NCBI GenBank assembly: GCA_028278645.1
Contig: JANQDZ010000069.1
Location: forward strand, 1-57,817
Origin: Longimicrobiales bacterium
GTDB lineage: Bacteria > Gemmatimonadota > Gemmatimonadetes > Longimicrobiales > Gaopeijiaceae
Reading direction: 5' to 3'
DNA length: 57,817 nt
The notes under the pieces were generated by a model that saw only the letters and a list, made by a program, of their open reading frames with translations, ran no database searches and was not told where the DNA came from. The position numbers and the translations under genes were made by a program. This document shows positions 1-57,817 of the stretch, one piece after another; the stretch's first letter is position 1, and every line of letters begins with the position of its first letter.

Positions 1-996
1 GGCTTCGACGTCCTCGGCCACGAGGAGGTCGGCCCGCCTTCCCGGTGCGATACCACCCCGATCGAGCATCCGGAAATGGTCGGCCGGGTTGAGGGTTGCC
101 ATGCGGATGGCCTCCACCGGTGGGATCCCGCTCTTGATGACCTTCCGGACCATGGCGTCGATTCCGCCCTCATCCAACAGGTCCGGGGGTTGGCGGTCAT
201 CCGTACATAAAGCGACTCGACGGAGGTTCCGGGGGGTAAGGGCCGGGAGCAGGGTATCGAGGTTTCGGGCATTGGTGGCTTCGCGGAAAAAAACCGTCAT
301 CCCCCTCCGGATCCGCTCCAACGCTTCTTCCACTGAGATGCACTCGTGGTCCGAGGATGGGCCGCCGGCCACATAGGCGTTCAGCGCCTGGCCCCATACC
401 CCAGGTGCGTGGCCGTCAATCGGGTGACCGGAGAAGGCCCTCAGCTTCTCCCCTACCGCCGGATGCTCGTAGATGACCCCCGGGAAGTTCATCACTTCGG
501 CCAAGCCGATGACCCTGGGGTGATCCAGCAGGGGTACCAGGTCTTCTGCGGAGAGGTCGGCGCCGGCCGTCCCCATCGCCGTGGCGGGGACGCAGGAGGA
601 CGCCATGACGAAGACCGTGAGGGGAATCCCCTCGGAGGCCTCCAGCATGTACCGGATCCCCTCCAGGCCGTGGACGTTGGCGATCTCGTGAGGATCCGCC
701 ACCGCGGTGGTGGTTCCATGAGGGACCACCGCCCTGGCGAACTCAACGGGAGTCGCCAGGCTCGATTCGATGTGAACGTGTGCGTCGATGAAGCCCGGGA
801 GCAGGTAGCGGCCCTCCAGCTCCACTACCTCCGCGGCCGAATATCCGGGACCCAATCCTGCTACGAAACGGCCGCTCACCGCCACGTCTTCTTCGAGGAT
901 CTCTCCGGTGAACACGTCGACGATCCGACCACCCACAAACAGGACATCCGCCGGCGCGTCACCCCGAGCGACTTCGATAAGTGATGGTTTATCCAT
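1..996 (-). CDS. ade: Adenine deaminase (C-terminus beyond window)
   Basis: Amidohydrolase-superfamily enzyme that hydrolyses adenine to hypoxanthine and ammonia in purine salvage. The frame is open from an ATG at 996 down to base 1, giving 332 residues, so the C-terminal part is missing. Visible signatures are the metal-binding GFIDAHVHIESS strand, a HGTTT stretch followed by DPHEIANV, then SCVPAT, GLAEVMNFPGV, IDGHAPG and SDHE, in the order typical of adenine deaminase rather than dihydroorotase or imidazolonepropionase. Where relatives usually have IREG followed by a small-residue stretch, this copy has FFREATNARNL. It is divergently oriented from the pilS-like gene, with about 175 bp between them. 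The purine phosphorylase and nucleoside transporter near 45-47 kb fit the same salvage route. Confidence 0.9.
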   Translation of the reverse strand, partial: MDKPSLIEVARGDAPADVLFVGGRIVDVFTGEILEEDVAVSGRFVAGLGPGYSAAEVVELEGRYLLPGFIDAHVHIESSLATPVEFARAVVPHGTTTAVADPHEIANVHGLEGIRYMLEASEGIPLTVFVMASSCVPATAMGTAGADLSAEDLVPLLDHPRVIGLAEVMNFPGVIYEHPAVGEKLRAFSGHPIDGHAPGVWGQALNAYVAGGPSSDHECISVEEALERIRRGMTVFFREATNARNLDTLLPALTPRNLRRVALCTDDRQPPDLLDEGGIDAMVRKVIKSGIPPVEAIRMATLNPADHFRMLDRGGIAPGRRADLLVAEDVEA

Positions 997-1081
997 GATG
1001 TGGGAATCTGGGCTTGCCCCTCCCGGGAGGCCAGCTTTGCGGGGTTCCCACACACCGCTTGCATTTTGCCAAAGATCAGCA

Positions 1082-1110
1082 TTGCATGGTGCAACGATTT
1101 CGCATACACT
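1082..1110 (+). promoter_or_regulatory. Possible sigma-70 promoter for the pilS-like gene
   Basis: A -35-like TTGCAT (1082-1087) and a -10-like TACACT (1105-1110) are separated by 17 bp, which would start transcription near 1117, about 54 nt before the preferred start. A small palindrome, TTGCA-tgg-TGCAA, overlaps the -35. Both hexamers are imperfect, so this is a weak prediction. Confidence 0.28.
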
Positions 1111-1170
1111 GGAGAAACCGAGGTCACCGGACCTCTTTCCTACCCGCCCTCCTCAGGGAAAAGCCGCGTT

Positions 1171-2838
1171 TTGAGGCTTCAGCCAACCGAATTTCGGTTC
1201 AGTCTCCGAAGAGTAGATGTGCTCCGTTGGATATACCTGGCTCGTATTACCCTTGCTGCGGGGATTCTGGTGGCCGCCCTGGTGGTTTGGCGGTCGGCGG
1301 AGCCGGCCCATACGTTCACGGCCACCGTCCTCTTCGTGACCGCCCTCGGGCTGACGGGACTGTCCGTCTGGCACACCCATTTCCTGAAACGCAGGCCAAC
1401 GGACAACTTCGTCTATCTCCAGGTGATTTTTGACGCCCTCATCGTCACCGCCATCGTCCATATCACCGGAGGTGCCGACAGTCCCTTCGCGTTCCTCTAT
1501 ATCCTGGTGATCTCCTCAGGGGCGCTCCTCCTTCCCCTGCCGGGTGGGGTTCTGGTTGGGGTCCTGGCCTCGATTTTGTTCCTGGCCGATGCGATCTGGC
1601 TCCACCTGGACACCTTCCGGCCCGCCCTCTTCCTCCAGTTGGGGCTCTTTGCCACGGTGGCGCTGGTCACCGGCCTTCTTGGGGACCGAGTGCGGAGAGC
1701 GGGCCTGGCCTTGGGTCAAATGGAATCGGCTCTGCGGCAGCTTCAGCTGGATACGGGGGATATCCTGGCGAACATCGGGACCGGGGTAATGACGGTGGAC
1801 GACGGTGGGCGCCTCATGTATCTGAACCCGGCGGGAGAGGCGCTCCTGGGGCTGAGCTTCGACGACTGGAGGGGGCGGGAGGTTGTCGGGGCCATGGAGG
1901 AGGTCGCGCCCGGATTGGATTCGGTGCTGGAAGCATCCCTTTCCAAAGGGAAACCGGTGGCGAGGTTCAAGTGTGTGGCCGACCGGAACGGCTCAGAACT
2001 GGTCCTCGGAGTGAGCACCACCGTTCTAGATCGGGATACCGGGGGCGCTCCCTCGGTGACGGCCATCTTCCAGGATATTACCGGGCAGGAGCGGCTGAAC
2101 GTTTTGAACCGCCGAGCCGAACGCCTCGAAGCGGTGGCAGAGTTGAGTGCCTCCCTGGCCCACGAAATCAAAAATCCATTGGCCTCGATCCGAAGCGCCG
2201 TCGAGCAGCTCTCGAGCCCAGATCTCGTGGGTAGCGACCGCCAAGTCCTTCGCCGCCTTGTTGTCTCCGAGTCGGAGCGCCTCAGCCGGCTCCTCTCAGG
2301 ATTCATCGAGTTCTCGGTCCTCCGCATGGGGCGGTCGGGGCGGGTCGATCTCGCCGCGCTGGCCAGGGACTGTGCGACACTCGTCGGCAAACACCCTGAG
2401 CTGAAGGTGGGCGTGCGAATCCTCGAATCGGGATTGAACCGGGAGGTTGCGGTTCCGGGGGACGCGGACCTGCTCCACCGAGCCATTTTTAACCTCGTGT
2501 TGAACGCTGCCCAGTTCGCCGGCCCCGCGGGGATTGTACGGGTGACTCTAGAAGATCAGGAGGAGTGTGCAGGTATGGTCGGCGCCACGGTGAGGGCCCC
2601 GGTTTGCCTGAGGGTTTCGGACTCGGGACCCGGCGTGAGGCCCGAGGATCTCCCGCGGATTTTTGATCCGTTCTATACCAGCCGGACCGGTGGAAGCGGA
2701 CTGGGGTTGGCCGTGGTGCATAGGGCCGTGGAGGCCCATGAGGGTGCCGTATTGGTTGAAGAAGGTCCAGAAGGGGGCGCCGAGTTCAGGATCTTCCTTC
2801 CCGGCACCCTTCCTTCCGAGGAGGTGGAGGTATCGTGA
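1171..2838 (+). CDS. pilS: PilS-like membrane sensor histidine kinase
   Basis: Sensor kinase expected to phosphorylate the NtrC-type regulator that follows. The N-terminal half has about six hydrophobic segments beginning RVDVLRWIYLARI and a segment with ITGGADSPFAFLYIL, as in PilS proteins. A PAS-like region follows (DILANIGTGVMTVDD), then the dimerisation H-box SLAHEIKNPLASI, the N-box LVLNAAQ, and the G-boxes DSGPG and GGSGLGLAV. The frame is open upstream to an ATG at 1000, but that extension has no family resemblance. TTG at 1171 has AGGGAA about ten bases before it and gives a normal PilS N-terminus (555 aa). GTG at 1219 is another option. The stop overlaps the next start as GTGA, so the pair is translationally coupled. 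Calling it PilS rather than another NtrB-like kinase rests on the membrane domain and the pilin genes downstream. Confidence 0.85.
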   Translation: MRLQPTEFRFSLRRVDVLRWIYLARITLAAGILVAALVVWRSAEPAHTFTATVLFVTALGLTGLSVWHTHFLKRRPTDNFVYLQVIFDALIVTAIVHITGGADSPFAFLYILVISSGALLLPLPGGVLVGVLASILFLADAIWLHLDTFRPALFLQLGLFATVALVTGLLGDRVRRAGLALGQMESALRQLQLDTGDILANIGTGVMTVDDGGRLMYLNPAGEALLGLSFDDWRGREVVGAMEEVAPGLDSVLEASLSKGKPVARFKCVADRNGSELVLGVSTTVLDRDTGGAPSVTAIFQDITGQERLNVLNRRAERLEAVAELSASLAHEIKNPLASIRSAVEQLSSPDLVGSDRQVLRRLVVSESERLSRLLSGFIEFSVLRMGRSGRVDLAALARDCATLVGKHPELKVGVRILESGLNREVAVPGDADLLHRAIFNLVLNAAQFAGPAGIVRVTLEDQEECAGMVGATVRAPVCLRVSDSGPGVRPEDLPRIFDPFYTSRTGGSGLGLAVVHRAVEAHEGAVLVEEGPEGGAEFRIFLPGTLPSEEVEVS

Positions 2839-4205
2839 GTGCCCAAGGAGTGAAAATCCTCCTGGTCGATGACGAGACCGGGATTGTGGACTCTCTGCGC
2901 ATCCTGTTCAGGGGAGAGGGATACGAGGTTCTGACGGCTCTGGGTGGAGCCGAAGCTCTGGACGTCCTCTCCGGGGAGAAGCCTGATCTGGTGGTGACCG
3001 ATATCCGGATGCCGTCGGTCTCTGGGTTGGACGTTCTGGCCCGGTCACGAGAGATCGATCCGGAGGTCCCGGTGATCCTCATGACCGCCCAGGCCTCTCT
3101 TCAGTCGGCCGTGACCGCGGTGAACGAAGGTGCCTACTACTATCTGCAAAAACCGTTTGCGAACGACGACCTTCTGGCTATCTGCCGCAGGGCTTCCGAA
3201 GCAAGGGAACTTCGGGCCGAGAACCGGAAATTGAAGACGGAGATCAAGCGTCAGGTCAAACGGTCGAAAAACCGGCCCATAGGGAAGAACAAGGTCTTTC
3301 TGGAGGTTCTGGAGCTTGCTGAAACGGTGGCTCCTACCGGATCGACCATACTCCTGAGCGGCGAGAGCGGGACCGGAAAAGAGGTGATCGCGAAGTATGT
3401 CCATGGGCTTTCATCCCGGTCCGAGGGTCCGTTCTTCTCCATCAACTGCGGCGCGTTGCCCGAGAATCTGTTGGAGAGCGAGCTGTTCGGCCACGTGAAA
3501 GGTTCATTCACCGGCGCGGTGAAGGACAAGGAGGGCCTCCTGGTGGCGGCCGAAGGAGGCACGTTTTTCCTCGATGAGATCGGGGAAATGAGCCCCGCAC
3601 TCCAGGTGAAGCTCCTCCGAGCCCTCCAGGAACGGGAGGTCATTCCGGTGGGAGCCACTGAAGCGGTGTCCGTGGACGTCCGGGTGATCGCCGCCTCGAA
3701 CAGAGATTTGGAAGAGGAGATCAGAAGGGGTTCTTTCCGGAGCGATCTCTACTATCGATTGAACGTCATCGCGTTGCACCTGCCGCCTTTAAGGGAACGG
3801 CGAGAAGACATTCCGCTCCTGACGAAGCACTTCCTCGAGAAGGCCGCCCAGACGGCCGAGGTGGAACCGGCCTCCCTCTCGGAGGAGGCCATGCAGCCCC
3901 TGATGGCCTACGATTGGCCGGGGAACGTCCGAGAGTTGGAGAACGCTTTGGAGCGGGCCGCGGTTGTCGCGGGGGATTCGGAGATCGGGCCTGAGCACCT
4001 TCCCGAGCGTGTGCTGGAGGCTCCCACTCCCCAGTTGGTGTCGGATCGGCCCCTTCCCAATCCCGCTATGGAGGTAATCGAGCGAGCGTACATCGAGTGG
4101 GTCCTCCAGGCGGAAGGCGGGAACAAGAGCAAGGCGGCAGAGGTGCTGGGCATCGATCCTTCGACCTTATACCGAAAACTGCACCGATATGGGCTCACAG
4201 ACTGA
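2835..4205 (+). CDS. pilR: PilR-like sigma-54-dependent response regulator
   Basis: NtrC-family activator of sigma-54 promoters (456 aa). The receiver domain (about residues 4-120) is intact: LLVDDE acidic pocket, phospho-acceptor Asp in VVTDIRMP, and the Lys of LQKPF. The AAA+ domain (about 145-385) has Walker A GESGTGKE, a GAFTGA loop in the variant form GSFTGA, and Walker B TFFLDEIGEM. A Fis-type HTH ends the protein (NKSKAAEVLGIDPSTLYRKL). Its GTG start lies inside the stop of the kinase gene. A good sigma-54 promoter precedes the first pilin gene about 1 kb downstream, and this protein is its most obvious activator. The Ala-to-Ser change in the sigma-54 contact loop is known in natural family members and need not inactivate it. 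Confidence 0.9.
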   Translation: MSAQGVKILLVDDETGIVDSLRILFRGEGYEVLTALGGAEALDVLSGEKPDLVVTDIRMPSVSGLDVLARSREIDPEVPVILMTAQASLQSAVTAVNEGAYYYLQKPFANDDLLAICRRASEARELRAENRKLKTEIKRQVKRSKNRPIGKNKVFLEVLELAETVAPTGSTILLSGESGTGKEVIAKYVHGLSSRSEGPFFSINCGALPENLLESELFGHVKGSFTGAVKDKEGLLVAAEGGTFFLDEIGEMSPALQVKLLRALQEREVIPVGATEAVSVDVRVIAASNRDLEEEIRRGSFRSDLYYRLNVIALHLPPLRERREDIPLLTKHFLEKAAQTAEVEPASLSEEAMQPLMAYDWPGNVRELENALERAAVVAGDSEIGPEHLPERVLEAPTPQLVSDRPLPNPAMEVIERAYIEWVLQAEGGNKSKAAEVLGIDPSTLYRKLHRYGLTD

Positions 4206-5058
4206 CACTACCGGATCCCAGGGGGAACCAGGCCAAAAGGCCCGAACAGACCCCCTTCGACAGGCTGTGATCTTCCCCGGCCTTCCCCAGGAAACACTGC
4301 CTTGGGAAAAGGTGAATCTGTCGGTCGTGATTCCGGCCTTTAACGAGATTCAAACCGCCGAAACCCTCCTTCGTCGGGTACGGGAGGTCCCTCTGAATCT
4401 GGAGGTCATCGTTGTCGACGACGGCTCCACGGACGGGACGAGAGACCTTCTGCAGGAGCTGGAAAAGGAAGGTCTGATCGACGTTCTGGTTTTCCATGAG
4501 GTGAACAAGGGAAAGGGTGCGGCCCTCCAGACTGGATTCAAAAAGGCCACCGGGCACGTGACCGTGGTCCAGGACGCCGATCTGGAATACGACCCCTTTG
4601 AGTTCCCCCTCCTACTTCAACCGATCCTGTCGAAAAGGGCTGATGCCGTCTATGGGTCCAGGTTTCTGGGCGGGCCCCACCGGGTGCTCCTATTCTGGCA
4701 TTCCGTCGGAAACACCTTTCTTACCCTACTCAGCAACATGTTCACGGACCTGAACCTCACCGACATGGAGACCTGCTACAAAATGGTCCGGACCGACCTC
4801 CTCCAATCCCTCCCCCTCTCCGCTCGGAGGTTTGGCATCGAGCCAGAGCTCACGGCCAGGCTGGCCCAAGCCCATGCTCGGATCTATGAGCTTCCCATCA
4901 GCTACCACGGGAGGTCCTACGCTGAGGGAAAAAAAATCAACTGGAAAGACGGTGTTGCGGCCCTCTGGTACATTCTTCGCTCCAACCTTCTCTCCCCAAA
5001 AGCAAAACCCTGGACCCCCTCCGCTATCCCACCCTGGGAGGACGGCCGCACCCCCTGA
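4189..5058 (+). CDS. Family 2 glycosyltransferase (DPM1-like, soluble)
   Basis: GT-A-fold glycosyltransferase of the dolichol-phosphate-mannose-synthase-like group (289 aa). It shows LSVVIPAFNE, the nucleotide-binding VDDGSTDGT, the NKGKGAALQTG segment, the metal-binding Asp motif DADLEYDP, and the acceptor-side YGSRFLGG. No convincing membrane helix follows the catalytic domain, unlike many DPM1/ArnC relatives. The chosen ATG overlaps the end of the pilR-like gene by 17 bases and adds about 40 residues before the fold. In-frame GTG codons at 4267 and just before NLSVVIPAF are alternatives. It sits between the regulator and the pilin genes, so pilin or lipid-carrier glycosylation is a reasonable guess, but the sugar donor and acceptor cannot be read from the sequence. 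Confidence 0.85.
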   Translation: MGSQTDTTGSQGEPGQKARTDPLRQAVIFPGLPQETLPWEKVNLSVVIPAFNEIQTAETLLRRVREVPLNLEVIVVDDGSTDGTRDLLQELEKEGLIDVLVFHEVNKGKGAALQTGFKKATGHVTVVQDADLEYDPFEFPLLLQPILSKRADAVYGSRFLGGPHRVLLFWHSVGNTFLTLLSNMFTDLNLTDMETCYKMVRTDLLQSLPLSARRFGIEPELTARLAQAHARIYELPISYHGRSYAEGKKINWKDGVAALWYILRSNLLSPKAKPWTPSAIPPWEDGRTP

Positions 5059-5126
5059 GTCCGCCAAATTGGCAGACTTCCCCTGGGAAATCCGTGCTTC
5101 GGGACCCTGGGCTTTTCGCCGTGAAT

Positions 5127-5148
5127 CTGCAAGGATTTTGCAGAATCC
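5127..5148. repeat. Overlapping inverted repeats upstream of the first pilin
   Basis: CTGCAA (5127-5132) and TTGCAG (5138-5143) form a 6-bp inverted repeat, and GGATT (5133-5137) with AATCC (5144-5148) forms a second that interleaves with it. The element is about 95 bp before the sigma-54 promoter, where an enhancer-type activator site would be expected. It could equally be an mRNA 3'-end hairpin of the glycosyltransferase gene. No poly-T tract follows directly. Confidence 0.3.
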
Positions 5149-5242
5149 AAGAGCTTCGACCCCGAGCTGGCCCGGCACCGAACCGGAGAAAGACCTTCTA
5201 AGTCTTTGTAATAAAATAACTTAACTTTTCTGTACCAACTCG

Positions 5243-5258
5243 CGGACCCGCTTTTGCA
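5243..5258 (+). promoter_or_regulatory. Sigma-54 promoter of the pilin gene
   Basis: GG at 5244-5245 and GC at 5256-5257 are exactly ten bases apart, the defining -24/-12 spacing, in the context cGGaccc...cttttGCat, which matches much of the TGGCAC-N5-TTGCA consensus. Transcription would start near 5269, leaving a leader of about 50 nt before the pilin ATG at 5319. Pilin genes activated by PilR through sigma-54 are well known, and a PilR-like protein is encoded just upstream. Confidence 0.72.
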
Positions 5259-5318
5259 TTTTCGCCTGGCCGGAAATGAAGGATGTTTCGTTTTCGAATC
5301 CAAACAGGAGGAACAACA

Positions 5319-5720
5319 ATGCGGGACAAGAAAGGTTTCACCCTCATCGAGCTGTTGATCGTGGTGGTGATCATCGGGATCCTGGCCGCCATCGCCATTC
5401 CGAAGTTCTCCCAAACCCGTGAGAAGGCCTACTTCTCCGCAATGAAGTCCGACCTCAAGAACCTGGCCACCGAGCAGGAACTCTGGTACGCTGACAACTA
5501 CGAGTACGCCTCCGACGTGACGGACTTGGAATTCTCCATGAGCAACGCCGTCACGGTGACGATCACCGCCGGTAACTCCACTGGTTGGGCTGCGACCGCT
5601 GCTCACGACGGGCTCGACGCTGCTGACGGATGTGGGATCTACTACGGGGATGCTACAGCGCCTGCACTCGGCGGAGCCGACCAGGCTGGTGAGATCAAGT
5701 GCACGGATGACGCTGGTTAA
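5319..5720 (+). CDS. pilA: Type IV major-type prepilin 1
   Basis: Type IV prepilin of 133 aa. A short basic leader, MRDKKG, precedes the processing site, then FTLIELLIVVVIIGILAA with Glu at mature position 5. Prepilin peptidase would cut after Gly6. The globular part is short (about 100 residues), contains two cysteines near its end (GCGIYYG and EIKC), and is acidic. The start at 5319 is set by AGGAGG at 5306-5311; an upstream in-frame ATG at 5283 would make a leader without a hydrophilic processing context. The next gene encodes a close relative. Short pilins with a C-terminal disulfide candidate resemble those of delta-proteobacterial and Gemmatimonadota-type pili. Confidence 0.93.
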   Translation: MRDKKGFTLIELLIVVVIIGILAAIAIPKFSQTREKAYFSAMKSDLKNLATEQELWYADNYEYASDVTDLEFSMSNAVTVTITAGNSTGWAATAAHDGLDAADGCGIYYGDATAPALGGADQAGEIKCTDDAG

Positions 5721-5733
5721 ACCCTGAGGCCGA

Positions 5734-5754
5734 TGCCTGCCACGCAGACAGGCA
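5734..5754 (+). repeat. Small hairpin after pilin 1
   Basis: TGCCTG (5734-5739) and CAGGCA (5749-5754) form a 6-bp inverted repeat just after the pilin stop codon. With the larger GC-rich hairpin that follows, it may protect the 3' end of the pilin mRNA. Confidence 0.35.
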
Positions 5755-5771
5755 ACGCCTAGACGGAGATC

Positions 5772-5810
5772 GGGGGGGCGTGGCCCGGAAACCACCGGGT
5801 GGCGCCCCCC
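5772..5810 (+). terminator. GC-rich hairpin between the two pilin genes
   Basis: A run of seven G then CG (5772-5780) pairs with CG then six C (5803-5810). The inner bases CCCGG and CCGGG extend the stem, leaving a small A-rich loop. It is followed by TCTCTT rather than a clean U-tract. It may act as a partial terminator or mRNA-stabilising hairpin giving unequal expression of the two pilins. Confidence 0.5.
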
Positions 5811-5863
5811 TCTCTTCCGAGGACCATCGAGAGGGCTGAAGACTGAGGACGGAGGAAGACACC

Positions 5864-6268
5864 ATGAAAACCGAAGAGCGGAAGGAGAGAGGGTTCACCC
5901 TGATCGAGCTCCTCATCGTGGTGGTGATCATCGGAATCCTGGCCGCCATCGCCCTTCCCAAGTTCAATTCCTCCCGTGAAAAAGCCTTCATCGCCTCAAT
6001 GGTCACGGACTTGAAGAACCTCGCCAATCATCAGGAAGTCTACCACACCGACAACCTCTCCTATGCCTCCGACGTGGCGGACCTCACGGAAATGGGCGTA
6101 TCGAGGGGTGTTACGATTACCATTAATGAAGCCGACAGCGGAGGCTGGGCCGCAACGGCGGTCCACGATGCGGTACCCGATAGTCAATGCGGAGTCTTCT
6201 TCGGGACTGCCTCGGCTGCCAACGGCTCTCCTGCCACCAATGCCGGGGTAATCGCCTGCGAGGAGTAA
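5864..6268 (+). CDS. Type IV prepilin 2 (paralogue of pilin 1)
   Basis: Second type IV prepilin, 134 aa. Leader MKTEERKERG, then FTLIELLIVVVIIGILAA, with Glu at +5. Outside the N-terminal helix it shares DLKNLA, YASDV, GWAAT, the HDA/HDG stretch and the C-terminal cysteine pair (QCGVFFG and VIACEE) with pilin 1, so the two arose by duplication and then diverged. ATG 5864 is preceded by GGAGGAA. A stable hairpin separates it from pilin 1, so expression of the second copy may be lower or independent. It could be a major pilin variant or an abundant minor pilin. Confidence 0.92.
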   Translation: MKTEERKERGFTLIELLIVVVIIGILAAIALPKFNSSREKAFIASMVTDLKNLANHQEVYHTDNLSYASDVADLTEMGVSRGVTITINEADSGGWAATAVHDAVPDSQCGVFFGTASAANGSPATNAGVIACEE

Positions 6269-6271
6269 ACC

Positions 6272-6298
6272 GAGGAAAACAGGGCCTTCCTCCCTTTT
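6272..6298 (+). terminator. Possible weak terminator after pilin 2
   Basis: GAGGAA (6272-6277) pairs with TTCCTC (6287-6292) across a nine-base loop and is followed by CCTTTTG. The stem is short and the T-run is only four bases. Confidence 0.35.
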
Positions 6299-6407
6299 GC
6301 CCATTGCCCTGATCCCTTCCGGAAGCAACTTTGTTTCCAGTCTTGAATCTTTCGAAGCAGGGGACGAGAGCCGTCCCTTGGTTTTGCTTCGGGACCCGCT
6401 CCGGCCC

Positions 6408-7700
6408 ATGGCATCCAAAACCCCACTACGACGGCAACTCCTATTCGCGTTCGGGATCCTGTTTGCGGGGGGGATCTTCCTGGCCTCGGCCAGCCTCGCG
6501 TTCTATCTCCCGAGCCTGGATTCGCCGCGGGATGTCACGATCTACATTACGGTTCTCCTCCTGGCCGAGCTGGTGGTGATCTTTGTCATCGGGAGGCTCA
6601 CGCTGGGCCGGAGTCTTTTTGAGCCCCTGGACCGTCTGGTCGAAGATGTCAGGACCATGGCCTCCGGGGCTTACGACCACCGGGTGCGGGCGGCGGCCTC
6701 CCAGGAACTTCAAGCCGTGGCCGACAGCGTGAACGCCATGGCGGAACGGCTCATTCACGATCAGACCGCCCTTTCCCAGAATGTTGCCTCGCTGGATGAG
6801 ACCAACAAAGCGTTGGTCGAGGCCAGGGCTCAGGTCGTCAGGGCCGCCCGACTGGCGTCCACCGGCACCCTGGCTTCCGGTATTGCCCATGAGCTCGGAA
6901 ATCCCCTCGGTGCACTCCTGGCCTATGTCGACGTGGCCAGATCCCGGGCCGAAGCGGAGGGGGATGAGACCGACCTTCTGGACTCCGTTAGGGAGGAGGC
7001 CATCCGGATCGATCGAATCATCCGGAGCCTCCTGGACTTCGCCAGATCGAAGGACACGGAAGCCGGGCCGGAACCCCCCTGGCCCGTTGTGGAACGGGTG
7101 AGAGGTTTGTTGGAAGCCCAGGGCCGCCTGGAAGGCGTGGATTGCACGTGGGAATGTAAGGGGGATGTACCCTCGGTTCTCATCGATCCTCAGCGTTTGG
7201 AGCAGGTCTTGGTGAACCTCCTCCTGAACGCTCTCGAGGCCATCGAAGATCTGGAAGAGAGGTCCATCGCTGTCACGCTTCTGGAGGAACCGGGGCCCGG
7301 CAACATGTTCCCGCGCCGACGACGGGGGGACCCCCCAGGGGTGAACTATGCCCACCGTCGCCGGATCGCGGCGGTGGAAAACCCGAGGGCCACCATCCCC
7401 CTTTCTGCGGCCGAACGGGTGGTCGTTCTCACGGTGGAAGACAACGGACCGGGCATCGCCCCTGAGAGGCTCGAGGAGATTTTTGACCCCTTCTTTACCA
7501 CCAAGGAACCGGGGAAAGGGACGGGGCTGGGTCTGGCGTTATCGGCTCAATTGGTAGAGGGTGTGGGGGGAGAGATTCTCGCTGGAAATCGAAAAGACGG
7601 CGGTGCCGTGTTCACGCTCAGACTGCCCGGGGTGGTTCATGGAGCGGCAGGACCCGGCGAAGGCTCTGAATCCGAGGCAACCGAAGGAGACGGTCAGTGA
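6408..7700 (+). CDS. HAMP-containing sensor histidine kinase
   Basis: Membrane sensor kinase of 430 aa from the ATG at 6408. Two hydrophobic segments near the N-terminus ([20 protein letters not shown] and a second after [17 protein letters not shown]) leave only a short outside loop. A HAMP linker follows ([23 protein letters not shown]), then H-box [15 protein letters not shown]-box [11 protein letters not shown]1 DNGPG and G2 GKGTGLGL. Between the N-box and G1 there is an arginine-rich insertion of roughly 40 residues ([16 protein letters not shown]) that most kinases lack. The frame is open back to a TTG at 6297, but the extra 37 residues have no recognisable content. The stop overlaps the next gene's GTG by four bases, so the kinase and the following regulator form a pair. 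Confidence 0.87.
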
Positions 7701-9055
7701 AAATCTTGGTCGTAGATGACGACAGAGGCCTGAGGAAGTCCCTGACACTCATTCTCACTGACGCTGGATACGAGGTCCGGGTGGCTGAAGATGGGGAGGA
7801 GGGACTTGCCGTCGCGCTCGCTGAGAACCCCCAGGTGATCCTCTGCGACGTCAGGATGCCAAAAAAGGATGGTCTGGCCTTCCTCCGGGAATACAAAGAG
7901 GCCGGCGGTTCGGCTCTCGTACTTGTGATGACCGCATACGGGAGCCTGGAGCTTGCCGTAGAGGCCATGAAAGCAGGGGCCTACGACTACATTCCCAAAC
8001 CCTTCGGAGCTGATGAAGTCCTTCTCACCGTTAAAAAGGCGGAAGAGAGGGAACAGCTTCGGGAGGAGGTGGGACGGCTCCGCTCGGAGGTCAGGGCGGA
8101 TCGTCGGTTCGGGGAGATCGTGGCCCGGTCCCCGGCCATGGTCAGGGCCCTGGAAGTGGCCGAAAAAGTAGCTGCCCACCCTTCGCCTGTCCTGATTTCG
8201 GGGGCCAGCGGGACCGGGAAGGAGTTGGTGGCCAGACTGATCCACCGGGAGAGCGAAAGAGCAAACGGGGCCTTCGTTCCGGTGAACTGCGGGGCTATCC
8301 CGGAAACCCTCCTGGAATCCGAGTTCTTCGGGTACGTAAAAGGAGCTTTCACGGGTGCGGACAGAGACCGAAGCGGGCTCTTCGAAGCCGCAAACGGGGG
8401 CACACTTTTCCTTGACGAGGTGGGGGAGCTCCCTGGGAGCCTCCAGGTGAAACTCCTCAGGGTCCTCCAGGATGGAGAGGTCCGGAGGCTCGGAGGAAAC
8501 GACTCGGTTGAGGTGGACGTGAGGGTGATTGCGGCCACGAACCGGGACCTCGAGGGGATGGTGCAGCAGGGCGAGTTCAGGGAGGACCTCTACTACCGGT
8601 TGGCGGTTGTCCCGATCCATCTTCCGGCCCTTTGTCGCAGGAGGGAGGAGATCCCGGATCTGGTCCATCACTTCCTCAAGAGGCACAGGGAGAGATTGGG
8701 TGTGAAGGTCACCGGCATTTCGCCCGACGCGATGGAGGGACTTCTCAGCTACCCTTGGCCGGGGAACATCAGGGAACTGGAGAATCTTCTAGAGCGGGTG
8801 GTGGTCCTTGCCGATGGCTCAGAGATCCAGACGGATGACCTCCCAGAGGATATCCTTCACCCTGCTCCGGACCGGGCCCCCATCGACGTTTCGGACGACG
8901 ACCTGTCGGTGAAGCGCCATTCCGCCGAGTTGGAGCGGGTCCTAATCCGCAGAGCCCTGGAGCGGACGGGCGGAAACAAGACCCAGGCCGCGGACCTCCT
9001 GGAATTGAGCCCGAGAGCGCTGCGGTACAAAATCCAGGATTACGGCCTGGAGTAG
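7697..9055 (+). CDS. NtrC-family sigma-54 response regulator
   Basis: Second NtrC-type activator of the pilus region (452 aa). The receiver is intact, with LVVDDD, Asp in LCDVRMP, and Lys in IPKPF. The AAA+ domain has Walker A GASGTGKE, a canonical GAFTGA loop and Walker B TLFLDEVGEL. The Fis-type HTH is NKTQAADLLELSPRALRYKI. The GTG start is coupled to the HAMP kinase. It lies directly before the pseudopilin genes and just after the two pilins, so it may control some of them. I found no second clear -24/-12 element in the adjacent gaps, so its target is unassigned. Confidence 0.9.
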   Translation: MKILVVDDDRGLRKSLTLILTDAGYEVRVAEDGEEGLAVALAENPQVILCDVRMPKKDGLAFLREYKEAGGSALVLVMTAYGSLELAVEAMKAGAYDYIPKPFGADEVLLTVKKAEEREQLREEVGRLRSEVRADRRFGEIVARSPAMVRALEVAEKVAAHPSPVLISGASGTGKELVARLIHRESERANGAFVPVNCGAIPETLLESEFFGYVKGAFTGADRDRSGLFEAANGGTLFLDEVGELPGSLQVKLLRVLQDGEVRRLGGNDSVEVDVRVIAATNRDLEGMVQQGEFREDLYYRLAVVPIHLPALCRRREEIPDLVHHFLKRHRERLGVKVTGISPDAMEGLLSYPWPGNIRELENLLERVVVLADGSEIQTDDLPEDILHPAPDRAPIDVSDDDLSVKRHSAELERVLIRRALERTGGNKTQAADLLELSPRALRYKIQDYGLE

Positions 9056-9085
9056 AGGCGGACCCAACAGAACATCCAACAGCCC

Positions 9086-9120
9086 AAGGGCATGGACCAG
9101 TTTGGGTCCATGCCCTTTTT
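9086..9120 (+). terminator. Strong intrinsic terminator overlapping a gene start
   Basis: A perfect 13-bp inverted repeat, AAGGGCATGGACC (9086-9098) and GGTCCATGCCCTT (9105-9117), has a six-base loop and a TTTTT run at 9116-9120. It should end transcription of the regulator gene. Both possible start codons of the following pseudopilin gene (9092 and 9110) lie inside the hairpin. Confidence 0.78.
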
Positions 9121-9565
9121 CCTCAATCCGCGACCCACCGACTCCGGCTTCACGCTTCTTGAGCTTGCTGTCGTTTTTTCTCTCATGGCGGTGGGGATCG
9201 CGGTGCTTCTCCCCACCGCTCGGCGACAGCAAGACCGACTCGCCGTGTCAGGGGCGGCGGAGGAGGTAGTTGGCCTTCTCCACCGGACGAGGGCCGAGGC
9301 TGTAGCCCGCGGTGGAGCGGTGCTCTCCCTCGTTTCCGCCTCAGCGTCCATCGCCATTGTATGCAATGAGGACACCCTGACCCGAACCGAGCTCATGGAG
9401 AGATACGGTGTGGATATGGACCTCTCGAGAGATCGGGGAGAAGCCGCGTTGGCATTCGGGCCTCTCGGCCTTGGGCAGGTGGCGAATCAGACCATCAGGC
9501 TTCGAAGGGGAGAGGCGGAGACCAGGCTCATCGTCTCTTCCCTCGGAAGGGTGGTCAGGAAGTGA
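9092..9565 (+). CDS. FimT/GspH-type minor pseudopilin
   Basis: Minor prepilin-like protein, 157 aa from ATG 9092 or 151 aa from ATG 9110. The processing site is SG before FTLLELAVVFSLMAVGI, with Glu at mature position 5. The rest resembles GspH/FimT: PTARRQQDRLAVSGAAEEVVGLLHRTRAEAVARGGAV, the conserved helix after the pilin N-terminus, then a beta-rich end. Neither start has a convincing Shine-Dalgarno sequence and both fall inside a terminator-like hairpin, so the start is uncertain. It begins a run of four minor-pilin-type genes whose products probably prime pilus assembly or form the tip. Confidence 0.82.
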   Translation: MDQFGSMPFFLNPRPTDSGFTLLELAVVFSLMAVGIAVLLPTARRQQDRLAVSGAAEEVVGLLHRTRAEAVARGGAVLSLVSASASIAIVCNEDTLTRTELMERYGVDMDLSRDRGEAALAFGPLGLGQVANQTIRLRRGEAETRLIVSSLGRVVRK

Positions 9566-9936
9566 GGCGGGGATTCTCTATCCTGGAACTCCTAGTTTCC
9601 CTCGTCCTTTTCGAGGTTGGGATTCTGGCCACCGTCGGGATGATCTTCCTGGCACAACAGAACTTCCGCCGGGCCGAGCTCACCCTTAGGGGGGTTTTGG
9701 AAACCAGGTGGGTGGCCGACTCCTTGGTGGGAACCGGAACCTCGGGAGGCGGTAGCGTTTCCCGCCCCTGGGGCACAATCTCGTGGGCTCCTTCCCGGGA
9801 TCCGGTGCCAGGTGTCCTCGTATCGGCCCTGTCCGCCGGCGACGGAGACACGCTCGCATGGACCTTTGCACCCGAAAGGTCTGTGCTTCCGGATCCTTTT
9901 TGGCTGGACTCCAACACGGTCTGGAGGGTCAAATGA
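9562..9936 (+). CDS. PilV/GspI-type minor pseudopilin
   Basis: Minor prepilin of 124 aa starting at a GTG that overlaps the previous stop (GTGA). The leader is very short (MRRG), followed by FSILELLVSLVLFEVGILA with Glu at +5. The hydrophobic helix continues into NFRRAELTLRGVLETRWVADSL, typical of PilV/GspI proteins, which have a compact globular domain. No cysteines are seen. It is coupled to both neighbours by four-base overlaps, so the minor pilins are probably made in fixed proportion. Confidence 0.82.
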   Translation: MRRGFSILELLVSLVLFEVGILATVGMIFLAQQNFRRAELTLRGVLETRWVADSLVGTGTSGGGSVSRPWGTISWAPSRDPVPGVLVSALSAGDGDTLAWTFAPERSVLPDPFWLDSNTVWRVK

Positions 9937-10667
9937 TTCCCCGGGAAAGGGAAGCCGGCTTTTCAGTCGTGGAAACCATCGTAGCCCTCCTTCTACTGGG
10001 ACTCCTGGCGGGTTTGGCCTGGAGCACCCTTTCCCGGCAAAGGCATGTTGGGTTTGACCTGGCTCAGAGGGCTGACGGGCTGGAGACGGTCAGGACGGTA
10101 GCCTGGGTTCTGGGGGAAGAACTCTCGAATGGCCGCCAAGGCCTTGATTGGCAGGTCGCCGGAGGGGACTCCTTAAGCTTGAGGGCCTTCCGCGGGATCG
10201 GGTTGGTAGAAGGGCGAAGCGGATCGCCCCGAACGATGACCGTTTGTTTTCGCGGAATCCGCAGTCCAGCGCCCGAGAAAGACTCGTTGCTCCTTCTTGG
10301 TGGTGACGGGCGATGGAGGGTGGTTGCCTTGGAGGGAAGAAACGCCGACTCGGCAGGCTGCCAGGGGTTGGAGGGATGGTCGAGGGAGGCTTGGACAGTC
10401 TCCCAGATGGGGACGGATGCGGTCCTGGCCCGTCTGTTTGAACGTGGAAGCTATCACCTCTCCGGCGGGGCACTCCGGTATCGAAGGGGTCGAGGCGGGA
10501 GGCAGCCCCTCACACCCGAAGTCATCGAGGACGGGTCCTTTTTGGCTCAGACTGATTTGGGGTGGGGAACTGGTTGGGAGATTACCCTCCGCCGGCGAAC
10601 GAGAAGTCCGGGTCTCTTCCACCCGGACGCTCCAGAACCGCTCTTGTGGCGGGGGACAGTGTGGTAA
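9933..10667 (+). CDS. PilW/GspJ-type minor pseudopilin
   Basis: Minor prepilin of 244 aa. The start is the ATG at 9933, whose ATGA overlaps the preceding stop. It gives the leader MIPREREAG and then FSVVETIVALLLLGLLAGLAW with Glu at +5. The large beta-rich globular domain has two cysteines (TVCFRG and SAGCQG). Size, helix and position between GspI-like and PilX-like genes fit PilW/GspJ. The frame is open further upstream in the neighbouring gene, but only the 9933 start yields a prepilin signal. Confidence 0.82.
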   Translation: MIPREREAGFSVVETIVALLLLGLLAGLAWSTLSRQRHVGFDLAQRADGLETVRTVAWVLGEELSNGRQGLDWQVAGGDSLSLRAFRGIGLVEGRSGSPRTMTVCFRGIRSPAPEKDSLLLLGGDGRWRVVALEGRNADSAGCQGLEGWSREAWTVSQMGTDAVLARLFERGSYHLSGGALRYRRGRGGRQPLTPEVIEDGSFLAQTDLGWGTGWEITLRRRTRSPGLFHPDAPEPLLWRGTVW

Positions 10668-11704
10668 GGGCTGGAGAAGAGGGGATCGTCCTCCCACTAA
10701 TGTTACTCCTGATGATGGCTCTGGCCGCCATCGGGCATGGTGCGCTTAGCCTCTCCCTTCGTGAGCTGCAAGCCACTTGGGCCCTCCGCCATATGGCGCG
10801 GGCCGAGATGGCGGCGAACCTCGGTATCGCCCATGCCTGGAGACTCCCGCCGGATACGGCCAGGGCCAGAACACCGTGGAGTGAAGAGCTCGTTGTTGAG
10901 GGCCGGACAACGACGGGGCTTTTTTACCGAGGGATCCGGCGTTGGATCGATACAGAGTTCTTCCTCCTGGAAGGAGTCGGGAACACTGAGGGGTGGATCG
11001 GAGAACGGAGGGTGGGATGGATCGCCTGGGCCCTCTCTCCTTCAGCGAGGGTCCGGTCCTTCTTTTCGGTAAGCCCAACGGCTGCTGATGAGGCCGTTTC
11101 CAGGCCGGTGTCGGGCTTGGGCGAAGAGCTCTTGGCAGTGCCTGAAGGGTGGCCGCCTGGAGAATGCGCTGCCCTCCGTGGCATCTTGGATTCCCATTCC
11201 GGCGGAGCTGTCTCCCAGGAGGTAGCCCCGGCACGTCTGCCCAGCTCGTCCGGGGGCGTGGCTGGGGCTCAGGCTCCTTCCTTGGGGCTACTCCCTGGGC
11301 CCCTTCTTCTTTCGTTAGCAGAGCGGGTGGACCTGGATCCCTCCCTTTCCCCCCCCACGGGAGTCTCTCGGGGGTGCCCCCCGGGAGACCTGCCGGTATT
11401 CCTCGGTAGTGCCGGAGATGTCCATCTTCGTAAAGGCCGACACTGCGGGCTCTTAGTCGCGGCGGGGAATCTGATACTCAGCGGAAACGCCCGATTCCAG
11501 GGTTTGGCCCTCTTGGGAGGTGACCTTATCCTGGAAAACAGGGCCAATTTTGAGGGTGTTGCGAGGGCCAGGAACAGATTTTTCCAGACCGATAGCGCGT
11601 CTTTTCGGAGGTCAGTTTGTCCTGTTTTTAGAGCCCTCTCAAAGATCACTGCCCTCCATCAACCCGTCCTCGTCAAGGGGAGCCTCCCCGGGCTGTTTCA
11701 TTGA
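10661..11704 (+). CDS. PilX-like minor pilus protein with beta-solenoid-like end
   Basis: Protein of about 347 aa. From GTG 10661 the N-terminus is VVRAGEEG followed by IVLPLMLLLMMALAAIG, then a helix AEMAANLGIAHAWR resembling PilX proteins, which often lack the canonical +5 Glu. The start overlaps the previous gene by seven bases and has GGGGGA just upstream; GTG 10646 is an alternative. The C-terminal third contains short alternating segments such as GDVHLRKGRHCGLLVAAGNL, ILSGNARFQGL and LILENRANFEGV, which look like rungs of a beta-solenoid or bactofilin-like fold. The middle is rich in Pro, Ser and Gly. It is the last of the four minor-pilin genes. Confidence 0.7.
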   Translation: MVRAGEEGIVLPLMLLLMMALAAIGHGALSLSLRELQATWALRHMARAEMAANLGIAHAWRLPPDTARARTPWSEELVVEGRTTTGLFYRGIRRWIDTEFFLLEGVGNTEGWIGERRVGWIAWALSPSARVRSFFSVSPTAADEAVSRPVSGLGEELLAVPEGWPPGECAALRGILDSHSGGAVSQEVAPARLPSSSGGVAGAQAPSLGLLPGPLLLSLAERVDLDPSLSPPTGVSRGCPPGDLPVFLGSAGDVHLRKGRHCGLLVAAGNLILSGNARFQGLALLGGDLILENRANFEGVARARNRFFQTDSASFRRSVCPVFRALSKITALHQPVLVKGSLPGLFH

Positions 11705-12090
11705 CCCCTCGGGTCGGCACATTTTTCCCTGGCTCGGAAAGATTTTTCCCGTCTGCGGGTGCTTTTTGAGGAATAGAGGCCGGGGAAAGGCCCCGAGATC
11801 TGGCACGGATTTCGTATATGGACCCCCGAGAGGCCCCGACTTGTTTTGATGCGAGTACTCCGACCCGAGGTTCCATCTGACCACCCTCTTCCCAGCCTTC
11901 CCCAACGGGCTACCCGACGTCCGACTCAGCTGGAACCGCCTGGATTAGCTCTGCTGGAGCACCCTCAAGATCGTCACCTTTTTGGGCCCCGAAACTGGGT
12001 CCCAAACCGCGGTCGGCCGGGCACTCGGATCTGGAAAAGCGGCCGAGGAAAAAAAACCGAATTTCGGGGCTGAGGGATGGAAAATGGCAC

Positions 12091-12143
12091 GGTAAACAAA
12101 TGATTTACTCGTTTTTTGTGAATCAAATGTTTACCAATTTTTT
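12091..12143 (+). repeat. AT-rich imperfect inverted repeat with T-run
   Basis: GGTAAACaaaTGATT (12091-12105) and AATCAaatGTTTACC (12121-12135) form an imperfect 15-base inverted repeat, and each arm is itself part of a GTAAA...TTTAC-type palindrome. A run of six T follows at 12138-12143. This could be an AT-rich terminator, or a pair of operator sites upstream of the pilM promoter. Confidence 0.5.
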
Positions 12144-12170
12144 GCCTTTAACAGGGAGCGTAGGAATCCT

Positions 12171-12206
12171 TGACAAGCCTTGGTTTTGAGTGGTACTCTG
12201 GACCCA
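12171..12206 (+). promoter_or_regulatory. Probable sigma-70 promoter of pilMNOPQ
   Basis: A perfect -35 TTGACA begins around 12171, and about 18 bases later there is TACTCT (near 12195), matching the first two and last bases of the -10 consensus. The transcript would start near 12207, some 45 nt before pilM. The perfect -35 in an otherwise GC-rich region makes this one of the better promoter candidates here. Confidence 0.5.
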
Positions 12207-12252
12207 GAATTCCGGGGGTATCCTCGTCCCCTCCTCTTTGGGTAATCTGAAA

Positions 12253-13284
12253 ATGGGCCTTTTCGGTAAGAAGACCTCGGTGGGGCTCGACATCGGTAGT
12301 GGGTTCGTGAAAATGGTGGAAGTGGACCACTCCGGTGATCAACCCGAGGTATCACGGGTGGCCATTGAACCCCTCCTCCCCGACGCAATTGTTGAGGGAG
12401 AGGTAATGGACCCGGGTTTGGTGGCGGACACCATCAGGAACCTCTTCGAGAGCTTGGCGATCAAGGGTCGGGACGTAATCACAGCCGTGGGTGGCCACGA
12501 TGTGATCATCAAAAAGATCGAGATGGATCGGATGAAAGAGTCCGATGCCAGAGAGGTCATCCGTTGGGAGGCCGAGCAGCACGTCCCGTTCGACATCAAA
12601 AGCGTCGAGCTGGATTTCCAGATTCTGAATCCCCTCGAAGAAGGCCTCCAAATGGAGGTCATCCTCGTCGCAGCCAAAAAAGAGCTGGTCGACAACAAAC
12701 TGGCCCTTCTGGCGGATGCAGGATTGGCGGCATCGGTCATCGATGTGGACGCCTTCGCTCTCCATAACGCTTTCGAACGGAACTACCCTGAGGCCATGGA
12801 GGGAATCGTGGCCTTGGTAAACGTCGGGCACGAAGTCACGAATGTGAACATCCTTGAGGAAGGTGTCCCAATCCTCACCCGTGATATTCCATTCGGCTCC
12901 CGTCGAGTTCGCGAGGACCTGCAGCGGGAGAGGGGACTTACCGCCGAAGCGGCGGAGGATGTGGTGCAGGGTAGGGAAGACATCGAAGACCTTGCCGATT
13001 TCGTCGGGATGAGTGCCGACGAGGTTGCGGTGGGGATCGAACGTGCTTCCGCATTCCTCATGACCCGTCAATCCGGAGAGGGCCTGGGCACCGTCTACCT
13101 TAGCGGTGGCGGCTCTCGCATTCCGGGCATGACCAAAGCTCTTGCCGAACGCATGAATGTGGAGACCCACCAGGTGAACCCCTTTGAGCGGACACCGGTG
13201 AGGCCGGGTGCGGCGGTGAACCTCAATCTGGAGGAAGCGGCTCCCATGCTCCTCCTCCCCCTGGGCCTGGCCCTCAGGGCTTAG
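12253..13284 (+). CDS. pilM: Type IV pilus actin-like ATPase PilM
   Basis: Cytoplasmic actin-fold protein (343 aa) that binds the N-terminal tail of PilN and links the inner-membrane alignment complex to the motor. It shows SVGLDIGSGFVKMVEV (phosphate-1 loop), EAEQHVPFDI, LVNVGHEVTNVNIL and LSGGGSRIPG (adenosine loop), all standard for PilM. ATG 12253 is preferred over an upstream in-frame codon at 12190, because translation then begins MGLFGKKTSVGLDIG like other PilM proteins. It is the first gene of a compact pilMNOPQ operon, separated from the minor pilins by the 548-bp gap, so the operon probably has its own promoter. Confidence 0.94.
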   Translation: MGLFGKKTSVGLDIGSGFVKMVEVDHSGDQPEVSRVAIEPLLPDAIVEGEVMDPGLVADTIRNLFESLAIKGRDVITAVGGHDVIIKKIEMDRMKESDAREVIRWEAEQHVPFDIKSVELDFQILNPLEEGLQMEVILVAAKKELVDNKLALLADAGLAASVIDVDAFALHNAFERNYPEAMEGIVALVNVGHEVTNVNILEEGVPILTRDIPFGSRRVREDLQRERGLTAEAAEDVVQGREDIEDLADFVGMSADEVAVGIERASAFLMTRQSGEGLGTVYLSGGGSRIPGMTKALAERMNVETHQVNPFERTPVRPGAAVNLNLEEAAPMLLLPLGLALRA

Positions 13285-13302
13285 GCCAGAGGTGATCGGA
13301 AC

Positions 13303-13971
13303 TTGATCGAGGTCAATCTACAACCGGGTGGAAAGAAACGGCGTTCTCCAGGGCCAAAGCTCTCCTTTTCCCTCCCTTCCATGGGCGGGCTCGGCCGTGA
13401 CCGCTGGGTTTTGGGGTCAACGGTGGTGGTGGTAGCGGCGGCTGCAGTTTGCGGTTGGTGGTTCACGACCGTGAACAGCAGAACCGCGGAGATTCAGGTC
13501 CAAATCGAGGAGGCCCGGGCCGACTCGGCGCGATACGCCGATCTGATCCAGCAGAACGACGCCCTCATGGCGAGGAGAGACTCCATCGCCCAACGGGTCG
13601 AGATCATTCAAGAGATTGATGGGGACCGCTACATATGGCCCCACATCATGGACGAAGTGGCGAGAGCGCTCCCCGACTACACATGGCTGACCGAAATGCT
13701 GCAGGTCTCCCTGGGGGACGAGCTTCAGTTCCGAATCATCGGAAGAGTCGGAAACACCTTTGCCCTGACCCAGTTCGGCGAAAACCTCGAGGCGTCTCTC
13801 TTTATCAGGAATGTTCAGCTGATTACGACTGAACAGATCGTTGAGGAGATCGGGGAATCGGGCATCAGGCGGGCCGTTTACCAATTCACCATGGAGGCGA
13901 TGTATGAACGCCCCTCGGTGGAGTTCCTCGAGACGGTCCCCCTCTTTGGTTCACCATCTTCGGGCCTCTAG
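13303..13971 (+). CDS. pilN: Type IV pilus assembly protein PilN
   Basis: Bitopic inner-membrane protein of 222 aa. It starts at TTG 13303 with GAGGTGAT upstream. The cytoplasmic tail begins IEVNLQPGGKKR, the equivalent of the INLLP motif that docks on PilM. A longer than usual basic and Pro/Gly-rich stretch leads to the single membrane helix (WVLGSTVVVVAAAAVCGWWF). The periplasmic part starts with a coiled coil (EIQVQIEEARADSARYADL) and ends in a ferredoxin-like domain that would pair with PilO. Confidence 0.9.
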   Translation: MIEVNLQPGGKKRRSPGPKLSFSLPSMGGLGRDRWVLGSTVVVVAAAAVCGWWFTTVNSRTAEIQVQIEEARADSARYADLIQQNDALMARRDSIAQRVEIIQEIDGDRYIWPHIMDEVARALPDYTWLTEMLQVSLGDELQFRIIGRVGNTFALTQFGENLEASLFIRNVQLITTEQIVEEIGESGIRRAVYQFTMEAMYERPSVEFLETVPLFGSPSSGL

Positions 13972-13988
13972 GCTGACCGGGTTGAATC

Positions 13989-14618
13989 ATGGCTCTAATT
14001 CCTAACGAACCGAGACAACGAAACGCCCTCCTTATCGGGCTTCTGGCCGTCGCGTTGTTCTATGCCTTCTACGCCTACTGGTACACGCCTCGGAATACCG
14101 AGATGGAGGACCTCGAGGCACAACTAGGGCAGCTGGACCTGAACAACCAGAGGGCCCAGATCATATCGGCAAGAGGCGGTACGGACCTCCAGGAGAGGCT
14201 GGCTCTCTACGAACGTCATGTCGGGCAGCTGGAAGAGCTGATCCCTGAGCAGGAGGAGTTTTTTGCCCTCCTGAACGAAATCACGGCCGAGAGTCGGAGC
14301 CACGGCGTGGAGATCGTCGGAATCGATCCTGCGGTGGCTGAGCCAGGGGCCTTCTATACGAGAGAGGTCTACGATCTCCAGCTCATTGGGGACTATCACG
14401 ACATCGGGCGGTTCCTGAGCACCATAGCCTCGCTCCCGAGGATCATCACACCGTCTGAACTGGACCTCTCGGTCTTTGACGGTGCGCCAGAGCTGCTCCG
14501 TGCGGACTATGAAGCTCCGCTGACTGCTTCTCTGCGAATCCAGACCTACATCCTGCCCTCTGGAGACTTCGCGCCGGTAGTTGAAGGCGGCGAGGGAGTG
14601 GAGGGAGGCACGGTATGA
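13989..14618 (+). CDS. pilO: Type IV pilus assembly protein PilO
   Basis: Partner of PilN in the inner-membrane alignment complex (209 aa). There is one membrane helix near the N-terminus (ALLIGLLAVALFYAFYAYW), a coiled coil (MEDLEAQLGQLDLNNQRAQI) and a ferredoxin-like periplasmic domain with SHGVEIVGIDP and YDLQLIGDYHDIGRFLSTIASLPRII, the most conserved PilO block. It ends in a Gly/Glu-rich tail. The next gene's ATG overlaps the stop as ATGA. Confidence 0.9.
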   Translation: MALIPNEPRQRNALLIGLLAVALFYAFYAYWYTPRNTEMEDLEAQLGQLDLNNQRAQIISARGGTDLQERLALYERHVGQLEELIPEQEEFFALLNEITAESRSHGVEIVGIDPAVAEPGAFYTREVYDLQLIGDYHDIGRFLSTIASLPRIITPSELDLSVFDGAPELLRADYEAPLTASLRIQTYILPSGDFAPVVEGGEGVEGGTV

Positions 14619-15094
14619 CACGGACCTTGATCGTCTTACTTCTCCTGCTCGGAACGGGCCTTGGGGCTGGTTCGGCTGGGGCGCTTCGAGCTCAAGAGAC
14701 GCCACCCCAGCCGCCCCCGACCCAGCCGAGGCCAGATTCTCTGGACCTGGTGTTTGAGCGGGAGGCCTTCTTTTATCCCCGGTATGAACGGCGGAATCCC
14801 TTCCGTCCTTTGACGGCGGGAGATGAGTACGGGCCGAGGTTCGAAGAACTCGAGCTCGCCGGCATTCTCTTCTCCCCCGACCCTGAGCGCTCGTGGGCCT
14901 TGTTCGGCTTACGAGATGCCCAGGAGGGCGAGGGAGTTGGACCGCAATCCTACAGAGTCCGACGAGGTGACAGCGTGGGCAATGTACGAGTCCTAGAAAT
15001 CCAAGAATCACGCGTGGTCGTCCACGTTGAAGAATTCGGCATGACGGAGCAGCGCATCTTAGAGCTGCCGCGACATGGTCAAGGAGGCTTCTGA
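14615..15094 (+). CDS. pilP: PilP-like periplasmic protein (no lipobox)
   Basis: Small exported protein (159 aa) in the PilP position, between pilO and pilQ. PilP links the PilN/PilO complex to the secretin. The N-terminus is a cleavable-looking signal (LIVLLLLLGTGLGAGSAGALRAQ), then a Pro-rich linker (PPQPPPTQPRP), then a beta domain with RRNPFRPL, LAGILFSPDPERSWALF, YRVRRGDSVGNVRVLEIQ and VVVHVEEFG, resembling the PilP/GspC homology region. Proteobacterial PilP is normally a lipoprotein, but no cysteine is present in this signal, so the protein would be soluble or held by protein contacts. Confidence 0.82.
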   Translation: MTRTLIVLLLLLGTGLGAGSAGALRAQETPPQPPPTQPRPDSLDLVFEREAFFYPRYERRNPFRPLTAGDEYGPRFEELELAGILFSPDPERSWALFGLRDAQEGEGVGPQSYRVRRGDSVGNVRVLEIQESRVVVHVEEFGMTEQRILELPRHGQGGF

Positions 15095-16827
15095 TGCCCT
15101 CGATTCTATCCCTTTTGGTTGGTGTCCTCCTTGGCTCCGGGGGCCCGGTGACCGCGCTGGCGGTCCAACCCGCCCTGGGTCAAACCGAGGTCGTCATATC
15201 CATGGAAGGGCAGGCTGAATTCCGGCACTTCACCATGGAAGGACCAAGCCGGCTGGTGGTTGATCTCCTGGGTGCGGAGCACGCTCTCCCACAAGAGAAC
15301 TTCCTGGATATCGACCGAGGCGGTGTTCGGTCCATCCGCACCAGCCAGTATTCCGACCAGATCGTTCGGTTGGTGATCGAGCTGGATGCGGTGGTCGACT
15401 ACCAGATCCTGGACGGCGACGACGGACTCCGGGTGGTGTTGGTGAATCAGGGCGGTGCATTCGCCCCGTGGGCAACTGAGTCGGTGGCTCCTCAGACCCC
15501 CGTCAACGGCTTGTCCGTAGAGGTAGCCCAACCGGCGCCTGCCGCGCAGGAAGCCGACCGGATCTCGGTGGAATTCTACAACGCCAGTATTCAGGAAGTC
15601 CTCTTCACGTTCGCCGACTTCTCCGGCCGGTCCATTATTCCCGGGGCCGAGGTTGATGCGGTGATCTCGGCCGGGATCCGGGATCAGCCCTGGGACCAGG
15701 CTCTGGAGGAGATCCTGAGGGCCCATGGGTACTCTTCGGTGGAGACCGAATCGGGGATCATCAGGGTCGAGAACCTCTCAACCCTGAAGAACCGGGAAAC
15801 GAATGAGCCCGTGTACACCCGTGCGTATACGGTCAACTATTCCACGGCGGCTGAGATCGAACAGGCGGTCCAGGCTTTTATCACGCCTGAGCGAGGGAAG
15901 GTCTCGGTCAACCCCTCCACCAACACCGTCATCGTCACCGACGTCACTCGGGTTCTGGAGTCGGTTCAGGATCTGATCGCGGAGCTGGACCGGGAAACCC
16001 CCCAAGTCTCTATCTCGGCCAAAATCCTTTTCGTGAACCGCACGGACTTGAACGAGTTCGGTGTGACCTACGACCTGAAAGATTCAGAGGGCAACCAGCT
16101 GAATACGTTGACCCCGGGAGCCATCGATTCGGACGGCGACGGAATCCTGGAGCTGCCCGCAGAACAGGTCGATATCGGTACCGACGTAGTCTCCCTTGGC
16201 GGTAGTTCAATCGCCGCCCTGGGTAACGCAAAAACGAAACTTCCGGCTCCCAGCCTCACCCTCCTCACCAGCCTGGTCGTGGGACGTCATACCCTCATCA
16301 ACTTCATCGAAGCCCTGGAGTCCATGAACATGACGACGGTCGAAGCCGAACCGAGCGTTACGGTCATGGATAACCAGACCGCCCGTCTCGGTGTTGGTGA
16401 GGAGACTCCGATCCGGGTAGTGGAGGCCCAGGCCGGGGCGGGAGGACAGCAAGGGCAATTCCCCACGGCTCAGGTGGAAACGCGTGAGACGGGGATCATC
16501 CTGAATGTCACGCCCCATGTAACCGAGAGCGGGAAGATCACCCTTCAGATCCGGGCTGAAAGGTCGGCGGCGGTTCTGGCCGAGTCCGATGCCGGCTTCA
16601 TCTTCCAACAGCAGTACGCCGAGTCGAGGGTGATTGTGGAAGACGGCGAGACGGTGGCTTTCGGCGCACTCACCGTGGCCGAAACGACGGAAGTCCGGGC
16701 CGGAATCCCTCTCCTCATGGACGTACCTATTATCGGGCGCCTCTTCCGCGTGACCCGGGAGGAGAAGATCCAGCGTGACCTCATCATTCTCGTCACCCCG
16801 ACCGTCGTTCGGGGCGGGCAGAATTAG
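15094..16827 (+). CDS. pilQ: Type IV pilus secretin PilQ
   Basis: Outer-membrane secretin through which the pilus passes (577 aa). Domain order: signal peptide to about residue 29; one AMIN domain (31-118) for peptidoglycan binding; a secretin/TonB N-terminal domain (157-225); an N1/NolW domain (243-300, RAYTVNYSTAAEIEQAV, NTVIVTD); then the secretin barrel (305-575), with VEAEPSVTVMDNQTA, TGIILNVTPHV and VPIIGRLFR followed by RDLIILVTPTVV. It is shorter than proteobacterial PilQ, which often has two or more AMIN domains. Within the secretin region, residues 345-350 (DSDGDG) form a calcium-loop-like motif. The ATG overlaps the pilP stop by one base. Confidence 0.94.
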   Translation: MPSILSLLVGVLLGSGGPVTALAVQPALGQTEVVISMEGQAEFRHFTMEGPSRLVVDLLGAEHALPQENFLDIDRGGVRSIRTSQYSDQIVRLVIELDAVVDYQILDGDDGLRVVLVNQGGAFAPWATESVAPQTPVNGLSVEVAQPAPAAQEADRISVEFYNASIQEVLFTFADFSGRSIIPGAEVDAVISAGIRDQPWDQALEEILRAHGYSSVETESGIIRVENLSTLKNRETNEPVYTRAYTVNYSTAAEIEQAVQAFITPERGKVSVNPSTNTVIVTDVTRVLESVQDLIAELDRETPQVSISAKILFVNRTDLNEFGVTYDLKDSEGNQLNTLTPGAIDSDGDGILELPAEQVDIGTDVVSLGGSSIAALGNAKTKLPAPSLTLLTSLVVGRHTLINFIEALESMNMTTVEAEPSVTVMDNQTARLGVGEETPIRVVEAQAGAGGQQGQFPTAQVETRETGIILNVTPHVTESGKITLQIRAERSAAVLAESDAGFIFQQQYAESRVIVEDGETVAFGALTVAETTEVRAGIPLLMDVPIIGRLFRVTREEKIQRDLIILVTPTVVRGGQN

Positions 16828-16849
16828 AATAGGGCCAGGGAGGAACCAA

Positions 16850-19594
16850 ATGTCTCAAGGCATTCGCAACCGAAGGCGCCTCCCGCGGTTTGTAGGCGGG
16901 ATGGTTGCCCTGGCTGCTCTATGGTCCTGTGACGGCCAAAACGCATTCTCTACGGGTGTCCTCGGCACCGACGGTGCCGCCCCCGAGGTGGAGATCCAGA
17001 ACCCCCGGCAGCCAGCAGCTCGGCCGGTAGGGGATTCGGTGCTGATTACCGCCCACACCTGGGATGACACCGGGGTGGACTCGGTTCTGCTGGCAGGCGT
17101 GTCTTTCCGAGGGGACGTGGATCTGGGGACCGACACCACGGTGCTCCGGTACTTCTCCAAGATGGTTCACTTCCCCGGAGGGGTTCAGGACACTACGGTC
17201 AGCCGTCATCTGATCGCTACACCGGATACAACCCGAGAGTCCTCCGTTCTCTTTGCCATCGCCTACGATTCAAAGGGGAATATCTCTGCGGACACGGTGT
17301 CCCTCACCATCGGAGGCCCCCGCGTCACCTTCCTCACGCTGGAGGACGATCAACAGGTCCAATCCGGCCTGAGCCTCAACCTGCAGGTCGAGGCCGCCGA
17401 TCCTGAAGGGATCCTGGATCTGGCCATCCTCATCGAAGGGGTCTTCGACGCGGAAATCGACGTTCCCTTCAGCACACCTCCGGTGGAGGTGGTGGTCGAC
17501 ACGTCGGTGGTCATTCCCCCCAATATCACCGGCGAGATACAGGTGACTGCCACGGCTCGGAACGGCCTCGCTGTTTCGGGGCAGGACGGCCCGGTGACCC
17601 TTCAGATCGTGGACTTCGAGATCGGGGATGAGACTCCTCCGACCCTGTCCGTGATGACGACGTCCACGCCCCGGCTGGAGCTCGATGATCCTTTGACCGT
17701 GACGGTCACGGGCTCCGACAACATCCAGGGGAGCGGGATCGCCCGGGTAGGTTACACGGTGCGGGCAATCTCACCGAGGAGGGGCGTCACCGTGGTCCAG
17801 ACCGGGGAACAGGCCTTTAATCCGGCCCGGACCGGGAACCTCTCCGCCGAGTTCGACTTCATTCCCTTTAACGTGGACGAGTTGAGCCTCCCGGATACGC
17901 TCACCTTCGAAGTGACCGGCTGGGCCATAGACGCCGACGGAAACTGCGCGGCTGCTGTGGAACCCGGGGATCCGACGTCTTTCCCCTGCGTGGCGTTGGC
18001 CGGTGGCCAGATCGGCGCCGAAGGACGTCCCGGGGTCCCGTTCGACCGGGTAATCGCATCGGGTCGGACGGTCGAGCTCCCCACTGGCGGCGTGATCATG
18101 GACGCCGCGGTGGACACCGTCCGCAAGAACCTGCTCCTCACGAACATGGGCAGGAATCGAGTTGAAGTGTTCCGGCTGGAAACGGAGACGTTCGGAGCAG
18201 CTATCGGAGTCGGATCGGAACCCTGGGGCCTCACCCTGGACCGAAGCGGGGACCAACTCCTGGTCGCCAACTCTGGTGGGACGAACGTATCCGTCGTTGA
18301 TCTGGAGCAAGAGCGAGAGCTCGAACAGCAGCGGTTCTTCGCTCCTGACGCGGTCATCTTCGACCTGGAGCTGCGAGACGGCGACAGTGGTCTTCAGTTC
18401 ATACTGTATCCATTCCCAACACCCGAATCCCCGTCTTTCAGTGACCGGCCTCAGTACATCGCCGTGGACTCTTTCGGGAACTACATCTACTCAACGCGGA
18501 CCACGTCCGTTGGAGATATCGGGACCGCGAGGAAGGCGTACTTCCCCGAGGGCGCTGACCGGTCAGAGGTCAAGCTGTTCGTGGAGCACGGCCACAATGA
18601 GCTCACGCAGGACTTTTGGGCCTTTGCCCACGTTGACAGCATTGGCCTCGGGTTCGAGGAGGTTACTCCGGGCGTGTACTACGCTGGCTTGACCCTTTTC
18701 GACCACGTCCCCGGCTTCCCGGACTCCATCATCTCTGCCACGGCCAACACCTCGGAAATCGATCCGGTGGAGAACGCCTGGGCCAGGCTGGTAGGAAAGG
18801 GTTCCGACGCCTATGTGGATGCGGGAGCCCGATGGAATATTCCTTCTTTCGGATTCTCCGACACGACCTTCGTGACGGCGTCGGGAGATGGCGGCTGGGT
18901 CCTGATCGGTGAGGGAGGCACGACCCCGACGGGTCGGGTCATGATGTACCGAGCTAGTCAGAGGGATACCACAGACCTCTCTTCGACCCTCCGCGTGTGG
19001 GACGAAGTCATCAACGCCGCCGACGAGGTACACGGGGTCGGGCTGAACTACGACGGTACGCTCGGGGTTGCCAGGGGATTGAGTGCCTACTTCTTCGACA
19101 CCGAGCTCCAGCTGAACGGTAGGGTCGAACTGCCTGGGGCCGGAACCGGAACCGGGGCGGCACTCCACCCGCTTCACGCGAACCAGAAAACTCTTGAGAA
19201 CCTGACTGGAGCTTATAACCCGGATACACACCTGGCTTTTGTCGGCACCTCCGACGGTACCATCGATATCATCGATACCTTCAAATTCACGAGGGTCGGC
19301 CAGATTACCCTCAGGGACGTGATAACGGGTCCCCTCAGGGCCATCCTCCCCTTCCCGGAGGACAACGAAGGGCTCTCCTGTCCCACGGTTCCGGTGGCCG
19401 ACAAAGTCGGTAACCCCATCGGGAACGCGGTACAGCTTTATACGGGCGGGGAGTTCACTTTGCCCATCGGGCCTGATGGTATCACCGACGACTCTTGCAT
19501 CGTGGTGAGGCTCTTTGCGATCACCTCCGCGGACGGTGTGGTCGTCGTGCCAGTACGGAAGAGCGAGATCTTGAAGTACCATCCGAATCGATAG
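16850..19594 (+). CDS. Large lipoprotein with Ig-like and beta-propeller regions
   Basis: Predicted 914-aa lipoprotein, last gene of the pilus block. ATG 16850 has a strong GGGAGG upstream. The signal MSQGIRNRRRLPRFVGGM runs into VALAALWSC, giving a lipobox-like LWSC with Cys27 and Asp at +2; the Trp is atypical for a lipobox. About residues 35-370 look like three Ig-type beta domains (repeated DxxGVDSV, EAADPEGILDL and GSDNIQGSGIARV patterns). From about 390 to the end there are propeller-type blades, e.g. KNLLLTNMGRNRVEVF, PWGLTLDRSGDQLLVANSGGTNVSVVDL and HLAFVGTSDGTIDIIDT. I do not recognise a named family. Position after pilQ and the propeller suggest an envelope or tip factor comparable to PilY1, but this is inference. 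A terminator follows. Confidence 0.8.
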   Translation: MSQGIRNRRRLPRFVGGMVALAALWSCDGQNAFSTGVLGTDGAAPEVEIQNPRQPAARPVGDSVLITAHTWDDTGVDSVLLAGVSFRGDVDLGTDTTVLRYFSKMVHFPGGVQDTTVSRHLIATPDTTRESSVLFAIAYDSKGNISADTVSLTIGGPRVTFLTLEDDQQVQSGLSLNLQVEAADPEGILDLAILIEGVFDAEIDVPFSTPPVEVVVDTSVVIPPNITGEIQVTATARNGLAVSGQDGPVTLQIVDFEIGDETPPTLSVMTTSTPRLELDDPLTVTVTGSDNIQGSGIARVGYTVRAISPRRGVTVVQTGEQAFNPARTGNLSAEFDFIPFNVDELSLPDTLTFEVTGWAIDADGNCAAAVEPGDPTSFPCVALAGGQIGAEGRPGVPFDRVIASGRTVELPTGGVIMDAAVDTVRKNLLLTNMGRNRVEVFRLETETFGAAIGVGSEPWGLTLDRSGDQLLVANSGGTNVSVVDLEQERELEQQRFFAPDAVIFDLELRDGDSGLQFILYPFPTPESPSFSDRPQYIAVDSFGNYIYSTRTTSVGDIGTARKAYFPEGADRSEVKLFVEHGHNELTQDFWAFAHVDSIGLGFEEVTPGVYYAGLTLFDHVPGFPDSIISATANTSEIDPVENAWARLVGKGSDAYVDAGARWNIPSFGFSDTTFVTASGDGGWVLIGEGGTTPTGRVMMYRASQRDTTDLSSTLRVWDEVINAADEVHGVGLNYDGTLGVARGLSAYFFDTELQLNGRVELPGAGTGTGAALHPLHANQKTLENLTGAYNPDTHLAFVGTSDGTIDIIDTFKFTRVGQITLRDVITGPLRAILPFPEDNEGLSCPTVPVADKVGNPIGNAVQLYTGGEFTLPIGPDGITDDSCIVVRLFAITSADGVVVVPVRKSEILKYHPNR

Positions 19595-19621
19595 GGGATG
19601 GGGCTGAGCTCCACCCCACAA

Positions 19622-19666
19622 AAAACCGAGACGCCCCCGACCCCTCTGGTCGGGGGCGTTGGTTTT
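19622..19666 (+). terminator. Strong intrinsic terminator closing the pilus block
   Basis: A perfect 12-bp stem, ACGCCCCCGACC (19631-19642) with GGTCGGGGGCGT (19648-19659), has a five-base loop. AAAACC upstream (19622-19627) can pair with GGTTTT downstream (19661-19666), so it may work in both directions. It lies between the lipoprotein gene and aroC. Confidence 0.88.
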
Positions 19667-19671
19667 ATCCT

Positions 19672-19699
19672 TTGACGGACTCTCGACTTTTTCTATGCT
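19672..19699 (+). promoter_or_regulatory. Probable sigma-70 promoter of the aroC operon
   Basis: TTGACG (19672-19677) and TATGCT (19694-19699) are 16 bp apart, just downstream of the terminator and about 100 bp before aroC. It is the first promoter-like element of the long plus-strand housekeeping run. Confidence 0.5.
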
Positions 19700-19800
19700 A
19701 GTAGGGCCGGTTTCGGAGGGATGGGTGCAGAACCTATCAGGAGCCGCCAGACTCGAGCCGGATCAATAGACGAACCCTTCGTTCCCGAACGAGTGTTTTC

Positions 19801-21015
19801 ATGAGCCTTCACAAGATCTCGTTTACCACAGCTGGCGAGTCCCACGGACGGGGGCTTGTGGCTGTTCTGGAAGGACTTCCAGCAGGGCTGGACTTCCAGG
19901 TCCAGCGGGACGTGGACCCCGAACTTCGCCGCAGGCAGCAAGGGCACGGCCGGGGTCGGCGGATGCAAATCGAATCAGACAGGGCCGAGATCATGTCGGG
20001 TGTTCGTCTGGGTGAAACCCTGGGCTCCCCCCTTGCCATGCTCATTTGGAACAAGGACTGGGAGAACTGGCAAAAGGCCATGGCCCATGACCCGCCGGAT
20101 TCTGAGGAGAGTCCGAAAGCTTTGAGGCCCATGTATCTTCCCCGGCCCGGCCACGCCGACCTGGTGGGTATCTTCAAGTACGATCGGCGGGACACGAGGG
20201 ATATCCTGGAGCGGGCCAGCGCCCGGGAGACGGCCGCTCGCGTAGCCTGCGGTGCGGTGGCCAAGCGGTTTCTGGCCGAATTCCAGATCCGGGTGGAAAG
20301 CCATGTCCTCTCTATCGGAGATCACCAAGCTGCGGTTCCGGACTCCTTTCCGGAGGATTTGAACGTATCCGCAGACGCCTCTCCCGTCCGATGTTTGGAT
20401 CCATCCGCCTCCGAGGCCATGGTCCGGGCCATCGATCATGCGAAAGTGGACGGGGACACCCTCGGGGGAGTATTCGAGGTTGTGGCCAGGGGCGTGCCGG
20501 TGGGGTTGGGCAGCCATGTTTCTTGGGACCAGAAGCTCGATGGTCGTCTGGGACAGGCAGTGATGTCGGTCCACGCCGTTAAGGGTGTCGAGGTAGGGTC
20601 GGCGTTCCAGAGCGCTTTTTACCCGGGCTCCAGGGTCCACGACGCCATTGTCCCGGCGCCTGACCGCCCGAGGACCGGGGGGTTGGGGCGTGAGACCAAC
20701 CGGGCCGGAGGGCTGGAGGGGGGTGTTACAACCGGGGAACCCCTCCTGGTGCGGGGGGCGATGAAACCCATCTCCACCCTCAGAAAACCCCTGGCCAGCG
20801 TCGACCTACGGGACGGGCAACCGGCAAACGCGGCCGTCGAACGGAGCGATGTCTGCGCTGTCCCGGCGGCGGCGGTCATCGCTGAAGCCATGGTTGCCTT
20901 GGTCCTGGCGGATGCTTTTCTCGAGAAGTTCGGTGGCGACTCGATCGGCGAGGTCGGGAGGAACTTCGAATCATACCTCGAACAACTCAGGAAAAGGGGC
21001 TACCGAGAACGGTGA
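19801..21015 (+). CDS. aroC: Chorismate synthase
   Basis: Last enzyme of the shikimate pathway; converts 5-enolpyruvylshikimate-3-phosphate to chorismate with reduced FMN as cofactor. 404 aa, normal for the long bacterial type. Signatures: FTTAGESHGRGLVAVLEGLPAG at the start, RRQQGHGRG, RPGHADLVGIFKY, DTRDILERASARETAARVACGA, and near the end TNRAGGLEGGVTTGEP and MKPISTL. ATG 19801 gives the usual N-terminus. Shikimate kinase follows with a four-base overlap, so two aromatic-acid genes are coupled. Confidence 0.96.
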   Translation: MSLHKISFTTAGESHGRGLVAVLEGLPAGLDFQVQRDVDPELRRRQQGHGRGRRMQIESDRAEIMSGVRLGETLGSPLAMLIWNKDWENWQKAMAHDPPDSEESPKALRPMYLPRPGHADLVGIFKYDRRDTRDILERASARETAARVACGAVAKRFLAEFQIRVESHVLSIGDHQAAVPDSFPEDLNVSADASPVRCLDPSASEAMVRAIDHAKVDGDTLGGVFEVVARGVPVGLGSHVSWDQKLDGRLGQAVMSVHAVKGVEVGSAFQSAFYPGSRVHDAIVPAPDRPRTGGLGRETNRAGGLEGGVTTGEPLLVRGAMKPISTLRKPLASVDLRDGQPANAAVERSDVCAVPAAAVIAEAMVALVLADAFLEKFGGDSIGEVGRNFESYLEQLRKRGYRER

Positions 21016-21593
21016 CGGATCCCCGGGGGACCGATCCTGATCCAGCCTTCCAGCGGGTCCTTCTCGTGGGGTTCATGGGGAGTGGGAAGACGGAAGTGGG
21101 TAGAGCTCTCGCAGAAAGGTTGTCCTGGACCTTCCGTGACTTCGATGAGGAGGTTTCCTCCAGGGTGGGTCTTCCCATAATGGAGATCTTCCGCCAGCGT
21201 GGAGAGCCCTTTTTTCGCGCCACCGAGGAGACGGTGGGGAAAGAACTCCTCCTGGAACAGCAGGTGGTACTTGGGTCCGGAGGCGGATGGCCCGCAGTCG
21301 AAGGGCGCATGGAGAACCTACCGGAGGGCACGCTGACCGTATGGTTGAAGGTAACCGCCGGGGAGGCTGTCCGGCGGGCCCTCCAGGAAGGCGATACCCG
21401 ACCACTTCTGGCGGTGTCGGATCCGCAAAACGTGGCCGAAAACCTCCTGGCCCAGAGGGAGCGTTTTTACCGGTTGTCCCACTTGGCCCTTGAAACTGAG
21501 GGCGAAGAGCCAGATCGTTTGGCCGGACAAATCGAGGAACACATAAAAGCGATGGGGCGAAGAACGGACCGCCCCTCACCTCCACATAAGTGA
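21012..21593 (+). CDS. aroK: Shikimate kinase
   Basis: ATP-dependent kinase making shikimate-3-phosphate (193 aa). P-loop LVGFMGSGKTEVGRALAERL, then FRDFDEEV (the shikimate-binding DxD-type motif, here DFD), GEPFFRATEE with the substrate-binding Arg, and LGSGGGWP (Walker-B-like Gly loop). RPLL supplies the lid Arg. The GTG start overlaps the aroC stop (GTGA). The C-terminal tail is longer and more basic than in E. coli AroK. Confidence 0.93.
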   Translation: MTDPRGTDPDPAFQRVLLVGFMGSGKTEVGRALAERLSWTFRDFDEEVSSRVGLPIMEIFRQRGEPFFRATEETVGKELLLEQQVVLGSGGGWPAVEGRMENLPEGTLTVWLKVTAGEAVRRALQEGDTRPLLAVSDPQNVAENLLAQRERFYRLSHLALETEGEEPDRLAGQIEEHIKAMGRRTDRPSPPHK

Positions 21594-24130
21594 TGGGAAT
21601 GGCAAAGGGAACGAAGGGAAAGAGCCTGGTCATCGTCGAGTCCCCGGCGAAGGCACGGACCATTGGGCGCTACCTCGGGAAGGATTTTGAGGTCGCCGCC
21701 TCGGTGGGCCATGTCAGGGACCTTCCGGCGAAGGAACTCGGGGTGGATGTGGAGAATGGATTCGAACCCAAGTATGTGACGATCAGGGGGAAGGGAAAGG
21801 TCCTCCAGGAGTTGAAGAAAAGGGCGAAGGCGGCCGACAGGATCATTCTGGCCACGGACCCCGATCGGGAGGGCGAGGCCATCGCGTACCATGTGGCCGA
21901 TCAGCTCGGCTACGAGAAGGATCCCGAGCGGTTTCAGCGCGTCACGTTCCACGAGATCACGAGAGAAGCCGTCCTTCGGGCCCTGGATGAAGCCGGATCC
22001 CTGGACATGGAGAAGGTGGAGGCCCAGCAGACAAGGCGAATCCTCGACCGCCTCGTGGGATACCAGGTCAGCCCCTTTCTCTGGAAGCCGATCCGACCAG
22101 GCCTTTCGGCCGGGCGGGTACAGACGGTAGCCCTCCGTCTGATCTGTGAGAGGGAAGACGCGATCTCCGCGTTCGAAGCGGAGGAGTACTGGTCCATTGT
22201 GGCCCTCCTCGAGAAGGACGGCCACGACTTTCAGGCGAAGCTTCACCAGATCGACGGGAAAGCCTTTTCGCTGGGAAACGAAGGTGAGGCCCGGGCCGTT
22301 CTCGATGACCTGAAAGGGACCACCTTCCAGGTCTCGGAGGTCAAGCGGCGGGAGCGGCGTAAAAACCCATTCCCGCCGTTCACCACCTCCACCCTCCAGC
22401 AGGAGGCGTCCAAGCGACTCCGGTTCGGTGCCCGGAGGACCATGAGGACGGCTCAGCGCCTCTATGAGGGCGTGGAGCTGGGGACCCGGGGATCGGTGGG
22501 TCTCATCACGTACATGAGAACCGATTCGACCAGAGTGGCGGCCTCGGCCGTTTCCCAGGCGAGGGATTGGATCGAAGGCCAGATGGGGAAGTCCTACCTT
22601 GCACCCTCCCCCAGGCTTTTTGGAGGGAAGCAACAGAAAGGTGCCCAGGAAGCCCACGAGGCGATCCGGCCCACGGATGCTCTGCTGCATCCCGGCGATG
22701 CTCAGGAGTTCCTCGGGGAGGACGAAGCCCAGCTCTACGAGCTGATCTGGCTCCGCTTTATCGCAAGCCAGATGGCGGCGGCGGTGTATGACACCACCAC
22801 TGTAGACTTCGATCAGCGAGGAAAAGGGGAGCAGCGTTACCTATTCAGGGCCTCCGGGTCAGTGGTGAAGTTCCCTGGATTCACCAAGCTGTACCTGGAA
22901 ACCACCGAGAGGGGGGACCACAAGCGGCTGGACGACCTGGAGCCCCTCCCAGTCCTGGCGGAAGGGGATGTCAGCAACCTCCGTGAGCTCCAACCGAATC
23001 AGCACTTCACTCAGCCACCACCGCGCTTCAGTGAGGCGAGCCTGGTACGGGAGTTGGAGAAGCTGGGGATCGGGAGACCCTCTACCTACGCCCAGATCAT
23101 ATCCACGATTCAGGACAGGGGGTACGTGGAGGTTGAGAAGAGACGGTTCTTCCCGACACCCTTGGGCGATACCGTAGCCAAACTCCTCGTCCGGGTATTC
23201 CCGAACATCTTTGATGTGGATTTCACCAGCCGAATGGAGGGGGAGCTCGACAGGGTGGAAGAAGGGGACGTCCGCTGGAGAGCTCTCCTGGAAGGGTTCT
23301 ATGGCCCGTTCCAGAACCAACTGGAGACGGGAAAATCCCACTCCGAAGACATCATCAAGGAGCTACTGGCTGCAGAGGGGGAGACCTGCGAAATCTGCGG
23401 CCGCCCGATGCAGGTTCGGTGGAACAAGTTCGGCCGGTTCCTTGGCTGCTCGGGGTACCCCGAGTGCCAGAGCACCCGGCCCCTGGATGCGCCAGAAGTC
23501 CAGGAGAGGCACCTGGGCCTGGACCCGGAGTCGGGCCTTCCGGTCCTGGCTCGCGTGGGTCCGTATGGACCTTACGTGCAGCTGGGGAACGGGGACGGAA
23601 AAGAGAAACCGAAACGAGTCAGTATCCCCCAGGGCATGACACTTGATGACATGAGCCTGAACTATGGATTGCTGTTGCTTTCTTTGCCTCGCTCCCTGGG
23701 GGAGGATCCCAAGACCGGGAAGGACGTGACGGTGGGAATCGGCCGCTACGGCCCTTATGTCCATCGGGGCGGGACGTACCGTAACCTCAGCTCTCCAGCC
23801 CTGCTCTTCGAGATGGACCTTGATGAGGGTTTGAAACTCCTCGAGACGCAGCCGGGCCGTGAAGTCCTCAAGGAGTTGGGTGCCCACCCGGACAGTGGGA
23901 AAGACCTCACGGTCCTGAACGGGCGGTATGGGCCCTATGTCACCGACGGAAGCCTCAACGCGAGCATCCCCAAGGGAATCGACCCGGCTCAGCTCCTAAT
24001 GGATGAGGCTGTAGAGCTTCTGGAAAAGGCGAAGGCGCGAAAAGGGAAGGGCGGGAAAAAAGGTGCAAAAGGTCGGGGTCGGGGAGGGAAGAAAACGGCA
24101 TCCGCCAAGCGGGGAAAGAAGAAGGAATAG
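21593..24130 (+). CDS. topA: DNA topoisomerase I
   Basis: Type IA topoisomerase that relaxes negative supercoils (about 845 aa). Toprim domain: LVIVESPAKARTIGRYLG and ATDPDREGEAIAYHV. The catalytic Tyr lies in GLITYMRTDSTRV. The core includes GRVQTVALRLI and EAHEAIRPTD. The C-terminal part has one tetracysteine zinc finger (CEICGRPM ... CSGYPEC), three repeats carrying a (R)YGPYV motif, and a Lys/Gly-rich tail that probably aids DNA binding. Three nearly adjacent in-frame starts exist (GTG 21590, ATG 21593, ATG 21599). The middle one overlaps the aroK stop by one base and is chosen here. Confidence 0.95.
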   Translation: MGMAKGTKGKSLVIVESPAKARTIGRYLGKDFEVAASVGHVRDLPAKELGVDVENGFEPKYVTIRGKGKVLQELKKRAKAADRIILATDPDREGEAIAYHVADQLGYEKDPERFQRVTFHEITREAVLRALDEAGSLDMEKVEAQQTRRILDRLVGYQVSPFLWKPIRPGLSAGRVQTVALRLICEREDAISAFEAEEYWSIVALLEKDGHDFQAKLHQIDGKAFSLGNEGEARAVLDDLKGTTFQVSEVKRRERRKNPFPPFTTSTLQQEASKRLRFGARRTMRTAQRLYEGVELGTRGSVGLITYMRTDSTRVAASAVSQARDWIEGQMGKSYLAPSPRLFGGKQQKGAQEAHEAIRPTDALLHPGDAQEFLGEDEAQLYELIWLRFIASQMAAAVYDTTTVDFDQRGKGEQRYLFRASGSVVKFPGFTKLYLETTERGDHKRLDDLEPLPVLAEGDVSNLRELQPNQHFTQPPPRFSEASLVRELEKLGIGRPSTYAQIISTIQDRGYVEVEKRRFFPTPLGDTVAKLLVRVFPNIFDVDFTSRMEGELDRVEEGDVRWRALLEGFYGPFQNQLETGKSHSEDIIKELLAAEGETCEICGRPMQVRWNKFGRFLGCSGYPECQSTRPLDAPEVQERHLGLDPESGLPVLARVGPYGPYVQLGNGDGKEKPKRVSIPQGMTLDDMSLNYGLLLLSLPRSLGEDPKTGKDVTVGIGRYGPYVHRGGTYRNLSSPALLFEMDLDEGLKLLETQPGREVLKELGAHPDSGKDLTVLNGRYGPYVTDGSLNASIPKGIDPAQLLMDEAVELLEKAKARKGKGGKKGAKGRGRGGKKTASAKRGKKKE

Positions 24131-24150
24131 GGATCCTTCGAGAGTCCATC

Positions 24151-25467
24151 GTGGATACACCCATCACCGTCGTTGGAGGAGGGCTGGCCGGTTGTGAGGC
24201 CGCCCTCTTTCTTGCTGATAGGGGACATGAGGTTCGGTTGGTGGAAATGAGGCCCGTTCGGTCCACCCCTGCCCACCAAACGGAAGGCCTCGGGGAGCTC
24301 GTTTGCACCAACTCCTTCAAGAGCGTGGATCCGGCCAACGCCCACGGCCAGCTCAAGAGGGAAATGGCGGCCTTGGGATCCCTCCTCCTGACGGTGGCGT
24401 CCGAGGCACGGGTCCCGGCAGGGTCGGCCCTGGCCGTAGACCGGGAGCTGTTTTCGAAGGGGATGACCGATGCGGTCTCCGCTCACCCGGGTATCCAGGT
24501 TGCCCGTGAAGAGGTTACGGAGCTCCCGGGTGGCTCGGGGATCATCGCGACTGGCCCCCTCACCTCAGACGCCCTCTCTGCCGCGATCCGAGGTGTCTTG
24601 GGGGACGAGGGCCTTTCCTTTTTTGACGCCATAGCGCCCATCGTCCACCGAGACTCCCTGGACGAGGAGATCGTCTTCGAGGCCGGGCGTTTCTCCGAGG
24701 ATTCCGACTATCTCAACTGTCCCATGGGGCCGGAGGAATACACCGGGTTCCTCGACGCATTGCGGGCGGGAGACGTATATGACGGCCACGACTTCGATCA
24801 GGTCCCGTATTTCGAAGGTTGTCTTCCCATAGAGGTCATGGCTTCCCGGGGAGACGACACGCTCAGGTTCGGACCCATGAAGCCCATCGGTCTCACCGAT
24901 CCTCGAACCGGGGACCGACCCCATGCGGTGGTCCAACTCCGGCGCGAAGACAGCGCGGGCCAGATGTGGAACCTCGTGGGCTTCCAGACCCGGTTGAGGA
25001 CCGGAGAACAGGGACGGGTGTTCCGGATGATTCCGGGATTGGAGGAGGCCGAGTTCCTTCGGTGGGGGTCCATTCACAGGAACAGCTACCTGAACTTTCC
25101 GGGGCGGCTCACGCCCTGGGGTTCCCTGCCGGATCGGCACGATCTCTTTTTCGCCGGCCAGCTCACCGGCGTAGAAGGGTACACAGAGTCCGCCGCCAGC
25201 GGCCTCCTCTCGGCCTTGAACCTCCATCGAGTGAGGTCAGGGGAAGAGCCTGTTTTGCCACCGACCACAACCATGTTGGGGGGTCTCTACCGGTACCTGA
25301 GGGAGTCCGACCCAAAGCGCTTCCAGCCCATGAATTCCAACTGGGGGTTGGTAGACCCCCTCCCCCGGAGGATCAGGGACAAGCGAAAGAAGAGGGAAGC
25401 ACTGGCGGAGAGAGCCCAGCAGGACTTCGAAGGTTGGCTTCGGGCGGAGGGTATGGGAGTTGGATAG
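24151..25467 (+). CDS. trmFO: Folate-dependent tRNA m5U54 methyltransferase TrmFO
   Basis: FAD enzyme that methylates U54 of tRNA using methylenetetrahydrofolate (438 aa). FAD-binding ITVVGGGLAGCEAALFLADRG at the N-terminus, then LVEMRP, LVCTNSFKS with the conserved Cys, and near the end GQLTGVEGYTESAASGLL and FQPMNSNWGL. GTG 24151 is 20 bp after topA. The topA-trmFO-xerC-hslVU order is shared by many phyla and agrees with the assignment. Confidence 0.96.
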   Translation: MDTPITVVGGGLAGCEAALFLADRGHEVRLVEMRPVRSTPAHQTEGLGELVCTNSFKSVDPANAHGQLKREMAALGSLLLTVASEARVPAGSALAVDRELFSKGMTDAVSAHPGIQVAREEVTELPGGSGIIATGPLTSDALSAAIRGVLGDEGLSFFDAIAPIVHRDSLDEEIVFEAGRFSEDSDYLNCPMGPEEYTGFLDALRAGDVYDGHDFDQVPYFEGCLPIEVMASRGDDTLRFGPMKPIGLTDPRTGDRPHAVVQLRREDSAGQMWNLVGFQTRLRTGEQGRVFRMIPGLEEAEFLRWGSIHRNSYLNFPGRLTPWGSLPDRHDLFFAGQLTGVEGYTESAASGLLSALNLHRVRSGEEPVLPPTTTMLGGLYRYLRESDPKRFQPMNSNWGLVDPLPRRIRDKRKKREALAERAQQDFEGWLRAEGMGVG

Positions 25468-26383
25468 CCGATCCCAGTTAGAGGCCTACCTGAAGGTCCT
25501 CGAGGACGAGCGCCAACTCTCCCCTCATACCGTCTCGGCTTACCGGCGGGACCTGAACGATCTTACGGCCTTCCTCACCGATTACCTCGGGACCCCGGAT
25601 TGGGACTGGGCCGGCGTAGACCGCCTTACCCTCCGGAGTTTCCTGGGCTGGTGTCTTCGCCGGGGGCTTTCCCGGCGGACCATCGGGCGAAAGCTGTCCG
25701 CTGTCCGAGGCCTCTTCCGGTTCCTGCACCTGGAGGACCGTCTGCCCACGAACCCGGCCCGGGCCATGAGGGCTCCAAGAGCCGAGAAGCGACTTCCCGG
25801 GCACCTTTCAATGAGCGAAACCGACGCGGTCTTCGATCTAGCCGAAGCCGGAGCCGCCGAAAACGACCTGAAAGGCACACGGACGCTAGCTCTCCTGGAA
25901 CTCCTCTACGGGAGTGGCCTGCGGCTTTCGGAGCTCCAGGGCCTGGATTGGGCCGGGATCGATTTCAAGAGGGCCCAGGTGAAAGTCCGGGGGAAAGGGA
26001 GGAAGGAGCGGATCGTCCCGGTCACCCAAAAGGCCCTCATAGCCCTCCGTCGTTACGAGCCGAGGCGGCGAGAGTCTCTCGCCCGTCGCGAATCAGATAT
26101 CGAGACCGACCCCCTTCTGGTGAACAACCGGGGAGGGCGGCTGTCGGGCAGGTCCATCCAGAGGTCGGTACGGGATCTCGTTTCGACCGCGGCAGCTGAC
26201 GCGGGCCTCAGCGTCCATTCCATCCGGCACTCCTTCGCCACGCATCTCCTGGACGCCGGCGCCGATCTCATGGCGGTGAAGGAACTCCTTGGGCATGTCT
26301 CCCTCTCGACGACCCAGATCTACACACATACGTCCAAAGAAAGGCTCAAGAAGGTCTACCGGCAGGCCCATCCTCGTTCCTGA
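25460..26383 (+). CDS. xerC: XerC-like tyrosine recombinase
   Basis: Site-specific tyrosine recombinase of 307 aa, probably the chromosome dimer resolution enzyme XerC. The SAM-like core-binding domain (about 1-90) is followed by the catalytic domain with all expected residues: Arg in YGSGLRLSEL, Lys in VRGKGRKERIVPV, HSIRHSFATHLL, LLGHVSLSTTQIY with the second His, and the nucleophilic Tyr in QIYTHTS. The TTG start at 25460 overlaps the trmFO stop by eight bases. It sits in a housekeeping operon with no att-like repeats around it, so it is not an integrase of a mobile element. Confidence 0.92.
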   Translation: MDSRSQLEAYLKVLEDERQLSPHTVSAYRRDLNDLTAFLTDYLGTPDWDWAGVDRLTLRSFLGWCLRRGLSRRTIGRKLSAVRGLFRFLHLEDRLPTNPARAMRAPRAEKRLPGHLSMSETDAVFDLAEAGAAENDLKGTRTLALLELLYGSGLRLSELQGLDWAGIDFKRAQVKVRGKGRKERIVPVTQKALIALRRYEPRRRESLARRESDIETDPLLVNNRGGRLSGRSIQRSVRDLVSTAAADAGLSVHSIRHSFATHLLDAGADLMAVKELLGHVSLSTTQIYTHTSKERLKKVYRQAHPRS

Positions 26384-26469
26384 CGTCCAGACCTCAATCT
26401 CGCCGTAGGAACCCCCTTCCTTGAGCAGGCCCGAGCGTTATTCTTCTGTACCCTTTCCGAGGAGAGAGA

Positions 26470-27030
26470 ATGAAGAAGCCCGAGCTGCATGCCACCACGG
26501 TTTTGGCCGTAAAAAGGGACGGGAGAATCGCCCTCGGAGGGGACGGACAGGTAACCCTGGGTGACACCGTGATGAAAGGGACTGCCCAGAAGGTCCGTAC
26601 CCTCAAAGACGGGAAGATCTTGGCCGGCTTCGCCGGAGCCGTGGCTGACGCGTTCAGCCTCTTTGAGAAGCTCGAGGAAAAACTCGAAAGATACCCGGGG
26701 AACCTGACCAGGGCCTGCGTCGAACTGGCGAAAGACTGGAGGACCGATCGATATCTCCGAAGGCTCAACGCCCTCCTCATCGTCGCCGATAAGAGCAACC
26801 TATTCCTGGTGAGCGGGGAAGGGGATGTCATCGAGCCGGATGATGAGATCGTGGCCATCGGGTCAGGAGGATCCTACGCTCTCGCGGCGGCAAGAGCCTT
26901 GAAGGTCCATTCGGATCTCACGGCCCCGGAGATCGTTCGCCTGTCCCTGGAGATCGCCGGGGAGATCTGCATCTATACAAACCAGCAAATAAGCGTGTTG
27001 GAGCTTGACCAGGACGAATCAGATGGATGA
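26470..27030 (+). CDS. hslV: ATP-dependent protease subunit HslV
   Basis: Proteolytic subunit of the HslUV (ClpQY) protease, 186 aa. The catalytic Thr lies in [12 protein letters not shown] at about residue 9, so an eight-residue propeptide must be removed. Further signatures: [57 protein letters not shown] and EICIYTN. ATG 26470 has GAGGAGAG upstream. It overlaps the start of hslU, which supplies the ATPase ring. Confidence 0.95.
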
Positions 27031-28501
27031 CCAGAAGGCTTCCAAGGCGGTGGTGGAGTGGGGCGGTGAACTCACTCCCCGGCAGATTGTCGCCGAGCTG
27101 GACAAATACATCGTTGGGCAGGACGACGCGAAAAAGGCCGTGGCGATTTCCCTTCGAAACCGCTGGCGGCGCCAGAAAGTGGAAGGGGAGCTCAGGGAGG
27201 AGATCTTCCCGAACAACCTCATCCTCATCGGTCCCACGGGGGTCGGAAAGACCGAGATCTCCAGGAGGCTGGCTCGTCTGGCCGGCGCGCCTTTTGTGAA
27301 GGTCGAAGCTTCGAAGTTCACTGAGGTCGGTTACGTGGGACGGGACGTGGAGTCGATGATCCGCGATTTGGTGGATACCTCGGTGAACATGGTCCGAGCG
27401 GAACGGGAAACAGAGGTGGAGGAGGAAGCTGAGCGGAGAGTCGAAGAACGTCTCCTCGACCTCCTACTTCCCATCACCGCCGGAAGACCGGAGGAAACGG
27501 CCCAGGAGCAGGAGCCTCCCCCACAAGAGGACGGCCATGTCTTCGTGGCCGGGCCTACCGGAGTCCGCCAGACCGCCCTGGAAGGTGACGAGATGGAAGG
27601 CCTCTCTCCCTCTGACCGACGCTCCCGAACCCGTGAGAAGCTTCGAAAGCTCCTCCAGGACGGGGTGCTGGAAGACCGGGAGGTGGAGGTGGAAGTGTCC
27701 CAGAGCCCCAACATCGAAGGCATGATGATCCCCATGGGGGGGATGGAGGGGATGGACCACAACTTCTCCGAGATGCTCCAGGACATGCTTCCGAAACGCA
27801 CCAAGCAAAGGACGGTCGCCGTCGGGGAAGCCCGCCGGATCTTCATGCAGGAGGAGTTGGACCGGCTCGTCGACATGGACGAGGTCGTGAACGAGGCCCT
27901 GGACAGGGCGGAAGACTCAGGGATCATCTTCCTGGACGAGATCGACAAGATCGCCGGATCCAGGGGTGGGGCTGGACCGGACGTCAGCCGGGAAGGGGTC
28001 CAAAGGGATCTTCTTCCGGTTGTCGAAGGCTCAAACGTTCAGACCAAGTTCGGACTGGTCAGGACCGACCACATGTTGTTCATAGCCGCGGGGGCATTCC
28101 ACGTCGCGAAGCCCAGCGACCTGATACCCGAACTCCAGGGCCGATTCCCGATTCGGGTGGAACTCCACAGCTTGGGGAAGGACGACTTCGTACGGATTCT
28201 CCAGGAACCCAAGAACGCCCTCCTCCATCAATACCGGGCCCTCATGGAGACGGAGGGGGCGGCTCTGGAGTTCACCGACGAGGGGGTCCGGGAGGTGGCT
28301 CGGATCGCGGCAGAACTCAACGACCGCATGGAGAATATCGGGGCCCGTCGTCTACAGACGGTTCTCACGACGGTCTTGGAAGATCTGCTTTTTGATCTCC
28401 CAGAGGAGAGCCTCGAGACGATCGTGGTGGACCCACCCTTCGTTCGGGAAAGGCTCAGCGGGATCCTGGAAGACGAGGACCTCCAGAAGTACATCCTGTA
28501 A
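27023..28501 (+). CDS. hslU: HslU ATPase subunit of HslUV protease
   Basis: AAA+ unfoldase that docks on HslV (492 aa). [26 protein letters not shown], Walker [11 protein letters not shown], the pore region [14 protein letters not shown], the variable acidic I-domain (about 130-250, with [11 protein letters not shown]), Walker [12 protein letters not shown], and the sensor and C-terminal GRFPIRVEL and ARRLQTV. ATG 27023 gives the family N-terminus and overlaps hslV by eight bases; a TTG six codons upstream is less likely. Confidence 0.95.
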
Positions 28502-28618
28502 GCGAATTCGGGAGGGTCCGGCTTTCCTTCCCACTCCGGAGAATGATACCTTCCTAGACTGGGTTTCCGGGACGGGCTCGGGAGCCGACGCGCACGAACA
28601 GCAGACTCAGAAACTCAT

Positions 28619-29521
28619 ATGTCCACTCGCCATTTCTTAGACATTTCCGACTATTCTCGCGAGGACCTCCAGGGGTTCCTTTCCCTGGCACACCAACTCA
28701 AATCCGGTCAGGTTGCCGGGACTCCGCTGGAGCGGAAAAGCCTGGCAATGATCTTCTACAAAAGCTCAACCCGAACCCGGGTCTCCTTCGAAGTCGGGAT
28801 GACCCAGCTGGGTGGCCATGCTCTGTTTATCGCCTCGCAGACCTCCCAAATGGGACGTGGAGAGCCGATCTCGGACACCGCGAAAGTCCTGAGTCGGTAC
28901 GTAGACGGAATCATGATTCGGACCTTCGATCACGCCGAGGTGGTGGAGTTGGCGGAACACTCTTCTATCCCTGTGATCAACGGTCTCACCGACCTCCTGC
29001 ACCCGTGCCAGCTCATGGCCGACCTCCAGACCGTTCGGGAGGAGTTCGGACCTGAGCTGGAGGGGATGGCCGTGGCGTACCTCGGTGACGGGAACAACAT
29101 GGCCAACTCCTGGCTCAACGCCGCTGCGGCTTTCGGCCTGGATCTGCGACTTGCCATCCCCGAAGGATTCGATCCCGATCCGGCCATTCTGGCCCGGGCG
29201 AAGGAAGCCACGACCGTGACGCTGACACGGGATCCCATGGAAGCGGCAGCGGGAGCCAGGGTCATTACCACGGACACCTGGGTTTCCATGGGTCAGGAAG
29301 AAGAAGCGCAGGAAAAGATCGGTATTTTCCAGCCCTATCAGGTGACCCAGGCAGTGATGGATCAAGGCAGTGAAGACGCCATTTTCCTTCATTGCCTCCC
29401 TGCCTATCGCGGGAAAGAGGTTTCCGCTGAGGTCATCGACGGGCCCCAGTCCCGAATTTTGGACGAAGCCGAAAACCGCCTCCACGCACAAAAGGCCATC
29501 ATGATGGAGCTGATGGGCTGA
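28619..29521 (+). CDS. argF: Ornithine carbamoyltransferase
   Basis: Makes citrulline from ornithine and carbamoyl phosphate in arginine synthesis (300 aa). Carbamoyl-phosphate-binding SSTRTRVSFE, the MRGEPISDT-like block GRGEPISDTAKVLSRYVDG, HPCQLMADLQT, YLGDGNNMANSW, DTWVSMGQE and HCLPAYRGKEV. The HCLP motif and the SMG loop separate it from aspartate carbamoyltransferase. ATG 28619 gives a standard length. About 117 bp separate it from hslU; this gap may hold a promoter, but none stands out. Confidence 0.95.
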   Translation: MSTRHFLDISDYSREDLQGFLSLAHQLKSGQVAGTPLERKSLAMIFYKSSTRTRVSFEVGMTQLGGHALFIASQTSQMGRGEPISDTAKVLSRYVDGIMIRTFDHAEVVELAEHSSIPVINGLTDLLHPCQLMADLQTVREEFGPELEGMAVAYLGDGNNMANSWLNAAAAFGLDLRLAIPEGFDPDPAILARAKEATTVTLTRDPMEAAAGARVITTDTWVSMGQEEEAQEKIGIFQPYQVTQAVMDQGSEDAIFLHCLPAYRGKEVSAEVIDGPQSRILDEAENRLHAQKAIMMELMG

Positions 29522-29551
29522 GGAATACGACACACGAAAGGGAAATAACCC

Positions 29552-30676
29552 ATGGGTGAAACGCCAACGGGTGAGACGCTGAAAAAGACTCCCCTCTACG
29601 ACGCTCACGTTGCATTGGATGGGAAGCTCGTGCCTTTTGCCGGATTCGAAATGCCCGTCCAATATCCGGCTGGGATCATGGCGGAGCATACCGCGGTCAG
29701 GACCACCGCGGGTTTGTTCGACGTGTGCCATATGGGGGAATTCGTCCTGCGGGGTGCTCAAGCCCTGGATCTGATTCAGAAGATCACCGTCAACGATGCT
29801 TCCGCCCTCGATGTGTGGCAGGCCCAGTATTCCGCCATGTGCTTGGAGACGGGTGGGATCATAGATGATCTCCTGGTCTACCGTGGGCCTGATCATTTCA
29901 TGCTGGTGGTGAACGCCTCCAACAAGGAGAAAGACCTGGATTGGGTACTCGAAAACGCGGCGAGCTTCGACGTGGAGATCACGGACAAATCTGACGACAC
30001 CGCCCTGCTGGCTATCCAGGGGCCCGTGGCAGCCGAGATCCTACAGGGTCTCACCGACACCCGGCTGGACGAGATCGGGTATTACCGCTTCGGGCTCGGC
30101 GCGGTGGCGGGCATCGAGGGTGTGATCAGCCGCACCGGATACACGGGTGAGGACGGGTTCGAGCTCTACATTCCCGCCGGAGGCGGAATGGACCTGTGGA
30201 ACGCCCTCATGGAAGCCGGGGAATCCGAGGGACTTATCGCCACCGGACTGGGGTGCCGAGATTCTCTGAGGTTGGAGATGGGGTACGCCCTTTACGGAAA
30301 CGATCTCGATGAGGAGCATACGCCCCTCGAGTCCGGCCTCGGGTGGATCACCAAGCTGGACAAAGGCGACTTCATCGGGAGAGATGCCCTGGTTCAACAG
30401 AAAGAGGCCGGTGTTACCCGGCGGCTGGTAGGTTTGAAGCTGACGGACCGGGGATTCCCCCGGCACGGGTATCCCATCGTCTCGGAGGACGAAGACGTTG
30501 GGGTGGTCACCAGCGGAGTCGTCAGCCCCTCCCTGGGGATCGGCGTGGCCATGGGATACGTCCCGACCGACCTTTCCGCAAAAGGTACCGAGGTCGGGAT
30601 CCGGATCAGGAACAAGGTGATCCCGGCGATGGTTCAGCGGCCGCCCTTCTACACCGAGGGCTCAGTAAAGAGGTGA
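29552..30676 (+). CDS. gcvT: Glycine cleavage T-protein (aminomethyltransferase)
   Basis: Transfers the methylene unit from the lipoyl-bound aminomethyl group to tetrahydrofolate, releasing ammonia (374 aa). Signatures: [37 protein letters not shown], the Asp and folate-binding region around [43 protein letters not shown], and [12 protein letters not shown] near the end. The P- and H-protein genes are not adjacent. AAGGGAAATAA precedes the ATG. No glycine riboswitch fits in the 30-bp gap upstream. Confidence 0.95.
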
Positions 30677-31185
30677 GCTCGTCCGAGTCCCCTCCCCTCA
30701 GGATCGGCGTCTTGACGGTTTCTGACGCCGGAAGCCGGGGAGAGCGTGTGGACGCCAGCGGGCAGGTCCTGGTGGATTGGTGTCAGGACTCGGGACACGA
30801 GGTGGTGCTCCGGGAGACCGTTCCGGATCAGACCGAAGAGATCGTGCCGACTCTCCTTCGGTGGGCCGACGGTGGGGAGGTCGATGTGATATTCACCACC
30901 GGCGGAACCGGCTTCGGACCTCGAGACGTAACCCCCGAAGCCACCGGAGCGGTTTTGGACCGGACGTCACCCGGGCTCTCGGAATCCATCCGTCGGAGAG
31001 GGGAAGAGAAGACGCCCTACTCACCTCTTTCCCGGGGGTTGGCTGGAACCCGGGGGAGTGTGTTCATCGTGAACCTCCCGGGGAGCCCTGGTGGGGTGAG
31101 AGACGGCTTGGCGGTGTTGGAGCCGTTGGCCGAACATATCGTTGGCCTTTTGAGGGCATGGGATACCCCTCACCGACAATCCTGA
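30673..31185 (+). CDS. MoaB/MogA-type molybdopterin protein
   Basis: Molybdenum cofactor protein of 170 aa, a molybdopterin adenylyltransferase-type fold. GTG 30673 overlaps the gcvT stop (GTGA) and gives an N-terminus RIGVLTVSDAGSRGERVDASG. TTGGTGFGPRDVTPEAT is the phosphate/pterin-binding loop shared by MoaB and MogA; YSPLSRGLAGTRG and VNLPGSPGGVRDGLAVL follow. MoaB and MogA cannot be told apart reliably by eye. No other Mo-cofactor genes are nearby. Confidence 0.88.
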   Translation: MSSSESPPLRIGVLTVSDAGSRGERVDASGQVLVDWCQDSGHEVVLRETVPDQTEEIVPTLLRWADGGEVDVIFTTGGTGFGPRDVTPEATGAVLDRTSPGLSESIRRRGEEKTPYSPLSRGLAGTRGSVFIVNLPGSPGGVRDGLAVLEPLAEHIVGLLRAWDTPHRQS

Positions 31186-31186
31186 G

Positions 31187-32788
31187 ATGTCAGACATGAG
31201 CGAAGCGGTACTTATCTCCACGCACGACCTGAAAGTCGCGGGGCCCCTTCGAGAGGCTTTCCGTGAAGCGGGTTATCGGGTCGACTTGGTGACGCCGGAC
31301 GAAGACCTCTCCGGTGTGGATAACCCGGCTCTCCTCATCCTGACCGGCGGCTTAAAAAACGAATCGGCCGCCACTCAGGCTCGGCAAGCCCGGGGCACCC
31401 GCCACATCCCCGTATTCGGGATCGCCAGGGAGGGGGAGGAGGGCACTCGGCAGGCAGCCCGGGCTCTGGATCTCCAGGAGGTCTTTCCCCACCCCCCGGA
31501 TCCCCGTGAAGTCCTTCTCCTCGGGCGGACCCTCATCGAACGGAACCGGTTGCAGGACATCACCGGAATCGTCGGCGAAACCGATTCCATTCGGGAGTCG
31601 CTGGAGAGAGTCGTCCAGTTCGCGCCGGTGGATGCAACGGTTTTGGTCACCGGGGAATCAGGCACCGGGAAGGAGCTAATCGCCCGGGGAATCCACGCTC
31701 TGTCTCCAAGGAGGCATAAGTCTTTCATCGCGGTGAACGTTGCGGCCCTCTCCGAGACCCTCCTGGAGAGTGAGCTGTTCGGCCACGAGAAAGGTGCGTT
31801 CACCGGGGCCATCGACTCCCGTCGAGGTCTCTTCGAGCTCGCCCAAGGAGGAACCATTTTCCTGGACGAGATCGGGGAGATGCCTCTCGCCACCCAGACA
31901 AAGCTGCTCAGAGTCCTGGAGGAGCGGGAGTTCTACCGGGTGGGAGGGGAAAAGCCGATCCGTGTTGACGTACGGATCATAGCGGCATCCAACCAGGAGC
32001 TGCGACGCCTGGTGGAGATGGGTGAGTTCCGTCGGGACCTCTACTTCCGTCTGAACGTCCTTCGGATCGAGCTCCCCCCCCTGCGGGACCGGAAGGAGGA
32101 TATCCCCCTCCTGGTCCACAGCTTCATTCGGGACGCTAGCGCTCGCCACGACCGGCAGTTTGCCGGGATCAGTGAAGACGCCATGCGGATCCTAATGGCC
32201 CATGTTTGGCCTGGGAACGTGAGAGAGCTGCGGAACCTCGTTGAGAGCATGGTTGTGTTGGCTCCCGGCCGCCGGATCGAAGCCCAGGACATTCCGGCCG
32301 AGGTGAGCACACCTCATAGCCGCGGCCTCCTCCCGGCCCCCATCTACGAAGGCCCCCTTCCGATTGGTCAGGGAGGAGACTCGTCTCTTCGTCCTGAACT
32401 GGAGTTCGTGTTCCGAACTTTGGTGAACCTCAGGATGGACGTCGACGACCTGAGGAGGGATTTCGAACAGTACCAACAGCGGCACCTGGACGGCCGGGAG
32501 GTTTCCCTGACACAATTCGAAGAGGTCCCCAGCGACCTCGGGTTGGAGGAGGTGTTCTCCGATCCTCTGGAGCCGGAGGGGGTCACGAGTCCAACCCCGG
32601 ATGGAGCCGCCCCGGAAGAGGGGAGCGTGGTCTACCGCTCCGGGATGACCATGGAAGACCTGGAGGAAGAGGCAATCCGTCTGGTCCTCGAGGAGGTAGG
32701 TGGGAATCGCCGGAGGGCTGCCGAACAACTCGGCATCGGTGAGAGGACGCTCTACAGGAAGATCAAGAAATACGGTTTGGATACCTGA
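31187..32788 (+). CDS. Sigma-54 activator with degenerate receiver domain
   Basis: AAA+ transcription activator (533 aa). The N-terminal 120 residues look like a receiver fold (AVLISTHDLKVAGPLREAFREAGYRVDLVTP...) but lack the acidic pocket, the phospho-Asp (LLILTGGL in its place) and the Lys. The AAA+ domain is intact: GESGTGKE, canonical GAFTGA and TIFLDEIGEM. Between it and the C-terminal Fis HTH (NRRRAAEQLGIGERTLYRKI) there is a linker of roughly 100 residues with a predicted helix LVNLRMDVDDLRRDFEQY. I associate this layout with sigma-54 regulators of Bacteroidota and relatives, which supports an FCB origin. There is no adjacent kinase, consistent with a phosphorylation-independent regulator. 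It starts two bases after the MoaB-type stop. Confidence 0.87.
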   Translation: MSDMSEAVLISTHDLKVAGPLREAFREAGYRVDLVTPDEDLSGVDNPALLILTGGLKNESAATQARQARGTRHIPVFGIAREGEEGTRQAARALDLQEVFPHPPDPREVLLLGRTLIERNRLQDITGIVGETDSIRESLERVVQFAPVDATVLVTGESGTGKELIARGIHALSPRRHKSFIAVNVAALSETLLESELFGHEKGAFTGAIDSRRGLFELAQGGTIFLDEIGEMPLATQTKLLRVLEEREFYRVGGEKPIRVDVRIIAASNQELRRLVEMGEFRRDLYFRLNVLRIELPPLRDRKEDIPLLVHSFIRDASARHDRQFAGISEDAMRILMAHVWPGNVRELRNLVESMVVLAPGRRIEAQDIPAEVSTPHSRGLLPAPIYEGPLPIGQGGDSSLRPELEFVFRTLVNLRMDVDDLRRDFEQYQQRHLDGREVSLTQFEEVPSDLGLEEVFSDPLEPEGVTSPTPDGAAPEEGSVVYRSGMTMEDLEEEAIRLVLEEVGGNRRRAAEQLGIGERTLYRKIKKYGLDT

Positions 32789-32793
32789 CCAAA

Positions 32794-33444
32794 CTAAGCC
32801 CCCCCACCGCCAGATCTCGCTCTTACCTTGGCTTTTTCCGCCTCTATGAGTGGGAGGATCCGGTCCCGCCAGGTTTCGTTTCGTAGCTGCTGGTATTCCG
32901 CGAACAGCTCGGATTCCCACTCGATCCCGCCGGTGAAAGCGTAGACCGCCATCCGGGCTTCCTGTTGGCCGAGCCTTTGTGTTCCCCACGACGGCGTGAT
33001 GGGGGCGATGCCCTCCGGCCGGAGCCGAAGGCCGCGGTTCACCAGTTGAAGGTCCTCTGGTTCGTAGGTCACGTCCGGTTGATAGCTAAAAAGGCTCACC
33101 AGGAACAGGCTGGCTTCGGGGGTCATGGCCGTCCTGGCCGCCCTTGGCCCGTGGACCTGGGCCAGTCCCTTGAGCCTCTCATAGGTATCGGGAGCCGTGA
33201 GGCGGATGATCCCTTCATCCAGGGGAGTAACTTTGATCAGCAGGCTGCCGCTTTGGAGTTGGAGCGAGATCTGGTCCTGGAGGAGGGTCCCGAAACCGGG
33301 GGGCACCAATGTGTCAGGGGCCTCCTGTTTCGTATCGGAGGGACCACCCGCACGCGGGTTCTCAGCCACGGGTCCTTGGGCTCCAGCACCACACCCTGAG
33401 AGCAACGCCGCCGAAACGACCAAAGTGAAGGCTGTGGTAAGCAT
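32794..33444 (-). CDS. Small lipoprotein of unknown function
   Basis: Predicted lipoprotein of 216 aa. The signal MLTTAFTLVVSAALLSGC ends in a good lipobox, LSGC, with Cys18. A low-complexity Gly/Pro linker leads to a compact domain with QISLQLQSGSLLIKVTPLDEGIIRL, TYERLKGLA and WGTQRLGQQEARMAVYAF, and a charged helical end. I do not recognise the family. It is transcribed toward the sigma-54 activator with five bases between the stops and lies downstream of engB on the same strand, so it could be the tail of the tig-to-engB block or have its own promoter in the 37-bp gap. Confidence 0.75.
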   Translation of the reverse strand: MLTTAFTLVVSAALLSGCGAGAQGPVAENPRAGGPSDTKQEAPDTLVPPGFGTLLQDQISLQLQSGSLLIKVTPLDEGIIRLTAPDTYERLKGLAQVHGPRAARTAMTPEASLFLVSLFSYQPDVTYEPEDLQLVNRGLRLRPEGIAPITPSWGTQRLGQQEARMAVYAFTGGIEWESELFAEYQQLRNETWRDRILPLIEAEKAKVRARSGGGGA

Positions 33445-33481
33445 ATCGCCTCCCGGTTTTCACTCCGCTTCTGACCGTTTG

Positions 33482-34081
33482 TCAGGCCTGCTCGGAAGGG
33501 AGTAGATGGTCCAGCGCTTCTAAGAGGGAGTCCCGCCCCTCTCCAGTCTTAGAGGAAAACGGTAGGAGTTGTTCCGTATCGACGCCGAGGTCTTTCGCGG
33601 CTCCCTCGAGGGTTTTTTCCCTTTTCCCTTTCGGGACACGATCCATTTTGGTGAGGACCACCAGCGCCGGTACCCCTAGCTCGCCGAGGTACTCCATCAT
33701 CTCCTGATCCAGCTTGAAGGGCGGATGACGGCCGTCCACGAGGTGAACTACGCCTCGAAGGCCCGTGGGCCGAGCAAGGTACCACTCCACCAGGCGCTTC
33801 CAGCTTTCCCGGACCGGGCCCGGTGCCTTCGCGTACCCGAACCCAGGGAGATCCACCAAAAAAAAGCGGTCGTTCACCCGATAGAAGTTCAGCATCTGGG
33901 TTTTTCCGGGCTTCGACGAGACGTGGGCGACCTTTTTCCGAGTTCTGCCGAGAAGCGTATTGATGAGAGAGGACTTCCCCACGTTCGATCTACCGGAGAA
34001 GGCCACCTGCGGGAGGTTTCCAGGCAGGGGATTCTTCGGCGATGCTACGGATCCAGCAAATTCTACAGACCGGATAATCAC
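33482..34081 (-). CDS. engB: Ribosome biogenesis GTPase EngB/YsxC
   Basis: Essential GTPase of large-subunit assembly (199 aa). G1 SGRSNVGKSSLI, G2-region SSKPGKTQMLNFY, G3 VDLPGFGYA, G4 LTKMD, G5 SSKTGEG: complete set for YihA/YsxC. GTG 34081 overlaps the lon stop by four bases. The lon-engB neighbourhood is the same as lon-ysxC in Bacillus and many other phyla. Confidence 0.95.
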   Translation of the reverse strand: MIIRSVEFAGSVASPKNPLPGNLPQVAFSGRSNVGKSSLINTLLGRTRKKVAHVSSKPGKTQMLNFYRVNDRFFLVDLPGFGYAKAPGPVRESWKRLVEWYLARPTGLRGVVHLVDGRHPPFKLDQEMMEYLGELGVPALVVLTKMDRVPKGKREKTLEGAAKDLGVDTEQLLPFSSKTGEGRDSLLEALDHLLPSEQA

Positions 34082-36513
34082 TGAGACAGCTGGACCCCTG
34101 GTCCCTGGCTCCCGTCCAGGAACTCGTTGGCGGCCGCATCGGCCCGGCCGAAGGGCATTGTGAGGAGGGCCCCCTCCAGCACTTCGTCCATGGTCCTCAC
34201 CAAGAGGAATTCCATTCCCTCTCGAACTTCGTCCGGGATCCTCTCCAGGTCTCCCGAATTGGTGTTGGGGAGGATGACCCGCTTGATGCTCCCTTGAAAG
34301 GCGGCCACGGCTTTTTCCTTCACGCCACCCACCCCCAGCACCCGGCCTCTGAGGGTAATCTCCCCGGTCATGGCGACATCCGACCTCGTGGGGATGTCGG
34401 TCAGGGCTGAGATCAGAGCAACGGCGATGGTGATCCCCGCCGACGGCCCGTCTTTTGGTGTTGCGCCTTCCGGGATATGGATGTGGATGTCCACCTCTTC
34501 ATGGAACTTGGGGCTGAGGCCGAAGAGGTTGGCTCTCGACCTGGCGTAGGTCACGGCGGCGAACGCCGACTCTTTCATGACCTCACCCAAGGTTCCGGTG
34601 AGTTGAATCTTCCCGGATCCGGGCACGACGGCGACCTCGACATCCAGGATCTCTCCCCCCGCCGCCGTCCAAGCCAGCCCATTGGCGATGCCTGCCCGGC
34701 CCATCCCCTCCTCCCTCGGCTCGGGAGTATAGGGGGGTGGACCGAGGAGGTCCTTGATCTCCTCCTGGCCCACGGTTTGGAGGTCTTCCACCGATCGTTC
34801 GCCCTCGGCCACAGCCCTGGCGAGCTTCCGGGCGACGCCGGAAATCCGGCGCTCCAGCTCCCGAACGCCAGCTTCCCGAGTGTACTCGTCGATAATGAGG
34901 TTCAACCCTTCGTCGGAGATACCGGTCGCGTTCGATCCCAAGCCGTGCTTGTTCGCCTGCTTCGGCCAAATGAACCGCTCGGCGATCACCTTCTTCTCAG
35001 TGGTGAGATAGCCGGGAATCCGTATTACCTCCATTCTGTCCCGGAGCGGCTCCGGGATCCCGGCCAGGGTGTTGGCAGTGGCAATAAAAAGAACGTCCGA
35101 AAGGTCGAACTCCAGCTCGAGGTAATGGTCGGTGAACGTTCGGTTCTGCTCAGGATCCAGGACCTCGAGAAGGGCAGCACCCGGATCACCGTGGAAATCC
35201 CGGGCAAGTTTGTCCACCTCGTCGAGGAGAAAGATCGGGTTTCGGGATCCCGACCTTCGCATCCCCTGGACTACCCTCCCGGGGAGCGCCCCTACATAGG
35301 TCCGGCGGTGACCTCGGATCTCCGCTTCGTCCCGAACACCTCCTAGCGACGCCCTGACGAACTCCCTTCCCAGGGCCGTGGCGATGCTTCTTCCGAGGGA
35401 GGTTTTTCCGACGCCCGGGGGACCAACAAGACAGAGGATGGGGCCCTGGAGGTCTCCAACCAAGGAGAGGACGGCGATGTGGTCCAGGATCCGGTCCTTC
35501 ACCTCTTTCAGGCCGTAATGAGCTTCCTCCAGAATCCCCGAAGCGTGGCTCACGTCCAGATTGTCCTTCGTCTTTTTCATCCACGGGAGGCCGAGGATCC
35601 AATCCAGGTAGGTGCGGATCACCGCGGCTTCGGGAGCGACGGGGTTCAAGTGCTTGAGTCGATCCAGCTCGCGCTCGGCCCGCTCCTTTGCTTCCGGGGG
35701 GAGGGGGGTCTGGCGAAAGAGAGCCTCCAGCTCCCCCATCTCGCCCTCTGTGGATCCCAGCTCTTTGGTGATGGCTTTCAGCTGCTCTTGGAGGTAAAGC
35801 TGCCGGCGCCCGGAATCCATCTGATGCTGGATCTGCTCGTCCAGCTTCTCCTCGATTCTGAAGATTTCCAGCTCCCTCACCAGGATTTGCCGCAGAATCT
35901 CGAGATGATTCTCCAGCTCCAGGGCTTCCAACAGCTCCTGTTTTTCCATGGCGGAGAGCAGGAGGTGCCCGGAGACCAAGTGAGCCAGACGAACCCGGTC
36001 CTGGACAGCCGCGACGGTCCCGGAGAGCTCCCTGGGTAGTCGTTCGTTGGACTCGATGTAGTCGTCGAAGAGCCGGCGTACCTTCCGGGCCAGGGCTTCC
36101 AGCTCCGGAGTAACGACGTCGGGGTTCTCGCGTTCGGCCCCGGGTGCCAGTCGGACCCGAGCCTTGAATCCGGATTCGATGGGCAAGAACTCTTCGACCT
36201 GGGCCCTGCCCAAGCCTTCCATCACCACTCTCGCGGTCCCGTCCGGGAGGCGGGTAGTTTGGACGACTCGAATCACCGTGCCGAGACGGTGAAGATCACC
36301 TGCTACGGGGTCCTCAACGTCGGCGTCCTTCTGGGCCACGAGCAAAAGAAGGCCGTCACCCTTCTCCGCTTCCTCCAAGGATACCACGGAGGCCGATCTC
36401 CCGATCAGAAGGGGGAGGACCATGTAGGGGAAGAAGACTAGATCACGGAGTGCCACCACCGGCAACTGCTCTGGGATTTCTACCTGGCCATCGATCCGGT
36501 GAAGGGTCGCCAT
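34078..36513 (-). CDS. lon: Lon ATP-dependent protease
   Basis: LonA-type AAA+ protease of 811 aa. The N-terminal substrate domain (about 1-200) starts IPEQLPVVALRDLVFFPYMVLPLLIGR. The AAA+ domain has Walker A GPPGVGKTSLG, then GGVRDEAEIRGHRRTYVGALPG and Walker B PIFLLDEVDK. The protease domain contains the Ser of PKDGPSAG and the Lys of GGVKEKAVAA, forming the Ser-Lys dyad. The C-terminus is FLLVRTMDEVLEGAL plus a short tail. A clpX terminator lies upstream, so lon is probably transcribed from the 143-bp gap, which also holds a CCCCGATCGGGG palindrome (36554-36565). Confidence 0.96.
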   Translation of the reverse strand: MATLHRIDGQVEIPEQLPVVALRDLVFFPYMVLPLLIGRSASVVSLEEAEKGDGLLLLVAQKDADVEDPVAGDLHRLGTVIRVVQTTRLPDGTARVVMEGLGRAQVEEFLPIESGFKARVRLAPGAERENPDVVTPELEALARKVRRLFDDYIESNERLPRELSGTVAAVQDRVRLAHLVSGHLLLSAMEKQELLEALELENHLEILRQILVRELEIFRIEEKLDEQIQHQMDSGRRQLYLQEQLKAITKELGSTEGEMGELEALFRQTPLPPEAKERAERELDRLKHLNPVAPEAAVIRTYLDWILGLPWMKKTKDNLDVSHASGILEEAHYGLKEVKDRILDHIAVLSLVGDLQGPILCLVGPPGVGKTSLGRSIATALGREFVRASLGGVRDEAEIRGHRRTYVGALPGRVVQGMRRSGSRNPIFLLDEVDKLARDFHGDPGAALLEVLDPEQNRTFTDHYLELEFDLSDVLFIATANTLAGIPEPLRDRMEVIRIPGYLTTEKKVIAERFIWPKQANKHGLGSNATGISDEGLNLIIDEYTREAGVRELERRISGVARKLARAVAEGERSVEDLQTVGQEEIKDLLGPPPYTPEPREEGMGRAGIANGLAWTAAGGEILDVEVAVVPGSGKIQLTGTLGEVMKESAFAAVTYARSRANLFGLSPKFHEEVDIHIHIPEGATPKDGPSAGITIAVALISALTDIPTRSDVAMTGEITLRGRVLGVGGVKEKAVAAFQGSIKRVILPNTNSGDLERIPDEVREGMEFLLVRTMDEVLEGALLTMPFGRADAAANEFLDGSQGPGVQLSQ

Positions 36514-36553
36514 TCCGGTGCTCTGTTGAGTGTGGAGCTAAGTGGGGAGTTCC

Positions 36554-36565
36554 CCCCGATCGGGG
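36554..36565. repeat. 12-bp palindrome upstream of lon
   Basis: CCCCGATCGGGG is a perfect palindrome about 40 bp before the lon start codon. It could be an operator, but no regulator can be named. Confidence 0.3.
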
Positions 36566-36581
36566 CCGAACTCCAGAAGAA

Positions 36582-36619
36582 ACGCCGCCGGGGTTCCTCG
36601 AGAGCCGACCCCTGCGGCG
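36582..36619 (-). terminator. Intrinsic terminator after clpX
   Basis: Read on the minus strand, CGCCG-ca-GGGGT (36619-36608) pairs with ACCCC-gg-CGGCG (36594-36583) around a short loop and is followed by TTTCTTCT. It lies just after the clpX stop and should separate clpX from lon transcription. Confidence 0.6.
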
Positions 36620-36656
36620 GGTATGGTAGGACGGAACAGATGGCGCGGAAAGATCC

Positions 36657-37895
36657 CTACGCTTCTTTCTTCTCCACTTCCGGCCTCAGGACGAGAAGAG
36701 GCGGTACTTTTTCCTCGGCACTCTCCTTCGTGATGACAACTTCCCGGACATCCCCCCGGGATGGAATCTCGAAAAGGATGTCCCGCATGAGCTCTTCGAT
36801 CACGGCCCTGAGGCCTCGGGCACCCGTTCCCCGGTTCAGGGTTTTGGCGGCGATGGCCTCGATCGCCGCAGGCTCGAATGTCAAGCCGACCTCCTCCAAC
36901 TCCAACATCTTAGTGTACTGCTTGATGAGGGCGTTCTTGGGTTCTTGGAGGATCCTGGTCAAGGCCACCTGGTCGAGTTCGTCCAGGGGTACTGTGACGG
37001 GGAGGCGCCCCACCAATTCCGGGATCAGGCCGTAGCGTTGGAGGTCCTCAGGTTCGACGAGCCCTAGGATGTCTTCCCGACTTGCTTCCGCGTCCTTGCC
37101 GGTAAACCCGATCTGCCTCTTCCCGACCCTGGACTCGACGATCTTCTCGAGTCCGTCGAAAGCTCCCCCGCAAATGAACAGGATATTTCGGGTATCGACC
37201 TGAATATACTCCTGTTGGGGGTGTTTTCTACCGCCCTGAGGGGGAACCGACGCGACCGTGCCCTCCAGGATCTTGAGGAGGGCCTGCTGAACCCCCTCTC
37301 CGGACACGTCACGGGTGATGGAGGGGTTTTCCGACTTCCTGGCGATCTTGTCGAGCTCGTCGATGTAGACGATTCCCCGTTCCGCTTCAGCAATATTGAA
37401 GTCGGCGGCTTGGAGGAGTCTGACAAGGATGTTCTCCACGTCCTCGCCTACGTATCCAGCCTCGGTGAGGGTGGTGGCGTCGGCGATGGTGAAGGGGACG
37501 TGGAGCATGCGGGCCAAGGTTTGGGCCAGAAGGGTTTTACCTACTCCTGTGGGGCCCATGAGAAGGATATTCGCCTTCTCGATTTCGACCTCGTCCAGGA
37601 CCCCTTGATGGTTCACCCGCTTGTAGTGGTTGTAGACCGAAACGGCTAGAGCCCGCTTGGCCTCATCCTGGCCAATGACGTATTGGTCGAGGATGTCCTT
37701 GATCTCGATAGGAGTGGGGGAGGGGACCTGAGATTCTACGGCTTCCCGCTCTTCCTCTTCCGCCAGGATCTCATTACAAAGGGAGACGCACTCGTTACAG
37801 ATATAGACGGAGGGCCCGGAGATGAACTTCTTGACGCTATCCTTGGACTTTCCGCAGAAGCTGCATCGAAGGTGTTTGTCGCCCGTCACACTCAT
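36657..37895 (-). CDS. clpX: ClpX ATPase subunit of Clp protease
   Basis: AAA+ unfoldase of ClpXP (412 aa). The N-terminal zinc-binding domain [11 protein letters not shown] ... [11 protein letters not shown] has four Cys. Then [29 protein letters not shown], Walker [27 protein letters not shown], Walker [12 protein letters not shown], the ClpP-docking IGF loop (KRQIGFTG), [12 protein letters not shown] and a RGARGLR-type sensor-2 ([10 protein letters not shown]). ATG 37895 is about 50 bp from clpP, with which it forms the usual clpP-clpX pair. Confidence 0.96.
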
Positions 37896-37948
37896 TGCTT
37901 CCTCCGGACCGGGGATCGCTCCCGATCAAGGGTTGGGTTTTTCCGTAC

Positions 37949-38587
37949 CTACTCTTGGTCCGGATGGTCTGAATCCGCCGGCTTCGTGGGTTCCCGGCCC
38001 GGGTCCCCGGGCTCCAAGACTCGGTCGATGATTCCGTACTCCCGTGCCTCTTCAGGGCTCATGAATCGGTCCCGGTCCACGTCCTCGGCGATCCGCTCCG
38101 TGGGCTGACCGGTGTGCAGGGCCAAGATCTCGTTCAGGCGCTCTCGCACGTGAAGAATCTCTTTGGCCGCGATCTCGATATCGGCCGCCGTGCCATGGGC
38201 TCCGGAAGACGGCTGGTGGATCATGATTCTGGAGTTCGGCAGGGCCGACCGCTTGTCCTTTTCTCCGGCCGCCACGAGCACTGCGGCCATGGAGGCGGCC
38301 ATCCCCACACAGAAGGTCGAGACCGGCGCCCTGAGGTGCCTCATGGTGTCGTAGATGGCTAGCCCGGAGTAAACGCTTCCACCGGGGGAGTTGATGTAGA
38401 GGTAGATGTCCCTTTCCGGGTCCTCGGCGTCTAAGAATAGGAGCTGAGCGATGATGATGTTGGCTACGTTGTCGTCGATCCCACTTCCCAGGAACACGAT
38501 GCGGTCCATGAGGAGTCGGCTGAAGATATCGTAACTGCGCTCACCCCGGCTGGTGCGCTCGATGACATAGGGCGGAAAGATTGGCAT
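37949..38587 (-). CDS. clpP: ClpP serine protease subunit
   Basis: Proteolytic ring subunit (212 aa). The catalytic triad is visible as Ser99 in GMAASM, His124 in IMIHQP and Asp173 in DVDRD. Other landmarks are [34 protein letters not shown] and GIIDRVL. It starts [20 protein letters not shown], so the propeptide is short or shared with the mature form. It follows tig with a gap of about 20 bp. Confidence 0.96.
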
Positions 38588-38608
38588 TTCTCCCTCGGTT
38601 TCTCCTCG

Positions 38609-39874
38609 TTATTCCTGATTGATGGTGGATTCGTTCTTCAAGAAATCGAAGACCTTCTTCTCGGTGATCTCCCGCTCTAACGCTTCCAGGTTTCCAGCTT
38701 TCTGGAGGTTGGCGTACACCTGAGCAGGCTTCGCATCGTTCTTCTCCGCGATGTCCTGGACTCGGTCGTCGACCTCGTCCTCGGTAGCCGTCAGGCTTTC
38801 GAGCTCGGCGACCCTCTCGACCACGAGGATCCGCTTGACCGCTTTCTCGGCCTCCGGCCGGAGCTTCTCCTTGGTCTCGACGACCATCTCCGGGTCCAGC
38901 TTGGAAGTGTCACCCAAGACGGAGTCGATATACCGCTCGGCCATGGAGCGGGGAACCTCAAAGGGGTTGGCCTCGATGAGGGACTCGGTGAGCTGCACCC
39001 GGACAGCAGACTCGGCCTGGTCCTCGGCCTCCCGCTCCAGATCTTCCCGGACCCTGGAGGTGAGGGTCTCGAGGTCTTCAAAGTCCCCAAGAGACTTCGC
39101 GAACTCGTCGGTGAGCTCCGGCGTCTCTTTTTCTTTTTGTGCTTGGAGGGTGATACGCAGGTGCTGGACCTCCCCGCGACGAGATTCGTCCGGGAAGTCC
39201 TCCGGGAAAGTCACCGTGAAGTCTCCCGTTTGCCCGACCGCCAAAGTCCGGACGGCGTCCTCCACCTGTGGGATGGCCTCTCCGTCCCCCAGGACGATCT
39301 CATAAGGCCGGCTTTCCCCTGATGGCTCTCCCTCCTCCAGCCGCTGGATTTCCAGGCTGACCAGGTTCCCGTCCTTCGGCTCCTCTTCTTCCACCGGCTT
39401 CCATACGCCAGCCTGGTCGCGGAGACGGTCCAACACCCGGTCGATATCCTCGTCCACCACCTCCACCTTCGGCCGCTGGACCGAAAACCCACCCAACCGT
39501 TCCAGGTCGATGACAGGTTGGACGTCGAAGGAGATGGAGAAGGTGAGGTCCTCCCGTGGCTCGTAGTCCACCTTCTCGACCTGGCCCTCCGAGATGGGTT
39601 CAAGAGACTGGGTTTGGAGCGCCTCCCTATACGCTTCTCCGATCACCTTGTCCAGAAGCTCCTGGTCCACCGCGGACCCGAACCGTTGTTCTACGACGTT
39701 GGCCGGGATCCTGCCCTTTCGGAAGCCCGGGAGTTTCAACCTTCCGCCCAGCTTCTGGATGATCTTGTTTCGTTCAGTCTGAACCGAGCCGGCCGGAACC
39801 GTAACCGTGAGGCGCCGGCGCCATGCGTCCTGCTCCTCCAGTTCGATCTGGAGGTTTGAAGCGTCCGTGGTCAT
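38609..39874 (-). CDS. tig: Trigger factor chaperone
   Basis: Ribosome-bound chaperone and peptidyl-prolyl isomerase (421 aa). The ribosome-binding domain contains GFRKGRIPANVVEQRFG, a close match to the GFRxGKxP signature. The PPIase-type middle region (about 150-240) is degenerate, as is common outside proteobacteria, and the C-terminal helical arms end in KVFDFLKNESTINQE. The frame is open upstream into the tRNA, but ATG 39874 (MTTDASNLQIELEEQDAW) is the natural start. It heads the tig-clpP-clpX cluster, just after tRNA-Leu. Confidence 0.94.
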   Translation of the reverse strand: MTTDASNLQIELEEQDAWRRRLTVTVPAGSVQTERNKIIQKLGGRLKLPGFRKGRIPANVVEQRFGSAVDQELLDKVIGEAYREALQTQSLEPISEGQVEKVDYEPREDLTFSISFDVQPVIDLERLGGFSVQRPKVEVVDEDIDRVLDRLRDQAGVWKPVEEEEPKDGNLVSLEIQRLEEGEPSGESRPYEIVLGDGEAIPQVEDAVRTLAVGQTGDFTVTFPEDFPDESRRGEVQHLRITLQAQKEKETPELTDEFAKSLGDFEDLETLTSRVREDLEREAEDQAESAVRVQLTESLIEANPFEVPRSMAERYIDSVLGDTSKLDPEMVVETKEKLRPEAEKAVKRILVVERVAELESLTATEDEVDDRVQDIAEKNDAKPAQVYANLQKAGNLEALEREITEKKVFDFLKNESTINQE

Positions 39875-39919
39875 TCCCAACTCTAGTGAGGTTGAATGGA
39901 GATCCCGAGGGATAAACAG

Positions 39920-40001
39920 TGCGAAAGGGGGGACTCGAACCCCCACGGCCTAAGCCACGAGATCCTAAATCTCGCGCGTCTACCAGTTCCGCCACTTTCG
40001 C
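39920..40001 (-). tRNA. tRNA-Leu (UAG anticodon)
   Basis: On the minus strand the sequence folds as a class II tRNA. The acceptor GCGAAAG pairs with CTTTCGC. The D-loop is GGCGGAACTGGTAGAC. The anticodon stem CGAGA/TCTCG encloses TTTAGGA, giving anticodon UAG for CUA/CUN leucine codons, with G37. A long variable arm and a T-arm with GTTCGAGTC follow. The discriminator is A at 39920, as expected for leucine. CCA is not encoded. It lies 45 bp upstream of tig on the same strand. Confidence 0.96.
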
Positions 40002-40023
40002 CCGGATCGTGCGAAAAGCCGCT

Positions 40024-40047
40024 AGAAGGGTGCTGCAAAACCCTTCT
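40024..40047 (-). repeat. Hairpin in the leader of tRNA-Leu/tig
   Basis: AGAAGGGT (40024-40031) and ACCCTTCT (40040-40047) form a perfect 8-bp inverted repeat with an eight-base loop. If the promoter predicted at 40054-40081 is right, the transcript would begin at this hairpin. Confidence 0.5.
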
Positions 40048-40053
40048 ATGTCA

Positions 40054-40081
40054 AAGATAACACGGGGCGAAGAGGCATCAA
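40054..40081 (-). promoter_or_regulatory. Possible promoter of tRNA-Leu and tig
   Basis: On the minus strand TTGATG (40081-40076) and TATCTT (40059-40054) are 16 bp apart, each matching four of six consensus bases. Transcription would start near 40047, upstream of the tRNA. Confidence 0.4.
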
Positions 40082-40100
40082 CAAGGGGGGCCGGAACGGG

Positions 40101-40136
40101 TCCGCCCGCCTCGGACCTGGCTCCGGGGCGGGCGGA
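40101..40136 (-). terminator. GC hairpin after the HtrA gene
   Basis: TCCGCCCGCC (40101-40110) and GGCGGGCGGA (40127-40136) form a perfect 10-bp stem with a 16-base loop between the htrA stop and the tRNA-Leu promoter region. There is no clear U-tract after it on the minus strand, so termination is less certain than hairpin formation. Confidence 0.45.
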
Positions 40137-40164
40137 TTCTCTCAATCTGGTCGGATCGGAGCCG

Positions 40165-41700
40165 TTATCCCCCGGCCCGGACGTTCACGATTCGTGTGCT
40201 TCCATCAGGTTGGCCCAGCCTCAGAGAAACCACCTCTCCGGGCTCGATCCCCCTCAGGATCCTCTGGACGTCCTCCGATTCGGATATGGCCTGATCGTTG
40301 ATCTGCAACAGCTTTTCGAATCGACCCACCCCTCTCCGGAGCGCAGGCCCCAAGGGCGAGAGCTCGGTGATCACCACGCCGCCGGGTTCCGGGTACTGAA
40401 GGTATTGGGCAAGGTCAGGAGTCAGTTCCTGCACGCCGATCCCCAGCTTTTCTTCGGCCGTTGCCGGCTCGGGTTCCGGCTGGCTGGGCGGCTCCGCGTT
40501 AAAGTCAGCTTCCCCGAGGGTGATCCGGTGGTCCCGTGGTGACCCATCTCGATAGACGACCAACCTGACCTCCTCACCTGGACGCATCTGGGCGATGAGG
40601 TTTTGGAGCCGGTTCGGGCTTCTGATGATCGTCCCGTTCACGGAATAGATGACGTCTCCCTGGCGGATCCCCACTCCATCCGCCGGGCCTCCCTCGGTGG
40701 CTTCGTTCACAAAAACCCCAGAAACCTCCGGGAGGTCATAGTACTCAGCGTCCTCCTGGGTGATCTCCCGCATCGAGACGCCGATCCAAGCCCGCCTGAC
40801 CCGGCCGTACTCGATGAGGTCCTCCATCACTCTTCCTGCCAGGTCGATGGGGATGGCGAAACCGTATCCGACGTAGGTGCCGCTGGGAGAGAAGATGGCC
40901 GAATTGATGCCCACCACCTGTCCGAGGATGTTCACCATGGGTCCACCGGAGTTTCCACGGTTGATCACCGCGTCCGTCTGGATATAGTCCTCGATGGCGA
41001 AGCCTTCATCGGCGCGGAACTCGGGATCATTGGCCAGCTCATTCTGAATCAGTGCCAGGGGGCGCCCCTTCGCGCTAACGATCCCCGCCGTTACGGTGTA
41101 ATCCAGATCGTCCGCTGACGCTGGACCGGCTCCGAACCCGGGGTTCCCGATGGCCAGGATCCACTCCCCCACCCTGAGGTCGGACGAATTCCCGAGGCTC
41201 AAGAAGGGGAGGTCGCCCTCGTCGATCTTGATGACCGCCACATCGGTGGTGACATCGGTTCCCACCAAGGACGCGATGAAATACCGCCCGTCCGTCAGGT
41301 GAACCCGGATCTCGTCCGCGCCCTGAACGACGTGGTTGTTGGTGAGGATGTACCCGTCATCGGAAATCAGGAACCCGGAACCTCCCCCGAGGGTCGGCCG
41401 CCCTTCGTTCGGGTCCGAAAAGGGCCAGATCCCTCCCCCTCGTTGGCCTCTCCTGACGGTGGCAGAGACTTCGATCCGCACGACGGCGGGGGTCACGGCC
41501 TCCGCGGCGTTTGCGAAGGCTTCGCTCAGGTCCAGGGCCGGCCGGACGGCTTCCTGGTCCACCTGAGGCACCTGGGTGATGGTGGGCATGGCGTAGCTCG
41601 TACCGGTCCATCCAAGCGTGGACGCGACGCCCAGCCCTCCCAAGAAACCCACAGCGACTATCACAATGACTCGGGCTTTCGCCCGCAACGGGTCAAACAT
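40165..41700 (-). CDS. HtrA/DegP-type serine protease with two PDZ domains
   Basis: Envelope protease of 511 aa. The N-terminus has one hydrophobic segment (VIVIVAVGFLGGLGVASTL) that acts as a signal or anchor. Trypsin-like domain (about 60-290): His123 in LTNNHVV, Asp153 in DVTTDVAVIKID, Ser251 in INRGNSGGPMVN, so the triad is complete. Two PDZ domains follow (about 295-390 and 410-510), joined by a Pro/Glu-rich linker. ATG 41700 is preceded by GGGAG at good spacing; upstream in-frame sequence is not conserved-looking. It lies downstream of dnaK. Likely role: degradation of misfolded periplasmic proteins. DegP, DegQ and DegS cannot be separated by eye. Confidence 0.93.
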   Translation of the reverse strand: MFDPLRAKARVIVIVAVGFLGGLGVASTLGWTGTSYAMPTITQVPQVDQEAVRPALDLSEAFANAAEAVTPAVVRIEVSATVRRGQRGGGIWPFSDPNEGRPTLGGGSGFLISDDGYILTNNHVVQGADEIRVHLTDGRYFIASLVGTDVTTDVAVIKIDEGDLPFLSLGNSSDLRVGEWILAIGNPGFGAGPASADDLDYTVTAGIVSAKGRPLALIQNELANDPEFRADEGFAIEDYIQTDAVINRGNSGGPMVNILGQVVGINSAIFSPSGTYVGYGFAIPIDLAGRVMEDLIEYGRVRRAWIGVSMREITQEDAEYYDLPEVSGVFVNEATEGGPADGVGIRQGDVIYSVNGTIIRSPNRLQNLIAQMRPGEEVRLVVYRDGSPRDHRITLGEADFNAEPPSQPEPEPATAEEKLGIGVQELTPDLAQYLQYPEPGGVVITELSPLGPALRRGVGRFEKLLQINDQAISESEDVQRILRGIEPGEVVSLRLGQPDGSTRIVNVRAGG

Positions 41701-41820
41701 CGATCCACTCCCAGCAGCTACAGAAATTCGTACGGTCGTTGGAATGAAGGGCCCTCCCGTTCCGGGCATCTTCTACCCGGGGCCCTCGGGTGAGGGTCCT
41801 CGCCCACCCATGTCTGATGA

Positions 41821-41861
41821 AAGAGGGGTGGAAGGCCGTTGCCCAGCCGTCCACCCCTCTT
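41821..41861 (-). terminator. Hairpin terminator after dnaK
   Basis: AAGAGGGGTGGA (41821-41832) and TCCACCCCTCTT (41850-41861) form a perfect 12-bp stem 17 bases after the dnaK stop codon. On the minus strand it is followed by only TC, then mixed sequence, so the U-tract is poor. Confidence 0.6.
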
Positions 41862-41877
41862 CCTGGGCCCGGGAAGC

Positions 41878-43824
41878 CTACTTCTCTTCGTCTACGATCT
41901 CGTAGTCGGCCTCAACGACCTCCTCGTCCCCCTCTTCTACCCCTTCGTCCGCCGCCTCATCGGTCGCGCCGGGTTCCTCCATGTCGGGCATGCCCTCTTC
42001 GGCGGTTCCGGCCTCGGCCGCTTGGGCCTGGTACATCTCCTGGCCGGCGGCGCTGAAGGCCTGCATCAGCTCGTCCCGGGCTTGGTTGATGATACCGGTA
42101 TCGTCGCCCTTCAGAGCCTCTTTTGCCTTTTCCACGGCTTCCTTCAGGCGTTCCTGCGTGCCCTCGGAAACCTTGTCGCCCCATTCCCCTGAATCCTTTT
42201 CCACCTGGTAGACCAGGGAATCGAGCTGGTTACGGGCTTCCACGCTTGCCCTCCGCTCCTCGTCCTCCGAGGCATGGGCTTCGGCGTCCTTCACCATCTT
42301 GTCGATCTCGGCGTCCGATAGACCGCTGGAAGCTTCGATCCGGATCTTCTGCTCCTTACCGGTGGCCCTGTCCTTCGCCGAGACATGGAGGATGCCGTTG
42401 GCGTCGATATCGAAGGTGACTTCGATCTGCGGCATCCCTCTCGGCGCAGGCGGAATCCCGGTGAGCTGGAACTTTCCGATGGTCTTGTTGTCCATGGCCA
42501 TCTTCCGCTCACCCTGAAGGACGTGGATCTCCACCGTGGTCTGGTTGTCCTCAGCAGTGGAGAATACCTCCGCCTTTTTCGTGGGGATCGTGGTGTTCCG
42601 CTCGATGAGGGTCGTCATCACCCCACCCAGGGTTTCGATTCCCAGGGAGAGGGGGGTCACGTCCAGTAGCAGTACGTCCGTGACCTCACCAGCCAGCACA
42701 CCGCCCTGGATGGCCGCACCCACCGCCACGACCTCGTCGGGGTTCACGCCCTTATGCGGTTCTTTCCCGAAGAACTCTTTGACGATCTCCTGGACCTTGG
42801 GCATCCGGGTAGATCCACCCACCAAGACGACTTCGTCGATCTGGTCTTTCCCGATACCGGCGTCCTTCAGTGCCTGGTCCATGGGTGGGACCAGGCGCTG
42901 CATCTCCGCATCCACCAGCTGCTCGAGCTTCGCCCGGCTCAAGGAGTAGTTGAGGTGCTTCGGCCCTTCCTGAGTGGCGGTGATGAAGGGAAGATTTATG
43001 TCCGTTTGCATGGTAGAAGACAGTTCCATCTTCGCCTTCTCGGCGGCCTCCTTCAGCCGTTGGAGAGCCATGGCGTCCTGGGAAAGATCGATGCCCTGAT
43101 CCTTCTTGAACTCCGCGACGAGCCACTCGATGACCCTCTGGTCCAGGTCATCACCACCGAGGTGGGTATCCCCGTTGGTGGACTTCACCTCGAAGACACC
43201 CTCACCCAGCTCGAGGATGGAGATGTCGTACGTTCCGCCCCCGAGGTCGAACACGGCGATCTTCTGGTCCTCTTTGCGCTCGAGTCCGTAAGCGAGAGAA
43301 GCAGCCGTGGGCTCGTTGATGATCCTGAGGACTTCCAGCCCGGCGATCTTCCCGGCATCCTTGGTTGCCTGCCGCTGGGCATCGTTGAAATACGCGGGCA
43401 CGGTGATCACAGCCTGGGTCACGGTCGATCCGAGATAATCCTCGGCGGTCTGCCTCATCTTCTGGAGGATCATGGCACTGATCTCGGGGGGAGTGAACGT
43501 CTTCCCTGCGTTGGGAAGGCTCACCTGTACCCTGTCCTGGCCATCGGCGGTCACCTCGTAAGGCACCAGCTTTTTCTCGTGGGTGACCTCCGACGCTTTG
43601 CGCCCCATGAACCGCTTGATGGAAAAGACGGTGTTTCTCGGGTTCGTGATGGCCTGGCGGCGAGCCACCTGGCCGACGAGGCGCTCGTTGTCTTTGGTGA
43701 ACGCCACCACGGACGGCGTCGTCCTGCCTCCCTCGGAGTTGGGGATCACGACGGGTTCGCCGCCTTCCATGACCGCCACGACTGAGTTCGTGGTTCCCAG
43801 GTCGATCCCGATTACCTTGCCCAT
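41878..43824 (-). CDS. dnaK: Hsp70 chaperone DnaK
   Basis: ATP-dependent chaperone of 648 aa. Nucleotide-binding domain: [67 protein letters not shown] and [13 protein letters not shown]. The substrate domain (about 390-510) includes [14 protein letters not shown], and the acidic C-terminal tail ([16 protein letters not shown]... [19 protein letters not shown]) resembles the GrpE/DnaJ-interacting tails of other bacteria. dnaJ and grpE are not adjacent. The leader has a marked hairpin with a UUCG loop (43915-43945). Confidence 0.97.
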
Positions 43825-43914
43825 TGCTTCTCCTTGCCGGCTGGATTCCTGATCTTTGGTCGGCCCCTCGGTGGAGCCGCGAATCTCGAATTGGCACCCT
43901 GCAAAGCAACGTCT

Positions 43915-43945
43915 ATGCCGGTAAAACCGAAGGTTTTTCCGGCAT
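43915..43945 (-). repeat. Stable UUCG-loop hairpin upstream of dnaK
   Basis: ATGCCGGTAAAACC (43915-43928) and GGTTTTTCCGGCAT (43932-43945) pair over 14 positions with one mismatch. Read on the dnaK strand the loop is C-UUCG-G, an exceptionally stable tetraloop. It is about 90 bases before the dnaK start codon. It has no U-tract on that strand, so it is more likely a leader or mRNA-stability element than a terminator. On the plus strand it is followed by TTTTC but has no gene to terminate. Confidence 0.55.
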
Positions 43946-44063
43946 TTTCACGTCAGATTGGCGGGGATTCTGAGCACTCCCGCCGATTTGGCAGATATAC
44001 GGGGTGGCCCGGGCCGGGGTTCCTGGACTATCCTGTTTCTGCTGCTTCAGCTTCAGGGGTGTC

Positions 44064-44822
44064 ATGTTCCCACTTTACGACGACAATCCCACCGAGATCT
44101 TCCCCGTGGTCACCCTGCTGATCATGGGTGTCTGCATCGGGCTCTGGGTCTTGTACCAGGGCGCCGGATTCTCCGATCCCGCGCTTCTGGACTCGGTTTG
44201 CACTTTGGGGGCCATTCCGGTGGAGATTACGGGCGGGGAGACGGGGTCCGGGTCCGGGGGATCCCCGTGCCAGTTGGGGGGAGTCACCTGGCCCACCCTC
44301 GTGACATCCATGTTCCTCCATGGGAGCTGGATGCATATCATCGGGAACCTGTGGTTCCTGTGGATCTTCGGGAACAATGTGGAGGACTCCATGGGCCACG
44401 GCCGGTTCCTCGTCTTCTACCTCCTGACTGGACTTGTGGCCAGCGGGGGACACATCGTTTCGGACCCTGGATCCGCTGTTCCGATGGTCGGGGCGTCGGG
44501 AGCCATCAGCGCCATCATGGGTGCCTACCTTGTGCTCTATCCTCGAGCCCGGGTCCATACGCTCTTCATCATTATCATCATCATCAAAGTCTTCCCCCTC
44601 CCGGCCTGGTTCTTCCTCCTGTATTGGTTTTTCATCCAGGTGGCTTCATCGAGCATGCGGGGACCGGGCGGAGGTGGAGGCGTCGCGTTTTGGGCCCATA
44701 TCGGGGGATTTGTTGCCGGCGTTGTGTTGGTGAAGCTGTTTCAGAATCGGGTACTGGTAGAAGCCAAACACTCTCGGATCCAGGTGCGCCGGAGCGACCT
44801 CAGGGGTGGAGGGTGGTGGTAA
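44064..44822 (+). CDS. Rhomboid-family intramembrane serine protease
   Basis: Polytopic membrane protease of 252 aa with about six hydrophobic helices. Key features: TSMFLHGSWMHIIGNLWFLWIFG (the HxxxN motif with the conserved Asn), the catalytic Ser in VGASGAISAIMG (GxSG) and the catalytic His in WAHIGGFVAG. The loop after the first helix contains two Cys (SVCTLGAIP, SPCQLGG) that could form a disulfide. The C-terminal tail is basic. ATG 44064 has AGGGGT just upstream; the frame extends to 44004 without a better start. Substrates are unknown. Confidence 0.9.
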   Translation: MFPLYDDNPTEIFPVVTLLIMGVCIGLWVLYQGAGFSDPALLDSVCTLGAIPVEITGGETGSGSGGSPCQLGGVTWPTLVTSMFLHGSWMHIIGNLWFLWIFGNNVEDSMGHGRFLVFYLLTGLVASGGHIVSDPGSAVPMVGASGAISAIMGAYLVLYPRARVHTLFIIIIIIKVFPLPAWFFLLYWFFIQVASSSMRGPGGGGGVAFWAHIGGFVAGVVLVKLFQNRVLVEAKHSRIQVRRSDLRGGGWW

Positions 44823-44846
44823 GGAGGCCGGCTTCGGATCATATTG

Positions 44847-44875
44847 GACCGGTTTCTCCAGCCGGACCGGTCTTT
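44847..44875 (+). terminator. Possible terminator after the rhomboid gene
   Basis: GACCGGT (44847-44853) pairs with ACCGGTC (44866-44872), followed by TTTGG. It is a short stem in the gap before the nucleoside transporter gene. Confidence 0.35.
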
Positions 44876-44927
44876 GGATGACTCCACTCCCCAGGCCCCT
44901 CGAACCATGTCTCGGAGACGGCTTGCC

Positions 44928-46499
44928 ATGAAGCGACCTTCTTATCCCCTGGTGGCCCTCTGGGCTGTGGCAGCGATCCTCATTGCTGCGGGAGCCTTCA
45001 CCGCCTCCGGGGCCTCTTCACAAGAAACCGCCGGCCCGGCCGTGCTTGCGGAGGAGGGCACCGCCCCCGCGGAAGGAGGGGCCCTGTCTTTCGGGGCAGG
45101 TGGGGCGTCTTCCGACCGGGCCGTGACGTCGTCTCAAACACCTGCACAGACCAGTTTGAGGGAGCAGGGGGAGGGCGGATTGGATACGCCTCTCCTCCCC
45201 AGGCTCCGGTCCCTCCTGGGCATGCTCCTCCTGGGCGCCATTGCTTGGGCTTTCTCGGTCGATCGATCGAACCTGGCCTGGCGCGTGGTGATCTGGGGAA
45301 TCGGCCTTCAGCTGATCTTTGCCGTTTTTATCCTTAAGACGCCCATGGGGGCTGGGATTTTTGATTGGCTCAACACCGCTGTGGTGTCTTTGCTGGGGTT
45401 CACGGTGGAGGGGGCCAGGTTCATCTTCGGGGACCTTGTTTATAACAACGTTCCGGTGGGCCTCGGAGAAGCGGGGAGCAACGCCCCGATTCAGGAGGTG
45501 CCAGGCCAGGTTGCCCGGACGGGTGCGTCATTCGCATTTAATGTCCTTCCCACCATCATCTTCTTCTCGTCGCTCATGACGGTCCTCTATCACGTGGGGG
45601 TAATGCAGTGGGTGGTCCGAGGAGTCGCTTGGGTAATGCAGAAGACCCTCCACACGTCAGGGGCCGAGACCCTTTCAGCGGCCGGGAACATCTTCGTCGG
45701 GCAGACCGAAGCACCCCTCATGATCAAGCCGTTCTTCGAGAAGATGACCATGTCGGAGCTCCACGCCGTCATGACCGGAGGGTTCGCCACCGTAGCCGGA
45801 GGGGTGTTGGCGGCTTACGTGGGGATGTTGGTCGCCTACTTCCCGGACATAGCCGGCCATCTGATTGCAGCCTCCGTCATGTCAGCACCTGCAGCTCTGG
45901 TCATGGCGAAGCTCATGTACCCGGAGGATGGGGAACCGGTCACGAAGGGCCAGTTAAAAATTGAGCTGGAGAGTCCCGACGTGAACGTCATCGACGCCGC
46001 CTCCAGGGGAGCGGGGGAGGGGCTGGGGCTGGCCCTGAACGTGGGTGCCATGCTCCTGGCTTTTATCGCCCTCATTGCCATGGCCAACGCCCTCCTGGGA
46101 TGGGGTGGAAGCCTCGTGGGGGTAGAGGGCCTCTCCTTCCAACAGATCCTCGGATGGGTGCTGGCACCCCTGGCGTGGTTCATGGGAGTGCCCTGGGTGG
46201 ACGCGGTTACAGTGGGGTCACTGTTGGGAATTAAGACAGTCGTGAACGAGTTCGTGGCCTACCTCGAGCTGTCTTCCATCCTTCAACAAGCCCAAACGCT
46301 GCAACCCCGGTCCATCATCATTTCCATTTATGCGCTGTCGGGTTTTGCCAATTTTTCTTCCATCGCAATCCAACTGGGTGGCATCGGGGGTTTGGCGCCC
46401 TCCCGGCGCCATGACCTTTCCAAGGTGGGATTCCGGGCCATGGCTGCCGGGTCGCTGGCGGCTTTCATGACGGCGACCGTTGCGGGGATGCTCCTGTGA
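44928..46499 (+). CDS. Concentrative nucleoside transporter (NupC/CNT family)
   Basis: Inner-membrane nucleoside symporter of 523 aa. The CNT core has GIFDWLNTAVV, FAFNVLPTIIFFSSLMTVLYH, SAAGNIFVGQTEAPLMIKPF (the nucleoside/cation-binding GQTEAP motif), MTGGFATVAGGVLAAY, MSAPAALVMAKLMYPE, GIKTVVNEFVAYLEL and YALSGFANFSSIAIQLGG. Before the core there is a signal-like helix (PLVALWAVAAILIAAGAF) and a 50-residue Ala/Gly/Ser/Glu-rich linker, so the protein is longer than classical NupC. The start at 44928 follows GGAG; ATG 44907 is possible. It is coupled by a four-base overlap to purine nucleoside phosphorylase, so imported purine nucleosides would be split at once. Confidence 0.92.
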   Translation: MKRPSYPLVALWAVAAILIAAGAFTASGASSQETAGPAVLAEEGTAPAEGGALSFGAGGASSDRAVTSSQTPAQTSLREQGEGGLDTPLLPRLRSLLGMLLLGAIAWAFSVDRSNLAWRVVIWGIGLQLIFAVFILKTPMGAGIFDWLNTAVVSLLGFTVEGARFIFGDLVYNNVPVGLGEAGSNAPIQEVPGQVARTGASFAFNVLPTIIFFSSLMTVLYHVGVMQWVVRGVAWVMQKTLHTSGAETLSAAGNIFVGQTEAPLMIKPFFEKMTMSELHAVMTGGFATVAGGVLAAYVGMLVAYFPDIAGHLIAASVMSAPAALVMAKLMYPEDGEPVTKGQLKIELESPDVNVIDAASRGAGEGLGLALNVGAMLLAFIALIAMANALLGWGGSLVGVEGLSFQQILGWVLAPLAWFMGVPWVDAVTVGSLLGIKTVVNEFVAYLELSSILQQAQTLQPRSIIISIYALSGFANFSSIAIQLGGIGGLAPSRRHDLSKVGFRAMAAGSLAAFMTATVAGMLL

Positions 46500-47320
46500 C
46501 CTCCCAACGTTTCCCCTTGGATGAAGCGGTGGCTGCCGTGAAGGAGCGGATCCCCGTTTCCCCGGAGGTCTTCGTTGTTCTGGGGTCGGGAATGAGCGGG
46601 TTGGCTGGGGGTTTCCGGGACGGGGTCTCCATCCCGTTCCAAGAGGTCCCCGGGTTCCCGGAGCCCACGGTCTCGGGCCACGCCGGCCGCCTGGTCTTCG
46701 GTTCCGTTGAAGGGAGGCCGGTGCTCCTCCAGGCCGGGAGATTCCACTTTTATGAGGGGCACGATCCCGAAGTGATCGTTGCTCCCGTACGCATGGCGGC
46801 GGGCCTGGGGGCAAAGACCGTACTTCTCACCAATGCCGCCGGGAGCGTCTCCCCGAATCTGGCACCCGGGTCCATTCTCCTCATAAACGACCACATCAAC
46901 CTCATGGCCAGGAGTCCCCTCGCTGGTCCAGTGTTGGAAGGGGAGGAACGGTTCCCGGACATGAGCGCCCCCTACGATCCAAGTCTGCAAACGCTGGCCA
47001 GGGAGTCGGCGAGGGACCTCGGGATTTCATTGCCTGAGGGTGTTTATGCCGCTGTCCTGGGGCCGAGCTACGAGACTCCGGCGGAGATTCGGTTTCTCAG
47101 AGGGGCCGGAGCCGATGCGGTGGGGATGTCCACGGTGCCCGAGGCCATCGCGGCCAGGGCTCTGGGGTTGAAGGTCCTGGCCTTCTCCCTCATCACCAAC
47201 CAGGCTGCGGGCTTATCCGAAGATCCCTTGAATCACGACGAGGTCCTGGAGATGGGCCAGGCGACCGGGGGCCAGCTGGAAAAGCTGGTACGGTCCGTCC
47301 TCGGAAGGATCGATACCTGA
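46496..47320 (+). CDS. Purine nucleoside phosphorylase (trimeric type)
   Basis: Phosphorolyses purine nucleosides to base and ribose-1-phosphate (274 aa). It matches the trimeric PNP family: VLGSGMSGLAG (phosphate Ser), GRFHFYEGHDPE, LTNAAGSVSPNLAPGSILLINDHINLM, GPSYETPAEIRFL with the base-contacting Glu, ADAVGMSTVPEAIAAR and FSLITNQAAG with the Asn that selects 6-oxopurines. It is not the hexameric DeoD type. GTG 46496 overlaps the transporter stop. It is convergent with thiD. Confidence 0.94.
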   Translation: MTSQRFPLDEAVAAVKERIPVSPEVFVVLGSGMSGLAGGFRDGVSIPFQEVPGFPEPTVSGHAGRLVFGSVEGRPVLLQAGRFHFYEGHDPEVIVAPVRMAAGLGAKTVLLTNAAGSVSPNLAPGSILLINDHINLMARSPLAGPVLEGEERFPDMSAPYDPSLQTLARESARDLGISLPEGVYAAVLGPSYETPAEIRFLRGAGADAVGMSTVPEAIAARALGLKVLAFSLITNQAAGLSEDPLNHDEVLEMGQATGGQLEKLVRSVLGRIDT

Positions 47321-47344
47321 TCGGACCTTTTGGCTTGCGGCCTG

Positions 47345-48169
47345 CTAGGGAAGGTCTGGGCCCGGGATGATCGTTGTTCCCGCGAAGTGGTTCACTGGGC
47401 CGTTCCCCTTCCCGAGGCCCGGCGCAGCGCGTATGGCCTTCGCGACGAAGTCCACAGCTTGATCTGCGGCGTCGGCCATGGAGGCTCCCAAGGCCAGGCA
47501 CGCCGCGGCGGCGGCCGACAGGGTACAGCCGGTTCCGTGGGTATGCCGGGTGGGTAGCTTCGGTCGTTGCCAGGTGGTCTCCCGATTTCCATCCCAAAAA
47601 AGGTCCACAACCTCTCCTCCCTCGAGGTGGCCGCCCTTGACCAAAGCAGCTCCCGCCCCCATCTCCACCAGAGCCGCCGCAGCCGCCCTCATTCCGTCGA
47701 GAGTTTCCACGGGGAGGCCGGTCAGGATCCTGGCCTCGTGAAGGTTCGGGGTGACCAGCGAGGCGAGGGGAACAAGTTGAGTGCGGAGGGCAGATTCTGC
47801 GTCCTCCTCCAGTAGGCGGTCGCCGCTGGTGGCGACCATGACCGGATCCAGCACATAGCTGCCGAGCCCATGTTCAGAAATCCCCTGGGCCACCGTCTCG
47901 ACCAGCTCGGCTGTAGCCAGCATCCCGGTTTTTACACCTTTCGGCTCCAGGTCGATGGCCACGGACCGTATTTGAGACCGGACGATGTCGATGGGGATCG
48001 GGTGGATCGCCTGGACCCCCAGGGTGTTCTGAGCGGTGACGGCGGTGAGGGCTGATGTGCCGAACACTCCGAAAGCATGGAAGGTCTTAAGGTCAGCCTG
48101 GATTCCCGCGCCACCTCCGCTGTCTGAGCCGGCAATGGTGAGGGCTACTGAGAGGCTCCGTTCGGGCAT
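47345..48169 (-). CDS. thiD: Hydroxymethylpyrimidine/phosphomethylpyrimidine kinase
   Basis: Phosphorylates HMP and HMP-phosphate in thiamine synthesis (274 aa). [43 protein letters not shown] at the N-terminus is diagnostic. [32 protein letters not shown] and [20 protein letters not shown], carrying the catalytic loop, follow. ATG 48169. No thiamine pyrophosphate riboswitch fits in the 57-90 bp before it. It is divergent from the RNA methyltransferase gene. Confidence 0.95.
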
Positions 48170-48259
48170 GGTCGTTCTCAGGGTCGTCAGGGAATTGATG
48201 GTGGGCCCCAGGGGAACCGCGGTACCGTGAAGTATAGAAAAGGGGAGGTCCGAAAATCC

Positions 48260-49045
48260 ATGGCACTCAGTAAGGAGAGGACAAAACTCCTCAGTCGGCT
48301 TAACAACCCTCGCCTACGCCTCAAGGAGCGGAAGTTCTTGGTGGAGGGGGTCAGGGGCTGTCGGGAATTCCTACAGGGCGCCCCTCGTTCGGAGATCCGG
48401 TTTGCTCTGGTATCTCCAGGCCTTAGCCGAACGGAGCCGGGACGCCGGATATCGGCCCTCATGTCCGGATCCGGTATCCCTGTGGAGGAGGTGTCCGACG
48501 AGGAAATGAAGGGTGTTTCTCAGACGGAACAATCTCAGGGCGTACTCTTTGTGGTCGATGAGCCGTCGGAAACGCTGGAGGTTCTGGACGGGGTTGGAGG
48601 GCTGAGGGTCCTTCTGCTGGATGGGATCCAGGACCCAGGGAACGTCGGGACCCTCATTCGGGCTGCAAGGGCTTTTGGGCTTAACGCTGTCCTTTCACTG
48701 GACGGCACCGTTGACCCGTATAATCCCAAAGCGGTCCGGGCTTCCGCCGGTGCCCTGGCCCATTTGCCTGTGTTTCGGATCCCCTGGGCCGCAGCCCATG
48801 CCTGGTTGGATGAGGGGGGGATCCCTCTCCTTGTGGCGGAAGCTGGGGGCCCCGATGCCAGGGGTGTCGAGATCCCTTCGGCGTGGGCGCTCCTGGTCGG
48901 GAACGAAGGGGTTGGACCGCGGCCCGAAGTTATCGCCGCTGCGAGAAATAAGTTGGGAATCCCAATGGAAGCCGGAGTGGAATCATTGAATGCGGGTGTG
49001 GCCGGCGCCATACTACTGTTTGCTCTCACCCCGCCCACTGGCTGA
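48260..49045 (+). CDS. TrmH/RlmB-family RNA 2'-O-methyltransferase
   Basis: SpoU-class SAM-dependent methyltransferase (261 aa). The N-terminal substrate-binding domain (about 1-95) contains RLKERKFLVEGVRGCREFL; the catalytic SPOUT domain has motif 1 LLDGIQDPGNVGTLIRAARAFG, motif 2 ALLVGNEGVGPRPEV and motif 3 IPMEAGVESLNAGVAGAILLFAL. The target is rRNA or tRNA; the family does not tell which. ATG 48260 follows a GGGGAGGT; the frame is open to a GTG at 48227. Confidence 0.9.
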   Translation: MALSKERTKLLSRLNNPRLRLKERKFLVEGVRGCREFLQGAPRSEIRFALVSPGLSRTEPGRRISALMSGSGIPVEEVSDEEMKGVSQTEQSQGVLFVVDEPSETLEVLDGVGGLRVLLLDGIQDPGNVGTLIRAARAFGLNAVLSLDGTVDPYNPKAVRASAGALAHLPVFRIPWAAAHAWLDEGGIPLLVAEAGGPDARGVEIPSAWALLVGNEGVGPRPEVIAAARNKLGIPMEAGVESLNAGVAGAILLFALTPPTG

Positions 49046-49059
49046 AACAGGGAGATCTG

Positions 49060-49845
49060 ATGGGGGCCCCTTTCGAGGATACCTGGTTGATCTCGGGGAT
49101 CGCCGGCCTGGTCGGCCTCCTGCTCGGCTCATTCCTGAACGTTTGCACGCTCCGGTGGCCGACGGACCAGTCGGTCGTCAGACCTCCGTCTCACTGCCCC
49201 GGGTGCGGAACAGAGATTCACTGGTACGACAACGTTCCCGTCCTCAGCTATCTCATTCTCCGAGGAAGGTGCCGATCATGTGGGGCGGGGATTTCCCCCC
49301 AGTACCCTATGGTCGAATTGGCTACGGGGCTGATCTGGGCCGGGTCGTTTATGCAGTACGGCCTTTCCGTGGAAGGGCTCCGGGGGGCCCTTTTCCTGAC
49401 CATCCTGTTGGGGATCGCCATTACCGACGCCCGGTTCTACATCATCCCGGATCAGTTTTCTCTCGGAGGGGCCGCTCTGGGCCTGATCCTGGCACCGTTC
49501 CCGGGGGGCCTGTCCCCTTTTGAGTCCTTCCTGGGAGCGGTCGTGGGCTTTGGGGTGCTCCTGCTCGTGGCAAAGGTAGGGACTTGGCTCTTCAAGAAGG
49601 ACGCCATGGGCGGTGGTGACTTGAAGATGATGGCGATGGTGGGGGCTTTCCTCGGCGTATCAGGGGTGTTCTTGACCCTTTTCCTGGGTGCGCTTCTCGG
49701 GTCGGTCGTCTTCGGCCCCATCGCCTGGAAGACGGGGAAGCTGGTCCCGTTCGGAATCTTCCTGGCGGTTGGGGGGGCCGTGACCTACGGCTGGGGTCAG
49801 CGCCTTATCGAGTGGTACTCGGTGACGTTCCTGGGGATTACCTGA
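49060..49845 (+). CDS. pilD: Prepilin peptidase (type IV leader peptidase)
   Basis: Membrane aspartyl protease that cleaves and N-methylates prepilins (261 aa). An N-terminal region with two CxxC pairs (HCPGCG, Cys46/Cys49, and RCRSCG, Cys71/Cys74) binds zinc in the methyltransferase part. The catalytic aspartates are Asp123 in ITDARFYIIPD and Asp187 in GGGDLKMMA. About seven hydrophobic helices. SFLNVCTLRWP near the start is family-typical. It would process the pilins and pseudopilins encoded 38-44 kb to the left. Gene position follows the methyltransferase closely, with a normal start. Confidence 0.95.
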   Translation: MGAPFEDTWLISGIAGLVGLLLGSFLNVCTLRWPTDQSVVRPPSHCPGCGTEIHWYDNVPVLSYLILRGRCRSCGAGISPQYPMVELATGLIWAGSFMQYGLSVEGLRGALFLTILLGIAITDARFYIIPDQFSLGGAALGLILAPFPGGLSPFESFLGAVVGFGVLLLVAKVGTWLFKKDAMGGGDLKMMAMVGAFLGVSGVFLTLFLGALLGSVVFGPIAWKTGKLVPFGIFLAVGGAVTYGWGQRLIEWYSVTFLGIT

Positions 49846-49872
49846 TCGGTCCCTTTTTCCAAATGGGCGCCA

Positions 49873-50412
49873 CTACCGGGGTTCCTCGTCCAACCCCTGG
49901 GCCAGGTAGGACCTGGATTTCTCCACATAGTGGGCCGCGCTCCTCCTGACGAAACGGGCCGCTGAGCCCTCCAAGGTCTTTCTCACTTTCCCGGGTGCTC
50001 CAGCGAAGAGGCTTCCCGGTGGCACCTGGGTTTTTTCCAACACCACGCTGTTCGCTGCCACGAGGGATCCTTCACCGATCCTGGCCTCCTGAAGGATCAC
50101 GGCGTTGATGCCGATCACACACCCGTCTTCGATGGTGCAACTCTCGAATTTGGCGCCGTGGCCGATGGTGACGTCGGCCCCAACGAGGGTGGGCTGCCAA
50201 TCGCCCACATGAATCACACAGTTGTCCTGGACGTTACTTCTGGGGCCGATGTGGATCCCGTGGTTAGGATCATCCCCTCGAAGGACCACGCCGAACCAAA
50301 CCGACGCCTCCGTTTCCACCGTGACATTCCCGATGAGTACAGCCGTCGGGGCTAGAAAAACATCTGGGGCAACCTTCGGGGTCTTTCCGTTAAAGGGGAG
50401 GATCAACGCCAC
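49873..50412 (-). CDS. Gamma-carbonic-anhydrase-like protein
   Basis: Left-handed beta-helix protein of 179 aa, gamma-carbonic anhydrase/YrdA family. Hexapeptide-type repeats run from about 15 to 135, with a C-terminal helix. Metal ligands normally are three His; two are clear, His68 in CVIHVGD and His85 in TIGHG, but the third position (HGC in relatives) is Glu90-Ser-Cys in GHGAKFESC. The GTG start and the spacing to the CorC-like gene upstream (two bases) suggest co-transcription. Whether it is a carbonic anhydrase or another metal-dependent enzyme is open. Confidence 0.88.
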   Translation of the reverse strand: MALILPFNGKTPKVAPDVFLAPTAVLIGNVTVETEASVWFGVVLRGDDPNHGIHIGPRSNVQDNCVIHVGDWQPTLVGADVTIGHGAKFESCTIEDGCVIGINAVILQEARIGEGSLVAANSVVLEKTQVPPGSLFAGAPGKVRKTLEGSAARFVRRSAAHYVEKSRSYLAQGLDEEPR

Positions 50413-50414
50413 GC

Positions 50415-51668
50415 TCAGGAGTCCTCCAGGGGCCCCGGGGAAAGGAGCTTTCGGACCCGGGCTCGAAGCACCTGAGTCTCCGTCGCATCCACGACATCGA
50501 TTCTCACCCCCTGGCTTTCCAGGCTCTCACCTCGCTCCGGCACGTAGCCCAATTCCTCGATGATGAAGCCGTTCAGGGACCTGTGTTCCAGCTGCGGCAA
50601 GGAGACGTTGAAGGCGTAGTTGATCTCCCTGAGGTCCAACGCTCCGTCCGCTATCACCTCGTTTCGGGAAATCCTTATGAGCGGTTCTTCCGGGAGGTCG
50701 GTCTCATCGACGATCTCACCCACCAGCTCCTCCAGTACGTCTTCCAGGGTCACGAGCCCGTCGGTGCCACCGAACTCGTCTGCCACGATCCCCATGTGGA
50801 TTCGGCGGGCCTGGAAATCTTTCAGGAGCTTTGTGAGTGGGAGAGATCGGGGAACAAAGAACGGCTCTCGGGAAAGGCTCTTCAGGGTCGCGTCACCGCG
50901 GCCCGAGATCACGTTCTGGTAGACCTCCCGGACGTGGAGAATCCCCGTGACGTCATCCACTGACTCTCCGTAAACAGGGACCCTGGAGAACGGGACTCCC
51001 TCCAGCTCGCCCACGATCTCCTGGAGCATCAGAGAATCCTGCCAGGCGAAAATGGCCACTCGAGGGGTCATAACGTCCCATGCAGTCAGCTCGTCCAGGC
51101 GGAAGGCCCTCTCCACCAGCTCGTGTTCCTCCGTCCCCACCACTCCCTCCCGCTGCCCCAGGGAGGTGATCTCCCGGACCTCCCGTTCTTCCTGAGTGGA
51201 TCCGCCCTCCCCCCCGGCTCGAGCAAGATACCGTTCGAGGCGGAAAAAGGGTGAGAGGATGGGAGAGAGGAGCTTCTCAATCCGGAGTATCAACGGGGCC
51301 ACCGCCAGGGCCACGAAGATGGAGCGTCGGGCCGCGATTGACCGAGGAAGGAGTTCTCCCAGGAGGAGGACTCCGAACCCAGCGCTGACCAACCCGATCA
51401 GGAGCCCGGGGAGCCCCCATTCCATGGCGCACCAGCCGCTGACCAGGCCAACGGCCAGCAGGCTGAAGAAGGCACCCAGAAAGAGGAGGAGGCCCTGAAT
51501 GGGGCCTGCCCGGGACCTCAGATCGCTGAGGGCCTTTGCACCTTTGAAGCCTTCTTCCCGTAAGGTCCGAAGCCTGGAGCCGCCCACCGAGAAGATCGCG
51601 GTGGAGGAGGTGGAGAAGAATGCAGAGATCAGAATGAGGGCTGCCGTTACCGGAATCACGACCGTCAT
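50415..51668 (-). CDS. CorC/HlyC-type membrane protein with CBS domains
   Basis: Membrane protein of 417 aa. A CNNM/DUF21 transmembrane part (about 1-180) with three or four helices (ALILISAFFSTSSTAIFSVG, GLLLFLGAFFSLLAVGLVSG, GLLIGLVSAGFGVLLLGE) is followed by two CBS domains (about 195-310, with DVMTPRVAIFAWQDS and FQARRIHMGIVADEFGGTDGLVTLEDVLEELVGEI) and a CorC_HlyC domain (about 330-405). The family is linked to magnesium or cobalt efflux or resistance; transport has not been shown for most members. Confidence 0.9.
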   Translation of the reverse strand: MTVVIPVTAALILISAFFSTSSTAIFSVGGSRLRTLREEGFKGAKALSDLRSRAGPIQGLLLFLGAFFSLLAVGLVSGWCAMEWGLPGLLIGLVSAGFGVLLLGELLPRSIAARRSIFVALAVAPLILRIEKLLSPILSPFFRLERYLARAGGEGGSTQEEREVREITSLGQREGVVGTEEHELVERAFRLDELTAWDVMTPRVAIFAWQDSLMLQEIVGELEGVPFSRVPVYGESVDDVTGILHVREVYQNVISGRGDATLKSLSREPFFVPRSLPLTKLLKDFQARRIHMGIVADEFGGTDGLVTLEDVLEELVGEIVDETDLPEEPLIRISRNEVIADGALDLREINYAFNVSLPQLEHRSLNGFIIEELGYVPERGESLESQGVRIDVVDATETQVLRARVRKLLSPGPLEDS

Positions 51669-51773
51669 GGCCGCCTCGCGGTACTTGGCGGTTGATCGGA
51701 GCTACTACTGGCTGAGTCTGCGTCCATGGATGGGGCTGAGTTAGCGATGAGGTTCCCATGCGGGAGACGGTGA

Positions 51774-51822
51774 CTGTCCACCTGGACAGCCTCAGGGAGT
51801 CCGACGTAACCAAGCCGGACTC
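51774..51822 (+). repeat. Two adjacent hairpins upstream of the atp operon
   Basis: CTGTCC (51774-51779) pairs with GGACAG (51784-51789), then GAGTCCG (51797-51803) pairs with CGGACTC (51816-51822). They lie upstream of the predicted atp promoter, in the divergent region. They could be transcription-factor sites or a small RNA fold. Confidence 0.4.
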
Positions 51823-51897
51823 GCATATGGAAACATGAGGCGAAAAATCCCATTCAGTCAAGCATTTCAGGACAAAAAGCACCCCCATTTCAGGCAG

Positions 51898-51926
51898 TTG
51901 CGAAAAAAATCACAATTACCTAACTT
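51898..51926 (+). promoter_or_regulatory. Possible sigma-70 promoter of the atp operon
   Basis: TTGCGA (51898-51903) and TAACTT (51921-51926) are 17 bp apart, with an A-rich spacer, about 40 bp before the first atp gene. Both hexamers match the consensus only in part. Confidence 0.4.
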
Positions 51927-51965
51927 CGGGCCGCTTTTTTCAGTCGGCCTTGAGGATCTGACGGG

Positions 51966-52223
51966 ATGGCCGGGCAAAAACAGAAGGAATCTCAGCGGCC
52001 AGAATTACTGAAAGCCGCAGGTCAGTTTACCGGGTACGGCCTGTCCTGGGCCCTGTCCGTGCTTTTGTTCCTTCTGGGCGGTTGGTGGCTCGACGGGAAA
52101 GTGGGCACAGCGCCCCTTTTCATGATTCTCGGGGCGTTTGTGGGGGGTGGGGCCGGGTTTTACAGCCTTTACCGGCACATCGTGCTGGACCCCCGGGGAC
52201 GAAACAAAGACGTGGAGCCGTGA
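51966..52223 (+). CDS. atpZ: AtpZ/AtpI-like ATP synthase accessory protein
   Basis: Small membrane protein (85 aa) with two hydrophobic helices, GLSWALSVLLFLLGGWWLDGKVG and LFMILGAFVGGGAGFYSLYRHI. The GWWLD and GAGFYxxYR motifs are typical of AtpZ-type (F0F1-ATPase subunit, putative Ca2+/Mg2+ transporter) proteins at the head of atp operons. The role in ATP synthase assembly is known only in part. The start codon of the next gene overlaps its stop (GTGA). Confidence 0.85.
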   Translation: MAGQKQKESQRPELLKAAGQFTGYGLSWALSVLLFLLGGWWLDGKVGTAPLFMILGAFVGGGAGFYSLYRHIVLDPRGRNKDVEP

Positions 52224-52597
52224 CCAGGTTTTTCAGGTATGGAGGAGTAGCTCTGCTGGTTCTCCTCGTGGCTGTCGCCGGTCTCTGGCCTTGGCTTTCG
52301 CCTCCCGCCAGAACCGGTGTTTTGCTGGCTGCGGTGATTGCCTATCCGATCCAAATGCTGGCCTTCTTTTTGCTGGTCAGGTACTGGGAAGACAGGAAGC
52401 GGTTTCTCCTGGTTTGGGTTGGAGGGACCGTGGTACGGATGGGGGTCATTTTGGGGGCGGCTCTCTGGTTGACGAGAGGCAGAGGTTTCCCCCCGGCCCC
52501 GACACTTTTGAGCTTGGCCGGGTTTTTCTTTGGACTCCTCCTGCTGGAGCCTCTTTTCCTGAGGCCCCGGGGGGCTGAGACCACCGAGATCATATGA
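52220..52597 (+). CDS. AtpI-like membrane protein of the ATP synthase operon
   Basis: Membrane protein of 125 aa with about four hydrophobic helices (VALLVLLVAVAGLWPWL, GVLLAAVIAYPIQMLAFFLLVRY, FLLVWVGGTVVRMGVILGAALWL, LLSLAGFFFGLLLLEPLFL). GTG 52220 overlaps the atpZ stop, and the atpB ATG overlaps its own stop. Position and topology fit AtpI or ATP-synthase-I proteins, which help assemble the c ring; sequence resemblance is weak. Confidence 0.75.
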   Translation: MTRFFRYGGVALLVLLVAVAGLWPWLSPPARTGVLLAAVIAYPIQMLAFFLLVRYWEDRKRFLLVWVGGTVVRMGVILGAALWLTRGRGFPPAPTLLSLAGFFFGLLLLEPLFLRPRGAETTEII

Positions 52598-53547
52598 CGA
52601 CCTTTTTGAGGGTCCTTCAGGAAGTTGGGGAGCACGGGGCGGAGGCGGTGGAGCACGGGGCGGAAGCTGTCCAGCACGGTGCAGAACAGGCGGCGGCGGG
52701 AGGCACACCGGACATCGGCGGGATGCTCATGCATCACCTGGCCGATGCCAATTACCTCGAACTCCCATTCTTCGGTCATGTGGATCTTCCCCACTGGGAA
52801 CCGATCCACCTGGGTGGGCTCACCATCGACTTCTCTCCCACCAAACACGTGGTCTTTATGCTGTTGGCTGCGCTGATCATCTGCGTCGTCTTCCTGACCA
52901 TGGCCCGGGCGATGAAGGGGAAGTACGCCGGGAGAGCCCCCAGTGGGATGAGCAATGCCCTCGAGGCCATCATCATCTATTTCCGCGATGAGATTGTCCG
53001 GAGGAACATCGGGCATGGGGCCGATGTCTACACCCCGTTTGTCCTCACCCTGTTTTTCTTCATCCTCACCATGAACCTCCTTGGCCTGGTGCCTTGGGGT
53101 GCCTCCCCCACGGGGAACATAATGGTGACGGGGGCTCTTGCGGTCTGCAGTCTGATCGCCATTGAGGTCAGTGGCTTTGTCGCTCTTGGCCCCGCCGGCT
53201 ACGCGAAGACCATCTTCTACGCACCGAAGGGCATGGGTACCGTGGGAACGGCCATCATGCTGGTGATCATGACCCCCGTGGAGTTGGTCGGGAAGATCGC
53301 CAAGCCCTTCGCACTGATGGTTCGGCTGTTTGCAAATATGACGGCGGGTCACACCGTCATTCTCGCCCTCATCGGCCTGATCTTTGTCTTCGGGAATATG
53401 ACGATCGGACGATGGGGTGTGGCTGTGGGGTCCGTTGGGATGTCCGTGGCAATGATGATGTTGGAAATCTTTGTGGCGTTCTTGCAGGCGTACATCTTCG
53501 CCATGCTGACGTCGGTCTTTATTGGCCTGATCCGGCACGCTCACTAG
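52594..53547 (+). CDS. atpB: ATP synthase F0 subunit a
   Basis: Stator channel subunit of the F0 sector (317 aa). The essential Arg is at about 244 in FALMVRLFANMTAGH. Other conserved parts are YTPFVLTLFFFILTMNLLGLVPWG, MTPVELVGKIAKPF and LEIFVAFLQAYIFAMLT. The N-terminus has three seven-residue repeats, EHGAEAV, EHGAEAV and QHGAEQA (residues 13-33), before the first helix, an extension not usual in the family. It overlaps the previous gene by four bases. Confidence 0.95.
   Translation: MTTFLRVLQEVGEHGAEAVEHGAEAVQHGAEQAAAGGTPDIGGMLMHHLADANYLELPFFGHVDLPHWEPIHLGGLTIDFSPTKHVVFMLLAALIICVVFLTMARAMKGKYAGRAPSGMSNALEAIIIYFRDEIVRRNIGHGADVYTPFVLTLFFFILTMNLLGLVPWGASPTGNIMVTGALAVCSLIAIEVSGFVALGPAGYAKTIFYAPKGMGTVGTAIMLVIMTPVELVGKIAKPFALMVRLFANMTAGHTVILALIGLIFVFGNMTIGRWGVAVGSVGMSVAMMMLEIFVAFLQAYIFAMLTSVFIGLIRHAH
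52630..52692 (+). repeat. Three 21-bp tandem repeats within atpB
   Basis: Three consecutive 21-base units encode EHGAEAV, EHGAEAV and QHGAEQA, the first two nearly identical and the third diverged. They form a short amphipathic, histidine-containing segment at the N-terminus of subunit a. Confidence 0.75.
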
Positions 53548-53615
53548 AGAGCCGGACCGGCCTTTTATCGAGTTTGAGCAGTTCGTGTAACCCTTAATAG
53601 ACGAGACGAAATACC

Positions 53616-53912
53616 ATGCTGCACGCTTTCTTCACAGCCGTTCAGGACATGAGCGCGATCACTGACCAGGACCTGGCTGTCAAGGCGATCTCTCAGTACT
53701 GGGGCCTTCTGGGTGCCGGTTTGGGCGTGGGCCTCACCGTGATCGGGACAGGCCTCGGAATCGGCAAGATTGGCGAGAACGTCACAGCGGGGATCGCCCG
53801 TCAGCCTGAAGCCGCTGCCGCCATCCAGACCGCCGGGATCATTCTGGCCGCTCTCATCGAGGGCGTTGCGCTCTTCGGATTGGTGATTGGGCTGCTCTTC
53901 AAGCTCATGTAG
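53616..53912 (+). CDS. atpE: ATP synthase F0 subunit c
   Basis: Rotor-ring subunit of 98 aa with two hydrophobic helices joined by the polar loop ARQPEA. The ion-binding carboxylate is Glu82 in LAALIEGVALFGLV. The Gln/Ser-Thr pattern of sodium-coupled rings is missing (Ile at the helix-1 Gln position, Gly after Glu82), so proton coupling is expected. The N-terminus is about 25 residues longer than in short c subunits (MLHAFFTAVQDMSAITDQDLAVKAISQYW) and may be a signal-like or periplasmic extension. Confidence 0.94.
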   Translation: MLHAFFTAVQDMSAITDQDLAVKAISQYWGLLGAGLGVGLTVIGTGLGIGKIGENVTAGIARQPEAAAAIQTAGIILAALIEGVALFGLVIGLLFKLM

Positions 53913-54052
53913 CATACCGGAGCTTCGGCCCCGGAGGTGCTCCCGGGTACATCTGCTCCCGCGCCCGTGAGGCGTGGGTGTGAGGTCCAAGGAAGATGGA
54001 GCCGGGGGAAAACCAGCCTCTACGGTGTCCCTGATTTCCGGGATTTGAGACA

Positions 54053-54655
54053 ATGAGACTTAGACTGAGCATGTTGGCACTACCCGCCGTCCTCCTTTCT
54101 ACGCCCATGGCCCTCGTGGCCCAAGGGCATGGGGAAGAGGGGGGTGGAGGCCTCTTCGACATCAATGTGGGACTGATCATCTGGACGATCATCATCTTCC
54201 TGTCAGTCCTCACCGTTCTCTGGCGCTTCGCGTTCGGACCCATCCTGGCTGCGGTGAACGCCCGGGAAGAGGGGATCAACAATGCGCTAGAGGATGCCAA
54301 AACCCGCCAGGCGGAAGCTGAGAAGCTGCTGGAGGAGCACAAGCAGCAGCTGACCGATGCCCGTCGGCAGGCCCAAGAAATTGTGGCCGAAGGCCGCGAG
54401 GCAGGTGGTCGCCTACAGAAGGAGATCGAGGGTAAGGCTCGCGAGGAGGGCGAAGCCATCCTCGCCCGGGCCCGGGCAGAAATCGCGCGGGAGAAGGACG
54501 CCGCCGTCGATGCCCTGCGGCAGGAAGCCGTGGATCTCGCCCTGGCAGCCGCCTCGAAGCTGCTCCACGAGAAGCTCGATGGTGAGCAGGACCGGAAACT
54601 GGTCATGGACTATGTGGACGGTGTGTCCACCCCGAGCTCCGGAGCTGAGGCGTGA
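54053..54655 (+). CDS. atpF: ATP synthase F0 subunit b
   Basis: Peripheral stalk subunit of 200 aa. A signal-like N-terminus (LSMLALPAVLLSTPMALVAQ) precedes a Gly-rich stretch and the membrane helix (NVGLIIWTIIIFLSVLTVLWRF), as in b subunits with N-terminal extensions. A long charged coiled coil runs from about 70 to 185 (REEGINNALEDAKTRQAEAEKLLEEH and on). The next gene overlaps by four bases (GTGA). Confidence 0.92.
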   Translation: MRLRLSMLALPAVLLSTPMALVAQGHGEEGGGGLFDINVGLIIWTIIIFLSVLTVLWRFAFGPILAAVNAREEGINNALEDAKTRQAEAEKLLEEHKQQLTDARRQAQEIVAEGREAGGRLQKEIEGKAREEGEAILARARAEIAREKDAAVDALRQEAVDLALAAASKLLHEKLDGEQDRKLVMDYVDGVSTPSSGAEA

Positions 54656-55209
54656 CGAACGAAACCATCGCCAGGAATTACGCTTCGACACTGTTCGATC
54701 TGGCTCAACGCCATGACGGATTGGAGGCGTTTGCCGGAGGGATGGATGTCGTTGTGGAATTGTTGGATAAGAACCCTAACTTCAAGCTCTTTCTAGAGAC
54801 ACCGCGGGTTGCGGACAAAGACAAGAAAGAGCTCTTGAAGAAGGTCTTCGCCCCGGTGCTTCCGAGGCCCCTCCTGAACTTCATTCAGGTCACGGTGGAC
54901 AAACGGCGGCAGCGCCTCCTGGGCACCATCGGTGAAGAATTCCACGCCCTCCTCGATGAACACCTGGGCCGTGCGCACGTCACAGTGACGCTGGCTCGGA
55001 GCCTGGATGAGCAGGCCATGGAGGACCTGTCGGGGAAGCTGTCCGCTCTCCTAGGGAAAGAAGCCATCCCCCATGTAAGGGTGAACCCGGCGATCCTGGG
55101 GGGCGTTCAATTGAAGACCGGAGACACCGTGTACGACGGTACGCTCCGGAGAAGGATCAAACAGTTACGAAAGCAGTTGGTGTCTGCCGAGCTTCCGGAC
55201 GGCGCGTAG
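54652..55209 (+). CDS. atpH: ATP synthase F1 subunit delta
   Basis: Stalk connector subunit of 185 aa. N-terminal helical bundle NETIARNYASTLFDLA, conserved RPLLNFIQVTVDKRRQRLL, and the C-terminal GGVQLKTGDTVYDGTLRRRIKQLRKQL. GTG 54652 overlaps the atpF stop. It precedes atpA by 70 bp. Confidence 0.92.
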   Translation: MTNETIARNYASTLFDLAQRHDGLEAFAGGMDVVVELLDKNPNFKLFLETPRVADKDKKELLKKVFAPVLPRPLLNFIQVTVDKRRQRLLGTIGEEFHALLDEHLGRAHVTVTLARSLDEQAMEDLSGKLSALLGKEAIPHVRVNPAILGGVQLKTGDTVYDGTLRRRIKQLRKQLVSAELPDGA

Positions 55210-55279
55210 GAGTAGTGGGTGTCCGAGATTCGGGAAGACGGCGAGACCAAAATCAACTTTTTTGAGGACCGAATAGGAA

Positions 55280-56821
<1,542 letters not shown>

Positions 56822-56888
56822 GGAAACCCGGAGCCGAGGGGGACCTGGAACCGGTCGCCCGACGGCTTCCAGACTGGGATAACGGGTA

Positions 56889-57749
56889 GTGCAAAACGCC
56901 AAAGAGGTTAAACGACGGATCAAGTCCGTCGAAAACACACGGCAGATCACCAAGACCATGGAGATGGTGGCCACTTCCAAGCTGAAGAAGGCCACCGACC
57001 GGGTCCGGGCTGCCGAACCGTACAGTGACGCGCTGGACGTCGTTGTTCGCAGCCTCTATGCGCCGGAGTTCGCGGAGCGGTTTCCCGTGCTTCGGCAGCC
57101 GGAGAAGGTAACGAACACGGCGGTCGTGCTAATGACGGCGAACCGTGGGTTGTGCGGTGGGTTCAATGCGAACCTCATCAGAGAAGCACGGCTCCTTCGT
57201 GAATCTCTGATGGAAAAGGGATTGAACCCCGAGCTCCACTGCGTCGGTCGGAAGGGCATCGCATTCTTCCGGTTCCGCGGTGTTGAGCTAAGCAGCCAGA
57301 ATACTGAGGTGGGGGACATTCCCACCGTGGAGGACGCCGATTTCATCGCCTCCCCTCTCCTCTCTCGATTCGAGGCCGGGGAGCTGGATCAGGTCCTCCT
57401 GGTGAGCGCCGAGTTCCGTTCGGCCCTTTCTACTCCACCCAAGGTAACGGAACTCCTGCCGATCCGCCCGCCAGAAGGGGCTGTCTCGGCAGATTCCTAC
57501 ATCCTCTCTCCCGGTGCTGACGTGATCCTGAATCGGCTGCTGCCGACCTATGTCAGGAACACCGTTTACAAAGCACTGGTTGAGAACGGGGCGGCAGAGC
57601 AAGGTGCTCGCCGGACCGCCATGAAGAACGCGACCGATAACGCCGGGGACATGCTGGAAACCCTTACCCGGAACTATAACCGGGCCCGCCAGGCCCAGAT
57701 CACCCAGGAGATTTCCGAGATCGTCGGAGGCGCCGAGGGACTGGCCTGA
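56889..57749 (+). CDS. atpG: ATP synthase F1 subunit gamma
   Basis: Central rotor shaft of 286 aa. N-terminal helix NAKEVKRRIKSVENTRQITKTMEMVATSKLKKA, LMTANRGLCGGFNANLI, and the C-terminal ARRTAMKNATDNAGDMLETLTRNYNRARQAQITQEISEIVGGAEGL. GTG 56889 gives the family N-terminus. All landmarks are intact. Confidence 0.96.
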   Translation: MQNAKEVKRRIKSVENTRQITKTMEMVATSKLKKATDRVRAAEPYSDALDVVVRSLYAPEFAERFPVLRQPEKVTNTAVVLMTANRGLCGGFNANLIREARLLRESLMEKGLNPELHCVGRKGIAFFRFRGVELSSQNTEVGDIPTVEDADFIASPLLSRFEAGELDQVLLVSAEFRSALSTPPKVTELLPIRPPEGAVSADSYILSPGADVILNRLLPTYVRNTVYKALVENGAAEQGARRTAMKNATDNAGDMLETLTRNYNRARQAQITQEISEIVGGAEGLA

Positions 57750-57803
57750 GGCCACGTCCAAGGCTCCAGTTCCACGGTCCTCGCCGACCGGAGAAGGAAG
57801 AAC

Positions 57804-57817
57804 ATGGCTGAGCAGAA
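57804..57817 (+). CDS. Start of next atp gene, expected atpD (cut by window)
   Basis: ATG 57804 begins MAEQ and is preceded by GGAGAAGGAAGAAC, a good ribosome-binding region. Only 14 bases are present. The operon order predicts the beta subunit gene, but the sequence alone cannot show it. Confidence 0.5.

Follow-up and report, generated by a model that had tools for sequence, protein, structure and literature searches.

The window, by which is meant the whole stretch of 57,817 nucleotides that was analysed, contains a block of type IV pilus genes followed on the same strand by a gene for a predicted lipoprotein with Ig-like and propeller-type domains (Table 1). The identities of PilM (NCBIfam match at 6.5e-68) and PilQ (2.1e-64, with AMIN and Secretin domains found) are firm, while pilN, pilO and pilP were named by their position and the conserved gene order. 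Prepilin-like genes are found in the same region, upstream of pilM, with GspH and N_methyl matches; the last of them was assigned from its position and N-terminus only. The lipoprotein gene, for its part, comes after pilQ.

Table 1. Features of the pilus region and of the lipoprotein gene that follows pilQ (positions in the window)
Feature	Position	Strand	Basis or remarks
Prepilin-like genes before pilM	9092..11704	+	GspH/FimT-like, then PilV-, PilW- and PilX-like by order
pilM, pilN, pilO, pilP, pilQ	12190..16827	+	Same strand as the lipoprotein gene and upstream of it
Ig/propeller lipoprotein gene (914 aa)	16850..19594	+	Open frame with ribosome site; orthologues linked to pilQ throughout the class
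Predicted signal peptide with lipobox LWSC	16850..16930	+	Cys27, then DGQNAF
About three Ig-like domains	16982..17960	+	Residues about 45-155, 157-258 and 264-370; borders approximate
Two YVTN-type blades	18095..18319	+	Residues about 416-490; motif VGSEPWGL...VANSGGTN, invariant residues
Remainder of conserved C-terminal domain	18320..19591	+	Blades inferred only; conserved across the class
Intrinsic terminator, end of pilus operon	19630..19670	+	Stem-loop and T-run; terminator-like on the opposite strand too

The open frame encodes 914 residues and begins directly after pilQ, both as originally predicted. Between the stop of pilQ (15094-16827) at 16827 and the ATG at 16850 there is a gap of 22 bp, which contains the ribosome-site-like sequence AGGGAGGA. 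A longer frame could start at GTG 16775; the ATG is preferred because the longer frame would overlap with pilQ and extend the protein by 25 residues ahead of the signal. The terminator proposed to close the operon was also found, as a stem-loop of 13 pairs at 19630-19660 (z = -5.9 vs shuffles). A promoter-like site lies at 19672, before aroC, with a 9/12 match that is not above chance expectation. Since a strong stem-loop with a T-run and this promoter-like site follow it, the pilM-N-O-P-Q unit naturally ends with the lipoprotein gene.

The N-terminus of the product is a hydrophobic signal whose final residues are LWSC, the last being Cys27. A lipobox-like cysteine was found in every examined family member with an intact 5' end, and the lipobox is retained in the most distant orthologues, giving this part of the original prediction firmer support than had been claimed for it. 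With an N-terminal signal and a lipobox cysteine, the window protein is a predicted bacterial lipoprotein. In E. coli, an Asp at position +2 keeps a lipoprotein at the inner membrane. By this rule, which is that of E. coli, the lipid anchor could keep the window protein at the inner membrane instead of the outer.

The Ig-like repeats proposed to follow the signal are borne out by two matches. The Pfam family Big_7 was found at residues 45-97, above its curated cut-off, and at residues about 155-253 a bacterial Ig domain of solved structure was matched by the family profile. Among 23 family members, 15 were found to contain Big_7 (E 0.01). The window protein can therefore be counted among those predicted to carry Big/Ig-like domains. 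The number of such domains differs among relatives, with extra tandem copies in three loci (L045, L048 and L052). RGD triplets in the repeats were considered as an adhesion motif and rejected, as they belong to a recurring RGD..LGT stretch of the repeat.

Propeller-type blades had been claimed for residues 390-914. Two blades at residues about 416-490 uphold this in part, while no blade repeat was found in the remaining ~420 residues. The proposed comparison with YVTN propellers was positive: residues 416-490 match the propeller 1l0q, with E 2.2e-9 when the single sequence is used and 4.4e-23 with the family profile, and profile matches of the blade region extend to 5c2v and 3bws. The closest solved sequence to these residues, 1l0q, is a Methanosarcina surface-layer YVTN propeller. 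It is an archaeal surface protein whose several blades are nearly identical, whereas in the window protein, which has a lipid anchor, only two blades can be recognised. The remainder of the C-terminal domain contains the conserved motifs FSDRP, DTT, GEG and NxDG. When residues 416-490 were used to build a blade model, nothing in this remainder scored above shuffled controls, and hhalign among the guessed blades gave no match beyond their mutual overlap. AlphaFold, run on a five-sequence alignment, reached a mean pLDDT of 30 for the full length and 35 for the C-terminal domain. Judged from sequence, a complete propeller in the window protein is likely on this partial evidence; its extension over the whole of residues 390-914 is only plausible, because no blade repeat rose above the shuffles and the pLDDT was 30-35. 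A scan of viral contigs found no relatives of the protein.

Further genomic analysis examined how widely the gene and its position are conserved. Matches to the window protein are contained in 28 of the 39 nearest genomes, and the main copy adjoins pilQ in 23 of the 28 (window excluded); in two genomes (G015 and G038) the lipoprotein gene is interrupted by a contig break. Two GenBank assemblies show the same gene order as the window. A profile search of 298 genomes sampled from the phylum recovered the C-terminal domain in 129. In all 20 genomes chosen from families f1, f4, f5, f6 and f10, pilQ lies immediately before the gene, and aroC-aroK-topA follows in nearly all. In the about 48 genomes of families f1-f6 and f10 whose neighbourhoods were read, all main copies occupy one slot, pilMNOPQ-[gene]-aroC-aroK-topA. 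The survey of gene neighbourhoods after pilQ that had been suggested therefore shows a linkage that holds across the class, and the refuting outcome named with it, a gene unlinked to pilQ in related genomes, did not arise.

The slot can also be filled differently. In several piliated genomes aroC comes directly after pilQ, and in others shorter Ig-like genes occupy the slot (L119:8206-8685 in G181, L083:351-1829 in G011 and L123:7974-8525 in G277). No propeller domain was detected in these three shorter genes, which are possibly reduced or ancestral versions. Given these alternatives, the gene is best described as an accessory in a fixed slot. The order pilMNOPQ(-slot gene)-aroC-aroK-topA (12190-24130 in the window) spans nearly the whole class. 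In Proteobacteria the corresponding order is pilMNOPQ-aroK-aroB, which the neighbourhood recalls; by this analogy it may be very old. Literature searches found no description of the slot gene. The gene is real, conserved and, it appears, undescribed, in a poorly studied phylum, and its constituent parts are of already known kinds.

Linkage to pilQ alone is weak evidence for a role in the pilus, because aroC, aroK and topA, which have no pilus function, lie in the same block. Co-occurrence with pilM was therefore considered, a convincing pilM being one with a best E not above 1e-15, which left 36 of 298 genomes without one. The domain was found in 128 of 262 genomes with pilM and in 1 of 36 without (Fisher p 1e-8, without phylogenetic correction). 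In the sole domain carrier without pilM (G215), pilQ adjoins the gene, so that the missing pilM is taken as an assembly gap. As a separate observation, the lack of a convincing pilM in about 36 of 298 genomes suggests several losses of the pilus within the phylum. Moreover, pairwise tree distances at 32 loci, with AroC and TopA removed, showed that the domain covaries with PilQ (partial r 0.50), PilN (0.35) and PilM (0.30), with a permutation p of 0.001 for each. The PilN-PilQ partial distance correlation was 0.48, close to that of the domain with PilQ. The co-occurrence and the covariation, both correlative, agree with a functional connection to the pilus, and especially to PilQ. The original prediction of an envelope factor linked to the pilus is well supported here, as the pilQ linkage is class-wide, the gene is absent where pilus genes are absent, and it covaries with PilQ.

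A second copy in the window's genome (G000), at C39:191727-193799, has 37% identity to the window protein. This paralogue lacks the first Ig region, and CDGDTLYD begins its sequence after the signal. In 6 of 6 readable cases (G000, G001, G017, G019, G029 and G129), a further gene starts about 25-100 bp or so beyond the end of the paralogue. Its product has a signal peptide, is about 200-236 residues long and shows the alternating pattern expected of a small outer-membrane barrel. No Pfam match was found for this partner, and 'barrel' is therefore a reading from its signal peptide, size and strand pattern. In G000, the two-gene unit of paralogue and 236-aa predicted barrel lies at C39:190896-193799 (L059:6894-9896). 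A lipoprotein with a CDGxNLF start was found directly after pilQ in G019, extending up to the contig end; since it is present besides the paralogue, this genome holds both copies.

We place at about even chances the reading that the window protein serves the type IVa pilus machine as an accessory lipoprotein of the outer membrane, acting at PilQ. Its architecture would resemble that of Leptospira Lp49. Lipidation of Cys27 would tether the N-terminus to the outer membrane, one to several Ig-like domains would form a stalk, and the C-terminal propeller-type domain would contact the PilQ secretin or the pilus in transit. The PilQ channel might in this way be stabilised or gated, or be given an extra contact near its exit. 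This reading is supported by the slot linkage, the co-occurrence with pilM, the covariation with PilQ, the kept lipobox and the pairing of the paralogue with a barrel. Against it stand the many piliated genomes without the gene, the weakness of the linkage argument, the restriction of demonstrable blades to two, the barrel without a Pfam match, and the alternative of anchoring at the inner membrane. We infer all that goes beyond a predicted lipoprotein tied to the pilus.

A comparable way of working is known from BamB, a propeller lipoprotein acting on the outer-membrane barrel BamA (PMC3506653). The likeness is one of way of working only: unlike the window protein, BamB has neither an Ig stalk nor a pilus linkage, and no BamB-type family was among the Pfam and NCBIfam matches of the window protein or the Pfam matches of its relatives. 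In a more far-reaching and tentative form, the protein could belong, as a subunit not yet described, to the exit complex of the type IVa pilus in Gemmatimonadota. Its propeller, lipid-anchored through an Ig stalk whose length can be adjusted, would dock on PilQ, with the paralogue serving another outer-membrane barrel. If this were true, 'propeller lipoprotein plus outer-membrane channel' would be a reusable module.

Rather doubtful is the alternative of a surface-displayed adhesin or sensor that has only the operon in common with the pilus, co-expressed with pili for attachment and making no contact with PilQ. Such a protein would be lipid-anchored and end in a binding domain borne on the variable Ig stalk. 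It draws on the strongly varying number of Ig units among relatives, which is common in adhesins, and on the accessory distribution of the slot gene. The layout of an Ig-like N-terminus and a C-terminal propeller is also that of Leptospira Lp49 (PDB 3bws), an envelope protein with an N-terminal Ig-like fold and a C-terminal seven-bladed propeller. The propeller profile matches Lp49 at E 3.4e-6, with about one blade covered; no pilus linkage is known for Lp49, whose Ig part is shorter than the variable stalk of the window protein and whose C-terminal domain is smaller. A biofilm adhesin of like architecture, with a propeller and Ig-like repeats, exists as well (PMC12153261). However, a class-wide linkage to pilQ and a covariation with PilQ beyond the species background would be unexpected for a free adhesin.

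Less likely still would be a periplasmic, pilotin-like or alignment factor that aids PilQ multimerisation or fixes PilQ in the envelope, outside the pilus itself. The position directly 3' of pilQ, the predicted lipoprotein nature and the best covariation being with PilQ are in keeping with such a factor, yet the type IV pilotins known so far are small lipoproteins of the TPR type, and the gene is missing in about half of the pilM genomes.

The original prediction had gone further and suggested that the protein fills the role of PilY1, which as a functional analogue would prime assembly with minor pilins and sit at the pilus tip. The absence of a PilY1-like gene noted for the window holds for the whole of its genome, where no PilY1 was found. 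Across 395 genomes of the phylum, a PF05567 search that recovered the Aeromonas PilY1 as positive control gave 2 above the cut-off, G322 and G233. For the former, a Pfam search with the protein gave confirmation; the latter is the weaker case, because the open frame taken for it (L149) was not confirmed by Pfam. The PilY1 gene of G322 lies at L148:5967-8972, with no obvious minor pilin genes adjacent. PilY1.3-related homologues have also been placed in Gemmatimonadota (PMC13190605).

The window protein itself is not a PilY1, in agreement with the claim that it lacks PilY1 sequence features. No PF05567 match was found in it or in 23 relatives, in a search that recovers the Aeromonas and G322 PilY1, and neither the calcium motif Dx(D/N)xDGxxD nor vWFA/MIDAS (DxSxS) occurs in any of 23 family members. 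A profile comparison with real PilY1 gave a sole match of 47 residues at 32% probability, which was taken as chance. The PilY1/PilC tip proteins (PF05567) share with the window protein a propeller-type C-terminal domain and a type IVa pilus gene context. They have a type I signal peptide (PMC7541494) and, in many members, a vWFA domain, and are encoded after the minor pilins, whereas the window protein has a lipobox, Ig repeats and no calcium site and is encoded after pilQ. Despite the propeller-type domain, the prepilin-like genes in a region without a PilY1 gene and the rarity of PilY1 in the phylum, a PilY1 analogue is the most improbable of these alternatives, as the conserved lipid anchor ill suits a pilus tip, among genomes with pilM a PilY1 mostly goes undetected and the slot gene, too, is absent from about half, G322 carries both a PilY1 and a slot gene adjoining pilQ, and the partner of the paralogue is a predicted barrel and not a pilin. 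That the slot gene replaces PilY1 is thus weakly supported; some functional overlap with PilY1 is conceivable.

The paralogue-barrel pair offers an independent handle on the function of the domain, and the slot gene is a concrete pilus accessory open to experiment. Type IV pili have been studied chiefly in Proteobacteria and Myxococcota. In the present class of mostly uncultured bacteria, an uncharacterised pilQ-linked lipoprotein is present and PilY1 almost never is. The rarity of PilY1 in a phylum with this lipoprotein suggests that PilY1 is dispensable in some lineages.
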